Shown here piece after piece: positions 1-49,712 of a DNA stretch of 49,712 bases. The notes under the pieces were generated by a model that was given only the letters and a program-made list of their open reading frames with translations, made no database searches and had not been told where the DNA came from. The stretch spans positions 1-49,712 of IMG/VR virus record IMGVR_UViG_3300028025_000958; one strand, written 5' to 3'. Positions within the stretch are counted from its first letter, which is position 1. Each line of letters starts with the position of its first letter. The position numbers and the translations under genes were made by a program. The stretch comes from a virus.

Positions 1-28
1 GAAGACCAAAGGCGTGGCTAGTAAGTAG
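1..28 (+). CDS. Possible 3' end of an upstream small gene
   Basis: One frame (codons from position 2) reads KTKGVASK and stops at 26-28. It may be the tail of a small basic protein that starts outside the window. If the window is a circular genome, the ATG at 49705 joins in frame to give an 11-residue peptide starting MPEK. Nothing more can be said from so few codons. Confidence 0.25.
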
Positions 29-86
29 CCTTGTCACAAGCTAAAAGGCAGACTAAAATGTCTCAACAAATCCACGAGGTGAACGC

Positions 87-722
87 ATGACGACCGCAAG
101 TGTTATGACCTATGACAGTTTGGTCGAAAACATCCAGTCCTATTTAGAGCGGACGGATACGGCGACCCTCGAAAAGATTCCTCTGTTCATCATGTTGGCA
201 GAGCAAACAATTGCCAGCCAGATCAAATTCCTTGGTAACTTAACCGTTCAGGAATCTACAATGGTTTCCAACCAAGCGGTAATTGACAAGCCTGCTCGTT
301 GGCATAAGACGGTTTCGTTCAACATTACAGTGGCTGGTCAACGACAGCCTGTGCTGTTACGAAAGTATGAGTACCTTCGTGAGTATTGGCCTAACGCGAC
401 CGATACTGGTATTCCCGCTTATTTTGCGGACTACGACTATACCCATTGGTTGGTGGCTCCTACGCCTGCTTCAGCCTACACGTTTGAAGTTTTGTACTAC
501 GAGCGCATTCAACCTTTGGATTCTTCTAATCAGACGAATTGGTTCACAATTTACGCGCCCCAAGCGTTGCTGTATGGGTCTTTGTTGCAGGCGATGCCGT
601 TCCTCAAGAATGATGAGCGCATGGCTATGTGGCAACAAAACTATGACCTCATCATGCGCACCTTGATGGCTGAGGATAAATTGAGACTGGCTGATCGTCA
701 AGCCGTAGCGGTGGATTCATAA
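87..722 (+). CDS. Neck adaptor-like protein (P22 gp4 / SU10 adaptor type)
   Basis: This 211-residue protein has the layout of short-tailed phage head-to-tail adaptors. A helical N-terminus (residues about 8-45, including the segment PLFIMLAEQTIAS) is followed by a beta-rich core containing YEYLREYWPN and YFADYDYTHWLVAP, and a helical C-terminus (YGSLLQAMPFL onward). Adaptors of this kind sit as a dodecamer between portal and nozzle. The start at 87 has GAGGTG five bases upstream. The stop overlaps the start of the next gene (TAATG). A second adaptor-like gene lies at 42539, so one of the two is probably the main adaptor and the other a diverged neck protein. The fold assignment comes from remembered family features, not a search. 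Confidence 0.65.
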   Translation: MTTASVMTYDSLVENIQSYLERTDTATLEKIPLFIMLAEQTIASQIKFLGNLTVQESTMVSNQAVIDKPARWHKTVSFNITVAGQRQPVLLRKYEYLREYWPNATDTGIPAYFADYDYTHWLVAPTPASAYTFEVLYYERIQPLDSSNQTNWFTIYAPQALLYGSLLQAMPFLKNDERMAMWQQNYDLIMRTLMAEDKLRLADRQAVAVDS

Positions 723-2014
723 TGAGTTACAACAGCCCTTTTACTGGTAACGTCATCCAACCAACTGACGTATCGTATCGCCGCATCACGCTGACGACTG
801 ACTTGCAGTTGGAATGGCCTATCAACGGCACGACAACTGACGACGCCGCCGCTCGAATCATGGAGGTGTCTACAGCCTCCAGCGCAAACGAGTTGTGGAT
901 GCCCCCAGCTAATCAAGCGTCAGTAGGTCAAGATGCATTGATCCGAAATGTCGGCGCTGTAAGTTTGCTGGTTAAAGACTACACTGGTTTGAATACCATT
1001 GTGACTGTAGCCGCTGGCGAGGCTCAGTACATCTACATTACCGCAAATCCAACCACAGCAGGTACTTGGGGCATCATTGCCTACGGTATTGGTTCTTCTG
1101 GTGCAGATGCCGCTACGCTGGCTGGATACGGTCTTTTGGCTATTGGTCAAACACTGAACCAAAGCCAACCTGTTACCACGTTTTCATCTAACTACACAGC
1201 ACTTACTACTGATCGTTCTAACACTTATGTGTGGACTGGTGGTGCTGGAACATTGACCCTAACAGCCGCCGCAACATTGGGCGACAACTGGTTTATGTTC
1301 TTGCGTAATAGCGGAACTGGTGCTTTGACGGTTGCAGGTTCTGGTGGAAATACCATCAACGGTTCTGCAACAATCATTCTTCAACCAAGCGACTCTTGCA
1401 TTATTGTTTGCAGTGGTTCTACGTTCTACACGGTAGGTTTGGGTAAGTCTACGCAATTTGCGTTTACTCAATTGACCAAAGCAGTAGTAACTGGTAACTA
1501 CACATTGACTTCAGCCGAAGCCTCCAATGTGATCCAAAAGTACACTGGAACGCTGACTGGAAACGTAAACATCATTGTTCCTCCAACAGTGCAGGTGTAC
1601 TACATTCAGAATGCTACGGTCGGTGGGGTGGGTAACTATACGATTACCATCACAACCAATACTGGAGGCTCTACTGCAACGATTGCGTCAAATCAACAGG
1701 CAACATTGATTTGCGATTCTACAAACTTAGTTAATGCCAACACGGTATTGGCTGGTTCATCTTCAATTGGTTTGGTCAACGGAACTGTTGGTGCTCCTGC
1801 TTTGTATTTTTCTTCAGAGGCAAGCACTGGTGTGTATCGCGCCGCTTCTGGTGAGTTCAACACTTCAATTCTTGGTGTGTTGAGATCAACATTGTCAGCA
1901 ACAGGTTTGGCAATTGTTGGAAATGTCTCTGGTGTTGCTGGGGTGTTTTCTGGTGCTGTATCTGGTACGACTGGAACATTTACTACTGGTATTACTGGCG
2001 GAACATTTACATGA
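722..2014 (+). CDS. Tail fibre or neck-fibre structural protein
   Basis: This 430-residue protein is rich in Gly, Thr, Ser, Ala and Val with short beta-strand repeats, typical of fibrous virion proteins. The N-terminus (residues 1-110) resembles phage fibre anchor regions (INGTTTDDAAARIMEV). The middle has repeated strands such as AAATLGDNWFMFLRN and the C-terminus ends in GTFTTGITGGTFT, a pattern also seen at the end of the 790-residue fibre at 43990. It probably trimerises and extends from the neck or tail. Its gene overlaps both neighbours by a few bases, between adaptor and nozzle. No receptor-binding domain or enzyme is recognisable. Confidence 0.6.
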   Translation: MSYNSPFTGNVIQPTDVSYRRITLTTDLQLEWPINGTTTDDAAARIMEVSTASSANELWMPPANQASVGQDALIRNVGAVSLLVKDYTGLNTIVTVAAGEAQYIYITANPTTAGTWGIIAYGIGSSGADAATLAGYGLLAIGQTLNQSQPVTTFSSNYTALTTDRSNTYVWTGGAGTLTLTAAATLGDNWFMFLRNSGTGALTVAGSGGNTINGSATIILQPSDSCIIVCSGSTFYTVGLGKSTQFAFTQLTKAVVTGNYTLTSAEASNVIQKYTGTLTGNVNIIVPPTVQVYYIQNATVGGVGNYTITITTNTGGSTATIASNQQATLICDSTNLVNANTVLAGSSSIGLVNGTVGAPALYFSSEASTGVYRAASGEFNTSILGVLRSTLSATGLAIVGNVSGVAGVFSGAVSGTTGTFTTGITGGTFT

Positions 2015-4101
2015 CCAAAAAAGTTTTTTCGATTGATACGCAACCCGGTGTCCAGCGGGATGGTACATATTTCGACAAAAACTTTTACTCCGACGGTCGT
2101 TGGGTAAGGTTTCAACGTGGTCGTCCTCGCAAGATTGGCGGTTATCGCGCCATTACAAATGACGCTTTTGGTTACTCTCGCGGTATCTACGTCAACTCTA
2201 CTGACGGTATCAATCAAGTATTTAACGGCTATAACAATGGTTTGGAAGTCGTCAACATTGACAACAATGGTATTGGTGCTGGTGTTAGTGAATTCACCTT
2301 TACTGGTTTGGTTTTAACACTCAACACGCTTGTTGGTGGAACCTTGTACACCAACGGCACATATACCAACGTAACCCTCACAGGAGGCTCTGGATCAGGG
2401 GCAAAAGCTACAATTGTTGTGTCTGGTGGCTCTGTGACCACTGTAACAATTACGACGGCTGGAAACGGTTACGTTGTTGGTAACACATTAAGCGCAACAG
2501 CCGCAAGCATTGGTGGAACTGGTAGTGGGTTTTCAATTAAGGTTGCAACAATTGATGACGGATTCACAGCCAGTAATCTAAACCTTTGGCAATTTGATTC
2601 GACCTTTGATTCTCAAGGTTCTGGAAACCAGTTGTTGCTTGCGCACCCCGGTCTGAACTTAGCGGAAATTGATCAAACCGTAAACACGCCAGTTTTAGCA
2701 GGGAACATTTCTGGCACCTCCATGTCTCCCCTGACTGATACTACTGGAACATCGCCAACAGGTGACATTATTGAAGTATCTGGTGGCGTGGTTGTTTTGC
2801 ACCCATATGTTTTTGTGTATGGAGACAACGGTCTGATTAAAAATTCAGTGGCTGGTAATCCATATGATTGGAACGGTGCAGATGCAAACGAGGTCAATGT
2901 AGCCTCTACAAAGATTGTCAAGGGTTTACCTGTTCGTGGTGGTTCTAATGCCCCATCTGGTTTGTTTTGGGCGCTTGATTCATTGATTCGCGTTTCTTAC
3001 ACTCCAACAACAATTAGCACTGGCGGAACAACATCGACGTTTTATTGGCGCTATGACGTGATCTCTAGCCAATCTTCTATCTTGTCTTCTCAGTGCGTCA
3101 TTGAGTACGACGGTATCTATTATTGGATTGGTGTTGATAGATTCTTGCTCTACAACGGTGTAGTCAAGGAAATTCCAAACTCCATGAACCAAAACTACTT
3201 CTTTGACAACCTAAATTATGACCAACGTCAAAAAGTTTGGGCTACAAAGGTTCCTCGTTTTGGTGAAGTTTGGTGGTTCTTCCCTTCTGGTGACTCAGAA
3301 GAATGTAACGATTGCGTGATTTACAACATCCGCGAAAACTGTTGGTATGACGGCGGTCAGGCATTGGGTTCTCGTCGCACGGCTGGTTACTTTTCTCAAG
3401 TGTTCAAGTACCCTATCAATGCTGGCGTAGATTTGACAGTGCAAGAAGAAGTTTTTGCTACAACAATTGACACAACAAATACAAGTGCAAATATTGAAGT
3501 GCCAGTAAACAATTTGATTGCACTAAATCAACTGGTGATTGCAACAGGTATTCCAGACAACAGCATAGTGACTGCAATTGCTCCAAGTGCAACGGCTGGA
3601 TACTTTACTGTCACACTTAGCAATGTTGCCACGGCAACTGGTACTGCTGTTAGTGCAACTTTTAATACGACGGCAAATCGAATAACTTTGTGGCAACACG
3701 AGATTGGTACTGATGAGGTAAATGATCAAACTGTAAATGCCATTGAAAGTTATTTTGAAACATCTGACTTGGGTTGGGTGGGGGGCGGCCCGTCCCAGTC
3801 ACCACAACCACTGCAAGGCGGTGCGGGTGAAAACTTCTGGTTGCACTTAGAGCGTGTTGAACCTGACTTTGTTCAATCAGAGCAGATGTCGTTGCAAATC
3901 ATTGGTAGACCGTTTGCGCAAAAAGCAGATGTAATTTCTGATCCATATTATTTTGATCCAGACACTGGAAAAATTGATATGCGTGAACAGCGTCGAGAGA
4001 TACGATTGAGATTCACAAGCAACGTGCAAGGCGGAAACTACCAAATGGGTCGAGTTCTGCTCAGTGCCAACTTGGGCGACGTTCGTCCATACGGGGGTTA
4101 A
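2011..4101 (+). CDS. Tail nozzle / P22 gp10-like tail protein
   Basis: This 696-residue protein starts with a conserved opening (IDTQPGVQRDGTYFDK, then YSDGRWVRFQRGRPRKIGGY). It has beta-propeller-like segments (FYWRYDVISSQSS, YDGIYYWIGVDRFLLYNG, WWFFPSGDSEECNDCVIYN) and a C-terminus with EQRREIRLRFTSN. These are hallmarks of P22 gp10-type proteins, which form the hexameric nozzle of short tails and close the DNA channel. Two low-complexity beta modules interrupt it, at about residues 104-181 (YTNGTY and GNGYVVG turns) and 480-557. They look like accessory domains inserted into the conserved scaffold. The ATG overlaps the preceding stop (ATGA). Confidence 0.7.
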   Translation: MTKKVFSIDTQPGVQRDGTYFDKNFYSDGRWVRFQRGRPRKIGGYRAITNDAFGYSRGIYVNSTDGINQVFNGYNNGLEVVNIDNNGIGAGVSEFTFTGLVLTLNTLVGGTLYTNGTYTNVTLTGGSGSGAKATIVVSGGSVTTVTITTAGNGYVVGNTLSATAASIGGTGSGFSIKVATIDDGFTASNLNLWQFDSTFDSQGSGNQLLLAHPGLNLAEIDQTVNTPVLAGNISGTSMSPLTDTTGTSPTGDIIEVSGGVVVLHPYVFVYGDNGLIKNSVAGNPYDWNGADANEVNVASTKIVKGLPVRGGSNAPSGLFWALDSLIRVSYTPTTISTGGTTSTFYWRYDVISSQSSILSSQCVIEYDGIYYWIGVDRFLLYNGVVKEIPNSMNQNYFFDNLNYDQRQKVWATKVPRFGEVWWFFPSGDSEECNDCVIYNIRENCWYDGGQALGSRRTAGYFSQVFKYPINAGVDLTVQEEVFATTIDTTNTSANIEVPVNNLIALNQLVIATGIPDNSIVTAIAPSATAGYFTVTLSNVATATGTAVSATFNTTANRITLWQHEIGTDEVNDQTVNAIESYFETSDLGWVGGGPSQSPQPLQGGAGENFWLHLERVEPDFVQSEQMSLQIIGRPFAQKADVISDPYYFDPDTGKIDMREQRREIRLRFTSNVQGGNYQMGRVLLSANLGDVRPYGG

Positions 4102-4102
4102 C

Positions 4103-4360
4103 ATGGCGCTGGCTGTTGTTTACGACCCTCGATTTCAAGATTGGAATTCTTGGGCTTCTCTTATGGTGGAAGCGTATGCGGGTCAACAGTTGTCTATTCC
4201 TTCTGGTGAAGAACATTGGAAAGAGTGGGCGGCAAGTCTAAAAGCTATTGATGTGTTTACGAACGAGGGCATCCCCGGCCCGTACATCTACGACAACTGG
4301 CAAGACTGGGCGGCGGCTCTAGTCGGCGCTGTTAACCAGAAGACTGAACAAAATGCGTAA
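4103..4360 (+). CDS. Small conserved virion-module protein
   Basis: This 85-residue acidic, Trp-rich protein has repeated W-x-x-W spacing (FQDWNSWASLM, HWKEWAASL, NWQDWAAALVG). The ATG at 4103 is preferred over an in-frame start 39 bases upstream because it directly follows the nozzle stop and has a GGGGG purine run upstream. Similar short proteins occur beside nozzle genes in environmental podovirus contigs as far as I recall. The function is unknown. Its position suggests a tail or internal virion component. It overlaps the next gene by 8 bases. Confidence 0.7.
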   Translation: MALAVVYDPRFQDWNSWASLMVEAYAGQQLSIPSGEEHWKEWAASLKAIDVFTNEGIPGPYIYDNWQDWAAALVGAVNQKTEQNA

Positions 4361-6842
4361 CGATAACGACGACGACTACTACACGGCTTATGAGGATTCC
4401 GCTCCTGCCGTTTCTGATGCCGACATTAGAGCCTTTGTTGAAGCCAACATTGGTAACCCAGCACTGATTGCTGAGACAGCGGCGCAGTATGGTGTTTCTG
4501 TTGACGACTTGTCTCGCGCTACTGGCTATGATTCCAATGCTGTTGTCAGTTATTTTCAGCAAGCTGATGTTGCTCCCCCTGCTTATGAACCTCCACCTAC
4601 TGGTGGTTTAAGTGCTGTTTCTGTTGCTGAGGAACCTACTCCACCACCACCTCCAGATGAACGTGTTTACGAGCCTCCAGATGAGCGTGTTTACGAACCT
4701 CCACGTCCTGATGAGCCACCTCCTAGACCAGAGCCTCCTCCTCCGCCAGAGCCGCCAGTTTATGAGCCACCAGAACCTCCACCAACAAGGATTGTAGAAA
4801 CAAACGCGCCTGTTGATTTAGGCGATGGTACGTTTAGAACGCGCGGCGGCACCATCATCGATAAAGATGGTCGACCCGTTACTAAGACTGTTGACACAAC
4901 GTCTACTGCTGTTGTTAATACTCCAAAAACATACACTCAAACTGAAGTCAATGACGCTCTAACAAATCTGCTTGCTAATGATCCTAATGCTAAAAGATCA
5001 GATGTAGCCGCGCTTGCCTCCACATTAGGCATAACCGCAGATCAAGTTAATGCCGCATACAGTAGTTTGCCAGCCGCCAAAACAACTGTTGCTGATACAA
5101 CTACAGGTACAGCAACTGGTACAACTAAAACAACTGACACAACTACTGCCGTTGCACTGCCCACGCTTACTGACTATCAAGGTAATCAGTTTGACGGTGC
5201 TCAGTTATTAACGCTGGCTCAACAGATTGCACAAAACGCAGGCTCCATGACTGGTGGTGCATTTCAAACTAAAGGTGAGAACATTGGTTTTGCCGCAACC
5301 GAAGCAAACAATTTATTAGGCAGGACAGCCACAGCATCAGAACAAGTTCTGCTTGATATGGCGCGTCAATTTATTCAATCTGGCGTAACTGATTTAAGTC
5401 AGTTAAAAACCCAAGACATTACAAGTAGCGGTGTTAGTGTTCAACTTGACCCTGAGACAAACCAATACTACGCACTTATTCCAAGTGCTGATGGCGAAAC
5501 ATCTACTCGCAAAGAATTAACTCCTGATCAAGTTGCCAAGATTAAAACTGAGGAAATTTATTTAGGTGGTGATAACGGCACACAAATCCAAAGAACAATT
5601 GATGACTTAGTCACGGGCAAAGGTTTGTTTGCCAATGGCAAGCTGTTGACAGCGCAAGATGCTGTAGACAATCCTATTGCATACACCATTGGTTCTACCT
5701 ACACGGGTGGTGGTGGTACTAGTTATGACTTAAAGTTTGATCCTAAGACTGGCAAGTCGGTAGTTTCTGCAAATGGTTTTACAACCAGCGATGCAGATAC
5801 GATCATGCCAATCATTATGATTGCGTCCAACTTCTTGTTGCCGGGCGTTGGCTCCATGCTTACCAGCACTCTTGTTGAAGCTGGTATGAGTGAGATAGTG
5901 TCTCAGGTTGTTTCTAAGTCCATCATCAACGGCGTGACAAGCGGCATCATGGCTGAAGCCTCTGGTGGTGATTTTGGCGACGGATTCTTAAAGGGTTCTA
6001 TTACTGGTGCAATCTCTGCTGGGGTCGCTCCAATGATCTCTACGGCTTTGCCTTCAGACTTATCGCCTGCCGTATCAAGCGCACTTACTAAAGCAGGCAC
6101 AGCGGCTATAACGGCTTTGGCGACTGGTACAGATGTCGGTACTGCTATTGGCACTCAGTTGCTTAATTCTGCCGTTGGAACAGGTCTTTCTTCTGTTACT
6201 GGCGAGATGGGACTTTCCACAGCGGATGCAAAATTGTTAAATTCTGTTTTGACTCCAGTTGTAACTCAATTAGTCACTAACGGTAATGTCAACGATGCAA
6301 CCCTAATGAATGCCGTGTTGTTGGCTGGTTCAACCATTCTTGCCAATACGGGTTCTAACACTGTAAACAATGTATCTACATTGACTACTGGCACTGATGC
6401 TGACAAAACGGTTGGTGGTTTGAACTTGCTTGCAAGTACAACAGGCAATGAAACATTAACTGATTTGGCATCAACAGTTGGAACTGGTTTGGGTGCGGTA
6501 TCTACAGCAACTGGATTGTTGAACAAAGCAACGTCTTTAACCAAGCCCGTTACCAAAGTTAACAAAACAAGAGCCAATTTGACTGGTGCTTTAAGAACAA
6601 CTAAGCCAACAACAAGAACAGCGGCTGTAAAACCTGCGGCACTTGGTGCATTGAATACAGCCAAGAAAACCATATCGGCACAACAGATGTCTCAGATGAA
6701 GGCATCTAAACCGCCAGCACGAGTTAATGTGGCAAACTTGACAGCAATTAAAAAACCACCACAAAGGGTGGATGTTAAAACCTTAATACCTGTAAAAAAG
6801 GCACAGTTGCCAGCAGGTCTGAATACGAAGAAAATGGGGTAA
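4353..6842 (+). CDS. Large internal virion (ejection-type) protein
   Basis: This 829-residue protein begins with an acidic segment. A strongly proline- and glutamate-rich tract follows (residues about 75-150, repeated PPDERVYEPP units), then Thr/Ala-rich sequence. A hydrophobic, Gly/Ala-rich half from about residue 480 (IMPIIMIASNFLLPGVGSML and following helices) could insert into membranes. The C-terminus is lysine-rich. This architecture fits proteins carried in the capsid and ejected with DNA to cross the cell envelope. It is the first of five consecutive large genes of this kind. No enzymatic motif is visible. The exact role is inferred from composition and position. Confidence 0.6.
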   Translation: MRNDNDDDYYTAYEDSAPAVSDADIRAFVEANIGNPALIAETAAQYGVSVDDLSRATGYDSNAVVSYFQQADVAPPAYEPPPTGGLSAVSVAEEPTPPPPPDERVYEPPDERVYEPPRPDEPPPRPEPPPPPEPPVYEPPEPPPTRIVETNAPVDLGDGTFRTRGGTIIDKDGRPVTKTVDTTSTAVVNTPKTYTQTEVNDALTNLLANDPNAKRSDVAALASTLGITADQVNAAYSSLPAAKTTVADTTTGTATGTTKTTDTTTAVALPTLTDYQGNQFDGAQLLTLAQQIAQNAGSMTGGAFQTKGENIGFAATEANNLLGRTATASEQVLLDMARQFIQSGVTDLSQLKTQDITSSGVSVQLDPETNQYYALIPSADGETSTRKELTPDQVAKIKTEEIYLGGDNGTQIQRTIDDLVTGKGLFANGKLLTAQDAVDNPIAYTIGSTYTGGGGTSYDLKFDPKTGKSVVSANGFTTSDADTIMPIIMIASNFLLPGVGSMLTSTLVEAGMSEIVSQVVSKSIINGVTSGIMAEASGGDFGDGFLKGSITGAISAGVAPMISTALPSDLSPAVSSALTKAGTAAITALATGTDVGTAIGTQLLNSAVGTGLSSVTGEMGLSTADAKLLNSVLTPVVTQLVTNGNVNDATLMNAVLLAGSTILANTGSNTVNNVSTLTTGTDADKTVGGLNLLASTTGNETLTDLASTVGTGLGAVSTATGLLNKATSLTKPVTKVNKTRANLTGALRTTKPTTRTAAVKPAALGALNTAKKTISAQQMSQMKASKPPARVNVANLTAIKKPPQRVDVKTLIPVKKAQLPAGLNTKKMG

Positions 6843-6845
6843 ATT

Positions 6846-9800
6846 ATGGCAAGAACAGTACGCAACCCTTTGGAATTAAGAACGCCCGTCCGAACAATTA
6901 GTTCGGTGATGCGTAACGCCCCCAACAAAAGATTCAGACCTACTGAGTTAGATTTTGGTGATGGTCGCGGTGACCGAGGCGGTCGCGGTGGCATGGGTGT
7001 TCGCGGCGGTCAAGATGATTTTGGCAATTTAACCTCTGTTTCTCGCGCTCCCCGTGAAACAATTGCTAGTCGCGCACCCGTATCTGAAGGCGTAGCGACT
7101 CCTATTTCCCGTGGAACAACTACTGGTGCTCCAGCGGCGCGTGTACAAACAGGTACAACAAGAGCGCCTCAAGCTAGTCCCAAACCTGCCATTACTTCTG
7201 CAATTAAAAAACCTGCTGTAGCGGCAAAGACTACTACGCCTGCGGCAAAACCTCCTGTTGCGGCTAAAACAACAACCAAGACTCCAGTTGCCGCCAAGAC
7301 TACTACGACAAAGGCACCTGTTGCGGCTAAAACTACAGCAACAAAACCAGTAACAACAGCAAAAAAACCTGCCGTTACTCCAACTAAGCCAGCAACAAAG
7401 CCATCAAGCAGTTTAACAAGTACGTTGAAAAAAGCGGCTGTTGCCGCAGGAACTGCCGCGCTAGTTAACAAGGCAGTTAACAAATTAACGACGCCTAAAA
7501 CACCCGTTGTAAAGCCGCCAGTGATTCCCGGCACACCTAAGCCACCAATTGGCAAACAACCAGTTATCCCCGGAACGCCTAAGCCTCCAATTACATCTAT
7601 TGTTAAGCCAGCAGGCATTCCGACAAAGGGTGGCGTTGGGATAAAGCCCGGCGGGGGCGCTCCTACTTTGAAGCCACCAGCAGGCACTAAACCTCCTGTT
7701 GTTCCTAAAGGCTCTACAGCAGGCGCAACTGGCGCATTGACTGAAGATCAAATTCAAGCCGAGTTAGATCGCGTTAGAACAGAGACAGAGGGCAATGTTG
7801 TTCCTGAAGGCGCTGTAACAAATGAAGATGGTTCTTACTCAGTTACCGAAAATGGAATGATTAACACCTATGACAAGGATGGAAACATCATTGGCATGGA
7901 GGCGGTTACAGATACCACAACCGACACTACAACTGACACAACTACTGGCGTAGATACCACCACTGGTTTGACCAGAAGCCTTACTGGTGGTGCTGGAGAC
8001 ACAACGGTTACTGGTGAAGACACCTCTGGAATGACAGACCTTGGCGAAGGTTACTTTGCTGATGCAAGTGGAAACATCTACGGCGCTGATGGAAACTTGA
8101 TGTACACCGTTGGTGCAGACGGAGAATACGTTGATGCCTCTGCTTCAGGTGCTACTACAACTGCTGATGAAACAACTTGGACAGACCCAGAAACAGGTTT
8201 AACTTGGAATATGGGTGAAGATGGTAGTTGGTCACAAGAGGGCGTTAGCACTGAAGACGTAACCTCTTGGACTGACCCTGAGACAGGATTAACTTGGAAT
8301 CAGGGTGCAGACGGTGAGTGGTCTCAAGAGGGGTTTGATGCTTCTGCTGAAGATACAACTTCTTGGACTGATCCAGAAACAGGTCTTACTTGGAATCAAG
8401 GTGCTGATGGTGAATGGTCTCAAGAAGGTTTTGACGCATCTGGCGAAGATTACACATTAGGTGATGACGGATCAGGTGAAGACACATACGTTGCTGACGA
8501 TGAATACGTCGATGACGGTACAAATTACGAAGAAGATGCCAAGGGTGGTTCAATTCGTCGTAAGCGTCATTTTGACGATGGTGGCTATACAGGTCTTGGT
8601 TACGGCGAAGATTTTGGTTACTCTGACACTGGCGAAGAAGTTCAAGATTTTCAGAACGTCGGCTACAACTATGGTGAGTTTGACGACCCAACAATGTTTG
8701 CTGGTGATACATCACCATATGCTGGAAGCATGGCAAGAAATACTTATTTGAGTTCAGCGTCATTGCCATCCCCAGAGGGTTGGCCTGCTGGTTTCGTTGA
8801 CAACGGTGACGGCACGGCTACCTATGTTGATGATGACGGTAGCACAATGACAATTGATGCCGACAGCAACATTGTTTATGTAACTGATACAGAGGGAAAT
8901 TCCTTTGACTCTGAGGGCAATACTGTTGACCCAGCAAATATCTCATCTACTTCAAGCACAGGCGGATGGAATGACAATGGCGATGGAACATATAGTCGTT
9001 GGGATGGTGATCAATATGTAACCGTTGACGGCGAAACCAATACTGAATTGCTTCGCACCGACTCTGAAGGAAACCCAGTTACTGCTCCAGTAGGATCAAT
9101 TACCTCTTCTGGTGGTGGAAACAAGCCAAGTTTTGCAACAGCGGCGGCTGATGCGGCGGTTAATCAAAACCAGCCAGACCAAACTGGCATTTTGGATTCA
9201 TTGTTAAATGCCGTTCGCGATAACCCCGGTCTGGCTGGCGGAGCCGTAGGTGCTCTGATTGCATCTTTGATGGATCAAGCCGAAAGCAGTGAGTCTGCTA
9301 GTCCAAGCCAACCCGTTGACATCTCTGAGTTAACTTCGTTTGACCCACGCACTACAGACTTTGGTGCAGGCATGGTGGGTGGTCGCACAGGTACTGGTAG
9401 CCCAATTGTTTCTTATTCTGACTATGCAGAAGGCTACGGCGATGAGACTCCTGATGACCGTCTGTATTCAGACCTTGGTATCTCTGGCTGGCTCAGAGAG
9501 CCTGACATGAACAATTACAGGGATGAAGAGGGCAACCTATTAGATCAGTCTGGAAACCTTGTTGATGAATATGGCTACTTGCTAGAAGACGGTGACTATG
9601 AGGAAGCAGTTCCTGAAGAGGAAACTGCTGTCGAGGACGCATACGAAGCCGAAGAAGAACCAGCAATGGCGGGTGGCGGTACAACGCACTACACGTTTGG
9701 TCGCGTAATGAACCCTGCTGACAATCTTGGTTTGGGTCAAGGTATGAAAAAGGGTGGTCTGTCACAGGCTCACACCGTTCACAGCCACCACACCAATCCA

Positions 9801-10079
9801 GTGGTGAACAACCGTGTGGACTTCCGCAAAGGTTCTGCCGTTAACGGTGCTGGCGACGGACAGTCTGACGACATTCCAGCGTGGTTAGCTGACGGTGAGT
9901 ACGTTATGGATGCCGAATTGGTTTCCATGTTAGGTAACGGCTCAAACAAAGCTGGCGCAAAAGTTCTTGATAAATTCCGAGAAAACATTCGTGCTCACAA
10001 AAGAAGCGCACCTCTCGGTAAAATACCACCAAAGGCTAAATCACCTTTGAACTATCTGAAGGAGTCTATGAATGGCTGA
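6846..10079 (+). CDS. Very large repeat-rich virion protein
   Basis: This 1077-residue protein has several zones. The N-terminus is Arg/Gly-rich. Residues about 110-300 carry basic Ala/Lys/Pro/Thr tracts with VAAKTTTK and IPGTPKPPI repeats, like histone H1 tails. An acidic Asp/Gly/Thr region follows, with three copies of a WTDPETGLTWN unit (about residues 445-535). The last 140 residues are conserved in related phages: HYTFGRVMNP, GLGQGMKKGG, and GQSDDIPAWLADGEYVMDAE followed by LGNGSNKAGA. The final block occurs at the end of virion proteins in many environmental podoviruses. The basic tract could contact packaged DNA. A GG-containing DDGG/MKKGG motif recurs here and in other virion genes. 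Confidence 0.65.
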   Translation: MARTVRNPLELRTPVRTISSVMRNAPNKRFRPTELDFGDGRGDRGGRGGMGVRGGQDDFGNLTSVSRAPRETIASRAPVSEGVATPISRGTTTGAPAARVQTGTTRAPQASPKPAITSAIKKPAVAAKTTTPAAKPPVAAKTTTKTPVAAKTTTTKAPVAAKTTATKPVTTAKKPAVTPTKPATKPSSSLTSTLKKAAVAAGTAALVNKAVNKLTTPKTPVVKPPVIPGTPKPPIGKQPVIPGTPKPPITSIVKPAGIPTKGGVGIKPGGGAPTLKPPAGTKPPVVPKGSTAGATGALTEDQIQAELDRVRTETEGNVVPEGAVTNEDGSYSVTENGMINTYDKDGNIIGMEAVTDTTTDTTTDTTTGVDTTTGLTRSLTGGAGDTTVTGEDTSGMTDLGEGYFADASGNIYGADGNLMYTVGADGEYVDASASGATTTADETTWTDPETGLTWNMGEDGSWSQEGVSTEDVTSWTDPETGLTWNQGADGEWSQEGFDASAEDTTSWTDPETGLTWNQGADGEWSQEGFDASGEDYTLGDDGSGEDTYVADDEYVDDGTNYEEDAKGGSIRRKRHFDDGGYTGLGYGEDFGYSDTGEEVQDFQNVGYNYGEFDDPTMFAGDTSPYAGSMARNTYLSSASLPSPEGWPAGFVDNGDGTATYVDDDGSTMTIDADSNIVYVTDTEGNSFDSEGNTVDPANISSTSSTGGWNDNGDGTYSRWDGDQYVTVDGETNTELLRTDSEGNPVTAPVGSITSSGGGNKPSFATAAADAAVNQNQPDQTGILDSLLNAVRDNPGLAGGAVGALIASLMDQAESSESASPSQPVDISELTSFDPRTTDFGAGMVGGRTGTGSPIVSYSDYAEGYGDETPDDRLYSDLGISGWLREPDMNNYRDEEGNLLDQSGNLVDEYGYLLEDGDYEEAVPEEETAVEDAYEAEEEPAMAGGGTTHYTFGRVMNPADNLGLGQGMKKGGLSQAHTVHSHHTNPVVNNRVDFRKGSAVNGAGDGQSDDIPAWLADGEYVMDAELVSMLGNGSNKAGAKVLDKFRENIRAHKRSAPLGKIPPKAKSPLNYLKESMNG
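7212..7362 (+). repeat. In-frame tandem repeats encoding Lys/Ala/Pro/Thr tract
   Basis: Imperfect repeats of roughly 30-36 bases encode VAAKTTTK-like units within the 1077-residue virion protein. A second, separate pair nearby (about 7515-7590) encodes IPGTPKPPI. Synonymous differences between copies suggest older, selected duplications rather than an assembly artefact. Confidence 0.6.
8178..8450 (+). repeat. Three in-frame 90-96 base repeats (WTDPETGLTWN units)
   Basis: Copies begin at 8178, 8268 and 8364 and each encodes a unit starting WTDPETGLTWN and ending GEWSQEG or close to it. Copies two and three are the most alike. The unit is short, aromatic and acidic and has an OCRE- or bacterial-repeat-like look. 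It lies in the acidic centre of the large virion protein. Confidence 0.75.
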
Positions 10080-11070
10080 TCTATTCCAAGGCGCGGCACT
10101 GCCTGACGTAACAACAACAACGCAGTCGCAAGACACCGCCCCCCAGTTTTACACTGACTACCTACAAGACATTGCTAACTTAGGTCAAAGCGCCGTCCAA
10201 CAGGGCGGTGTGGCAGGCTTTAGCCCATTGCAACAGCAAGCCCTCCAGATGGCTCCCAATCTGGCTTTTTCAGGTACTGGCACATTAGGTCAAGCCAGCC
10301 AGATGCTCACGGGTGCAGGCGGTACAGCCGCTCCTGAGATTGTCGGCGGGTACATGAACCCCTATCAAGACTATGTGGTCGATGAAATGGGTCGCCTGAC
10401 ACAACGCAACGTGCAAGAAAACGTGCTTCCAGCATTGGGTGCGGCGGCGGCTGGTACTGGACAGTTTGGCTCACGTCGCCAACAGCAAGTCACTGGAAAC
10501 ACGCTTAGAGACATTCAGAGCGATTTATTGGGAAGACAGTACCAAGCCCTCAGCGGTGGTTACGACACAGCTACAAAAGCCGCTCAGAACGATTTACAGC
10601 GCCAATTGCAAGCTGGTCAGGGTTTGACTCAGTTAGGACAAGAGCAGTATCAGACAGGAACGGGTGGATTGACTACGCTGTTCAACATGGGTGCCAACGA
10701 GCAAAAGTTAGGTCAAGCCGCATTGGATTATCCAATGATTCAGGCTCAGAACTATGCCAAGTTGTTGCAGGGTCAGAACATCCCCGGCGGGTCAATCAAG
10801 CAAAGCACCGCGCCCGGTCAACAAGGTCAGTTTGGCATCAGCCCATTGGCTCAAATTGGTTCTTTGGGTTCTATCCTGTATTCTCTGTATTCGGGCGACC
10901 CTACTGCCGCCGCAAAGACAGCAACCACTGTTGGCGTACCTCAAAAGGCAGGCGGTGGTGCCGTAATGATGGCTGAGGGTGGCGGTCTGCAAGACGTTAT
11001 GCCAAACAATGCCGCATACCACGATGGTCAGGGTAATTATTACGACGAACACGGTTATTTGGTGGGGTAA
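10072..11070 (+). CDS. Internal virion / structural protein
   Basis: This 332-residue Gln/Gly/Ala-rich protein is largely alpha-helical. A recognisable central stretch contains GGYMNPYQDYVVDEMG, then AAAGTGQFGSRRQQQVTGN and GRQYQALSGGYDTA. I recall this block as common in environmental podoviruses, usually unannotated. A hydrophobic segment (SLGSILYSLYSG) and the GGGAVMMAEGGG motif lie near the C-terminus. GGAG stands seven bases before the ATG, and the start overlaps the end of the previous gene by 8 bases. It probably belongs to the ejected protein set. The role is inferred only from context. Confidence 0.65.
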   Translation: MADLFQGAALPDVTTTTQSQDTAPQFYTDYLQDIANLGQSAVQQGGVAGFSPLQQQALQMAPNLAFSGTGTLGQASQMLTGAGGTAAPEIVGGYMNPYQDYVVDEMGRLTQRNVQENVLPALGAAAAGTGQFGSRRQQQVTGNTLRDIQSDLLGRQYQALSGGYDTATKAAQNDLQRQLQAGQGLTQLGQEQYQTGTGGLTTLFNMGANEQKLGQAALDYPMIQAQNYAKLLQGQNIPGGSIKQSTAPGQQGQFGISPLAQIGSLGSILYSLYSGDPTAAAKTATTVGVPQKAGGGAVMMAEGGGLQDVMPNNAAYHDGQGNYYDEHGYLVG

Positions 11071-11073
11071 AGA

Positions 11074-12816
11074 ATGATTGCACAACAACCACAGGGCGGC
11101 TTGGGTCAAGTCTCCCAGCCACCACAGGCTAAACCAGCCGCTTTGCCACAGGGTAAGCCTGCGCAAAAAACAGATCAATCTGCTGATGCAGATCGCATTG
11201 CCGCTGAACAAATAACTGCTCAAGATGAACCGTTTGATGTCAACAAAGAAATTACGAACTTAAATAAGGGTCGTATGCAGTTGGATCAGCAGATTCAAAA
11301 AATGCAAGAGTCTTTAGCCAAACGCACAACCCTTCCCTATGATCCACGTTTTATGGCGTTAGGCGTTGGTTTGGCTCAACCTACAAAGACTGGTCAATTT
11401 GTTGAGTCTCTTGGTCAGGGCATGGGAGCATTCCAAAAAGCCACAACAGATGAAATGGCGCGTGAACAAGGTGTTGACACACAAAACCTTGACTTGATGA
11501 TGAAGCAACAGCAGTTGCGTCAAAAGCTGGCTGGTTCTGCAATGCTCCAAAACTTGGGTGGCGGTGCTCCTATGCCATCACAGGCACCTACTGGCGGCGC
11601 TCCTTTAGGTGGATTAGCGGTTCCTGCTGGTGGTGCTGGCGCTCCTCCAATGGGTGGTGGTATGCCCCCAAGTCGCCCCGGTCTCCCGACCACGGTCACA
11701 GGCTTTGCACCTATTGGTCGCAGAGAACTTGTCGCGGCTCAACAGATTGGTGACCCAGACACAGAAAAGTTTTTGTTCAACCTTCAGAAGGCTGAAGTCG
11801 AAGCCAAGAAAGCGGCTGACGCTGGATTCACTGAGGTTACTATTCCTTACAGCGACAAGAAGGTTAAGGTTCGCACTGAGGTGGCTGACGGTTTCTTTGA
11901 TGCCGCACGCCAAGCCGCCACTACTGGTAACGAGCAAATCCTAATTCGCTTTATGGCTGAAAACGGCATGATTGCCCCAACAGGCAAAAAGAATGCTCTG
12001 GGCAAAACAGAGTACGAGAGACCAAAAACAGAACTTGAATCAGCGCAGGAAAGAGAGCGCTTAACGCAAACCGAAAAAACTCGCGCTGAGTCTTCAGAAA
12101 AATCTGCAACCGATTTGAAAAATCGTGCATCTGTTGCTTTTGACAATCAGCAAACAGCCGCTGACATGATTTCGTATGCAAAGAACAACCCAGAGGTGTT
12201 CCGCCTGCTAAACACTGGTAAGACCAAAGATGTGGTTATGAAGGCATTGGGTGCTGGCATTCAAACTCCAAGCGGTTCTATCAATTTGCCAGTCAACATT
12301 CTCAAGCAACAAGGTCTTACAGACGATCAGATCGATACCTTGCAAATGTTTGCTCAGTCTGCCGCACAACTTAACATTCAGTTCCGCAAGACCATGCAGG
12401 GTCAGGGACAGATCACAGAGAAAGAAAGCCAACTTGCCGCAGAACTTGGCGCTATGCCAACCGACAGCGATGTTGTCATTCGACTTAAGTCTGAGTTGCT
12501 CATTGAGCGCTCTAAGTTTGACGACAAAGCATACGGTCAGTGGCTTGAGTACCGCAGGACTGGTAAGTCTTACGACGAGTATATGCACTCTGCTGAATAC
12601 AAAGCGCTCAAGGCTGACTACGCTGACACCCTCAAGAACATTCGCGAGGCTAATGCGGACTTGCTCAAAAAGAAGCCCAAGCCAGCGGTGGCTCCAACCA
12701 ATCCTAATGCAAGACCACCAGCTACGCCGTTGCCATCTACGGATTCGTCGGTGCCGCCCGGCTACATCCGAGACCCACAAACTCAAGTGATTCGCAAGAA
12801 ACGCGAAGGGGAGTGA
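11074..12816 (+). CDS. Internal virion protein, coiled-coil rich
   Basis: This 580-residue protein has a coiled-coil-like region near residues 50-80 (NLNKGRMQLDQQIQKMQESL). A Gly/Pro/Met-rich linker follows at about 160-210, then an extended helical C-terminal half with many Lys, Glu and Gln. The gene starts three bases after the previous stop and ends two bases before the next start, so it is part of one transcript with the ejection-protein genes. No enzymatic motif is visible. A role as a virion core or DNA-ejection component is inferred from size, composition and neighbours. Confidence 0.6.
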   Translation: MIAQQPQGGLGQVSQPPQAKPAALPQGKPAQKTDQSADADRIAAEQITAQDEPFDVNKEITNLNKGRMQLDQQIQKMQESLAKRTTLPYDPRFMALGVGLAQPTKTGQFVESLGQGMGAFQKATTDEMAREQGVDTQNLDLMMKQQQLRQKLAGSAMLQNLGGGAPMPSQAPTGGAPLGGLAVPAGGAGAPPMGGGMPPSRPGLPTTVTGFAPIGRRELVAAQQIGDPDTEKFLFNLQKAEVEAKKAADAGFTEVTIPYSDKKVKVRTEVADGFFDAARQAATTGNEQILIRFMAENGMIAPTGKKNALGKTEYERPKTELESAQERERLTQTEKTRAESSEKSATDLKNRASVAFDNQQTAADMISYAKNNPEVFRLLNTGKTKDVVMKALGAGIQTPSGSINLPVNILKQQGLTDDQIDTLQMFAQSAAQLNIQFRKTMQGQGQITEKESQLAAELGAMPTDSDVVIRLKSELLIERSKFDDKAYGQWLEYRRTGKSYDEYMHSAEYKALKADYADTLKNIREANADLLKKKPKPAVAPTNPNARPPATPLPSTDSSVPPGYIRDPQTQVIRKKREGE

Positions 12817-12817
12817 T

Positions 12818-14635
12818 ATGGCAAATGACCATGTAAAGATGTTTGCTGAGGAGTACGCTCCTATTGCCATACAGGTGAGCCAGAAAACAGGCATTGCTCC
12901 CTCTGTTCTTTTAGCGCAGTGGGGAATGGAAACTGACTACGGTCGCAAAGCTGTGGGACATTTCAACTTTGGCAACATCAAAGATATGTCTGGCGCTGGA
13001 ACACCAGCCACTGACAACAGAACTGGGTCAAGAGACAAGTACATCAACTTTGAAAGCCCAGAGGCTTTTGGTGACTACTACGCGCACATGATGCGCCGCC
13101 TATACCCCAATGCATTGAATGCAGGCACAGACATTTCCAAGTACGCAGAAGGTCTACGCTCAGGCATTAAGGGATCGTATGCAGAAGACGAGAATTATGA
13201 GGATGCAATCAGGGGTGCTCATAAAACCACTACAGGCTTCTACAAAGACCCAGAAGAGATTCCTACAGTCAAACCAATGACCGAGGCAGAGCGCATCAAA
13301 CAAGATCGCCTAGACGCTGGAACAACTGATGAACCGCCCAAGCCAGAACCAAAAGAAACTATTGACCCAGCTACTGGTGCGCTTGCGGGTGCTGGTTTTT
13401 CTGCATTAGGTCAGATTCCTTTTGATCCGCAAATGCCCGCTAAGGCTCCAGACCTTAGTTCGCTTCAGGATGCGGCAAAAAAAGCCAAGGTTCGCGCAGA
13501 CATTGCCGAGCAACGACTGCAACAGCGCATGAGTAGCACAACACCAATTGCTGGTGGCACAGACCTTGACGCGCTAGAAGCTGAGTACAAGCGGACGCAG
13601 TTCTTTTTAAAGTATGCCGAAGAGGACTTACAGAAGGCTGTAAACGCTCAGAAGGCAAAGATGCCACCTACCATAGCACCAGCCACTCCAAACGTCCCAC
13701 AAGGCGTTTCTGCGGCTCCTGAGACCCCTTCTATCATTACCGATCCTAACCAACCATCGGCAGATCAGCATACCCGTGCCATTCAAGGCACGACTGTAGA
13801 TGATGTGACAGGACGCGCACGCCAAACAACCTACAACGAGCGCACCTCTCAAATTGCTCGAAATGCGGCTAACCAACAGCAAGTTTTGCAAGCCCTTGGT
13901 CAGCAGGGTCTTGTTGACCCTAACAAGGCTTTTGCATTGACTGAAGGTATCAGCGGTTCAACACCTAGCGGTGTGATGGTTAGCCCTGACCTTGCTGGTG
14001 AACGTCAACAGCAGGCAGAACTTGAGCAACGCATGGCTGACGACAAAGCCGCGCAGGAAAGATTAGCCCAGCAAGAAGAGATGCAACGGCTAAAAAATGA
14101 AAAGGCTCTTGCGGCTCAACAAAACACTCAAGCACAAAAGGCATTTGAACAAGCGCAAAAAGCTAAAGCGTCTGGTGTTACACGCGCACAGACTGCCGCA
14201 GAGACAGCCGCTGATCGATACGCCGCCGCTCAAGCAGATGTAGCTTCTGGTCGTAAATTGGCAAAGACAGCGCCGGGCATGGTGACGCGCCCCCTTGAAG
14301 TTACGGGTGTAAAGTCTGGCAAAGCAGGCATAGCAACCCGCGCAGGCATTGGTGCAATTGGTGGTCTACAAGCCGCTAGGGGTATCAATGAACTAGCCAA
14401 TATGCCAATTGAAGAATTACTCAAAAGATATCAAGCTGGTGAGCGCAGTCCTGAGTTGCTTGCGGCTATCCAGAAAGTGGCTGGTGCGGGTGCTCAAACT
14501 GGTTTTGGTGCGGCGGCTACCGTGCCAGTGATTGGCCCTAGAACCGCACGCATCAAAGGTGCTGGTGCAATCGGTACAGGTTTAATGGGAGCCTACGAAG
14601 GCTACAAGGCTCTGACAGAAAAAGAGCCGCAATGA
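12818..14635 (+). CDS. Virion-associated peptidoglycan hydrolase (GH73-like) with long helical tail
   Basis: Residues about 8-150 of this 605-residue protein resemble the glucosaminidase (GH73, FlgJ-like) fold. SQKTGIAPSVLLAQWGMETD carries the likely catalytic Glu38, followed by FNFGNIK and the later FESPEAFGDYYAHMM, all typical of the family. Such domains cut the glycan strand. In a virion protein they open the cell wall locally during DNA entry. The rest is Gln/Ala/Lys-rich helix (about 380-500) and a Gly/Ala-rich hydrophobic C-terminus that may contact the membrane. It is the last gene of the rightward virion operon, before a strong terminator. No separate endolysin gene is apparent, so a role in lysis cannot be excluded. 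Confidence 0.75.
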   Translation: MANDHVKMFAEEYAPIAIQVSQKTGIAPSVLLAQWGMETDYGRKAVGHFNFGNIKDMSGAGTPATDNRTGSRDKYINFESPEAFGDYYAHMMRRLYPNALNAGTDISKYAEGLRSGIKGSYAEDENYEDAIRGAHKTTTGFYKDPEEIPTVKPMTEAERIKQDRLDAGTTDEPPKPEPKETIDPATGALAGAGFSALGQIPFDPQMPAKAPDLSSLQDAAKKAKVRADIAEQRLQQRMSSTTPIAGGTDLDALEAEYKRTQFFLKYAEEDLQKAVNAQKAKMPPTIAPATPNVPQGVSAAPETPSIITDPNQPSADQHTRAIQGTTVDDVTGRARQTTYNERTSQIARNAANQQQVLQALGQQGLVDPNKAFALTEGISGSTPSGVMVSPDLAGERQQQAELEQRMADDKAAQERLAQQEEMQRLKNEKALAAQQNTQAQKAFEQAQKAKASGVTRAQTAAETAADRYAAAQADVASGRKLAKTAPGMVTRPLEVTGVKSGKAGIATRAGIGAIGGLQAARGINELANMPIEELLKRYQAGERSPELLAAIQKVAGAGAQTGFGAAATVPVIGPRTARIKGAGAIGTGLMGAYEGYKALTEKEPQ

Positions 14636-14669
14636 TTGTCATTTGAGGAGCAGTTGCCACTCTCCTTTT

Positions 14670-14696
14670 AGCCCCCCTAAGACGGGGGCTTTTTTT
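14670..14696 (+). terminator. Intrinsic terminator after the ejection-protein operon
   Basis: A seven-base stem, AGCCCCC at 14670-14676 paired with GGGGGCT at 14684-14690, has a seven-base loop and is followed by a T run to 14696. It closes the rightward operon 35 bases after the hydrolase stop and meets the leftward operon tail. The opposite strand lacks a T run, so it is probably one-directional. Confidence 0.9.
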
Positions 14697-14877
14697 ATGC
14701 TGAACCACCAGTGGTGTAAAGCAACAACTGGGTTTGAAAGAAACTTTCTTTGGCCTCTTCAAACCCGTCGTCGTAACCTCGTTCGTAAGCCTCTTCCAAG
14801 GCTTTTAGAATTTCGGCTTCTGATTGCTCAGTGCTTTCCCAACCTCTCGGTTCATATCGCTTACGATCTGTACGCAT
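14695..14877 (-). CDS. Small acidic hypothetical protein
   Basis: This 60-residue charged protein is helical, with ILKALEEAYERGYDDGFEEA in the middle. GAGGGAG lies eight bases upstream of the ATG, which supports it as a gene. Its first 73 bases overlap the upstream gene in another frame, longer than the usual 4-8 base overlaps of this genome. It is the last gene of the leftward operon and stops inside the T run of the opposing terminator. Function unknown. Confidence 0.6.
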   Translation of the reverse strand: MRTDRKRYEPRGWESTEQSEAEILKALEEAYERGYDDGFEEAKESFFQTQLLLYTTGGSA

Positions 14878-15029
14878 CTTAGGTGCTCCCTCATTGCAAT
14901 CGTAGGCGTTACATATGCTTCAATTTTATGGGCAAACTGAATGATGTCTAGGTCGTCTGCATAGATTGCGTCGGGCAATTTTTCGTCGCAGTAAAAATAG
15001 ACTTGTTTGATTTCTTCTTCACTTAACAT
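14805..15029 (-). CDS. Small conserved phage protein
   Basis: This 74-residue protein (start MLSEEEIKQVYFYCDEK, then IIQFAHKIEAYVTP) resembles short conserved proteins I recall from early regions of related phages. GAGG lies seven bases before the ATG. It starts seven bases after the exonuclease stop and overlaps the next gene by 73 bases. Function unknown. Co-transcription with the exonuclease and SSB-like genes suggests a replication or recombination context. Confidence 0.7.
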   Translation of the reverse strand: MLSEEEIKQVYFYCDEKLPDAIYADDLDIIQFAHKIEAYVTPTIAMREHLRCVQIVSDMNREVGKALSNQKPKF

Positions 15030-15036
15030 TGATACC

Positions 15037-15807
15037 TCATTGATGTTGATTTTTAAGTTGCCAGAAAGATAGCAGGTGCATGAACATATCGAACCCGCGA
15101 CTCAAGTCCTCGGCTGACCATTCTTTGACGACGACCAGACCTTCAACATTGCGGGACACAAATACGTTCGCACACCGTGCATGGGGGATACCTAAACCAA
15201 CTCGATATGCCGAGAGTTGCATAAGGTGTTCGTCATAGGCGTCGACCTTTGCAGGGTCGGTGAACTCTTTAGTTTTGATGTCAATGACGGCGTTAAGGGT
15301 GCCAGCGCAAAATAGATCGCACTTACCTCCAAAACCCGCCTCGTGTGCAAATGAACGCTCGGAAATCCAAACGGCTTCTCCGAAGTGCTCAGTGATTGCT
15401 TTGACACAGGCTGTAACACTCTCTTGGTGTCTTCCTGTAGGTGTATCTTCATAATGTCCTTGAATCGATGCATGGATAGCAGTTCCCGCATCCGCCGCAG
15501 ACCGACCCTGTTCTTTGGAATCGTTGATGATTCGGTCGATGTATTCCTTTTCAGGTTCGTCTGGGCGGCGGGGAAGGGTTAGCGCCGCATAAAGAACTTG
15601 TTGTTGCATCCAAGCCAGCAGAGCGGGTTTAGCGGCAACATTGAGCACCGTCGTGACCGAGGGTACCAAGTTCATCTTGCGTGCGTCACGCAGGGTTGTA
15701 TTGCGCTGACCGCCCTTAGCGGCTTCAACGGTGTATTGCGGAGCACCCTCGCGGGTGTACCAATGATTGCTCTCACTTGCGCGAGGTGATGATACTGTTA
15801 ACGTCAT
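15037..15807 (-). CDS. PD-(D/E)XK superfamily exonuclease (RecB/Cas4-like)
   Basis: This 256-residue protein has the active-site layout of PD-(D/E)XK nucleases: Asp164 in FGGKCDLF, then Asp176 and Lys178 in AVIDIKTKE. A QLSAY motif (Gln197, Tyr201) follows, typical of the RecB/Cas4 branch. An SVTTVL motif near residue 50 fits the same phage group. Phage members process DNA ends in recombination or degrade host DNA. ATG at 15807 has GGAAG upstream and is preferred to a TTG two codons earlier. It follows the SSB-like gene, a pairing common in phage recombination modules. No annealase is visible nearby. Confidence 0.85.
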   Translation of the reverse strand: MTLTVSSPRASESNHWYTREGAPQYTVEAAKGGQRNTTLRDARKMNLVPSVTTVLNVAAKPALLAWMQQQVLYAALTLPRRPDEPEKEYIDRIINDSKEQGRSAADAGTAIHASIQGHYEDTPTGRHQESVTACVKAITEHFGEAVWISERSFAHEAGFGGKCDLFCAGTLNAVIDIKTKEFTDPAKVDAYDEHLMQLSAYRVGLGIPHARCANVFVSRNVEGLVVVKEWSAEDLSRGFDMFMHLLSFWQLKNQHQ

Positions 15808-15822
15808 TGACAATCTTCCGTT

Positions 15823-16467
15823 TTAAAAGGGGATGTCACTGTCCATGTCATCAAAACCAGAACTTGGTGCTTGCTTTGGTGTAGGCAGTATCTTTTTGTT
15901 CCACTCAGGAGTAGATTGAATCTTCTCTTTGATTTTGTTTCCAAAGGTCTCAAACAATGCCATGTCTGGATTCTCTAAATCAAAAATCTTCAACTCGTTG
16001 TGACCCTCTGGCAGACCAGCTTTTTTGATCTGTGAGGACACTGGGTTGATGCTAGAAATGTTGGTGTACTCGTTGCCGTCGTTACCCTGCTCTTTGACAA
16101 CAGACAACATAGCCCAAACACCCAATACATTTTTGAGTTGAAACCCTTTGAGTTCTTCAGGCGTAAATGCGCGTGAACGCCAGTTTTCGAGTTCCTGCCG
16201 CAGAATAGCATTCTCACCAAGGCTGGCGGTGAAGTTCTTGCTGATAGACATTGGCTCACCCTTGTCGGTCACAATCGGATTGCCGTCAGCATCCTCGCTG
16301 TGAACCTCAAACTGCAACATAACTTTTGGCTGTTGCTTGGTCTGACCCTTCCAAGTGGTGGATTGCGTACCCATGTCAACGATGCGGTAGCACCGTGCTA
16401 GGTGCATACCAGACGGTACGGGTTTAAAGGTAGATGCTCCACCCGATGCTTTCACTGTTAGTCCCAT
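15823..16467 (-). CDS. Single-stranded DNA-binding-like protein
   Basis: This 214-residue protein ends in DDMDSDIPF, an acidic tail with terminal aromatic residue. Such tails in SSB proteins recruit repair and replication partners. The body is beta-rich and predicted to be OB-like (residues 20-130, with MHLARCYRIVDMG and PKVMLQFEV), and similar phage proteins are annotated as DUF669 or SSB-like from memory. It lies upstream of the exonuclease in the same operon, as expected for a recombination partner. Its ATG overlaps the stop of the 59-residue gene by one base (TAATG), so translation is probably coupled. Confidence 0.7.
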   Translation of the reverse strand: MGLTVKASGGASTFKPVPSGMHLARCYRIVDMGTQSTTWKGQTKQQPKVMLQFEVHSEDADGNPIVTDKGEPMSISKNFTASLGENAILRQELENWRSRAFTPEELKGFQLKNVLGVWAMLSVVKEQGNDGNEYTNISSINPVSSQIKKAGLPEGHNELKIFDLENPDMALFETFGNKIKEKIQSTPEWNKKILPTPKQAPSSGFDDMDSDIPF

Positions 16468-16646
16468 TATTCGCTCCTTGAAATTGAAATGGTCTCTAGT
16501 TTCACTGTTGGCGTTCTAGGCACCCCACATTCACTGCGGATGATGTCCCAGTCAGCCCCTGTAGCAATACCCGCCTCAGCCCGTAAAAGGGCGTCCTCGA
16601 GCATTTGCATTCTTTCAAGCATTGCTTGTTCGTATTCGCTGTCCAT
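16467..16646 (-). CDS. 59-residue small protein at the head of the leftward operon
   Basis: Reading leftward from 16646 gives a 59-residue protein (start MDSEYEQAMLERMQMLEDAL). It has a helical, Met/Glu-rich N-terminus and a C-terminus ending SISRSE. The stop and the next ATG share a base. No strong Shine-Dalgarno precedes it. It begins about 30 bases after the leftward promoter -10 box. No function is recognised. Confidence 0.65.
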   Translation of the reverse strand: MDSEYEQAMLERMQMLEDALLRAEAGIATGADWDIIRSECGVPRTPTVKLETISISRSE

Positions 16647-16662
16647 AATTGTTCACGGTTAG

Positions 16663-16693
16663 GTTAAACACACCGCACTGTACCATGTTTAAC
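16663..16693. promoter_or_regulatory. Inverted repeat GTTAAAC/GTTTAAC, candidate Cro operator
   Basis: GTTAAAC (16663-16669) and its exact reverse complement GTTTAAC (16687-16693) are 24 bases apart centre to centre. The second copy sits between the -35 and -10 boxes of both divergent promoters. Another GTTAAC lies at 16743-16748, just before the Cro-like gene. Binding by the Cro-like protein would repress both directions. This is inferred from position. Confidence 0.5.
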
Positions 16694-16705
16694 TTGATCG
16701 TACAA
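16677..16705 (-). promoter_or_regulatory. Leftward promoter for the SSB/exonuclease operon
   Basis: On the minus strand TTGTAC (16705-16700) and TACAGT (16682-16677) are separated by 17 bases, close to the sigma-70 optimum. It faces the 59-residue gene and shares nearly all of its DNA with the rightward promoter. Confidence 0.6.
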
Positions 16706-16706
16706 T
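16678..16706 (+). promoter_or_regulatory. Rightward early promoter for cro and replication genes
   Basis: CTGTAC (16678-16683) and TACAAT (16701-16706) are 17 bases apart, with GTTTAAC in the spacer. The 119-base gap between divergent genes holds no other good pair. The first rightward gene begins at 16766. Confidence 0.6.
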
Positions 16707-16765
16707 ACCACTTGCACAAATATTTTTTTGGTGTAAGATGACGTTAACTTAACAAAAGGAGTCGC

Positions 16766-16978
16766 ATGACATTAACCGAATACTTTAACGATAAACCAAG
16801 GGGTGCCAAGGTCGCGTTAGCCAAGACTCTAGGCATCAGCAAAACATGGCTATCACTAATCATCAGTGGGCGATACCTGCCTAGCCCTGAACTGGCTCGA
16901 GACATCGAAGCGAATACTGGCAGAAAAGTGAAGAGGGCTGATCTCAGACCCGACATATTTGGAAAGACAGCGAAATGA
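16766..16978 (+). CDS. Cro/YdaS-like DNA-binding regulator
   Basis: This 70-residue protein has a helix-turn-helix at residues about 15-40 (VALAKTLGISKTWLSLIISG). The pattern ALAKxLGIS...LS.ISGRY.PSPELA...E...G is typical of the YdaS/Cro group of toxin-like or Cro-like repressors. AAAGGAG lies before the ATG. It is the first gene rightward of the divergent control region and overlaps the next gene by four bases. It probably binds the GTTTAA-containing sites nearby. There is no CI partner or integrase in the window, which argues for control of lytic timing rather than lysogeny. Confidence 0.8.
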   Translation: MTLTEYFNDKPRGAKVALAKTLGISKTWLSLIISGRYLPSPELARDIEANTGRKVKRADLRPDIFGKTAK

Positions 16979-17727
16979 TTTGGTACAAATTCCACATTGG
17001 CGATTACATCTCACACACTATGCATTTGGACGATGCCGAAGACTTGGCGTATCGACGATTGTTGGATTGGTATTACATGAGCGAGAAACCTTTGCCACTG
17101 GACGTGGCATTGGTATCCCGCCGCATTAGGTTAGACGACGACGTGGTGGCTCCAGTCCTAAATGAGTTCTTTGAAAAGACACCTAACGGCTACATCAATT
17201 CGCGTGCAGACAAGGAAATTGCCTCGTACAACGTGAGGGTTGAGTTAAACAAAAGGTCTGGAAAATTAGGCGGTAGACCTAAAACCGCTGAGGTTTCTAA
17301 AGAAGAACCATTAAGCCCCCCCAAACAGAACAGAAACAGAACAGATACAGAACAGAACATAACAACAGATGCTAACGCATCTATGTCGGGAACTGCGTTC
17401 CCTCCCTGTCCCCACAAAGAGTTATTGAAACTTTATCAAAAACATTTGCCACACCTAACGCAACCAAGGCTGTGGGAAGGGTCTAGGATGACCAGCATGA
17501 AGTCAAGATGGGTTCAGGCTAGTAAACCATCAGAATACTCGCCAAACGGCTATAACAGCCTTCCAGACGGCTTGGCATGGTGGGATTCTTTTTTTGGCTA
17601 CATAGCTAACGACACAAGCCTTGCAAAAGGTTTTGAGACTAACGGTAGGACGTGGCAACCAGACTTGGTTTGGATTATCAACCCGACCAACTTTGCAAAA
17701 ATTATTGATGGGAAATATTCAAAATGA
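16975..17727 (+). CDS. DUF1376 (YdaU-like) replication-associated protein
   Basis: Residues about 1-90 of this 250-residue protein match the DUF1376 pattern (MIWYKFHIGDYISHTMHLDD, then YRRLLDWYYMSEKPLP and RADKEI). A polar Asn/Arg/Pro-rich linker follows (100-150). The C-terminal part is Trp-rich (SRMTSMKSRWVQASKPSEY, WWDSFFGYIANDTSLAKGF). In lambdoid phages proteins with this N-terminus occupy the replication-initiator position. CAGCGAA precedes the ATG, as at other early starts here. As the only replication-initiation candidate in the window, it may bind the origin and recruit host helicase. The role is inferred from context. Confidence 0.7.
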   Translation: MIWYKFHIGDYISHTMHLDDAEDLAYRRLLDWYYMSEKPLPLDVALVSRRIRLDDDVVAPVLNEFFEKTPNGYINSRADKEIASYNVRVELNKRSGKLGGRPKTAEVSKEEPLSPPKQNRNRTDTEQNITTDANASMSGTAFPPCPHKELLKLYQKHLPHLTQPRLWEGSRMTSMKSRWVQASKPSEYSPNGYNSLPDGLAWWDSFFGYIANDTSLAKGFETNGRTWQPDLVWIINPTNFAKIIDGKYSK

Positions 17728-17918
17728 CATTTGCTAAACCAGACAAAAAAGGCGACGACTTTGATGATGACTCGAAGAGGTACTGCTCGTACCCCGGCTG
17801 TCAAAACCTGTGGTCAGTCCGCATTGATAGGCAGTTATGCAGTCGCCATGCTTGGGGTGATCAAAAACCTAAGAAACCGATACCGCAGAACTACTACGAA
17901 AAAGATACGGATTTTTGA
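17724..17918 (+). CDS. Small zinc-finger-like protein
   Basis: This 64-residue protein has the cluster RYCSYPGCQNLWS...LCSRHAW. Two Cys four residues apart and then Cys-x-x-His would bind one zinc ion. The ends are Lys- and Asp-rich. It overlaps the replication protein by four bases and the next small gene by one. Similar small proteins accompany YdaU-like genes in Burkholderiales phages as I recall. A nucleic-acid-binding role is plausible but unproven. Confidence 0.7.
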   Translation: MTFAKPDKKGDDFDDDSKRYCSYPGCQNLWSVRIDRQLCSRHAWGDQKPKKPIPQNYYEKDTDF

Positions 17919-18031
17919 TGAACTTTTTTGATGCAAAGAAACTGTTGGATGAAGTGAAGGAGGGGATACAACACCCCCTGCACAAGATCACGCTGGCTTT
18001 ACAACTAACTGGCGACTTAGACTTTGAATGA
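17918..18031 (+). CDS. 37-residue possible small protein
   Basis: ATG at 17918 shares its A with the previous stop (TGATG) and gives MNFFDAKKLLDEVKEGIQHP and further to a stop at 18029. The peptide is amphipathic and helical. It fills an otherwise empty gap between two overlapping genes, which supports it, but its length limits confidence. Confidence 0.5.
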   Translation: MNFFDAKKLLDEVKEGIQHPLHKITLALQLTGDLDFE

Positions 18032-18266
18032 GAAAAAAGAAGGTCAAGGAATCGATGAACATCGCCACCGTTGTCTCGTTCGGTGGGTCATCGCAAAGCG
18101 CATCCAAGATCGTGCTGGTGCAATCGAGTGGCTTGAAGGTTACCGTGACCACAATGGGAAGAATCACAGAGGATGGAACGACATTCATCCCAAGTCTAGA
18201 CTTGAAGCGGATGTTAAGGATCAATGGAACAAAGGTAACAGAGGAAATGAAGGCGAATGGAAATGA
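18024..18266 (+). CDS. DUF7696-like small protein with TTG start
   Basis: This 80-residue basic protein contains HRHRCLVRWVIAKRIQDR and ends DQWNKGNRGNEGEW. I recall this pattern from a short conserved family (DUF7696) in Burkholderiales phages. A stop at 18018 and the absence of an early ATG leave TTG at 18024 as the only plausible start, overlapping the 37-residue gene by 8 bases. A competing ATG frame begins four bases later at 18028 and stays open for 80 codons. I prefer this frame on family resemblance. It overlaps the RusA gene by 10 bases. Confidence 0.6.
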   Translation: MNEKKEGQGIDEHRHRCLVRWVIAKRIQDRAGAIEWLEGYRDHNGKNHRGWNDIHPKSRLEADVKDQWNKGNRGNEGEWK

Positions 18267-18610
18267 TTGAAATCACACTACCTTGGCCTCCCTCAGTCAA
18301 CACATACTGGCGTAACTTTGACGGTCGCATGATCATCAGCGCAAGAGGGCGTGAGTACCGTGAGACTGTTGGTGATCAGATGACATTGCAAAAGATGGTG
18401 AAGCACTTCAAGGGTCATCTTAGGGTTGAGATTGAAGCATTCAGACCAGACAAACGACGCAGGGATTTGGATAACCTGCTGAAAGCAACGCTAGACGGAT
18501 TGGCTCACGCTGGCGTGTACGAGGATGATTCACAGATTGTTGACTTGCGCATCTACTGGGCAAAAGACATCGGTGGAATGTTAAAAATTAAAATTGAGGA
18601 AATACTATGA
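18257..18610 (+). CDS. rusA: RusA-like Holliday junction resolvase
   Basis: This 117-residue protein matches RusA in length and motifs: PWPPSVNTYWR at residues 9-19, RPDKRRRDLDNLLKATLDGL in the centre, and YEDDSQIVDL. The Asp residues in RRRDLDN and EDDSQ are the metal-binding active-site positions of the family. RusA homodimers cut four-way junctions, resolving recombination or branched replication intermediates before packaging. A purine-rich GGAAATGAAGG precedes the ATG. It overlaps both neighbours. Confidence 0.92.
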   Translation: MEMIEITLPWPPSVNTYWRNFDGRMIISARGREYRETVGDQMTLQKMVKHFKGHLRVEIEAFRPDKRRRDLDNLLKATLDGLAHAGVYEDDSQIVDLRIYWAKDIGGMLKIKIEEIL

Positions 18611-18891
18611 CCGCATATGCTTTTCGTTTTGTTAATGAAGCTGAAGAACCAACTGGTTACTACGGTTTTGCATTTGGTAAAAATAAATATGATTTGTTTT
18701 GGCAGATTGATGAATATGGCGATCCTTACAGCGTGCAAATCAGAACTATAGATCGAGGCAGTGTTTGTTTTTTGATTGAAAACGATCAATTGACTGAGCA
18801 TGAAATTGAAGCTGACTACATTGAATTTGGAACTTGGAAGAGACCTAATTGGGATGCTCTTAAATTTTCTAAAACAGAGGCTAATGCATGA
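18607..18891 (+). CDS. Hypothetical protein, acidic
   Basis: This 94-residue protein is rich in aromatic and acidic residues (TGYYGFAFGKNKYDLFWQID, then EADYIEFGTWKRPNW). It is predicted to be beta-rich and soluble. ATGA overlaps link it to RusA upstream and the 52-residue gene downstream. I do not recognise it. Confidence 0.7.
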   Translation: MTAYAFRFVNEAEEPTGYYGFAFGKNKYDLFWQIDEYGDPYSVQIRTIDRGSVCFLIENDQLTEHEIEADYIEFGTWKRPNWDALKFSKTEANA

Positions 18892-19046
18892 AAGATGAAC
18901 CAAAACTAATTGACATTTTTGCAATGTTGGCTTTACACGCAATTTTGCGTAACGCTGATGAAGGTGTTTTCCCGCATGATATTGCGCGTGCATCGTATGA
19001 TTTTGCAGAAGCAATGATGGAGGAAAGAGAGGAGCGTAATGGATGA
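18888..19046 (+). CDS. 52-residue small protein
   Basis: ATG at 18888 overlaps the previous stop (ATGA) and gives a helical peptide starting MKDEPKLIDIFAMLALHAIL and ending EEREERNG. The stop lies at 19044. The tight coupling on both sides and the absence of any other gene in the interval support it. Function unknown. Confidence 0.65.
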   Translation: MKDEPKLIDIFAMLALHAILRNADEGVFPHDIARASYDFAEAMMEEREERNG

Positions 19047-19155
19047 AGTTTGGAACATCATGTTGTTGGTGTTTACATTGACTGGCGCTCTATGCTGGTT
19101 ATGCATGGCAGTGTTTTTAGTTTGTATTTTATTTAGCGACAAAAGGAGCGAATGA
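19039..19155 (+). CDS. 38-residue single-pass membrane peptide
   Basis: ATG at 19039 gives a peptide with two acidic residues at the start, a long hydrophobic run (about residues 7-32, IMLLVFTLTGALCWLCMAVF and on) and a basic DKRSE end. Three Cys lie in the hydrophobic part. By the positive-inside rule the C-terminus would face the cytoplasm. It overlaps the gene before by 8 bases and the gene after by 4. It may be a small inner-membrane regulator. No homology is recognised. Confidence 0.6.
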   Translation: MDEVWNIMLLVFTLTGALCWLCMAVFLVCILFSDKRSE

Positions 19156-19487
19156 TGAGCGAAGAGAGAGACCCACACAAAGCAGTTGATTACATCTTGA
19201 AACACGCCGCGCTGTTTGCAAAGGCAAAGGCAGAGCGGACATACATCGAGCATTACCGCAAAAGTCTTAAAGCCTTGTTGATGAAGCGAAGTGGTGAGAC
19301 TGCAATCGGTGCGCAGGAAAGAGAAGCCTACGCACACTCAGAAATGATTGCATTGCTAGACGGATTGAAAGAAGCGGTGGCTGTTGAGGAGCGCCTCAAG
19401 TGGGACATCACAGCCGCGACTTTGCGCGTGGAAATATGGCGAACAGAACAAGCGAACAACAGAGCAGAAGGGAAGGCAACATTATGA
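19152..19487 (+). CDS. Conserved phage protein of unknown function
   Basis: This 111-residue helical protein opens SEERDPHKAVDYILKHAALF and has AIGAQEREAYAHSE in the middle. The pattern recurs in early regions of many proteobacterial phages as far as I recall, always uncharacterised. AAAGGAG precedes the start. The two adjacent ATG codons (19152 and 19155) are both usable. Its charged heptad-like C-terminus may form a coiled coil. Confidence 0.75.
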   Translation: MMSEERDPHKAVDYILKHAALFAKAKAERTYIEHYRKSLKALLMKRSGETAIGAQEREAYAHSEMIALLDGLKEAVAVEERLKWDITAATLRVEIWRTEQANNRAEGKATL

Positions 19488-19693
19488 GAACAGAAGAAGA
19501 CGAAGCATTCGAGGAGTTGGAGCAATCACTTGGATGGCGTAAGCGCCAGATTGTCCAGCGTCAACTGAGTGCTGAAGAAAACATGGCACGCAATGAGGTA
19601 CTTGAAGAGATAGCCACGGTGTTTGACAAGATGAAAAACGGCGGAGATACCGTTGCCTCTTTCGCGTCCTACGTCAGGGGGATGAAGCAATGA
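19484..19693 (+). CDS. Hypothetical helical protein
   Basis: This 69-residue protein starts MRTEEDEAFEELEQSLGWRK. ATG 19484 overlaps the previous stop (ATGA), with GGAAGG upstream, and is preferred to an in-frame ATG 84 bases upstream that lies deep in the preceding gene. It is amphipathic and charged. Function unknown. Confidence 0.7.
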   Translation: MRTEEDEAFEELEQSLGWRKRQIVQRQLSAEENMARNEVLEEIATVFDKMKNGGDTVASFASYVRGMKQ

Positions 19694-19836
19694 CCGATAA
19701 ACAAAAGACCTGCCAAGTGTGCCGCCTGCGACCAGCAGATAAGCAGGTGCAAACTAGCAAGGGCGCTCCGCAGTGGAGATGCCTAACCTGCCATGACCTA
19801 AAAAACCGTGCAGGCTTTACAAAGGGGAAGCAATGA
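19690..19836 (+). CDS. 48-residue zinc-ribbon protein
   Basis: ATG at 19690 gives a peptide with CQVC at residues 8-11 and CLTC at 31-34, two CxxC knuckles spaced as in small zinc ribbons, and a basic C-terminus. It overlaps the preceding gene (ATGA) and the next one (ATGA). It may bind nucleic acid or modify host transcription. No family is recognised. Confidence 0.7.
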   Translation: MTDKQKTCQVCRLRPADKQVQTSKGAPQWRCLTCHDLKNRAGFTKGKQ

Positions 19837-20087
19837 ACAGAGAAGACATTATTCGCTTTGCACGAGAGGCGGGAATTGCAGACTCATGGGACTTGAATTG
19901 GCAAGACAAGATCATTGAACGCTTTGCCGCCCTTGTCGCTTCTGCCGAGCGTGAGGCGTGTGCTGAGATTTGCAGAAAACACGCTGATTTTTATGCGGGG
20001 CTTGAACCAAGCCCAATCGCGCAATCAGCATGGGCGGCTTGCATTGACAACCGTGATGCCATCCTAGCAAGAGGAGATAACAAATGA
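19833..20087 (+). CDS. Conserved phage protein (NREDIIR...AEREAC family)
   Basis: This 84-residue helical protein has the opening MNREDIIRFAREAG, a centre with ERFAALVASAEREACAEICR, and RDAILARGDNK at the end. I recall closely similar short proteins in many phages of Gram-negative bacteria. Their role is unknown. The AEREACA segment is shared with the protein at 20314, suggesting related domains. GGGGAAG lies upstream of the ATG. Confidence 0.75.
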   Translation: MNREDIIRFAREAGIADSWDLNWQDKIIERFAALVASAEREACAEICRKHADFYAGLEPSPIAQSAWAACIDNRDAILARGDNK

Positions 20088-20317
20088 AATTCAGAAAGAA
20101 GCCTGTGGTGATTGAGGCCACACAATGGTTCAAGATGGGCGACCACCCCGCAGTTGAAAAGCATGATCGTGAAGAAGGTTTTGGTAAGGTTTACACGCTT
20201 GAAGGGGAGCACATTGTCACCCCTTGCGATTGGATCATCACAGGCGTAAAGGGTGAGCACTACCCATGCAAGCCTGACATCTTTGAGATGACATACGAGC
20301 GCGTGGAGGATGTATGA
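20084..20317 (+). CDS. Conserved phage protein (RKKPVVIEA...QW family)
   Basis: This 77-residue protein starts MKFRKKPVVIEATQWF, a signature of a widespread uncharacterised phage family. It continues with YTLEGEHIVTPCDWIITGV and KPDIFEMTYERV. It is beta-rich and compact. AGAGGAG precedes the ATG. It sits in the run of ATGA-coupled early genes. Function unknown. Confidence 0.8.
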   Translation: MKFRKKPVVIEATQWFKMGDHPAVEKHDREEGFGKVYTLEGEHIVTPCDWIITGVKGEHYPCKPDIFEMTYERVEDV

Positions 20318-20601
20318 GCACAAGAAAACTTGGCACTTACGCAACACGAGAAGAGTTTTTAGAAAACGAGATTAGAACTCTGAACTACCACATTCAAAGC
20401 ATGATCGACACCATGAAAGTGATGTCAATGAATCGGCAGGATATGTCGGACGAGTTGGAGCGCATGAAGCAGGAGATCAAATCCGCAGTCCTAGCCGAGC
20501 GTGAGGCGTGTGCAAAGGTGTGTGACGATTTGGATAAGATGCGCGGGTATTCGTATGCCGACAAATGCGCTACCGCCATTAGAGCAAGGGGACAAGCATG
20601 A
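20314..20601 (+). CDS. Coiled-coil protein with AEREACA segment
   Basis: This 95-residue protein has a coiled-coil-like stretch at residues about 12-65 (EFLENEIRTLNYHIQSMIDT and on). An AEREACAKVCDDLDK block follows, with ATAIRARGQ at the end. The second half resembles the protein encoded at 19833, so the two probably share a small domain. ATGA overlaps connect it to both neighbours. Function unknown. Confidence 0.7.
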   Translation: MSTRKLGTYATREEFLENEIRTLNYHIQSMIDTMKVMSMNRQDMSDELERMKQEIKSAVLAEREACAKVCDDLDKMRGYSYADKCATAIRARGQA

Positions 20602-20897
20602 CCACACTCAAAGAAAAAAAGCATATGAATGCCGTGGCTGAACTAGGTTGTGCTGTTTGTAGACGGATGAATTATCCGGGCACCCCAGCAGAACTACACC
20701 ATCCAAGGCGTCTAGCAGGCGGCTGGGGACGTTCTAGCCACATGAGTGTCATACCACTATGTTTAGAACACCACAGAGGCGCTACGGGCGTCCACGGGCT
20801 TGGCACAAAGGGTTTCCCTAAGCATTGGGGCTATGACGAGGCAGACCTGCTCAAAGATACCCTCCAATTGTTGGGTGTTGCAGAAGAACAACATTAG
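20598..20897 (+). CDS. HNH-type nuclease, Ref-like
   Basis: This 99-residue protein has CAVCRR at residues 18-23, ELHHPRR near 32, HMSVIPLCLEHHRG around 48-61 and GVHGLGTKGF after it. The Cys pair and His-rich core fit HNH nucleases. The order resembles the Ref (RecA-dependent nuclease) group of phage P1. Such enzymes make breaks at RecA-bound DNA or process intermediates. It is the last gene of the first early gene run, and a new promoter follows. The subgroup is assigned from memory. Confidence 0.75.
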   Translation: MTTLKEKKHMNAVAELGCAVCRRMNYPGTPAELHHPRRLAGGWGRSSHMSVIPLCLEHHRGATGVHGLGTKGFPKHWGYDEADLLKDTLQLLGVAEEQH

Positions 20898-20910
20898 GGT
20901 ATGTCCTAAT
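20893..20910. promoter_or_regulatory. 18-base dyad ATTAGG-6-CCTAAT overlapping the nuclease stop
   Basis: Perfect six-base arms (20893-20898 and 20905-20910) flank GTATGT. No T run follows, so it is unlikely to be an intrinsic terminator. It lies 10 bases upstream of the next promoter -35 box, where a regulator or a weak RNA hairpin could act. Confidence 0.4.
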
Positions 20911-20920
20911 AAAATAATTG

Positions 20921-20948
20921 TTGACCATGTTTAATTTGGAGTTACACT
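20921..20948 (+). promoter_or_regulatory. Early promoter with GTTTAA spacer motif
   Basis: TTGACC (20921-20926) and TACACT (20943-20948) are separated by 16 bases that contain GTTTAA at 20929-20934. It drives the gene at 21005 and the genes beyond. The sequence is very similar to the promoter at 24722. Confidence 0.7.
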
Positions 20949-20954
20949 TCATCC

Positions 20955-21004
20955 ATCGACACAGCAATAACGCATAGTCGATACAGCGAATAGGAAACAG
21001 CGAA
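20955..21004 (+). promoter_or_regulatory. Leader hairpin plus CAGCGAA leader element
   Basis: ATCGAC (20955-20960) can pair with GTCGAT (20977-20982). Two CAGCGAA copies (20984-20990 and 20998-21004) flank AGGAAA, directly before the ATG. The same layout, hairpin then CAGCGAA and AGGAAA, precedes the genes at 21332, 24798 and 25673. Confidence 0.6.
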
Positions 21005-21289
21005 ATGAAAAACGATCTCAACACAAACAGCATTGACACATTGGGCGCATTGCTCGCTCAAATCAAAGACCTGACAGATCAGGCAGACGCCATCAAAGAC
21101 GGCATCAAAGAGTCCGCCAGCGCAGGCGGTGCCAAGGTTGTCGAAGGTGCTTTGTTCAAAGCCACCTACGTCGAAGCTAACCGCACAGTGTTCGACAAAG
21201 ATGCATTCATCAAAGAGTTTGGCGCTGACGCATACGCCAAGTACACAAAGACCACAGCAGTGTTCTCTGTCAAGGTCACATCACGTTAA
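21005..21289 (+). CDS. Early protein of unknown function, coiled-coil N-terminus
   Basis: This 94-residue protein has a helical N-terminal half (LLAQIKDLTDQADAIKDGIK) and a beta-rich C-terminal half (ALFKATYVEANRTVFDKDAF, TTAVFSVKV). Similar proteins occur in phages with exonuclease or recombination genes as I recall, without a known role. It has its own promoter and leader, suggesting strong early expression. A hairpin follows its stop. Confidence 0.7.
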   Translation: MKNDLNTNSIDTLGALLAQIKDLTDQADAIKDGIKESASAGGAKVVEGALFKATYVEANRTVFDKDAFIKEFGADAYAKYTKTTAVFSVKVTSR

Positions 21290-21296
21290 TCAACCC

Positions 21297-21321
21297 GCCC
21301 CTTCGGGGGCATAACAGCGAA
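21297..21321 (+). promoter_or_regulatory. UUCG-capped hairpin and CAGCGAA leader
   Basis: GCCCC (21297-21301), TTCG, GGGGC (21306-21310) form a very stable hairpin just after the previous stop. There is no T run. CAGCGAA (21315-21321) and AGGAAA follow before the ATG at 21332. It may stabilise a processed transcript end or partly terminate. Confidence 0.65.
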
Positions 21322-21331
21322 GGAAAGAGAA

Positions 21332-21514
21332 ATGAACGCAATATTAGCAATCAACATTGTAGAGGGCGGTGCAGAGTCAGAAGAGCAAGCCCTCGAAGCA
21401 TGGCAGTACCTTGTCAATACAGGACTGGCATTTGAACTGCAAGGTTCCTACGGTCGCACAGCCGCCCGTTTGATTGAAGATGGTTTGATCAACGCACCAG
21501 AGGTGACAGCATGA
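21332..21514 (+). CDS. DUF7417-like small protein
   Basis: This 60-residue protein has the pattern EEQALEAWQYLVNTGLAFEL, then QGSYGRTAARLIEDGLI. I recall this from a short conserved phage family (DUF7417), with the GSYGR motif nearly invariant. The function is unknown. It is helical and acidic. It overlaps the next gene by four bases. Confidence 0.75.
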   Translation: MNAILAINIVEGGAESEEQALEAWQYLVNTGLAFELQGSYGRTAARLIEDGLINAPEVTA

Positions 21515-21723
21515 AAAAAGACCCATCAATCTATTTGAGTTACAGCGAGCGCGGCTGGATTTTGATCAACCAAGGTTCCCCACTTTGCGACTACAAAAAG
21601 ACCAAAGCAGAGGTCATGGAAGTTGTGAAGTTTTTTAAGATCACATTGCCAGACTGCACATGGAACGGTGATCGTGGTGAGTTTGTTGTTACAGACACGA
21701 TTGAGGAAAGCCATGCAAGCTGA
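21511..21723 (+). CDS. Hypothetical small protein
   Basis: This 70-residue protein (start MKKDPSIYLSYSERGWILIN) is mixed alpha/beta with a Lys-rich centre. It is linked by ATGA to the gene upstream and overlaps the next by 11 bases. Not recognised. Confidence 0.65.
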   Translation: MKKDPSIYLSYSERGWILINQGSPLCDYKKTKAEVMEVVKFFKITLPDCTWNGDRGEFVVTDTIEESHAS

Positions 21724-22045
21724 AGACTACAAACTAGAGCACTACACCCCAGTCCCATTTGAACAGCGTAAAAGGGACTTTTGGGAGTGGCACAAGGCTA
21801 ACCCAAGGGTATGGGACTACTTCGAGCGATTCTCGCTTGAGGTGGTCAACAAGGGACACAAAAAGGTTAGCCATTGGCTGATCATCAATCGCATACGGTG
21901 GGAGGTCTACCTTGAGACCACGGGCGAAGAGTTCAAGATCAGCAACGACTACATCGCGTTTTATGCAAGGCTTTGGATAGCACGTCACCCAGAGCACAAA
22001 GACTTATTCACAATCAAGAGAATGATAGGGGAGCCAAATGAGTGA
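21713..22045 (+). CDS. Conserved hypothetical protein, Trp-rich
   Basis: This 110-residue protein has FWEWHKANPRVWDYFERFSL, then SHWLIINRIRWEV and ISNDYIAFYARLW. ATG at 21713 has GAGGAAAG upstream and is preferred to an in-frame start 45 bases earlier. I recall similar proteins in phages, annotated only as hypothetical. The WxxHKxNPxVxxxF pattern suggests a small helical DNA-associated fold, but this is a guess. Confidence 0.7.
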   Translation: MQAEDYKLEHYTPVPFEQRKRDFWEWHKANPRVWDYFERFSLEVVNKGHKKVSHWLIINRIRWEVYLETTGEEFKISNDYIAFYARLWIARHPEHKDLFTIKRMIGEPNE

Positions 22046-22199
22046 AACAGTAATGAGCGAATACATCAAAGGGTTTGATCACGGGTGCGACTACATTGTT
22101 GCGGAGATTGAGCGATACATCAAAGAATGCAACAGCCATGATGCATTGGTGCTAGTTGACTTGGTCAAGCGACTTAAAATGGAAGACAAACCAAAATGA
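22038..22199 (+). CDS. 53-residue small acidic protein
   Basis: ATG at 22038, with GGGGAG upstream, gives a helical peptide starting MSETVMSEYIKGFDHGCDYI. It overlaps the previous gene by 8 bases and the methyltransferase by 4. It lies immediately upstream of the DNA-modification cassette. Function unknown. Confidence 0.65.
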   Translation: MSETVMSEYIKGFDHGCDYIVAEIERYIKECNSHDALVLVDLVKRLKMEDKPK

Positions 22200-23236
22200 A
22201 ATTCATTGAATTATTTGCAGGCATTGGTGGGTTCCGCCTCGGGTTAGAAAAGGCGGGTCACGAGTGCGTGTGGGCTAACGAATTCACACTAAAGGCGGCA
22301 AGCATTTATGAACACAACTTCAAACACAAACCAGATGGACGAGACATCAGAGGAATTCACGTTGATGAAATCCCCAGCGCAAATTTACTCGTTGGAGGAT
22401 TTCCATGCGCAACTTTCAGCGTTGCTGGAAGACGAACAGGGTTTGGGACAGAAGATACACGAGGTACTCTCTTTTTTGAAATCTGCCGAATCCTATCTGG
22501 TAAGCGAATCCCATATCTATTCCTTGAGAATGTTAAGGGACTCCTCAATCACGACGGAGGAAGAACCTTTGGAGTTATCGTCGCAAGTCTGGATGAACTG
22601 GGGTATGACGTGCAATGGGAGTGTCTTAACAGCAAGAATTTCGGAGTCCCACAGAATCGGGAGCGAGTCTTTATTGTCGGAAATCTTAGAGGACACCCCA
22701 GACCAAAAGTATTTCCTGTCGGAAGAAGTTATGCAGAAGATAGCGTACAACACCGAGGTGAACAAGATCAAGAACCGAGGGTTCGGAGCGAAGGTGGTCT
22801 CACTATCGGAACACTCTGTCACAGACTTTACAAGGGAGACACTAACAACTTCTACCTTGCTGGACAAATACGAGGACAAGCTGAACAACTTGAGAACACT
22901 ACAGCAGGAGGAGGTAGTACCACCGAATCAGATGAGTCTGTTCGAGCAGTCCTAACACCAGCAAAAGAAAAGAAGCGCCAGCGTGGTCGACGCATGAAAG
23001 AACATAACGAACCAGCATTCACTCTCACTGCGCAGGATAGACATGGATTGATGGTGGGTTCTAGGTTGCGCAGATTCACACCGTTGGAATGTGAGAGGCT
23101 TCAGTCGCTACCTGATAATTGGACGCGCTGGTATGCAGACGGCTCAGAGGTTCCAGATACGCAACGATATGAGCGGTGTGGTCGTGCTGTTACTGTCAAT
23201 GTGATATACGAAATTGCAAAGAGGTTACCAGCATGA
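22196..23236 (+). CDS. C5-cytosine DNA methyltransferase with altered motif X (candidate carboxymethyltransferase)
   Basis: This 346-residue protein has all main C5-MTase motifs: FAGIGGFRLGLEKAG (residues 7-21, SAM site), GGFPCATFS with catalytic Cys71, ENV at 111-113, QNRERVFIVG at 153-162, and FTPLECERLQSLPD near 300. Residues about 165-280 form the target-recognition region. Motif X reads CGRAVTVNV with Arg330 where nearly all family members have Asn. From memory, Lys or Arg at the equivalent M.MpeI position (N374) permits use of carboxy-SAM. With the AsnB-like and CmoA-like genes that overlap it downstream, this suggests transfer of a carboxymethyl group to cytosine. Plain methylation remains the default alternative. 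A second open frame of 215 codons lies inside it. Confidence 0.93.
   Translation: MKFIELFAGIGGFRLGLEKAGHECVWANEFTLKAASIYEHNFKHKPDGRDIRGIHVDEIPSANLLVGGFPCATFSVAGRRTGFGTEDTRGTLFFEICRILSGKRIPYLFLENVKGLLNHDGGRTFGVIVASLDELGYDVQWECLNSKNFGVPQNRERVFIVGNLRGHPRPKVFPVGRSYAEDSVQHRGEQDQEPRVRSEGGLTIGTLCHRLYKGDTNNFYLAGQIRGQAEQLENTTAGGGSTTESDESVRAVLTPAKEKKRQRGRRMKEHNEPAFTLTAQDRHGLMVGSRLRRFTPLECERLQSLPDNWTRWYADGSEVPDTQRYERCGRAVTVNVIYEIAKRLPA
22308..22955 (+). CDS. Nested +1-frame gene inside the cytosine methyltransferase (candidate overprinted gene)
   Basis: The +1 frame stays open for 215 codons. Its product is acidic, with SLLSEILEDTPDQKYFLSEE in the centre, and ends NQMSLFEQS. The LSxILE...KYFLS pattern recalls small phage proteins that are encoded next to methyltransferase genes. 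QMSLF fits the beta-clamp-binding consensus QLSLF. Part of the resemblance may be forced, because the frame runs through conserved methyltransferase motif VIII. The start at 22308 has only a weak AAAGG upstream. It is plausible as a real overlapping gene but unproven. Confidence 0.45.
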   Translation: MNTTSNTNQMDETSEEFTLMKSPAQIYSLEDFHAQLSALLEDEQGLGQKIHEVLSFLKSAESYLVSESHIYSLRMLRDSSITTEEEPLELSSQVWMNWGMTCNGSVLTARISESHRIGSESLLSEILEDTPDQKYFLSEEVMQKIAYNTEVNKIKNRGFGAKVVSLSEHSVTDFTRETLTTSTLLDKYEDKLNNLRTLQQEEVVPPNQMSLFEQS

Positions 23237-24048
23237 TAGACATCAAAAAGGTTTTGCTTCAGAGCGCGGGAACACCAGAGAATGACGCCGCTGTTTTGCT
23301 CAGTGCAGGGGTAGACTCATCTAGCGTTCTATTCGCGTTGCTAGAGGCTGGTAAGCGCGTCACAGCGTATTCGTTTTGCTTAGATGACAGAACGTCAACC
23401 GATGTTAAGTATGCGCAGATCACAGCAAAAGAATTCGGTGTACCGTTTGTGCAGATACCGCTACCGACAAGCATTGATTCGCTGAGAGAAGACCTAGTGG
23501 ACTTGGTGCGGTTCGGTGCAAAGAAGAAGACAGACTTTGAGTGTGGTTGGCCAATGCTCTACGCATACAAAGCAGTCACTGAACGCGAGATATTTTCTGG
23601 CATGGGTGCAGACGGTCACTTCTGCATCAGCAAAAAAGGAATGATGCACTACAAAAACAGAATAGATGAATTTAGAAGCACGCTGTTTTCAAATCCATCA
23701 TACGGTCAAGAGCACATCCACAGAAACCTTAGCAGGGTTTACAAAAAGTGTTGGGTTGCACCATACATGACGCAAGAGATGATTGACGAGTTAAAAGGTA
23801 CAACATGGGATGAGGTCAATCGTCCGCATCAGAAGCAACCAATACTCGATGCATTTCCTGAGCAGTTCAAACGCATAAAAATTTTTAAGCACACCAACTT
23901 TCAAAAAGGTGACTCAGGTATCTCTGAGCATTTTGAAAAACTACTACACACTGACTTGAATGTTGGAAAGCATAAGTCGGTCGTTGGAATCTACAACTAC
24001 TTAGTCAAAAACTTATCGAAAGAAAATGATGAACTCTTGGACATTTGA
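23233..24048 (+). CDS. AsnB-like PP-loop ATP pyrophosphatase (amide-forming, no glutaminase domain)
   Basis: This 271-residue protein resembles the synthetase domain of asparagine synthetase B. The PP-loop SAGVDSSS is at residues 24-31, AYSFCLDD follows on the next strand, and SGMGADGHF at 122-130 matches the family's SGxGADxxF motif. The C-terminal part is helical (QKQPILDAFPEQFKRI). AsnB enzymes adenylate a carboxylate and add ammonia. This protein lacks the N-terminal glutaminase domain and so would use free ammonia or another amine. ATG at 23233 overlaps the methyltransferase stop and is preferred to an in-frame upstream ATG. The context suggests amidation of a carboxylated DNA base. Confidence 0.8.
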   Translation: MIDIKKVLLQSAGTPENDAAVLLSAGVDSSSVLFALLEAGKRVTAYSFCLDDRTSTDVKYAQITAKEFGVPFVQIPLPTSIDSLREDLVDLVRFGAKKKTDFECGWPMLYAYKAVTEREIFSGMGADGHFCISKKGMMHYKNRIDEFRSTLFSNPSYGQEHIHRNLSRVYKKCWVAPYMTQEMIDELKGTTWDEVNRPHQKQPILDAFPEQFKRIKIFKHTNFQKGDSGISEHFEKLLHTDLNVGKHKSVVGIYNYLVKNLSKENDELLDI

Positions 24049-24688
24049 TACACCAGAAATTGCAAACACATTTGACGCTCATGTGCGTGAGCAATTACCG
24101 TGGTACGACATGGTCACCGATGCGGTGGTCTACATCACCCAAAACTATTTGCCAGAGTATGGGGTGATAGTCGACATTGGTGCGTCAACAGGCAACATGA
24201 TTGACAAACTTATGCCTTTGGCAAATGAACGCATGGCAGATATTGTTGCCATTGAAAAAAGCATTCCCATGTGCGCAATTCTTAAAAAGAAATACAACAA
24301 AAAAAGCGATTGTGTTGTTGTGGAAAACTCAGACGTAACCAGAGGAGACTTACCCAAAGCTGATGTGTATATTTTGTTTTTGACAATGATGTTCATTCCA
24401 ATAGAAAAACGCAAAGCCTTAATCGACTCTATGAGAGCGAATTGCAAGCAGGGTGGGGTGATAGTAGTGGTGGACAAGGTTTGTGATCACGGCGGGTACT
24501 TTGCGACCGTCCTGAAGCGCCTTACCATGCACTTCAAGCTACAGCAGGGTGCCAAGCCAGAGGACGTGCTCAACAAAGAGATGAGCCTAGCAGGGGTGCA
24601 GATACCCATCGACCCAGCCATTCTGGGGACAGATGCCAAACAATTTTTTCGCATGGGTGAGTTTGCAGGGTGGGTGATTGAGACTTAG
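24026..24688 (+). CDS. CmoA-like SAM-dependent enzyme (candidate carboxy-SAM synthase)
   Basis: This 220-residue class I SAM-fold protein opens FDAHVREQLPWYDMVTDAVV. It has the glycine motif VDIGASTGN at residues 49-57, an acidic AIEKS at the end of strand 2, and FLTMMFIPIEKRKALIDSM followed by GGVIVVVDKV. These blocks parallel CmoA, which makes carboxy-SAM from SAM and prephenate for tRNA modification. The Arg that binds the carboxyl group in CmoA cannot be placed with certainty. The region is shorter here and an Arg occurs in FFRMGEF. It overlaps the AsnB-like gene by 23 bases. If it is not a carboxy-SAM synthase, it may be an ordinary methyltransferase of unknown substrate. Confidence 0.7.
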   Translation: MMNSWTFDTPEIANTFDAHVREQLPWYDMVTDAVVYITQNYLPEYGVIVDIGASTGNMIDKLMPLANERMADIVAIEKSIPMCAILKKKYNKKSDCVVVENSDVTRGDLPKADVYILFLTMMFIPIEKRKALIDSMRANCKQGGVIVVVDKVCDHGGYFATVLKRLTMHFKLQQGAKPEDVLNKEMSLAGVQIPIDPAILGTDAKQFFRMGEFAGWVIET

Positions 24689-24721
24689 GGAAAATACTTA
24701 GAAATATTTTTAAAATAGTTG

Positions 24722-24748
24722 TTGACTCGTTTAATTTACGGTTACACT
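24722..24748 (+). promoter_or_regulatory. Early promoter upstream of the ArdC-like gene
   Basis: TTGACT (24722-24727) and TACACT (24743-24748) with a 15-base spacer contain GTTTAA at 24729-24734. It aligns with the promoter at 20921 over nearly its whole length. An AT-rich stretch lies upstream at about 24690-24718. Confidence 0.65.
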
Positions 24749-24753
24749 AACAA

Positions 24754-24795
24754 CACTGCAACATCGCAGTGACAGCGAATCTAAAGGAAAGCGAA
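24754..24795 (+). promoter_or_regulatory. Leader hairpin and CAGCGAA element
   Basis: CACTGC (24754-24759) pairs with GCAGTG (24766-24771) around a six-base loop. CAGCGAA (24773-24779), AAAGGAAA and GCGAA follow before the ATG at 24798. The arrangement is the same as at 20955. Confidence 0.6.
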
Positions 24796-24797
24796 TC

Positions 24798-25580
24798 ATG
24801 GAAAAAGCAAACTTCTCCCAACTGCTCAACGACGCCGTTAACCAGCCCGGCATCATCAGCAAGTGCTACAGCACTTTCCACGGCTACAGCCTTGGCAATC
24901 AACTCTTGGCATACAGCCAGTGCGTGGCACGCGAGATTCCCCTTGGCCCTATCGCCAGCTTCAACGCATGGAAAAAGTTAGGTCGCTCTGTGAGCAAGGG
25001 TCAAAAAGCTATCGCCTTGGTAATGCCCGTCACTGTCAGCAAAAAAGATGCGGCTGGCGAAAAGACTGGCGAGGTGTTCTCACTGTTCACCCTGAAAAAC
25101 AATTGGTTTGTACTCGGTCAGACTGAGGGCGACGACTACGCCGCTGAGGTGGTGATCCCCACATGGGACAAGGTCAAGGCTTTGGAAACCCTCAGCATCA
25201 CAGAGGTGCCATTCAGCCACACTGATGGCAATTGCCAAGGCTACGCCGTGTCAAACCAAATCGCGGTTAACCCAGTCGCCGTATTGCCCCACAAAACCCG
25301 TTTCCATGAGATCGCTCACGTTGTGCTCGGTCACACAAAGGAAGGTCAACTGTCAGACAGCGAAGCAACGCCCCGTGACGTGCGCGAAGTCGAGGCTGAG
25401 GGTGTTGCCTACATCCTGTGCTCTTTGCTCGGTTTGGAGGGCTTGCATGAGTCCCGTGGCTATATCCAAAACTGGTTGGCTGGTGCAGAGGTGACCGACA
25501 AGACAGCCCAGCGCATTTTCAGCGCCGCCAACAAGATTTTGGAAGCTGGACAGGATAAGGGTAAGTCCCTAGAAAAATAA
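24798..25580 (+). CDS. ardC: ArdC-like antirestriction / zincin metalloprotease-domain protein
   Basis: This 260-residue protein has two parts. Residues about 1-125 match the ArdC N-terminal ssDNA-binding domain (YSLGNQLLAYSQ, FNAWKKLGRSVSKGQKAI). Residues about 140-255 form a zincin-like domain with HEIAHVVLGH (His170, Glu171, His174) and the third-ligand region REVEAEGVAYILC. ArdC proteins protect incoming DNA from host restriction. Here it has its own promoter and leader directly after the DNA-modification cassette, which strengthens a defence-evasion role for this stretch. Its stop is followed by a GC-rich inverted repeat that overlaps the next promoter. Confidence 0.85.
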   Translation: MEKANFSQLLNDAVNQPGIISKCYSTFHGYSLGNQLLAYSQCVAREIPLGPIASFNAWKKLGRSVSKGQKAIALVMPVTVSKKDAAGEKTGEVFSLFTLKNNWFVLGQTEGDDYAAEVVIPTWDKVKALETLSITEVPFSHTDGNCQGYAVSNQIAVNPVAVLPHKTRFHEIAHVVLGHTKEGQLSDSEATPRDVREVEAEGVAYILCSLLGLEGLHESRGYIQNWLAGAEVTDKTAQRIFSAANKILEAGQDKGKSLEK

Positions 25581-25587
25581 TTTACGG

Positions 25588-25621
25588 AGGGGGTTGACAG
25601 CCCCTTCGTTTAACGTACAAT
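25588..25621 (+). promoter_or_regulatory. Consensus promoter overlapping a short inverted repeat
   Basis: TTGACA (25594-25599) and TACAAT (25616-25621) are 16 bases apart, the best promoter in the window, with GTTTAA at 25608-25613. AGGGG (25588-25592) and CCCCT (25601-25605) can pair across the -35 box, so the same DNA may act as a weak terminator of the upstream gene. Confidence 0.75.
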
Positions 25622-25629
25622 TACACCTA

Positions 25630-25672
25630 AGCACCGAATATCTCGATGCTACAACAGCGAAGGAACAGTGAA
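25630..25672 (+). promoter_or_regulatory. Leader hairpin and CAGCGAA element
   Basis: AGCACCGA (25630-25637) pairs with TCGATGCT (25643-25650) with one mismatch and a five-base loop. CAGCGAA (25655-25661), AGGAACAG and TGAA follow before the ATG at 25673. Confidence 0.55.
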
Positions 25673-25864
25673 ATGACAAACGCAACATGGACTCGTAAAT
25701 TAGGCTCACACATCATCGGCTCTGGCGATGTTCGCGGTGAGGTCACATTCGACGGCGTTGAGTACAACGCTTATGCGCAGAACAGCAATGACTCTGCTTA
25801 CGAATATTTCAAGACCTTGGCACAAGCCAAAAAATGGGTCGAAAAGTTCTTGACAGCCCTTTAA
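25673..25864 (+). CDS. Small early protein
   Basis: This 63-residue protein (TRKLGSHIIGSGDVRGEVTF, then YEYFKTLAQAKKWVEKFL) is beta-rich at the N-terminus with a C-terminal helix. ATG at 25673 fits the leader pattern and is preferred to an in-frame ATG 27 bases upstream. It has a strong promoter of its own. Unknown function. A small early host-takeover or anti-defence protein is possible. Confidence 0.7.
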   Translation: MTNATWTRKLGSHIIGSGDVRGEVTFDGVEYNAYAQNSNDSAYEYFKTLAQAKKWVEKFLTAL

Positions 25865-25880
25865 TTGTTTATGCTACAAT
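25850..25880 (+). promoter_or_regulatory. Early promoter with long spacer
   Basis: TTGACA (25850-25855), inside the end of the preceding gene, and TACAAT (25875-25880) are 19 bases apart. TTAAAC, the reverse complement of GTTTAA, begins at the last T of TACAAT. CAGCGAA (25892-25898) and AAGGAAAAGCGAA follow. The wide spacing suggests a weaker or regulated promoter. Confidence 0.5.
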
Positions 25881-25911
25881 TAAACCATCAACAGCGAAAA
25901 GGAAAAGCGAA

Positions 25912-26175
25912 ATGAAAACTACAGACTTCCAACACAACTTCGATAACGTCGTTTCTTTTGATGACGGCGAGACCGTAGAGGTCGTGACCGTGGCTTACGA
26001 CTACCTCCCAGAGGAAGACCAATATGCCGAGGTCTATGACCTATTCATCTTTGATGCCACTGGTGCCGACATCACCTATGACGTCCCACAGGCAGAGTAC
26101 CAGCGCCTGCTGGAAGAGACCAAGATTGACCACCAGCGTTTGGTGGCTGAGTCCAACGAATATGTAGGAGACTGA
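25912..26175 (+). CDS. Acidic early protein
   Basis: This 87-residue strongly acidic protein (TTDFQHNFDNVVSFDDGETV, EVYDLFIFDATGADITYDVP) has a beta-rich first part and a C-terminal helix. Its charge could mimic DNA, as in several anti-restriction or anti-defence proteins, but no family is recognised. ATG at 25912 matches the CAGCGAA leader and is preferred to an upstream in-frame start inside the preceding gene. It has its own promoter. Confidence 0.7.
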   Translation: MKTTDFQHNFDNVVSFDDGETVEVVTVAYDYLPEEDQYAEVYDLFIFDATGADITYDVPQAEYQRLLEETKIDHQRLVAESNEYVGD

Positions 26176-26176
26176 G

Positions 26177-26383
26177 ATGAAAAGTACAGCATGGAAAAAA
26201 GACTACCTGATCGTCATCCACAACGACTACGACAACACATGGCGCGAGGTGACTATCCCCTGCACCTTCATGCAGGCGATACGGTTTGCGAGGGCTAAGG
26301 GCTGGAGGCTTGACGGCGAGACTGTTCGCCTTGTTACCTTGACAGAGTTTGCCCACCTGCCCCAGCGCGAGGTGACCGCATGA
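26177..26383 (+). CDS. Small conserved hypothetical protein
   Basis: This 68-residue protein starts MKSTAWKKDYLIVIHNDYDN and contains MQAIRFARAKGWRL. AGGAGACTG lies upstream. It is compact and alpha/beta. It overlaps the next gene by four bases (ATGA). Function unknown. Confidence 0.65.
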   Translation: MKSTAWKKDYLIVIHNDYDNTWREVTIPCTFMQAIRFARAKGWRLDGETVRLVTLTEFAHLPQREVTA

Positions 26384-26607
26384 CCAAAGACAAAGCATTA
26401 AAGATGGCGCTGGAGGCATTGGAGGGAGCAGATGAAATTGACTGCGATATGCGCGATGCCATCAATGCCATCAAAGAAACCCTAGCAGAGCCAGAGTGGG
26501 CAGAACTAACAAGGGGTGAGATCAAGTCATGGGAGTTGCCAGACGCACCGACATTCACCGAATTGGTTTGGTTTATTGAACGCAAGATCAGGGAGAAAAA
26601 CGAATGA
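26380..26607 (+). CDS. Conserved phage protein (ALEALE...IKETLAEPEW type)
   Basis: This 75-residue helical protein has MTKDKALKMALEALEGADE and AINAIKETLAEPEWAEL. This arrangement recurs in short early proteins of many phages as I recall. The function is unknown. It is coupled by ATGA overlaps to both neighbours. Confidence 0.7.
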   Translation: MTKDKALKMALEALEGADEIDCDMRDAINAIKETLAEPEWAELTRGEIKSWELPDAPTFTELVWFIERKIREKNE

Positions 26608-26798
26608 ACAGCATGGGCAATTTAATGGAACAAATGGAGGCGGAGATGTTCAAGCAGTTCCGCACTATGACCCCAGAGCAACGCGCAGAGGAAGAGCGCC
26701 AGCGCCAAATCCAGCGTGACTGGGAGGCAAAGCATACGGCAATCGAAACAGAGGAGGATCGCAATGACTCAACAGAATACCCAGACGACCCAGCGTAA
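26604..26798 (+). CDS. Hypothetical charged helical protein
   Basis: This 64-residue protein is almost entirely helical and charged (MEAEMFKQFRTMTPEQRAEE, RQRQIQRDWEAKH) with an acidic C-terminus. It starts on an ATGA overlap and shares 35 bases with the next gene. Not recognised. Confidence 0.6.
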   Translation: MNSMGNLMEQMEAEMFKQFRTMTPEQRAEEERQRQIQRDWEAKHTAIETEEDRNDSTEYPDDPA

Positions 26799-26949
26799 GG
26801 AGTGGAGGGGTATCACCCTTGAGGACATCGACAAGCAGTGGAGGGTGTCAAAGGACGTGCATCCCTCTGCTGGACAACAGCTAGGACACTTTGCCAAGGG
26901 CATCGAGCGAACACTGAAGGAGCGAAATTATGAGACAAACACAACTTGA
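26764..26949 (+). CDS. Hypothetical small protein
   Basis: This 61-residue protein (RKEWRGITLEDIDKQWRVSK, then GIERTLKERN) has GAGGAGG six bases upstream of ATG 26764, which decides this start over an in-frame one 48 bases earlier. The GITLEDIDKQW phrase suggests a short conserved phage family. Function unknown. Confidence 0.65.
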   Translation: MTQQNTQTTQRKEWRGITLEDIDKQWRVSKDVHPSAGQQLGHFAKGIERTLKERNYETNTT

Positions 26950-27070
26950 GTTCTACATCAAAGCGTATGAACTTGAACACGAGTTATTAAAAAAAGCGGC
27001 TTTGAGAAACGAGGAACTTATGTCGATCATAAGAATGTTGGTAGAGCAACTTGAGGAGAAAAACAAATGA
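26930..27070 (+). CDS. 46-residue coiled-coil peptide
   Basis: ATG at 26930, after AAGGAG, gives a peptide with heptad-like leucine spacing (YELEHELLKKAALRNEELMS and on). It overlaps both neighbours. Function unknown. Confidence 0.6.
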   Translation: MRQTQLEFYIKAYELEHELLKKAALRNEELMSIIRMLVEQLEEKNK

Positions 27071-27345
27071 ACAGACAACAAATTGAAGAGTTCATGGGCG
27101 AACTCAGCATTGGTCGAGTCATTCGCAAGCTACCCTCTGAGGAGAGAAGGAAAGTGTTCCAGCAGTTGGTAACGACAGCCCCAGAGTTCTCAGCCAAGCA
27201 GTTTCAAATGTTTGGTTTGAAGGGATCGTTTGGACTGAGTGACCAGCACCGCGAAAACATTTCAATTGGAATCAGAAGATCATTGGAAAAAAGAATGAAA
27301 GCAAAACAATTAAAGGCACAACGACATGAACAAACAGGAAATTGA
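27067..27345 (+). CDS. Hypothetical basic protein
   Basis: This 92-residue protein (EEFMGELSIGRVIRKLPSEE, then FGLKGSFGLSDQHRENISIG) has a very basic C-terminal tail, suggesting nucleic-acid contact. It starts on an ATGA overlap with GAGGAG upstream. Not recognised. Confidence 0.65.
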   Translation: MNRQQIEEFMGELSIGRVIRKLPSEERRKVFQQLVTTAPEFSAKQFQMFGLKGSFGLSDQHRENISIGIRRSLEKRMKAKQLKAQRHEQTGN

Positions 27346-27544
27346 CGACATGATGAAAGACCTTCCCAGCCAACAACTACCAGAAGAAACCGTGTTGCAA
27401 AAACTTGTAATTGGTATAATGCTGATAGCGTCTTTGATGCTGTGGATGTGGGTTCCAGACTTCACATTGACAGAAGAAGAATGCGCTCAACAACAAAAGT
27501 CAATTGCGTATGTTGGTGAGTTATGTTTAGCTAAGAAACCTTAA
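27326..27544 (+). CDS. Small membrane protein
   Basis: This 72-residue protein has a cytoplasmic-looking acidic N-terminus, one transmembrane helix at residues about 27-45 (LVIGIMLIASLMLWMWVP) and a short C-terminal part with two Cys (EEECAQQ, GELCLA) that could form a disulphide outside the membrane. It is the last gene of the early run. It may be a superinfection or lysis-related membrane protein, but nothing proves this. Confidence 0.65.
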   Translation: MNKQEIDDMMKDLPSQQLPEETVLQKLVIGIMLIASLMLWMWVPDFTLTEEECAQQQKSIAYVGELCLAKKP

Positions 27545-27851
27545 TGGTTTCACAATGGTTTCCAAGTAATTGGAGCCATCACGCATGGGGATTGGGCAAA
27601 TTGGGGCAAACCGTCAGTTGCGCCCATGAAGCTATCCTGACGGATCAGTCCCCAGCCGTGTTGGTGGAAGTTCGTATCGCCGTAGGACGCTATGGCTACG
27701 CCAGAAGAACGCAACTAGCTGGCTAACACAAGACTCTGCGTGTGCTTACCTTAGCGGGGCAAGGCAAATTGGAGCCACTGACAACCTATTGCCGAAAACC
27801 CAAAAGGTTTGCTAAACTCTGGGCAACTAAATCAACAGGGGAATACGGGTC
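27545..27851 (+). other. Structured, repeat-bearing non-coding region before terminase (possible packaging site or RNA)
   Basis: No convincing gene fits in these 307 bases. CCGTCAG (27611-27617) pairs perfectly with CTGACGG (27637-27643). AGTTGCG at 27616 can instead pair with CGCAACT near 27708. CGTAG/CTACG forms another small stem near 27680. Direct repeats GGCAAATTGG (27595-27604 and 27763-27772) and AATTGGAGCCA (27568-27578 and 27767-27777) lie around the structured core. Packaging start sites often lie beside the small terminase gene. A structured RNA is the alternative. Confidence 0.5.
27789..27818 (+). promoter_or_regulatory. Possible late promoter before terminase
   Basis: TTGCCG (27789-27794) and TAAACT (27813-27818) are 18 bases apart, just upstream of the small terminase gene. 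No GTTTAA or CAGCGAA leader is present, unlike the early promoters, so late control would differ. Confidence 0.35.
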
Positions 27852-28439
27852 ATGCCAGAAACCGTCAAGAAGGGGTCTAAAAGCCCCGCCAAGCCTTCAA
27901 AAGCCACAAAACAGGCAGATGGTGCTGTAACGTCCAAAAAGCCCGTAGAAGCCCCAAAGATAAAACTACCTGCTCACAGACCTGTAGAGTACACAGAAGA
28001 GATAGCAGAAGAGGTATGTTGGAGACTCGCTCACGGTGAGTCATTGGTGTCAATCTGCAAGGATGATCACTTACCTCACTGCGCGACGATTTATCGTTGG
28101 TTGATTCGCTTCCCAATCTTCTGCGAGATGTACGCACGCGCTCGTGAAGATCAAGCCGACACTAACGCTGATGAAATCCTTCAAATTGCCGATGAGAAGC
28201 CGCCTCAGTTTACAGATGACAAGGGTCGCGTTTACCTCGACCAGACGTTCATTCAGTGGCAGAAGAATCGCATTGATGCACGCAAGTGGACAGCCTCCAA
28301 GCTAAAGCCTCGCAAGTATGGTGACCGTATGGCGGTGGAGGGCGTAGAGGGTGGAGCAACCATCAAGACTGAGGATGCATCGGCTGACAAGTTCCTAGAG
28401 ATCATCCGCAACATGGAGATGACCAAACGTGCTGGCTGA
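27852..28439 (+). CDS. terS: Small terminase subunit
   Basis: This 195-residue protein starts with a basic Lys/Ala/Pro tail (1-45). A helix-turn-helix region follows (YTEEIAEEVCWRLAHGES, CATIYRWLIRFPIFCEMYAR), then a helical oligomerisation part (QIADEKPPQFTDDKG, QKNRIDARKWTASKL, PRKYGDR). The RxxARxWxxSKLxPxxYGDR pattern is typical of Sf6/P22-type small terminases, which recognise the packaging site and form a ring. It overlaps the large subunit by 11 bases. Confidence 0.9.
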   Translation: MPETVKKGSKSPAKPSKATKQADGAVTSKKPVEAPKIKLPAHRPVEYTEEIAEEVCWRLAHGESLVSICKDDHLPHCATIYRWLIRFPIFCEMYARAREDQADTNADEILQIADEKPPQFTDDKGRVYLDQTFIQWQKNRIDARKWTASKLKPRKYGDRMAVEGVEGGATIKTEDASADKFLEIIRNMEMTKRAG

Positions 28440-29844
28440 GATTCTGGAAGACCCAGAAGTCAAGGCGGAGTTTAACGCCTACCCAGAGCACGACCGTATT
28501 GCTAAGATAGCCCACGCCCAGTGGGTGGAAAGCGCACACAAGTACCAGATACCGCCGCCCCTCGAAATGGATTGGACTGTCTGGGCTTTGATTGCAGGCA
28601 GGGGAGCGGGAAAGTCCCATGCTGGTAGTCATGCCCTATGGTGGTGGTGTTGGACGCATCCTAATAGCCGTGGGCTTGTTCTAGCCCCTACATCTAACGA
28701 CATCAAGTTCACCTGCTTCGAGGGTAAGTCAGGACTGCTGGCAAACATCCCCCCACAACTGGTGGCTAAGTACAACAAGCAAGACCACGAGATCATGCTG
28801 GTGAACGGCTCTAGCATTCGCGGTATCAGTGCCGACTCATACGAACGTCTGCGCGGCCCACAGTTTCACTGGTGTTGGGCTGACGAGTTAGCCGCCTTCC
28901 AATACCTCGGTGCTGGTGAGGCGTGGGACATGATGATGATGGGTCTGCGACTGGGTGACCAACCACGGGTGATCGTGACCACAACACCCAGACCCAAGGA
29001 TTTGATCCTTGACTTGATAAGCCGTGAGGGTGACGACGTGATCATCGACCGCGCCAGCACCTATGAGAACAAAGCTAACCTTGCGGCAACCTTCAGCAAA
29101 CAGCTAGAGCAGTACAAGGGTACGAAACTGTACGAGCAGGAGGTCATGGGTGCCATTGTCGACCTCGAGGACGGCAAGGTGGTCAGCAGGGATATGTTCC
29201 AGATGTGGCCCTCTGGTCGACCCTTCCCTAAATTCGAGTACATCCTACAGTCCTATGATTGTGCCTATACCGACAAGGAATACAACGACCCGACCGCCAT
29301 GACAACGTGGGGTGTGTTTAAGCCGCAGGACGGGCCAATGTCCGTCCTACTAATCGACTGCTGGGCAGAGCACCTAACCTTCCCTAAGCTGAAGGACAGA
29401 GCGCAGGATGAGTGGCGTGTGTCTTACGGTGAAGGACGAGATGCCAAGCGCCCCGACATGATCTTGGTCGAAGAGAAGGCGGCTGGTTTGTCTCTCATTC
29501 AAGAACTACAGAAGGCACACTTGATGGTCAGAGGATATAACCCCGGTCGTGCTGACAAGATGCAGAGACTCCAGATCACCGCCGCTATCTTTGTTGCCAA
29601 GAGGGTATGGCTCCCAGAGTCTGATGTGCATAAGGGTTATGTGAAGGACTGGTGCGAGGGGTTCCTATCCCAGATATGCGCATTCCCTGATTCCCAGCAT
29701 GACGACTACGTCGACTCAGCAACTCAGGCTATGAGGTGGCTCAAAGACATGGGTTGGCTCGACATCGACCCTGAGCCAAGGTATGATGACGACGACGATT
29801 ACTATGATGCCCAACCTGCGCGGGTCAACCCATATGCTGTCTAA
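28429..29844 (+). CDS. terL: Large terminase subunit (ATPase-nuclease)
   Basis: This 471-residue protein has the Walker A motif GRGAGKS at residues 57-63 and Walker B with catalytic Glu in CWADELAAF (about 149-157). An RxxTTTPRP coupling motif lies near 183-189. The nuclease acidic residues are Asp277 in SYDCAY, Glu348-349 in LVEEKAAG and Asp425-429 in HDDYVDS. It drives DNA translocation into the prohead and cuts the concatemer. The start is GTG at 28429, overlapping terS, with GGAG ten bases upstream. No in-frame ATG is nearby. The acidic Asp/Tyr C-terminus is probably the portal-docking tail. Confidence 0.95.
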   Translation: MLAEILEDPEVKAEFNAYPEHDRIAKIAHAQWVESAHKYQIPPPLEMDWTVWALIAGRGAGKSHAGSHALWWWCWTHPNSRGLVLAPTSNDIKFTCFEGKSGLLANIPPQLVAKYNKQDHEIMLVNGSSIRGISADSYERLRGPQFHWCWADELAAFQYLGAGEAWDMMMMGLRLGDQPRVIVTTTPRPKDLILDLISREGDDVIIDRASTYENKANLAATFSKQLEQYKGTKLYEQEVMGAIVDLEDGKVVSRDMFQMWPSGRPFPKFEYILQSYDCAYTDKEYNDPTAMTTWGVFKPQDGPMSVLLIDCWAEHLTFPKLKDRAQDEWRVSYGEGRDAKRPDMILVEEKAAGLSLIQELQKAHLMVRGYNPGRADKMQRLQITAAIFVAKRVWLPESDVHKGYVKDWCEGFLSQICAFPDSQHDDYVDSATQAMRWLKDMGWLDIDPEPRYDDDDDYYDAQPARVNPYAV

Positions 29845-29846
29845 CT

Positions 29847-32800
29847 ATGCCTGACTACTCAAAACTTGCTAAAGGTGTGACCAGCTTTGTTAAAGGGGCT
29901 AAAGATTCCGCTCCCGCTGTTAATCGCTTGGACATGAATTTTAAGGATGTCACTAAGCGCGTACCTGAATTGACAGACGCCGCTAACATGGTTGCCAGAG
30001 GTGAGATGACAGCAAGCCAGTATGACTCACTGGTGCGCAAGTTCAAGCCTGTTGCACCTTATGACTTTGTTCCCCAGCCTGCGACGCCTGATGACGCTAT
30101 GCGTGCCTTGACTGAAAACAAACGCCCAATGTTTGGCAAGACTGGTGAGATGTCCGCTGGTGAACAAGCCGACTTGCGTTTAGACATACCCGCCTACAAA
30201 GACCACGGCGTGTGGGTGAACTCCATCCACCGCAAAGACCAGCCGACCATGTACGGTTCGACATCTTCGGTAAAGAACGCGACTATGATCGGAGCACCAG
30301 ATAAAGCACTCAAGGTAGCGCAAGGCGGCCCGAAGGCTCCCTTTGCGGTGATCCGTGGTGAGTGGAACCCAATGGATGAACAGAAGGCTGTTAAGAATGC
30401 GCAGAAGTATTTAAACCATCCTGACTGGAAACAAGTTGGCTATGACCCAGAGCGTCATGGCTTTTTTTACGACCGCGCATCAATGGCTCCTGTTGTTGGT
30501 GCTGATGAAGTGATTCAGATTGGGCCTCTCGTGCTGGCAAAAAAACCTAAGTATGGAAAGCCTGAAGACTTCCCTTTTAAGAAGGGCGGAGGCACCCACA
30601 TAAAAACTAAACAAGGCGCTATCCGTATGCAGGTCGGTGGTCTGAGCGCACTGGCAAAACTTGGCACTGCTGGCACTAAGCTGACCAAGGCAGAGATCGC
30701 CTCTTTGCGTGCGCGTGGGATGGGGGTGCCGGGCGTTGACTTCGCTGACCCTCTGAAGGCTCCCACCATGCGGATGTCTGAGGCGTTAGGTAACGTCGGC
30801 GCTGAGGGTAAGTTCCTCAACTTTACTGAAGCTGACCGCTCCCGAGTCTTTGCTGAAAACATGGGTGGTACAGGCTTTACGGGTTTACAGAATTATTCAC
30901 AGCCGCATAAGCAGGCTCGCACTGTTTGGGGCTTTGGTAATCAATCTACCGCTGAGAAAAAGATCAGGCAGAACGATCCAGATAACACCATCTGGACAAC
31001 CTACGCTGGATCACCAGAGCAACACAAGTCCAACACGGTGGTGGTCAAGGATGCCGTCAAGACACTGCAAGCGGCAAATCAAGCTGGCACTGTTAACCCA
31101 GAGCAGATCAAGCTAATCAATCAACGCATCAAGCAAGCAAAGAACGACAAGGGCAACCCACTGTTCTCTGATGACTTTGACATCACCGACCCCCAAGCAA
31201 TCAATGCGGCTACGACCTTTGAGCGCCGTACCGCTATCAGCGATGCCTTGATGGGTGTGGGTGTTAAAAAGCCGATGATCAGCAAAGAGTTTAAAGCGGC
31301 TAACCCTAACGTCAAATACAGAGATGCCTCTGACATAAGCCGCATCTTGACTCGCGAGACTGACCCAGTGTTGGCTAATGCAAACACGTTTGATGTTGGC
31401 CCTCACCTGTTCGTTATGGACAACAAGATCATCCACCGCGCAGACTTGAATGAGGCATTTCCAGTTCAGGTGACTGGTGACGATCTTGGCATGAGGTTCC
31501 AACCCGCACCAATCAGAAGCGCCGCACCTGACTTCATCAAGCAAAAGGGTTACAAACCAAACGACCCAATCAATGCATGGGCTATGTCGCGTGGCAACCC
31601 CAGACAGTTTGTTGACGAGAAGTATTTAAGCGGTATGCAGAAGGAAGGTTACAAGGACGGCGGTTCAGCAGAGCCTCGACCCTTCCACGACTTCGACCAA
31701 ATTATGAAACGCAAAGACGGAGGCACCGTGAATACATTTGAGCAACGCCTAAAGAGCGCACTAAACATGGCGATGGGCGGTGAGGTGTCTGACAACACAA
31801 CCCCTGACCGAACAGACAGCGGAAACATTAACTACGGCGGACTGTACGCTGGAGGCGGTACAACAAGGCGCTACGCTGAAGCTGGATCAGTCCCTGCACC
31901 TACCCCCCAAGAGTTAGAAAAAATGGCTGACGCGCAAGGCGCGGCGTTTGGTGTGTTCCCACAGATGGCAAGCAAGCGATTCCAACAACCGTCCCCAACG
32001 ATGGACAAGGCGTCTGAGATGTTAAAGGCTCAGGTTACCAAAGAGTGGGAGCAGGCAGGCAGACCCGGTGGTGCTAAGGAGTTATCTCTTCGCATCAGTG
32101 CAGTGTTGGCTGGACAAGTTCCTGACTTTGTTAACTTTGCGCAGAGCATGATCCCTAGTCTGAACAAGCCAGCCTCAGTGCTCGATCCCCAAGGCGAGAA
32201 GGTTGCCAAGTTCCCCATGTCTGGTACGTCGACCGACATCAAGACTTCAATGCGTGAGAAGGGAATCATCAACGAGGATGAGTACCCATTGGCTGAGTTA
32301 GCTGGTGTCTTTGGAGCACCCTACGCCGCTGTTAAAGCCCCTCGTGCAATTGAGGGTGGTCTTAACGCAGTGACCGCCGCCGCACGTCGTCCGTTCACCC
32401 CAGCAACATTGACGACTGAGGCTGTATCACCTGACTTGGCTAAGTTTAAGAACCCAGCATTCCAAGACTATGTGACAGGTCAAATGATTGGTGAGGGTTC
32501 CGCTGTACCTATGACCACTATGGGTGGACGCAAGACTTCGCAGACTAGAGGTCAAGGCGTGTACTTGAATGAAGCCAAAGAGTTAGAGAAGAACCCAATG
32601 GTTGGCGTAAACATCCCTCGCGCTGGTAACCTTGCAACCAACAAAGGATTGCGTGCAGACATTGCAACCGCTGGTCAAGAGTTAGGTCAAGAAGCTATGG
32701 CGGCACATCGCTTTGTTCCTATGGCTACCAACCAAATCAAGGATGCATCGGCAATGATGATCAGGGGTCAAGGTGGTCGACCACTGACAAACAAAGAAGT

Positions 32801-33116
32801 GATGGCTATGGCTAACGAGTTACCTGACATGATTGTCACGCACAGCCCAGCCAATGGCGGTTTGATGATCGCTCCCTTTGGAATGACTAAGGGTCAAATA
32901 CCTCAAGAGTTTTTGTCTGCACAATCGGTGGCTCGTAAGGTGCTTGGAAAAGATGCCAGCATTCAGTTTGGCAAAGCTGACCCCAACAAAGACTTGATGT
33001 ATATGATGCGCCAAGACTACGCTACCGAAGGCGGTCGAGGTACTTCACAGGGTGCGCAAGACATCCGCAACCAACTCAAGCGCATGGATAAGAACTTTCC
33101 ATTAGCGCGTCAATAA
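29847..33116 (+). CDS. Large polyvalent-type virion-associated protein
   Basis: This 1089-residue protein lies between terminase and portal. Residues about 150-245 contain VIRGEWNPMDEQKAVKNAQ, HPDWKQVGYDPERHGFFYDR and VVGADEVIQIGPLVLA. I recall this block from large polyvalent proteins of phages and conjugative elements. A middle part (about 330-560) carries further conserved-looking sequence (FLNFTEADRSRVFAENMGG, TRETDPVLAN). Residues about 600-680 have the repeated Lys-Asp-Gly-Gly motif seen in other virion genes here, and the C-terminal 230 residues are a separate domain (RGQGVYLNEAKELEKNP, DYATEGGRGTSQG). Its size and position suggest a protein packaged in the capsid, perhaps with enzyme domains acting in the new host. 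No active site is firmly identified. Confidence 0.6.
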   Translation: MPDYSKLAKGVTSFVKGAKDSAPAVNRLDMNFKDVTKRVPELTDAANMVARGEMTASQYDSLVRKFKPVAPYDFVPQPATPDDAMRALTENKRPMFGKTGEMSAGEQADLRLDIPAYKDHGVWVNSIHRKDQPTMYGSTSSVKNATMIGAPDKALKVAQGGPKAPFAVIRGEWNPMDEQKAVKNAQKYLNHPDWKQVGYDPERHGFFYDRASMAPVVGADEVIQIGPLVLAKKPKYGKPEDFPFKKGGGTHIKTKQGAIRMQVGGLSALAKLGTAGTKLTKAEIASLRARGMGVPGVDFADPLKAPTMRMSEALGNVGAEGKFLNFTEADRSRVFAENMGGTGFTGLQNYSQPHKQARTVWGFGNQSTAEKKIRQNDPDNTIWTTYAGSPEQHKSNTVVVKDAVKTLQAANQAGTVNPEQIKLINQRIKQAKNDKGNPLFSDDFDITDPQAINAATTFERRTAISDALMGVGVKKPMISKEFKAANPNVKYRDASDISRILTRETDPVLANANTFDVGPHLFVMDNKIIHRADLNEAFPVQVTGDDLGMRFQPAPIRSAAPDFIKQKGYKPNDPINAWAMSRGNPRQFVDEKYLSGMQKEGYKDGGSAEPRPFHDFDQIMKRKDGGTVNTFEQRLKSALNMAMGGEVSDNTTPDRTDSGNINYGGLYAGGGTTRRYAEAGSVPAPTPQELEKMADAQGAAFGVFPQMASKRFQQPSPTMDKASEMLKAQVTKEWEQAGRPGGAKELSLRISAVLAGQVPDFVNFAQSMIPSLNKPASVLDPQGEKVAKFPMSGTSTDIKTSMREKGIINEDEYPLAELAGVFGAPYAAVKAPRAIEGGLNAVTAAARRPFTPATLTTEAVSPDLAKFKNPAFQDYVTGQMIGEGSAVPMTTMGGRKTSQTRGQGVYLNEAKELEKNPMVGVNIPRAGNLATNKGLRADIATAGQELGQEAMAAHRFVPMATNQIKDASAMMIRGQGGRPLTNKEVMAMANELPDMIVTHSPANGGLMIAPFGMTKGQIPQEFLSAQSVARKVLGKDASIQFGKADPNKDLMYMMRQDYATEGGRGTSQGAQDIRNQLKRMDKNFPLARQ

Positions 33117-33125
33117 GGAATCATC

Positions 33126-35603
33126 ATGGCAAAACAAATGCCCATCGACCAAGAGTTTGACCGCTTCATTGACGGACTCAAGAACAACAAAGACGGCAGT
33201 GCTGAGGTAGAAGTAGATGACGACATAAGTGATGTTGAAGAACTAGAGGACGGTTCCGCCATCGTTCGTATAGGTGAGGATAAAGACCCTGAACAAGACC
33301 CAGAGTTCTATGAAAACCTTGCCGAAGAGGTTATGAACCTGTACGACCTTGACAAGATTGGGATGCGTTACCTTGACCTAATTGAGAAGGACAAGGAAGC
33401 ACGCGAACAGCGCGACAAACAATACGAAGAGGGACTCAAGCGGACGGGTCTGGGGAATGACTCACCGGGCGGTGCTCAGTTCATGGGTGCCAGCAAAGTT
33501 GTTCACCCTGTGATGGCTGAGGCGTGCGTTGACTTTGCCGCTCGTGCTATCAAGGAGTTGTTTCCACCAGACGGGCCAGTCCGCACAAAGATTATGGGCG
33601 AGGCGACTGAGGAGAAGACCGAACGCGCAGAGCGCAAACGCGATTGGACTAATTGGCAGTTGACTGAGCAGATTCAAGAGTACCGCGACGAGCAAGAGCA
33701 GTTGCTGACTCAGCTACCGTTAGGTGGTTCCCAGTACATGAAGCTGTGGTACGACGAGCAGAAGAAGCGCCCCTGCGCTGAGTTTGTTCCTATCGACAAC
33801 GTGATGCTACCGTATGCCGCTGTGAACTTCTACACTGCCCAGCGCGTGACTGAGATGCAAGACATCACAGGGATGGAGTTTAAAAGACGTATTGATTCAG
33901 GACTGTACCGCGACATCGACTTTGTTCGCGCTACGTCTGAACCTGAGCAAACAGCCTCAGAGAAGGCTAACGACAAGATTGAGGGTAGGTCTTACGGAGA
34001 CAACGAAGACGGTCTGCGCAAGGTTTACCACATCTACACATTCCTTGAGATTGAAGACGACCCAATCACCAAGGGTGAGTTGGCTCCCTACATCCTGATG
34101 ATTGATGAACTTGAGAGCAAAGTTCTAGGGTTGTACCGTAACTGGGAAGAGGGCGACGACACAATGACCAAATTGGATTGGCTCATTGAGTTTAAATTCA
34201 TCCCTTGGAGGGGTGCATACGCTATTGGGCTACCCCAACTCATCGGAGGTCTCACAGCCGCCTTGACGGGTGCTCTACGCGCCTTGTTGGACACTGCGCA
34301 CATCAACAACTCGGCGACGATGCTGAAGTTGAAAGGTGCAAAGGTTTCTGGTCAATCACAGAACATCGAAGTTACGCAGGTGACGGAGATTGAGGCGGGG
34401 CCGGGCGTCAATGACATCCGCCAAATTGCAATGCCCATGCCGTTCAATGCACCCTCTCCCGTTCTATTCCAATTGCTTGGTTGGTTGACAACAGCCGCCA
34501 AAGGCGTGGTCACCACTGCTGAGGAAAAGATTGGTGATGTATCTTCCAACAGCCCAGTAGGAACTACACAGGCTTTGATTGAGCAAGGTGCGGCGGTGTT
34601 CTCTGCTATTCACGCACGCTTGCATGAAAGCCAGCGCAGAGTGTTAGGTGTGTTAGGTCGCATCAATCGTTGGTACTTGGACGATATGCGCAGGGGTGAC
34701 GACGTCGCTGAGTTACCTATCAGTCGTGAAGACTTTGCAAAGAACAGCGACATTGTTCCTGTTTCTGATCCACACATTTTCTCTGAAACACAGCGCATGG
34801 CACAGATGCAGGCGGTGTTACAGATGTCCGCCGCAAACCCCGGTATGTTTGACCAGAAAGCTGTGTTGAGTCGAATGCTTAAGCAGTTGAAGGTTCCTGA
34901 CATTCAAGAGTTGTTACCCAACGCTACCAAGCCGATGGAGCACAACGCCGCTGATGAAAACGCCGCAATGTCTTTGGGCAAGTCCTCGTTTGCATACCCA
35001 AGTCAAGATCACTTGGCTCACATCCAAACTCACCTTACGTTTGGTCTTGATCCAATGCTGGGTTCCAACAACTTGATTGCACCGAAGTTTATTCCGCAGG
35101 CTTTGGAGCACATCAAGCAACACATGATGCTGTGGTACACAAGCCAGATGAATGCTTATGTGACTGCTGGTACTGATCTCAAACTTGGCCCATATGAGGA
35201 CAGCAAGTTGGCTCCTGACATTGATCGCGCTATGGCTATTGCGTCTGACCACGTCAAGTTGGATACCGCTGAGGTTTTCAAAGGCGTGCTACCAGCCCTT
35301 CAGCAGTTGGGTCAGGTCATGCAACAGTTCAAACCACCAGCACCTCCTATGGAAGGCGAAGCACAAGCTGTGTTGCAGGCTTCTATGGCAGAGACACAAC
35401 GACGCGCCGCACGCGACCAAGCAGACATCGCGCTAAAGGCAAAAGATTTGCAAGCAAAGATCGCTATGAACGCCGAAAACAACCTAACGAAAGAACGGAT
35501 GATGACGGCAGACCTCACGGTCGAGGAGATCAAACTGCAAAGGGAGCAGGAAGAGACCGCAATCAAACTGCAAAATGTTACACAACGCAACTTAGGAGAT
35601 TGA
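33126..35603 (+). CDS. Portal protein
   Basis: This 825-residue protein has the length and features of SU10/P22-type portals. An acidic N-terminal arm is followed by EKDKEAREQRDKQYEEGLKR and GGAQFMGASKVVHPVMAEAC, typical of these portals. Further motifs are FVPIDNVMLPYAAVNFYTAQ, the wing and stem region (KFIPWRGAYAIGLPQLIGGL) and the clip/crown region SNSPVGTTQALIEQ. The last 110 residues form a long coiled coil (AETQRRAARDQADIALKAKD and on), probably the barrel inside the head. Dodecamers form the DNA channel and bind terminase, then the adaptor. It starts nine bases after the preceding stop with AAGGA upstream. Confidence 0.92.
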   Translation: MAKQMPIDQEFDRFIDGLKNNKDGSAEVEVDDDISDVEELEDGSAIVRIGEDKDPEQDPEFYENLAEEVMNLYDLDKIGMRYLDLIEKDKEAREQRDKQYEEGLKRTGLGNDSPGGAQFMGASKVVHPVMAEACVDFAARAIKELFPPDGPVRTKIMGEATEEKTERAERKRDWTNWQLTEQIQEYRDEQEQLLTQLPLGGSQYMKLWYDEQKKRPCAEFVPIDNVMLPYAAVNFYTAQRVTEMQDITGMEFKRRIDSGLYRDIDFVRATSEPEQTASEKANDKIEGRSYGDNEDGLRKVYHIYTFLEIEDDPITKGELAPYILMIDELESKVLGLYRNWEEGDDTMTKLDWLIEFKFIPWRGAYAIGLPQLIGGLTAALTGALRALLDTAHINNSATMLKLKGAKVSGQSQNIEVTQVTEIEAGPGVNDIRQIAMPMPFNAPSPVLFQLLGWLTTAAKGVVTTAEEKIGDVSSNSPVGTTQALIEQGAAVFSAIHARLHESQRRVLGVLGRINRWYLDDMRRGDDVAELPISREDFAKNSDIVPVSDPHIFSETQRMAQMQAVLQMSAANPGMFDQKAVLSRMLKQLKVPDIQELLPNATKPMEHNAADENAAMSLGKSSFAYPSQDHLAHIQTHLTFGLDPMLGSNNLIAPKFIPQALEHIKQHMMLWYTSQMNAYVTAGTDLKLGPYEDSKLAPDIDRAMAIASDHVKLDTAEVFKGVLPALQQLGQVMQQFKPPAPPMEGEAQAVLQASMAETQRRAARDQADIALKAKDLQAKIAMNAENNLTKERMMTADLTVEEIKLQREQEETAIKLQNVTQRNLGD

Positions 35604-35604
35604 A

Positions 35605-35784
35605 ATGTCAGTTACTACTAAAGACGAGCAAAGCGAACAAGTCAAGCAACACCACCGCATGGCGGCTGGCGCTTGGGTTACAGGCGACACATTAAAAGAG
35701 AAGGGTACAGCGACACTACCAAAAGCAAACAGCGACCACGGGAATTTCTCCCAAAACAAAGGCGTCGACAAGAGCAACGCATGA
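35605..35784 (+). CDS. 59-residue hydrophilic protein
   Basis: ATG at 35605, after TTAGGAGATTGAA, gives a polar peptide (VKQHHRMAAGAWVTGDTLKE, then SDHGNFSQNKGVDKSNA). TAGGAG supports the start. It begins one base after the portal stop and overlaps the next gene (ATGA), so it fills the gap exactly. Low complexity and probably disordered. Function unknown. Confidence 0.65.
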   Translation: MSVTTKDEQSEQVKQHHRMAAGAWVTGDTLKEKGTATLPKANSDHGNFSQNKGVDKSNA

Positions 35785-35969
35785 GGTACCTATCCGACTT
35801 TATCGGCGCTGTAGAAGTGCGTAAAGCTGAGATCGCTAAGTCGGTTATTGCAGGTAACTGCGTAACTTACGAGGCGTATCAAAGGCTAGTCGGTATCAAT
35901 GCGGGACTTGAAGAAGCCCTTGACATCCTAAACAACCTTTTAAAGGAAGAAGAAGACGATGACAGATAG
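35781..35969 (+). CDS. Small conserved head-module protein
   Basis: This 62-residue helical protein (MRYLSDFIGAVEVRKAEIAK, then NAGLEEALDILNNLLKEEED) resembles short proteins found between portal and scaffold genes in related phages. ATG at 35781 is coupled to the preceding stop and is preferred to an upstream in-frame start inside the neighbouring gene. An acidic tail ends it. Function unknown. Confidence 0.7.
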   Translation: MRYLSDFIGAVEVRKAEIAKSVIAGNCVTYEAYQRLVGINAGLEEALDILNNLLKEEEDDDR

Positions 35970-36381
35970 CACGGTAGCGGGTAATGCCGCTGATTTGCAG
36001 GATGCTTTTCCTGCTGTAGACCCCGGAGCACTGCCCCTTGGCGCACGAGTATTAGTTCAGTTACGAATCGCCAAGAAACGAATGACAGAATCGGGGATTA
36101 TCTTGCCTGAAGAAACCCGCGATACCGAGAGGGCGCAAAACCCAGTCGGTAAAGTGGTGGCTATCGGCCCATTAGCGTTCAAGAAGCGCGACACAATGGA
36201 GGCGTGGCCTGAAGGCTCGTGGTGCGGTGTGGGTGATTACCTGCGCGTACCCAAATGGACTGGCGACCGTTGGTTTGTTCCGCACAATAACGAGGAAAAC
36301 GTCGAGTTTATGGTGCTGAATGACCACGAAGTGATCGCCAAAATCACTGGTAACCCCCTTGAAGTGAAGGCATTCGTATGA
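35959..36381 (+). CDS. GroES-like co-chaperonin protein
   Basis: This 140-residue protein contains the GroES-fold pattern LPLGARVLVQLRIAKKRMTE, then SGIILPEETRD and GKVVAIGPLAFK, with VGDYLRVPKW and FMVLNDHEVIAKI at the end. GroES caps the GroEL folding chamber. Phage versions such as T4 gp31 adapt it for capsid proteins. The mobile loop would be near residues 45-60. Its place between portal and scaffold, before the capsid gene, fits capsid folding. It overlaps both neighbours. Confidence 0.8.
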   Translation: MTDSTVAGNAADLQDAFPAVDPGALPLGARVLVQLRIAKKRMTESGIILPEETRDTERAQNPVGKVVAIGPLAFKKRDTMEAWPEGSWCGVGDYLRVPKWTGDRWFVPHNNEENVEFMVLNDHEVIAKITGNPLEVKAFV

Positions 36382-37376
36382 GTACCGAACAACAAAATGC
36401 TGAAAAGCAAGAAGTCATCACAATTCAGGAGGAAGTTGACGGTTCAGCAACGATTGAGTTGCCTGATAGCATCCCATCCCCTGATGAACAAGCGGATTCA
36501 AGTCAAGAAGACTCTGATGAAGCTGATGAACGAGCCAGACGCGCTGAATTAGCCGCTGGTGGTGAGGTAGACGCCGAAGCGGAGGCTCTTAGAGAGCAGA
36601 AACGTCAGAAACGACGCTCACGCAAGGAGTACCACCGCAACGTCGAGCAAGAGAAAAACGTCAAAATCCAACATTTGGAGCGCGTTAATCAGGAAATGCT
36701 TGAACGCATGGCGGTTTTGGAGAAAAAGTCGCATGGTAGTGAGTTAGCACGCCTTAATAAGGCGATTGAAGACCAACACAATCGCATTTTGTTTGCAAAA
36801 CAGAAGATTTCAGAGGCAACAGCCACTGGAAACGGTGATTTGCTCACTAATGCGCAGGAAATGTGGTTTGAAGCACGACGCAACGCTGAGGCTCTTGAAA
36901 ACATCAAGAAAAAAGCCACTGCACCACGTCGACAACGCACTATTCAAGCACCTGATCCAGCCGTGCAAAACTTTGCAAATCAATGGATGTCAAACAATGA
37001 ATGGTATGACCCCAAAGGCAAAGACTCCGACTCAAAGATCGCTTTGACGATTGATGCGGCGCTTGCTGAAGACGGTTATTCACCCCAAACTCCAGAATTT
37101 TGGGAAGAACTTGACAACCGCTTGCAAAAGTACCTACCTCACCGTTATACTAATACCACGAACGAGAAAACAACACAACGGAGACCCCGTAATGTAGTGA
37201 CGAGTTCGGGACGCGAAGCGGCGTCTAGTAGTGGTGGTAGAAATACTTTTACTTTGAACCCTGATCAGGTCAGAGCCATGAAAGATGCAGGAATGTGGGA
37301 CGATCCCGACAAGAGAGCGCGAATGGTCGCGAGGTATGCTAAAGAAGCACGTCAAAACAACGGTTATAGGAGTTGA
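36378..37376 (+). CDS. Scaffolding protein
   Basis: This 332-residue hydrophilic protein has an acidic N-terminal third (DEQADSSQEDSDEADERARR), a central coiled coil (residues about 75-190, EQEKNVKIQHLERVNQEMLE) and a basic C-terminal end (KRARMVARYAKEARQ). This composition and the position immediately before the capsid genes are typical of phage scaffolds, which template prohead assembly and bind capsid through a basic C-terminal helix. A WFEARRNAEALENIKK segment recalls related phage scaffolds. No protease domain is seen. Confidence 0.75.
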   Translation: MSTEQQNAEKQEVITIQEEVDGSATIELPDSIPSPDEQADSSQEDSDEADERARRAELAAGGEVDAEAEALREQKRQKRRSRKEYHRNVEQEKNVKIQHLERVNQEMLERMAVLEKKSHGSELARLNKAIEDQHNRILFAKQKISEATATGNGDLLTNAQEMWFEARRNAEALENIKKKATAPRRQRTIQAPDPAVQNFANQWMSNNEWYDPKGKDSDSKIALTIDAALAEDGYSPQTPEFWEELDNRLQKYLPHRYTNTTNEKTTQRRPRNVVTSSGREAASSSGGRNTFTLNPDQVRAMKDAGMWDDPDKRARMVARYAKEARQNNGYRS

Positions 37377-37378
37377 AA

Positions 37379-37918
37379 ATGGATTCTCGTTTAAAGAAAA
37401 ATTTGTCTGCTGGTGGACGCGAAAGTCGCGCGAGTCTTGACCGAAGTCGAGAGGCACCCGAAGACCAGTTCGTATCATCTGAAGAACGTCGCAAGATGTG
37501 GAAAGATGAGTGGACACAAAGCGCGTTGCCCAATGTCCCTGAAGTTAAGGGCTGGCACCATTGCTGGTTATCGTCAACCAATGCGTATGACAGCATTGAC
37601 AAGAGGATCAGATTAGGTTATGTACCCGTGAAAGCGGATGAGATGATCGGGTTTGATAACTACCGAGTCAAGTCTGGAGAACAAACTGGTTATATCGCGT
37701 GTAATGAGATGATCTTGTACAAAATTCCAATGGACTTGTATCAAGAAGTTATGGCTCATTTTCACCATGATGCACCGCTTGAGGAAGCGAACAAGATTCG
37801 ACTGCAAGCAGAGCAACAAGTTGGACGCGATAGCCGAGGTAGACCCTTGGGACAGATTGAAGGCGATGGTATGGACAACATTGATAAACCGATACCTGCT
37901 CCGCATTTCGCTGGGTAG
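37379..37918 (+). CDS. Head-module protein of unknown function
   Basis: This 179-residue protein has a charged N-terminus (residues 1-45) and a compact domain (WHHCWLSSTNAYDSIDKRIR, LGYVPVKADEMIGFDNYRVK, GYIACNEMILYKIPMDLYQE). The pattern recurs next to capsid genes in environmental phages as I recall. It may be a minor head or assembly protein. ATG at 37379 with AGGAG seven bases upstream decides the start. Function unproven. Confidence 0.7.
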   Translation: MDSRLKKNLSAGGRESRASLDRSREAPEDQFVSSEERRKMWKDEWTQSALPNVPEVKGWHHCWLSSTNAYDSIDKRIRLGYVPVKADEMIGFDNYRVKSGEQTGYIACNEMILYKIPMDLYQEVMAHFHHDAPLEEANKIRLQAEQQVGRDSRGRPLGQIEGDGMDNIDKPIPAPHFAG

Positions 37919-37947
37919 GAATGTTTTAACAAACAAGGAGTTAGACT

Positions 37948-38520
37948 ATGTCTTCAACAAACGCTCCGTTCGGTCTGCGCCCATCGTTCCATCCCACGGG
38001 TCTGGATCGTGCAGTCGCACTCTCTAACGGTATTGCTTCGGCTTACAACACTGGCATTTTAAAAGGTCAGCCTGTAGCCCTCAACACTAGCGGTAACATC
38101 ATTGCCGCTACTGCTGGAAGCGCTTTCCAAGGCGCATTCGCTGGTCAAGAATACACCGACCTCACAGGTCGTCGTATTGTTAGCAACCAGTGGATTGCAA
38201 ACACTGCATATCAAACTGGTTCGCAAGTGACTTATTACTATTCTGACCCCAATATCGTTTACGACATTCAGGCAGATGGTTCTTTGGCACAAACGTCAGT
38301 TGGTGATCAAGCAAACTTCACAAACGTGTCCGCTGGTTCTACAACTACTGGCTTGTCACAATGCACCATCTCTACGAGTTTGGTGGGTTCGAGCGCTGTC
38401 GGTGATCTTCGCATCATCAACCTGTCGCCCGGTGTCGATAACGCATGGGGTGACGCATACACCGTGGTTCAGGTTCAAGTGAGCCGTAGCCAGTATGTCG
38501 CAACCATCAATGCAATCTAA
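37948..38520 (+). CDS. Head decoration-like protein
   Basis: This 190-residue beta-rich protein opens STNAPFGLRPSFHPTG and continues with AYNTGILKGQPVALNTSG and QGAFAGQEYTDLTGRRIVSN. It resembles small proteins encoded just before the major capsid gene that decorate the capsid surface. AAGGAG lies nine bases upstream of the ATG. The role is inferred from position and fold-like pattern. Confidence 0.7.
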   Translation: MSSTNAPFGLRPSFHPTGLDRAVALSNGIASAYNTGILKGQPVALNTSGNIIAATAGSAFQGAFAGQEYTDLTGRRIVSNQWIANTAYQTGSQVTYYYSDPNIVYDIQADGSLAQTSVGDQANFTNVSAGSTTTGLSQCTISTSLVGSSAVGDLRIINLSPGVDNAWGDAYTVVQVQVSRSQYVATINAI

Positions 38521-38533
38521 GGGGGACTAAAAA

Positions 38534-39448
38534 ATGGCCGCTCCAATGCGCAGTACGGACTTTAGAAGCATCGTTGAACCTATTCTCAACGAATGTTTCG
38601 ATGGAGTCTATGACCAACGTACCGATGAATGGTCACGGGTTTTCCGTGAGCAAGAAGGTATTCCCCGTAACTACCACGAAGAACCAGTCCTGTATGGATT
38701 TGGTGCCGCTCCCCAGTTGCCTGACGGTACTCCTGTCAGCTACCAACAGGGTGGTGTACTCTTCTTGCAACGCTATGTTTACAACGTGTATGGTTTAGCC
38801 TTCGCGTTGACCAAAGTGTTGGTTGAAGATGGCGACCATATCCGTATCGGTCAGGTTTACGCTCGTCACTTGGCTCAGTCTTTGATTGAGACTAAGGAGA
38901 CATTGAGTGCAAACGTGTTGAACCGTGCTTTCAATAGCGCGTACCCCGGCGGTGACGGCGTTCAATTGAACTCCGCTTCACACCCCATCGTGAATGGCAC
39001 ATTCAGCAACTTGCTGACTACTGCCGCTAACTTGTCTCAGACTTCTCTTGAGCAGATGTTGATCCAAATCCGTCAAGCGGTGGACAACAACGGCAAGAAG
39101 ATTCGCTTGGTTCCACGTCAATTGATTGTGGCTCCCGGCAACGTCTTCCAAGCTGAAGTTCTGTTGAAGTCTGTCCTGCGCTCAGGTACTGGCAACAACG
39201 ACATTAACCCTGTTAAGTCTATCGGTCTTTTGGACGAAGGCGCGGCAGTGTTGTCACGTTTGACCAGTGCTACAGCATGGTGGGTTCAGACTGATGCTCC
39301 TGAAGGCATGAAGTTGCTGATGCGTCGCAAACTCGAGAAAACTATGGAAGGTGATTTCGAGACCGACTCTATGCGATACAAGGCGACAGAGCGTTACCAA
39401 GTGGGCTTCACTGATCCACGCGCCGTTTACGGCACACCCGGCGTCTAA
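38534..39448 (+). CDS. Major capsid protein (HK97 fold, Mu gpT-like)
   Basis: This 304-residue protein has the motifs of the gpT-like capsid group: an N-terminal arm (STDFRSIVEPILNECFDGVY), YVYNVYGLAFALTKVLVEDG, LIETKETLSANVLNRAFNSA in the spine helix, SLEQMLIQIRQAVDNNGKKI, RLVPRQLIVAPGNVFQAEVL and a C-terminus with DFETDSMRYKATERYQVGF. Its length fits and no protease cleavage domain is attached. A strong terminator lies directly after it, so its transcript level can exceed that of downstream genes. GGGGG and an A-rich tract precede the ATG. Confidence 0.9.
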   Translation: MAAPMRSTDFRSIVEPILNECFDGVYDQRTDEWSRVFREQEGIPRNYHEEPVLYGFGAAPQLPDGTPVSYQQGGVLFLQRYVYNVYGLAFALTKVLVEDGDHIRIGQVYARHLAQSLIETKETLSANVLNRAFNSAYPGGDGVQLNSASHPIVNGTFSNLLTTAANLSQTSLEQMLIQIRQAVDNNGKKIRLVPRQLIVAPGNVFQAEVLLKSVLRSGTGNNDINPVKSIGLLDEGAAVLSRLTSATAWWVQTDAPEGMKLLMRRKLEKTMEGDFETDSMRYKATERYQVGFTDPRAVYGTPGV

Positions 39449-39458
39449 AGCGCCACAG

Positions 39459-39489
39459 GGGGTTGGGATAACACCCAGCCCCTTTTTTT
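39459..39489 (+). terminator. Intrinsic terminator after the major capsid gene
   Basis: GGGGTTGGG (39459-39467) pairs with CCCAGCCCC (39474-39482) with one G-T wobble and a six-base loop, followed by seven T to 39489. It lies 10 bases after the capsid stop. Genes downstream need read-through or a promoter in the next 36 bases, where none is clear. Confidence 0.88.
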
Positions 39490-39525
39490 GTTAATTGTTT
39501 CGTCAAACTTTTCAAGGAGAAGACG

Positions 39526-40512
39526 ATGCCCCAATATTCAGACGACCTATTTCTAGGCCCAGCCGAAACCTATATGGGTACGGGACTGCGCCCTAACACT
39601 TCAACTTTTACTGGCTCAATGTCTGGTACGACGTTGACCGTAACCGCTCTATTGACTGGTTCACCCATTGTGGTTGGTATGTACGTTGACGGTTCAAGCG
39701 TGACCGATGGTACTTACATCACTGCATTTGGCACTGGTGCAGGCGGTACAGGTACTTACACGATTAACCAATCTGTAACTGCCGCAAGCACTACCATGAC
39801 TGCAAACGGCAACATTCCGCTTGCCGACCCATCTCCAATGTCTATTGGTGTTGGCCCTCTTGGTCGCATCTACGTTTGGGATATTGTTCCTCAAGCATTG
39901 GTTACCAATAACATTGCCGCAACACAGACCCCTGCCGCCGCTGGTTCGCTCACGCTGACTGCTGGTACTTCAGTACGGTCTATCACTACTGCTGGTGGCG
40001 TAACCGTGTTGCAGTTGGATTGCCCTCGTGCAGTTCAGTTGACTACAGCATCTGGCACCATTGTCACAAGTCGTAATCTGACTGTGTCTGGCTATGACTA
40101 CTACGGTCAAGCAATGAGCGAAGTAATTGCAACAGGAACAACCTCTTCTGCTGTGGCTAACGTCGCAGGCAAAAAAGCGTTTTTCCAAATCACTGGCATC
40201 ACAATCAGCGGTTCTTTACCAGTAGCAATTACTGTTGGTACTACCGATGTGTTGGGTCTTCCAGTTCGCGTTTTCAACGTGTCATACGTTGCAAGCGTTA
40301 AGAGCAACAACACATTGGCACAAGATGCTGGTACGTTTGTAGCCGCTGATACTGCAACTGCCACCACAACAACTGGTGACGTTCGCGGTACATATGCCCC
40401 TGCCACTGCATCGAACGGTATCGTTCGTACAACAATGGGAATTTTGTTGCCAGCTATCGCTGTCGGCCCTAACGCAACTCGCGTTGGCGCTCTCGGTGTG
40501 ACTCAAGCCTAA
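39526..40512 (+). CDS. Head/neck structural protein with inserted beta module
   Basis: This 328-residue Thr/Ala/Val/Gly-rich beta protein has a conserved opening (MPQYSDDLFLGPAETYMG), and from residue 95 a body with MSIGVGPLGRIYVWDIVPQA and YVASVKSNNTLAQDAG. Between them, residues about 28-93 form a Gly/Thr-rich module (SMSGTTLTVTALLTGS, GTGAGGTGTYTINQSV). I recall such modules as mobile repeats in many phage surface proteins. AAGGAG stands before the ATG. It is probably a decoration or head-surface protein exposed to the outside. Confidence 0.6.
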   Translation: MPQYSDDLFLGPAETYMGTGLRPNTSTFTGSMSGTTLTVTALLTGSPIVVGMYVDGSSVTDGTYITAFGTGAGGTGTYTINQSVTAASTTMTANGNIPLADPSPMSIGVGPLGRIYVWDIVPQALVTNNIAATQTPAAAGSLTLTAGTSVRSITTAGGVTVLQLDCPRAVQLTTASGTIVTSRNLTVSGYDYYGQAMSEVIATGTTSSAVANVAGKKAFFQITGITISGSLPVAITVGTTDVLGLPVRVFNVSYVASVKSNNTLAQDAGTFVAADTATATTTTGDVRGTYAPATASNGIVRTTMGILLPAIAVGPNATRVGALGVTQA

Positions 40513-40524
40513 AGGAGAGTTGAC

Positions 40525-41670
40525 ATGGGACAATTTAAACCAATGGTCAAAATGGAGACCACAGAGCCTTCAGTGGAGTTAAAACTCGCTAAAGGCGGCG
40601 CAGTCAAGATGAAAAAGGGTGGTAGCACCACCAAAGCCAAGAAGATGGCAGACGGCGGAGGCGCTATGGGCGCTTTGGCTGGTACGCCTGCTTTGATTGG
40701 TCGTCCTGCTGTGAATGCTCCAGTTCGCGCCCCCGGCAAGCCCTCTATGGCTTCACGTCGCAAGGCAATGATGGCAAAACCTGCTGTTACGCCTTCTGGC
40801 CCTTCCATGCCAATGCCCACCATGAAAAAAGGTGGCAAGGCTGAAAGCGGCGAGTCCAAGAAAACGCATATGGCTGAGATGTCAAAGATGAAGGGTCTTG
40901 AAAAAGAACTGAAGTCTCACGAGTCCAAGCCTGCCAGCAAAGGTCACAAAGGTCTTAAAACTGGTGGCGTGATCAATGGTCAAGGTGGTTACAAAAAAGG
41001 TGGCGGCGTGTCTGGTGACGGCATCATCAACACCGAAAACCAAGGCGGTAAGTACCGCGACACTCTGATGCACACTGCTGAGTACACTGGTAAATCTAGT
41101 GGAAAAACTGGCGGCGTGAAGAACGGTAACGGCGGTGGTTACAAGACTGGCGGAGTTGCTTTAGGTAACGGCGGTGGCTACAAAATGGGGGGCAAAACCT
41201 CAAAAAAAGCCTACGCGACGGGGGGAACTGTTAATACAGGCAAACCCGTCGCGATGCCGCAAGGCAATAAGCCAGTTCCTGCACCAGTAGCAATTAGCCG
41301 CTTGTCGGGAACTTACAAGTCTGGTGGACGTGCAACTCCTGCTGAAAGCCGTTTGTTGAAAAACAATGCGGCTGAAAACAAGACTGCCATGCGCGAAGCC
41401 AAAACGCAAAGCAACCTGAAATACGGTTCGCCCAAGCGTATGAATGCTGGTGGAAGCAGTACACAAGACTTGTCCAAAGGTGCTTACGATAAAACTGGTA
41501 AGTACAACCGTGAACTTGAGGATGCAATGAATCCTTTGAGTATGATGAAAGAACTTGCTGGTAAAGCAAAAGACTACTTCATGCCAAAGGGTTCTGAGAG
41601 TGTGACTAAGACTAAAGAGTCTGTAACGGTTTCACCAGCAACCAAAAAGCGCGGCGGTGGCGCTTGTTAA
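40525..41670 (+). CDS. Lys/Gly-rich virion protein with repeated KGG motifs
   Basis: This 381-residue very basic protein is made of Lys/Gly/Ser/Ala-rich low-complexity sequence. It has about ten GG motifs after basic or aromatic residues (VKMKKGG, MKKGGKAES, GYKKGG, YKTGG, YKMGG). No folded domain is evident. Its basic charge suggests contact with packaged DNA, and its place among head genes suggests packaging in the virion. Proteins of this style occur in environmental phages, uncharacterised as far as I know. A TTCG-capped hairpin follows. Confidence 0.6.
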   Translation: MGQFKPMVKMETTEPSVELKLAKGGAVKMKKGGSTTKAKKMADGGGAMGALAGTPALIGRPAVNAPVRAPGKPSMASRRKAMMAKPAVTPSGPSMPMPTMKKGGKAESGESKKTHMAEMSKMKGLEKELKSHESKPASKGHKGLKTGGVINGQGGYKKGGGVSGDGIINTENQGGKYRDTLMHTAEYTGKSSGKTGGVKNGNGGGYKTGGVALGNGGGYKMGGKTSKKAYATGGTVNTGKPVAMPQGNKPVPAPVAISRLSGTYKSGGRATPAESRLLKNNAAENKTAMREAKTQSNLKYGSPKRMNAGGSSTQDLSKGAYDKTGKYNRELEDAMNPLSMMKELAGKAKDYFMPKGSESVTKTKESVTVSPATKKRGGGAC

Positions 41671-41679
41671 AAACGAGTG

Positions 41680-41700
41680 GGGGGTTCGCCCCCTGCTTCT
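41680..41700 (+). terminator. TTCG-capped hairpin, weak terminator
   Basis: GGGGG (41680-41684), TTCG, CCCCC (41689-41693) form a stable stem 10 bases after the preceding stop. The following TGCTTCT is not a good T run, so it may attenuate or protect transcript ends instead. Confidence 0.55.
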
Positions 41701-41714
41701 AATTGGAGAAGTAA

Positions 41715-41996
41715 ATGTCAACATTGACAAATGTATTTTCGGAACACAATGACGCAACTGGAACCATTTATGCAGGTGCAACAAACCTTGCTGGCTACCA
41801 ATTAGCTTCTGGCGGCGTTGCTGGCGAAATTGTTTTTCGTGACGGTGGTTCGGGTGGCACAGAGCGCTTGCGCGTAAACATCACAGTCAATACTGCTGTG
41901 ATTTCAACGCAGATACCCGGCAATGGCATCCGCTTTAACACAGATATTCACGTCACATTGCCTGCTGGCGCGGCTGTAACTATTTTTTGCGGCTGA
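41715..41996 (+). CDS. Small beta-rich head protein
   Basis: This 93-residue protein (MSTLTNVFSEHNDATGTIYA, GGSGGTERLRVNITVNTAVI, FNTDIHVTLPAGAAVTIF) is a compact beta protein, probably a head-surface or connector component. It lies between basic KGG-type proteins. TTGGAG lies upstream. Function inferred only from position and composition. Confidence 0.65.
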   Translation: MSTLTNVFSEHNDATGTIYAGATNLAGYQLASGGVAGEIVFRDGGSGGTERLRVNITVNTAVISTQIPGNGIRFNTDIHVTLPAGAAVTIFCG

Positions 41997-41998
41997 TC

Positions 41999-42277
41999 AT
42001 GCCAAGCAAATCACCATCCCAACATCGTTTGATGGAAGCGGTCGCACATAACCCTGCGTTTGCCAAAAAGGTTGGTATCTCTCAAAAAGTCGGCAAAGAG
42101 TTTGCAAAGGCTGATGAGGGTAAAAAGTTTAAAGGAGGCGGCTTGTATGACAATATCAATGCAAAGCGTGAAAGAATCGCTGAAGGCTCTGGGGAGAAAA
42201 TGCGCAGAGTTGGTAGCAAAGGTGCGCCAACGGCTGAAGCCTTCAAGCAATCCGCCAGAACAGCCAAAGTAAAATGA
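41999..42277 (+). CDS. Small basic virion-module protein
   Basis: This 92-residue basic protein opens MPSKSPSQHRLMEAVAHNPA and continues FAKKVGISQKVGKEFAKADE and KKFKGGG. Sequences like SxxQhrlM.a....p......gi...vgkef..ad are common in small phage proteins next to capsid genes as I recall. The KGG motif links it to neighbouring virion proteins. ATG at 41999 directly follows the preceding stop. It overlaps the next gene (ATGA). Confidence 0.7.
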   Translation: MPSKSPSQHRLMEAVAHNPAFAKKVGISQKVGKEFAKADEGKKFKGGGLYDNINAKRERIAEGSGEKMRRVGSKGAPTAEAFKQSARTAKVK

Positions 42278-42528
42278 GCAAAAAGAATGTCAGTCTTGCA
42301 GTGGGTCGCGGTGAGAAGTTGTCCGTTGAAAAAGGTGCTGGATTAACAGCCAAAGGTAGGGCAAAATACAACCGTGAAACTGGGAGCAATTTAAAGGCTC
42401 CACAACCTAAAGGCGGTGCTCGAAAAGACTCTTTTTGCGCACGCATGAGCGGCGTTGTAGAACATTCAAAAGGGGACGCTCCACGCGCTAAAGCATCGCT
42501 AAAGCGGTGGGACTGCCCCGGCTGGTAA
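42274..42528 (+). CDS. DUF6321-like small basic protein
   Basis: This 84-residue protein has LSVEKGAGLTAKGRAKYNRE, TGSNLKAPQPKGGARKDSF, CARMSGVVEHSKGD and an end in WDCPGW. I recall this pattern from DUF6321, found in many aquatic phages. The role is unknown. It is basic, and a place in the virion is likely from its neighbours. It overlaps the gene before. Confidence 0.75.
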   Translation: MSKKNVSLAVGRGEKLSVEKGAGLTAKGRAKYNRETGSNLKAPQPKGGARKDSFCARMSGVVEHSKGDAPRAKASLKRWDCPGW

Positions 42529-42538
42529 AAGGACAGAT

Positions 42539-43612
42539 ATGGCTTACTCAGGAACCGTCGGAACGACCGTTATCAACGTCCAGACGCTGATAGACCACGG
42601 TGCTCGTCGGTGCGGTAAGTTAGCCGAAGAATTGACCTCTGAGCAGTTGTTGTCTTCGAGGCAGTCTCTTTTCTTCTTGTTGTCCCACCTTGCCAACATC
42701 GGCATCAATTATTGGGCAATCAACAAAAAAGTGATTGGTTTAAACGAAGACCAATACATTTACTCCATGCCATTGGGTTGTATTGACGTTTTGAACGTGC
42801 TTTATCGCACAATGAACCGTCCAAGCGGTGCATATACAACTTCCGCAGGCGGTGTAGTGGCAAATGTGTACGACGGGAATGTTGATACATACTGTCAACA
42901 AACGTCTACAAACGGCAATATTGCGGTCAATTTTGGCCCTTCAAACCCCATTTATATTGGTTCTATTGGCTTTTTGCCCTATGTAGCGGGTGGTGGAACA
43001 GCTACTTGGTCAATTGCGTTGGAATACTCTACAGACAACGCAACATGGAATATGTTGGATGATTTGGGAACCATTGTGGTTTCCGACAACGAGTGGGTGT
43101 GGACGGATATAGACCCCGGTCAATCTGTGGGCTACTACCGCATTCGTGCCTATAACAGCACTACTTTGGCTTTGCGTGAGTTGTACTTCGGTAATAACTC
43201 CCGCGAGATTCAAATGTCACGCCTAAACCGCGATGACTACACAAACTTGCCAAACAAGAACTTCACGGCTAATCAGCCCTTCCAGTTTTGGTTTGATCGC
43301 ACAATTCCTCAGCCAACGGTGTACCTATGGCCTACCCCCAGTGATCCATTTGTGCAGATGACTGTTTGGTATCAGCGCCAAATCATGGATGTTGGAGCAC
43401 TGACAGACGAGTTAGAAGTCCCACAGCGCTGGTATGAGGCTGTGGTGTTCATGCTGGCTCACCGCATGAGCCTCGAACTTCCACAGGTTGCAATGGATCG
43501 CGTTCAGTATCTTGAGAAGATGGCTGACCGTTATTACTCAGAAGCCGAAGCAGAAGAGCGCGATAAGTCGCCAATCTACTTTGCCCCCAACATCAGCGTG
43601 TACACAAGATAA
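42539..43612 (+). CDS. Neck adaptor protein with inserted discoidin-like domain
   Basis: Residues 1-95 and 221-357 of this 357-residue protein resemble a gp4-like neck adaptor (QTLIDHGARRCGKLAEELTS, DQYIYSMPLGCIDVLNVLYR, TVWYQRQIMDVGALTDELEV, then PQRWYEAVVFMLAHR and MDRVQYLEKMADRYYSEAEA). Residues about 98-220 look like an F5/8-type C (discoidin) sugar-binding module: DGNVDTYCQQTSTNGNIAV, ATWSIALEYSTDNATWNML and YYRIRAYNSTTLALRELYF. The conserved scaffold is therefore split by an accessory domain that would face outward from the neck and could bind glycans. The stop overlaps the next start (TAATG). Confidence 0.75.
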   Translation: MAYSGTVGTTVINVQTLIDHGARRCGKLAEELTSEQLLSSRQSLFFLLSHLANIGINYWAINKKVIGLNEDQYIYSMPLGCIDVLNVLYRTMNRPSGAYTTSAGGVVANVYDGNVDTYCQQTSTNGNIAVNFGPSNPIYIGSIGFLPYVAGGGTATWSIALEYSTDNATWNMLDDLGTIVVSDNEWVWTDIDPGQSVGYYRIRAYNSTTLALRELYFGNNSREIQMSRLNRDDYTNLPNKNFTANQPFQFWFDRTIPQPTVYLWPTPSDPFVQMTVWYQRQIMDVGALTDELEVPQRWYEAVVFMLAHRMSLELPQVAMDRVQYLEKMADRYYSEAEAEERDKSPIYFAPNISVYTR

Positions 43613-43989
43613 TGGCTATCTTTCTTGACACAATGGGTCTGACATCGGTCGCCATCGCGGTATGCGATAGGTGCAAGATGAAGGTTCCTTTTGTTACGTT
43701 GGTGGCGGACGGGAACTCGCCCGGTCTGCGGGTGTGTGCCGAAAGAGGGTGCAAAGATCAGCTTGACCCCTATCGACTCCCTGCAAGAAAAACCGAGCGG
43801 ATTAACCTTCGGTTTCCACGTCCTGATGTCAGCGTTGCCGCAGGTGACAACTACTTGATGACAGGAAGTCAAAACCTCGATGGTTCAAGTCAGTTCCAAA
43901 TTTCCACGGAGCAAAACACTCAGACTCCCACAAATACTGGAAATAAAGATACGATTGCTCCGAACCCTCCAGACAATACGAGTACATAA
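43612..43989 (+). CDS. Zinc-finger-like neck-module protein
   Basis: This 125-residue protein has AVCDRCKMKVPFVTLV and GLRVCAERGCKDQLDPYR. The two pairs CxxC and CxxxxC would bind one zinc. The DPYRLPARKTE segment is conserved in similar phage proteins from memory. The C-terminal 60 residues are Thr/Asn/Pro-rich and disordered, like fibre anchors. It lies between adaptor and fibre genes, so a tail or neck accessory role is likely. Coupled to the adaptor by a one-base overlap. Confidence 0.65.
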   Translation: MAIFLDTMGLTSVAIAVCDRCKMKVPFVTLVADGNSPGLRVCAERGCKDQLDPYRLPARKTERINLRFPRPDVSVAAGDNYLMTGSQNLDGSSQFQISTEQNTQTPTNTGNKDTIAPNPPDNTST

Positions 43990-46362
43990 ATGTCAGCACA
44001 AGTAACGATTACCCAACTGCCAGCGGCTGGTGCTATTACAGGCACTGAGTCGGTTCCTATTGTCCAAAATGGCGTGACGGTGCAAACCACGACTGGTGCA
44101 ATTGCGGGTTCGCCCACGCAGACCTATTCGTACCTGACTGTTACCCAAACCCCTCAGCTACCCAACAGCCGTTATGTTGGGGTGACCAATGGTTTGGTGA
44201 TTACTGATGGCGGTTCTCAAGGTCTCTTTAACATCAGCACTACAGGCGCTTTATTGTCCTTGGTGAACTCTGGTACTGGAATACAGGTAAAAACGTCTTC
44301 TACAGCCATTACAGGGCGTTCTATAGCGGTTTCTAACGCAGGTTTGTCAATTACTGACGGAGATGGGGTTGCTGGTAACCCAACTCTTTCGCTAAGTGGA
44401 TTGCCTTTGAACTTGGCAAACTTGACTGGTGCGGGACTGCTTGCTATCACAAGCGGTGGAACTAGCATCAATCCAAGGGTACTGACTGGTACAACAGATC
44501 AGATCACAGTAACAAATGGTGACGGTCAGTCGGGTAATCCAACAATTTTAATTGCTGATAACCCCGTGTTCCCCGGCACCTCTGCCATGACTGTCGTAAC
44601 TGGAACCTCTGCCCAGCAACCAGTTGGTGCTAGTGGTCAGATGCGTTTTAACTCTGACACGCAAACATTTGATGGTTATGCCTCTGGAACATGGAGACAG
44701 TTCTCCCTTGCTGGTGGTGTAACGTCTTTCAGCGCAGGATCAACTGGCTTTACCCCTGTTTCTCCCACTTCTGGTGCTGTTACGCTTGGTGGTGTGTTGA
44801 ATGTTGCAAACGGTGGTTCTGGTGCAAGCACATTGACTGGTTACCTTATTGGTAACGGAACAAGCGCATTTACCGCCTCTGCGACGATTCCTACAACGGC
44901 TTTGTCTGGGACTATTACAAACGTCCAACTTGCTAACAGTTCGGTTACCTACAACGGTATTACTGTTGCTCTTGGTGCTTCAGGAACAATTACTGCAAGC
45001 ACAACAAGCACATTGACCATTGGTACTGGTTTGTCTGGTACTTCTTTTAATGGTTCTTCACCCGTAACGATTGCAATTGATTCCACAGTTGCGACATTGA
45101 CTGGTGTGCAGACGTTAACAAACAAGACAATAAATGGCCCTGACAACACGCTGACAAACATCGCCAACGCATCTTTGTCAAATAGTGCAATCACGATTAA
45201 CGGCTCCTCTGTAAGCCTTGGTGCTTCAGTGACTGTGACCGCTACAGCGTCTAATGCTTTGACTATTGGCACTGGTCTGACAGGAACCTCCTACAACGGC
45301 TCTGCCCCAGTCTCTATTGCTATTGACTCAACCGTAGCCACACTGACTGGTACGCAGACGCTGACCAACAAGACGATTGACAGCGCAACAATCAACACGC
45401 CTACGATTGCCACTCCTGCTATTACAGGCGGAACAATCAACAACACGCCGATTGGTGGAACAACACCTGCGGCTGGTGCGTTTACTTCTGTGGCAATGAC
45501 ATCTGGGACAATTCTTAATGCACCTGCCAGCGGTACAGATATTGTCAACAAAGACTACGCTGACTCAATTGCTTCAGGTATTAACTTCCATGCCGCTTGT
45601 CGTTTAGCAACTGCTACAGCACTTCCAGCAAATACATACAACAACGGAACTTCTGGTGTTGGTGCTACGCTGACTGCAAATGCCAACGGTGCATTGACTG
45701 TTGATGGTGCGCTTGCTGTAGCAACTAATCGAATCTTGGTTAAGAACGAAGCCACACAAGCAAACAACGGTGTGTACACGGTCACGCAGACTGGTTCTGC
45801 TGGTACACCTTACATTCTGACTCGCGCAACTGATTTTGACTCCGCAGGTACAGGGGTTGACCAAATTGATGCTGGTGACTTCTTTTTAATCACCGCAGGT
45901 GTGACTCTAGCAAATACATCATGGGTACAACAGACTCCGCTTCCCATTACTGTTGGCACAACGGCACTTGTGTTTACGCAGTTTGGTGCGCCTTTGGTGT
46001 ATTCAGCAGGTACTGGTTTAAGCGAGTCACCAGCGTACACATTCAACATTGCCAACACCACGGTTGTGTCGGGGTCTTATGGATTGGCGGCATCTGTACC
46101 TACAATTGCAGTAAATGCACAAGGTCAGATTACAAGCGCCAGCAACACAGCGATTGCGATTGCGGCAACTCAAGTAACATCTGGTACGCTTGCAATTGCG
46201 CAGGGCGGTACTAATAGTTCTGCTACAGCAACTGCTGGCGGTGCGGCTTATGGAACTGGAACTGCATTTGCATTTACTGCGGCAGGAACGGCTGGACAAG
46301 TATTAACATCGGCAGGGGCAGGCGCACCAGTGTGGTCGGGCATCTCTGGCGGAACATTCTGA
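43990..46362 (+). CDS. Tail fibre protein
   Basis: This 790-residue Gly/Thr/Ser/Ala/Asn-rich protein has fibre hallmarks. It has an N-terminal anchor (VTITQLPAAGAITGTESVPI). Two near-identical IDSTVATLTG-x-QTLTNKTI units (about residues 361-382 and 443-464) follow. A conserved segment (DYADSIASGINFHAACRLAT, NNGVYTVTQTGSAGTPYILT) is found in many phage fibres. The C-terminus ends WSGISGGTF. The ATG stands one base after the preceding stop. It probably forms trimeric fibres. No chaperone or lyase domain is seen, and the next gene may provide the tip. Confidence 0.75.
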   Translation: MSAQVTITQLPAAGAITGTESVPIVQNGVTVQTTTGAIAGSPTQTYSYLTVTQTPQLPNSRYVGVTNGLVITDGGSQGLFNISTTGALLSLVNSGTGIQVKTSSTAITGRSIAVSNAGLSITDGDGVAGNPTLSLSGLPLNLANLTGAGLLAITSGGTSINPRVLTGTTDQITVTNGDGQSGNPTILIADNPVFPGTSAMTVVTGTSAQQPVGASGQMRFNSDTQTFDGYASGTWRQFSLAGGVTSFSAGSTGFTPVSPTSGAVTLGGVLNVANGGSGASTLTGYLIGNGTSAFTASATIPTTALSGTITNVQLANSSVTYNGITVALGASGTITASTTSTLTIGTGLSGTSFNGSSPVTIAIDSTVATLTGVQTLTNKTINGPDNTLTNIANASLSNSAITINGSSVSLGASVTVTATASNALTIGTGLTGTSYNGSAPVSIAIDSTVATLTGTQTLTNKTIDSATINTPTIATPAITGGTINNTPIGGTTPAAGAFTSVAMTSGTILNAPASGTDIVNKDYADSIASGINFHAACRLATATALPANTYNNGTSGVGATLTANANGALTVDGALAVATNRILVKNEATQANNGVYTVTQTGSAGTPYILTRATDFDSAGTGVDQIDAGDFFLITAGVTLANTSWVQQTPLPITVGTTALVFTQFGAPLVYSAGTGLSESPAYTFNIANTTVVSGSYGLAASVPTIAVNAQGQITSASNTAIAIAATQVTSGTLAIAQGGTNSSATATAGGAAYGTGTAFAFTAAGTAGQVLTSAGAGAPVWSGISGGTF

Positions 46363-46373
46363 GGAAATAGAAA

Positions 46374-48965
46374 ATGTCACAAGCAGGCTATACACCCATT
46401 CAACTTTACTACAGCACCACTGCGTCGGCTGTACCTGTTAACACCAACCTTGCAAACGGTGAGTTGGCTATCAACATCACCGATGGCAAGCTGTACTACA
46501 AAGACAACGGCGGAACAGTTCAATTGTTGGCATCAAACGCTACATCTGCACCAGTTCTTTCGTTCTCTGCTGGTACAACAGGATTTACCCCAAGCACTGC
46601 AACATCGGGTGCTGTGACTCTTGCAGGTACGCTTAATGTGGCAAATGGCGGTACTGGACAGACATCGTATACAAATGGTCAACTGTTAATTGGCAATACT
46701 ACTGGCAATACTTTAACAAAAGCAACATTGACTGCGGGTAGTGGCGTAACCATTACCAATGGCACTGGTTCAATTACCATCAATGCAACGGGTCTTGGTG
46801 GCGATGTAGTTGGCCCAGCCTCTGCAACGGCTAACGGTATTGCTCTGTTTAACAGCACAACAGGCAAGCTGATTAAAGACTCAGCCGCATCTGATGGTTT
46901 AATTTATGGTCTAACAGTAGGCCGTGGTGCAGGTGCTGTGGCTACCAATACTGCGGTGGGTGCTAGTGCTTTGGCGGCTAATACCACTGGCTCTCAACAT
47001 ACTGTTGTTGGCGCAAGTGCTGGTGCAAGCATTACTACCAATGCTTATTTATCAGCATTAGGTTATCAAGCGGCTTATTACATGACTGACAGTAATGATG
47101 CTTTTGGTCGTCAGGCTTTATATGGTCAATCTGGTGCAACGGGTTATTACAATGTAGGCGTTGGATTTCGCTCTGGGTACTCAATGACTTCAGGAAATTT
47201 GAATACCGCCATTGGAAGTCAAGCCCTTTACTCCAACACCACAGCATCAGAAAGCACCGCTGTAGGTTATCAGGCTCTCTATACAACTACCACATCAGCT
47301 AGAAACACTGCTGTTGGTTATCGGGCTGGCTACCTAACTTCTTCTGGTCATGTCACGGCAGTTGGTTCTTATGCTTTGTCGGCAAACACAACTGGAAACT
47401 CCAATGTGGCTGTTGGTGGAAACGATGAATCTACTGCTGGCGCATTGCAATCTAATACAACTGGCTCTAACAACACCGCAATGGGTGTAGGCGCATTAAA
47501 AGATAACACCACAGCCTCTAACAACACTGCTGTAGGTTATCAGGCAGGATATACAAACACCACGGGAACACAAAATTCGGCAATCGGTAGCGGGGCTTTA
47601 TACACAAATAGTACAGGAAATGCAAACACAGCACTTGGCTATGGTGCGTTGAATCTTAGCACCACGGCCTCTAACAACACTGCGGTTGGCAGTTATTCTC
47701 TCAGGGCTAATACTACTGGAACTAACAATATAGCGGTTGGTGCGGCAGATTTTGGGACAGATTACGGAGCTTTGGGATACAACACCACTGGCAGTCAAAA
47801 TACTGCTATTGGTAAACAAGCATTATTAAACAACACCACAGCATCTAACAACACAGCAGTAGGTTATCAGGCGGGATATACAAACGTAATTGGAACATAC
47901 AACACATTTTTGGGACAAGTTGCTGGATATGCTAATACTTCTGATTCCAATACTTTAATTGGTAGAGCCGCTGGTTATGGTGTTACTTCTGGCGGTGGCA
48001 ATACGCACGTTGGTGCTTCTGCTGGCTCTGGTGCTTCTGGTACAGGAAATTACAACTCATCCGTTGGTTTTTTATCTGCATCAAGTTTAACTTCAGGCTC
48101 AAACAACGTAGCTTTTGGATACCAATCACTTGCCGCCAACACCACAGCATCTAACAACACTGCTGTAGGTTATCAGGCGGGATATGCTTTAACCTCCAAT
48201 GCCGATGGTGGGTTGGTTGCTGTTGGCAACAGAGTGTTATCTACCGCAACAAATAACAGAAATACTGCTGTTGGTAATGAGGCTATGCGATATAACACTA
48301 CAGGTAGTGTAAATACCGCAGTTGGAAATCTTGCCGCTCAAAACAATACAACTGGCTCTTTCAATACCTGCATTGGAGATTATGCTGGTATATTTTTATC
48401 AACTGGTAGTTACAACATTTGTATTGGCGCACTTGCTGGATACAACCAAAACAGCGGGCCAGTAACTACGGGAAGCAACAACATTCTTATTGGCTATGAT
48501 AGTGGACTTGACGCAAGTAGTAATAGCAATTGTATAAATATCAATACGGCTGGTAGTAAGGGTAAAGGCGCAACTACAGGATTTATCAATCCTAATGGTG
48601 GTGGCGTTTATCAAGGTAACAATTCATCGTCATGGTCAACCACTTCTGACCAGCGTCTGAAGAAAAGTATTGTTGACAATACTGTCGGTCTGGATGCAAT
48701 CACTTCTATCCGTGTACGCAACTTTGAGTACCGCCTACCAGAAGAAATCACCGAACTTGGCGCATCCAACGCTATCAAAAAGACTGGCGTTCAACTTGGC
48801 GTAATTGCCCAAGAGTTGCAGGCCGTACTTCCAGACTGCGTAAAGCAGGAATCAACAGGTGTCTTATCTGTTGACCCAGATAACTTGACTTGGTACATGG
48901 TTAACGCCATTAAAGAGTTAAAAGCCGAGGTAGACAGCCTCAAATCTCAACTTAAAGGAGCCTAA
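46374..48965 (+). CDS. Tail fibre/spike with YadA-like repeats and S74 self-cleaving chaperone
   Basis: This 863-residue protein has three parts. Residues 1-180 form an anchor (YTPIQLYYSTTASAVPVNTN, NGELAINITDGKLYYKDNGG). Residues about 185-735 hold many NNTAVGYQAGY / GxxAL repeats like the left-handed beta-roll head of YadA-type adhesins. Residues 757-863 are the peptidase S74 intramolecular chaperone (TSDQRLKKS with Ser758 and Lys763 as the likely dyad, then GVIAQELQAVLPDCV and a final coiled coil). The chaperone aids trimer folding and then cleaves itself off. The repeats probably contact the host surface. GAGGAAA precedes the ATG. Confidence 0.85.
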   Translation: MSQAGYTPIQLYYSTTASAVPVNTNLANGELAINITDGKLYYKDNGGTVQLLASNATSAPVLSFSAGTTGFTPSTATSGAVTLAGTLNVANGGTGQTSYTNGQLLIGNTTGNTLTKATLTAGSGVTITNGTGSITINATGLGGDVVGPASATANGIALFNSTTGKLIKDSAASDGLIYGLTVGRGAGAVATNTAVGASALAANTTGSQHTVVGASAGASITTNAYLSALGYQAAYYMTDSNDAFGRQALYGQSGATGYYNVGVGFRSGYSMTSGNLNTAIGSQALYSNTTASESTAVGYQALYTTTTSARNTAVGYRAGYLTSSGHVTAVGSYALSANTTGNSNVAVGGNDESTAGALQSNTTGSNNTAMGVGALKDNTTASNNTAVGYQAGYTNTTGTQNSAIGSGALYTNSTGNANTALGYGALNLSTTASNNTAVGSYSLRANTTGTNNIAVGAADFGTDYGALGYNTTGSQNTAIGKQALLNNTTASNNTAVGYQAGYTNVIGTYNTFLGQVAGYANTSDSNTLIGRAAGYGVTSGGGNTHVGASAGSGASGTGNYNSSVGFLSASSLTSGSNNVAFGYQSLAANTTASNNTAVGYQAGYALTSNADGGLVAVGNRVLSTATNNRNTAVGNEAMRYNTTGSVNTAVGNLAAQNNTTGSFNTCIGDYAGIFLSTGSYNICIGALAGYNQNSGPVTTGSNNILIGYDSGLDASSNSNCININTAGSKGKGATTGFINPNGGGVYQGNNSSSWSTTSDQRLKKSIVDNTVGLDAITSIRVRNFEYRLPEEITELGASNAIKKTGVQLGVIAQELQAVLPDCVKQESTGVLSVDPDNLTWYMVNAIKELKAEVDSLKSQLKGA
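47234..48186 (+). repeat. In-frame repeats encoding NNTAVGYQAGY units
   Basis: A roughly 50-base unit recurs at about 47234, 47505, 47832 and 48138, with further diverged copies at 47659 and elsewhere. It reads ACACCACAGCATCTAACAAC followed by a segment encoding TAVGYQAGY. Copies are 85-95 percent alike by eye. They lie wholly in the fibre gene and could recombine to change fibre length. Confidence 0.8.
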
Positions 48966-48967
48966 AA

Positions 48968-49189
48968 ATGTCTGAAACTATTGACCAACCCACAGCAGAA
49001 GAAATTGCCAAGCACTACAGTGCCGCAATGGACTCAGTAAACCTCATTAACGGCGGCAAGCCCGAAGGCATGACCGCTGAAGAATGGACTGCTTGTCTTG
49101 CTCGTAACAAAGAACACTTACGTTTAATGGTAGCCAAAACTTATTGGACAACAGAAGACCTGACACCACTGCGTACAGCATCCGCATAA
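48968..49189 (+). CDS. Small conserved protein after the fibre gene
   Basis: This 73-residue helical protein (PTAEEIAKHYSAAMDSVNLI, GMTAEEWTACLARNKEHLRL) resembles short proteins downstream of fibre genes in aquatic phages as I recall. AAAGGAG lies seven bases upstream of the ATG. Function unknown, perhaps a fibre assembly factor. Confidence 0.7.
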   Translation: MSETIDQPTAEEIAKHYSAAMDSVNLINGGKPEGMTAEEWTACLARNKEHLRLMVAKTYWTTEDLTPLRTASA

Positions 49190-49195
49190 CGGGAA

Positions 49196-49217
49196 GCCAC
49201 CACCCGATCTTGGTGGC
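49196..49217 (+). other. Intergenic hairpin GCCACCA/TGGTGGC
   Basis: A perfect seven-base stem (49196-49202 with 49211-49217) surrounds an eight-base loop, followed by ACTTTAAAGG. Without a T run it is probably a transcript-stabilising or attenuating hairpin. The GCCACC arm recurs in the hairpin at 49477. Confidence 0.6.
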
Positions 49218-49234
49218 ACTTTAAAGGAAACATC

Positions 49235-49471
49235 ATGGGAAAAAACGAAAAAACCCCTGTGACTATTGACGGCGTTGAGTACAAGTTTGAAGACATGACA
49301 CAGCAACAGCAGATGTTGCTCAACCATGTTGCTGACTTGGATCGTAAGTTGGACTCAGCACGATTCAACGTGGATCAGTTGCAAGTTGGCAGAGATGCCT
49401 TCTTCAGAATGCTGAAAGACGAATTGGAAAAGAAGCCTGAAGAGGCAGTTACTGACGTAACAGTGAACTAA
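49235..49471 (+). CDS. Small coiled-coil protein
   Basis: This 78-residue protein (VTIDGVEYKFEDMTQQQQML, LNHVADLDRKLDSARFNVDQ) has a beta start and a long coiled coil. The YxFEDxxxxQQMLLxHVxDLxRK pattern is shared with short proteins near tail genes of marine and freshwater phages from memory. AAAGGAAA precedes the ATG. Function unknown. Confidence 0.7.
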   Translation: MGKNEKTPVTIDGVEYKFEDMTQQQQMLLNHVADLDRKLDSARFNVDQLQVGRDAFFRMLKDELEKKPEEAVTDVTVN

Positions 49472-49476
49472 AAATT

Positions 49477-49498
49477 AGCCACCTTCGGGTGGCTTCTT
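49477..49498 (+). terminator. TTCG-capped hairpin with short T-rich tail
   Basis: AGCCACC (49477-49483), TTCG, GGTGGCT (49488-49494) followed by TCTT. The stem is strong, the U tract short. It separates the coiled-coil gene from the holin gene and may be a partial terminator. Confidence 0.65.
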
Positions 49499-49509
49499 CA
49501 AGGAATTTT

Positions 49510-49704
49510 ATGGAATCGGTGGATACTAAATTGGCTGTACACGAAGCGATCTGTTCAGAGCGGTACAACAGTATCGACCGATCCCTGCGCGATGGGGACA
49601 AGCGCATGACGAAGATTGAGTACCTCTTGTATGGGGTGATTGTGTGTGTGTTGTTTGGCCCCGGCGTCGCTGGCGAGTTAGTCAAAAAGATTTTGGGTTT
49701 GTAA
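49510..49704 (+). CDS. Holin-like small membrane protein
   Basis: This 64-residue protein has a charged, helical N-terminal half (KLAVHEAICSERYNSIDRSL) and one transmembrane helix at residues about 42-60 (YLLYGVIVCVLFGPGVAGEL), ending KKILGL. The layout resembles XhlA/holin-type proteins, which permeabilise the inner membrane. ATG at 49510 with AAGGAA upstream is preferred to an in-frame codon 21 bases earlier. No endolysin follows within the window. The next ATG is at 49705. Confidence 0.65.
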   Translation: MESVDTKLAVHEAICSERYNSIDRSLRDGDKRMTKIEYLLYGVIVCVLFGPGVAGELVKKILGL

Positions 49705-49712
49705 ATGCCAGA
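49705..49712 (+). CDS. Start of a downstream gene, cut by the window
   Basis: ATG at 49705 follows the holin stop directly and encodes Met-Pro before the window ends. If the window is circular, it continues into position 1 and ends at 28 after 11 codons. Confidence 0.25.

Follow-up and report, generated by a model that had tools for sequence, protein, structure and literature searches.

Three overlapping genes on a viral record, encoding a homologue of C5-cytosine methyltransferases (MTases), an AsnB-like ligase and a CmoA-like protein, raise the question of whether they act together to hypermodify cytosine, by which chemistry, and whether such a trio is already known. The stretch analyzed here ("the window") comprises a single viral record, 49,712 bases long. 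The cassette lies at 22196-24688 on the + strand as three consecutive genes, which overlap by 4 nt and then by 23 nt; profile matches bear out the coordinates and gene families given for them in an earlier note on this DNA. An open reading frame nested in the transferase gene was not part of that note.

22196..23236, + strand: HhaI-like C5-cytosine transferase, predicted carboxymethyltransferase (CmoX-like); 346 aa; PF00145 3.3e-80, TIGR00675 2.8e-83
23233..24048, + strand: AsnB-like PP-loop amide ligase without glutaminase domain (CmoY-like); 271 aa from ATG; PF00733 2.6e-11, residues 20-227
24026..24688, + strand: predicted CmoA-like carboxy-SAM synthase; 220 aa; TIGR00740 CmoA 3.3e-17
23183..23185, + strand: Arg330 codon, predicted carboxylate-binding residue (GRAV replacing GNSV; alignments)
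22308..22955, + strand: nested +1-frame ORF, predicted separate protein; 215 aa/codons; phrog_16143 1.4e-34
22929..22943, + strand: QMSLF near the C-terminus of the nested ORF; fits the β-clamp-binding consensus QL(S/D)LF

We consider it highly probable that the locus is a three-enzyme cytosine C5 hypermodification operon with a convergent CmoX transferase and a nested +1 protein that is kept by selection and carries a clamp-type motif. We note that the gene adjoining the cassette (24798-25580) matches an anti-restriction family (phrog_7245, 3e-12), which fits a counter-restriction island.

A pathway described in phage S-B43

In Synechococcus phage S-B43, the phage CmoA makes carboxy-SAM, from which CmoX, a C5-MTase homologue, forms 5-carboxymethylcytosine (5cxmC) at cytosine C5; the AsnB-like ligase CmoY then joins glycine to 5cxmC, and the resulting 5-glycylcarboxymethyl-C is present in native S-B43 phage DNA (Yang et al., Nat Commun, December 2025, PMC12783734). 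In S-B43 CmoX (SpCmoX), Arg350 replaces HhaI Asn304 and binds the carboxylate, and the enzyme does not accept SAM; the published CmoX set of 5,615 members was filtered by SPPC and R350 (PMC12783734). The trio is therefore already described (PMC12783734), a point on which the earlier note could not decide, but not with the methyltransferase lineage of the window nor with its nested ORF.

We fetched the S-B43 locus and aligned its proteins with those of the window. By homology, the window trio very probably puts carboxymethyl-cytosine in the phage DNA and then caps it with an amine. The CmoA-like protein would make carboxy-SAM from SAM and prephenate. The HhaI-like transferase would bind the carboxylate of this cofactor through Arg330 and carboxymethylate C5 of cytosines that lie in a short motif; and the AsnB-like ligase would join glycine or a similar amine to the carboxymethyl group as an amide. 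A role of the finished modification in resisting restriction would likewise follow from homology.

The CmoA-like protein

The CmoA-like protein scores 63 bits against TIGR00740, under the curated cut-off of 193 bits. A profile of its relatives searched against the PDB nevertheless matches solved CmoA (4gek) at 2.3e-33, with the next class at 1e-14. In its AlphaFold model (pLDDT 89), the best PDB match is also CmoA (TM 0.86), and other SAM enzymes follow close behind.

In E. coli CmoA (EcCmoA), Arg199 binds the carboxylate through a salt bridge (PMC3663124), and the earlier note had proposed looking for a carboxylate-binding Arg in the pocket of the CmoA-like protein. None was found at this position: the window clade has Glu in the EcCmoA Arg199 column. 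However, the active S-B43 CmoA (SpCmoA) has Glu in the same column, so the missing Arg199 does not refute carboxy-SAM synthesis, and we dropped this residue as a test for it. Among the other cofactor-site residues of CmoA, Tyr39, Gly64 and Ser66 are kept throughout, Asp62 is Asp or Glu, and Glu164 is Asp.

An arginine at the cofactor position and linkage to cmoA

The transferase contains the C5-MTase motifs, as seen in its PF00145 match and in alignment, with its catalytic Cys71 in GFPC and not SPPC. Alignment with SpCmoX and HhaI places its Arg330 in the column of HhaI Asn304 and SpCmoX Arg350, and Arg occupies this column in all window-clade MTases scored. Among 170 distinct MTase sequences, all those scored that lie near a CmoA-like gene have Arg at this position, or Gly in two Staphylococcus phages; the MTases from loci without cmoA have Asn, and none of the Asn enzymes is near a CmoA-like gene. 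The co-occurrence anticipated in the earlier note was borne out when viral loci were fetched with the MTase alone: a CmoA-like gene is close by in 77 of 80, and the other three are contigs cut off no more than about 170 bases from the MTase stop codon, so that the association is not due to chance.

The closest relatives outside the cassette are HhaI-like MTases of Streptococcus, Lactococcus and Clostridioides phages (42-45% identity). The MTase of Streptococcus phage SpSL1, 42% identical to the window transferase, makes R5mCGRC (PMC6755750).

The two Staphylococcus phage MTases (L060, 4819-5826; L224, 5672-6679) have GSPC and Gly at the Asn304 column and stand beside CmoA; Arg is thus not universal among cmoA-linked MTases, and Gly is possibly a third way to accept carboxy-SAM. 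We also note a GFPC/Arg MTase with a CmoA-like gene on a contig filed as a Nanoarchaeota MAG (L140), which is probably a misbinned phage contig.

Separate origin of the transferase

In an MTase tree built without the trait columns, the GFPC/Arg enzymes form one fully supported clade. Grouping them with the SPPC/Arg enzymes is rejected by the AU test (p-AU 1.6e-7), and with it the candidate explanation that the transferase is CmoX by descent. Since the GFPC/Arg clade stands apart from the SPPC/Arg enzymes and a joint clade is rejected, the carboxy-SAM-type Arg (Asn304 to Arg) most likely arose independently in the window lineage. The sequence comparisons thus suggest that the window transferase is a convergent CmoX, that is, a CmoX by predicted function that lies outside the published CmoX clade.

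At L035 and L036 (6651-7757), the gene that follows a CmoA-like gene encodes a highly divergent MTase with GSPC and Arg. This MTase may represent a further independent origin, its branch being too long to place.

The ligase and the final product

Sequence and profile agree with the earlier description of the ligase as a protein with SAGVDSSS and SGMGADGHF and no N-terminal glutaminase domain. It fits the CmoY layout, with a PP-loop Asn-synthase domain, no glutaminase, and adjoining CmoX-like and CmoA-like genes. The window ligase is 37% identical to SpCmoY, the S-B43 glycine ligase, and 55-57% identical to the ligases of loci L050-L054, whose neighbors are a CmoA-like gene and an SPPC/Arg transferase (CmoX). 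Consequently, the window MTase appears to fill the slot that CmoX fills in those loci, in what amounts to a partner swap.

A CmoY is present in just 12 of the 80 loci fetched with the MTase alone; most clade members have the CmoA-like gene as the sole partner of the transferase, which makes ligation an optional step in this clade. No family of neighboring ORFs is consistently present in the CmoY-less loci as a replacement ligase, and these phages may carry bare 5-carboxymethylcytosine. As a separate observation, Yersinia phage fHe-Yen9-02 (L059, 3097-4771) has CmoA-like and CmoY-like genes; a CmoX-like MTase was not recognized within the 8.8 kb stretch, in which a gene annotated as a DNA methyltransferase lies at 7782-8609.

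Carboxymethylation followed by amide ligation, as put forward in the earlier note, is the best-supported reading and has been shown biochemically for the homologous S-B43 trio. Its specific product, 5-carbamoylmethylcytosine by simple amidation, is the less likely outcome, and an amide formed with glycine or some other amine is favored, because a glutaminase domain is missing from the ligase and the one characterized homologue of the ligase attaches glycine. By analogy with SpCmoY, the acceptor of the window ligase is likely glycine or a similar amine.

A nested +1 reading frame under selection

The +1 frame of the window transferase gene is open over 220 codons, a length reached by 0 of 2,000 synonymous shuffles. 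Across the clade, this frame stays open for 174-251 codons in each of the 64 distinct GFPC/Arg genes (all at p <= 0.05), and a comparable open frame (p <= 0.05) is found in 11% of GFPC/Asn genes and in none of nine SPPC/Arg genes. The nested ORF starts at MTase nucleotide 112, a start common to most members and often placed behind an AAGGAG-like site, although the window's own site is weaker. Its +1 frame stop codons are avoided.

Synonymous codon conservation in clade pairs less than 70% identical is 0.60 inside the overlap versus 0.395 outside, while bacterial controls give 0.43 inside versus 0.40 outside. We further counted substitutions by their effect in both frames, taking codons 37-190 as the overlap. 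For the +1 frame, dNN/dNS is 0.31-0.37 and dSN/dSS 0.30-0.32 inside the overlap, compared with 0.76-0.81 and 1.2-1.7 downstream of it; dNN/dNS is 2.4-2.6 for the +2 frame, and the bacterial controls give about 1.1 (dNN/dNS) and about 1.6 (dSN/dSS), all of these figures being descriptive, as the sequences are related and the pairs are not independent, yet consistent and frame-specific in their pattern. In a small set from Firmicute phages the effect is milder (dNN/dNS 0.64, dSN/dSS 0.53), and counts outside the overlap are low there. When synonymous changes were scored with BLOSUM, the result was weak and did not separate the frames clearly, with +2 rising too; the case for the nested ORF is instead built on the dNN/dNS-type counts, the length of the open frame and the motif described below. 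The transferase gene thus seems to encode a second, predicted +1-frame protein that is kept by selection.

The predicted nested product and its clamp-type motif

The nested product belongs to phrog_16143. By tblastn, this +1 sequence turns up in 162 phage records, of which most are from Streptococcus; among the matches listed it lies mostly inside genes annotated as methyltransferases. The Streptococcus and Lactococcus phage records with the nested ORF are mostly annotated with the methyltransferase only; in Streptococcus phage MM1, the copy of the nested ORF is annotated "C5 methyltransferase beta subunit". Because genes of Asn-type MTases contain the nested ORF as well, it is likely older than the switch to carboxy-SAM. 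We note that an in-frame stretch of the MTase variable region of Bacteroides phage BC669P1 (L233, 931-2037) resembles the nested-ORF segment LSEILED..D.KYFLS...GFGAKVVS, a likeness hinting that the two frames may share an origin.

Near its C-terminus, the window's nested product has QMSLF, in keeping with the bacterial clamp-binding consensus (PMC9690074). Q..[LMI]F is found within the last 25 residues of 61 of the 64 distinct nested products, and Q..[LM]F in 3.9% of synonymous shuffles; several Firmicute-phage relatives have a clamp-type motif near the N-terminus instead. The nested ORF has no PDB match and no consistent Pfam match, and its AlphaFold model (pLDDT 52.6) is too low in confidence for fold prediction. 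Open-access literature yielded nothing relevant on phage C5-MTases with a clamp motif or an overlapping reading frame.

The simplest reading is that the transferase has the nested protein as a partner. The motif makes a host-clamp tether the most attractive role: the nested subunit would tether the transferase to the host sliding clamp, so that new phage DNA would be modified during replication.

Alternative explanations

The transferase could be an ordinary 5-methylcytosine MTase that stands by chance beside a carboxy-SAM enzyme with another job. Its HhaI-like sequence and its ordinary relatives in Streptococcus phages, such as that of SpSL1, speak for this. We nonetheless regard it as very improbable, in view of the Arg that replaces Asn at the site for the cofactor carboxylate in all clade members scored, the tight linkage to cmoA, the partner swap with true CmoX, and the inability of SpCmoX, with the same Arg, to use SAM. 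Alternatively, the carboxymethyl step may be the same and the ligase may take ammonia, which would yield 5-carbamoylmethylcytosine. Such a product is in line with AsnB family chemistry, free ammonia could in principle be used without a glutaminase domain, and another CmoY cluster does have that domain and is thought to take glutamine-derived ammonia (PMC12783734). The window ligase is of the kind without it and resembles the glycine ligase SpCmoY, and we judge ammonia to be an unlikely acceptor; glycine or a similar amine is preferred.

The nested ORF might also not be a gene, its conservation reflecting constraint on RNA or on MTase codon choice. The low-confidence model and the lack of PDB and consistent Pfam matches are compatible with such a constraint. 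Against it, selection is specific to the +1 frame when compared with the +2 frame and the bacterial controls, stops are avoided, and the clamp-type motif is in frame at the C-terminus of nearly all clade products and near the N-terminus of several distant relatives; this explanation therefore seems quite improbable to us. If a nested protein is made, it might instead serve in host takeover, binding the host's clamp and blocking it. Clamp-blocking proteins exist, for example the toxin SocB (PMC9690074), and the motif by itself would suit one. However, every locus examined has the ORF inside a methyltransferase gene, even in phages where no CmoA-like gene adjoins it, which fits a partner of the enzyme better than a clamp blocker, and we view a takeover factor as rather unlikely. 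A partner of the transferase remains our preferred reading. We propose tentatively, as a serious possibility that falls short of an even chance, that a single stretch of DNA encodes both a carboxymethyltransferase and a clamp-tethering +1 subunit, and that ordinary methyltransferases gave rise to a carboxy-SAM-using enzyme on at least two occasions, each time through the same replacement of Asn by Arg.

Relation to known systems

These results would add to a very recently discovered DNA modification pathway a second, independent carboxymethyltransferase lineage, which the published sequence filter missed. The Asn and Arg relatives display the single residue change that marks the switch in nature and offer a natural comparison set for cofactor choice. 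The nested clamp-motif ORF in turn leads to a testable claim, namely that in some phages the gene of a DNA-modifying enzyme also encodes, within it, a protein that couples this enzyme to the replisome. As the same ORF is present in ordinary Streptococcus and Lactococcus phage methyltransferases, its relevance reaches beyond the cassette.

The window and S-B43 share an adjacent, co-directional carboxy-SAM synthase, Arg-bearing C5 transferase and AsnB-like ligase without glutaminase. They differ in gene order (X-Y-A in the window, A-Y-X in S-B43), in the transferase, which in the window is HhaI-like, has GFPC, appears separately derived and falls outside the SPPC and R350 set, and in the nested +1 ORF of the window, the nine SPPC CmoX genes tested having no unusually long +1 frame. 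The engineered M.MpeI N374K is a further C5-MTase turned to carboxy-SAM by one positive residue and has been likened to the CmoX Arg (PMC12783734); there the residue is an introduced Lys, whereas the window transferase is a natural enzyme with Arg, from a phage clade linked to cmoA.

For the nested ORF, the nearest parallel is the C5 methyltransferase alpha/beta pair of phage MM1 (orf13/orf14), which belongs to the same MTase family and has a homologous nested +1 ORF (54% identity over about 125 aa). MM1 and related HhaI-type 5mC enzymes have Asn at the 304 column, in contrast to the Arg of the window; no cmoA was seen beside the MTase of the MM1 type, and the clamp-type motif of its nested ORF is near the N-terminus rather than the C-terminus. 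M.EcoHK31I likewise uses two polypeptides for one C5-MTase, the smaller of which is translated in a different frame within the gene of the larger. Its motif IX sits in the small subunit (PMC3404938), unlike that of the window, which is held by the large protein, and we therefore rejected a motif IX subunit of the M.EcoHK31I type as an explanation for the nested ORF. Finally, a clamp-tethered transferase would be a phage parallel to Dnmt1, which is tethered to PCNA (PMC9690074).
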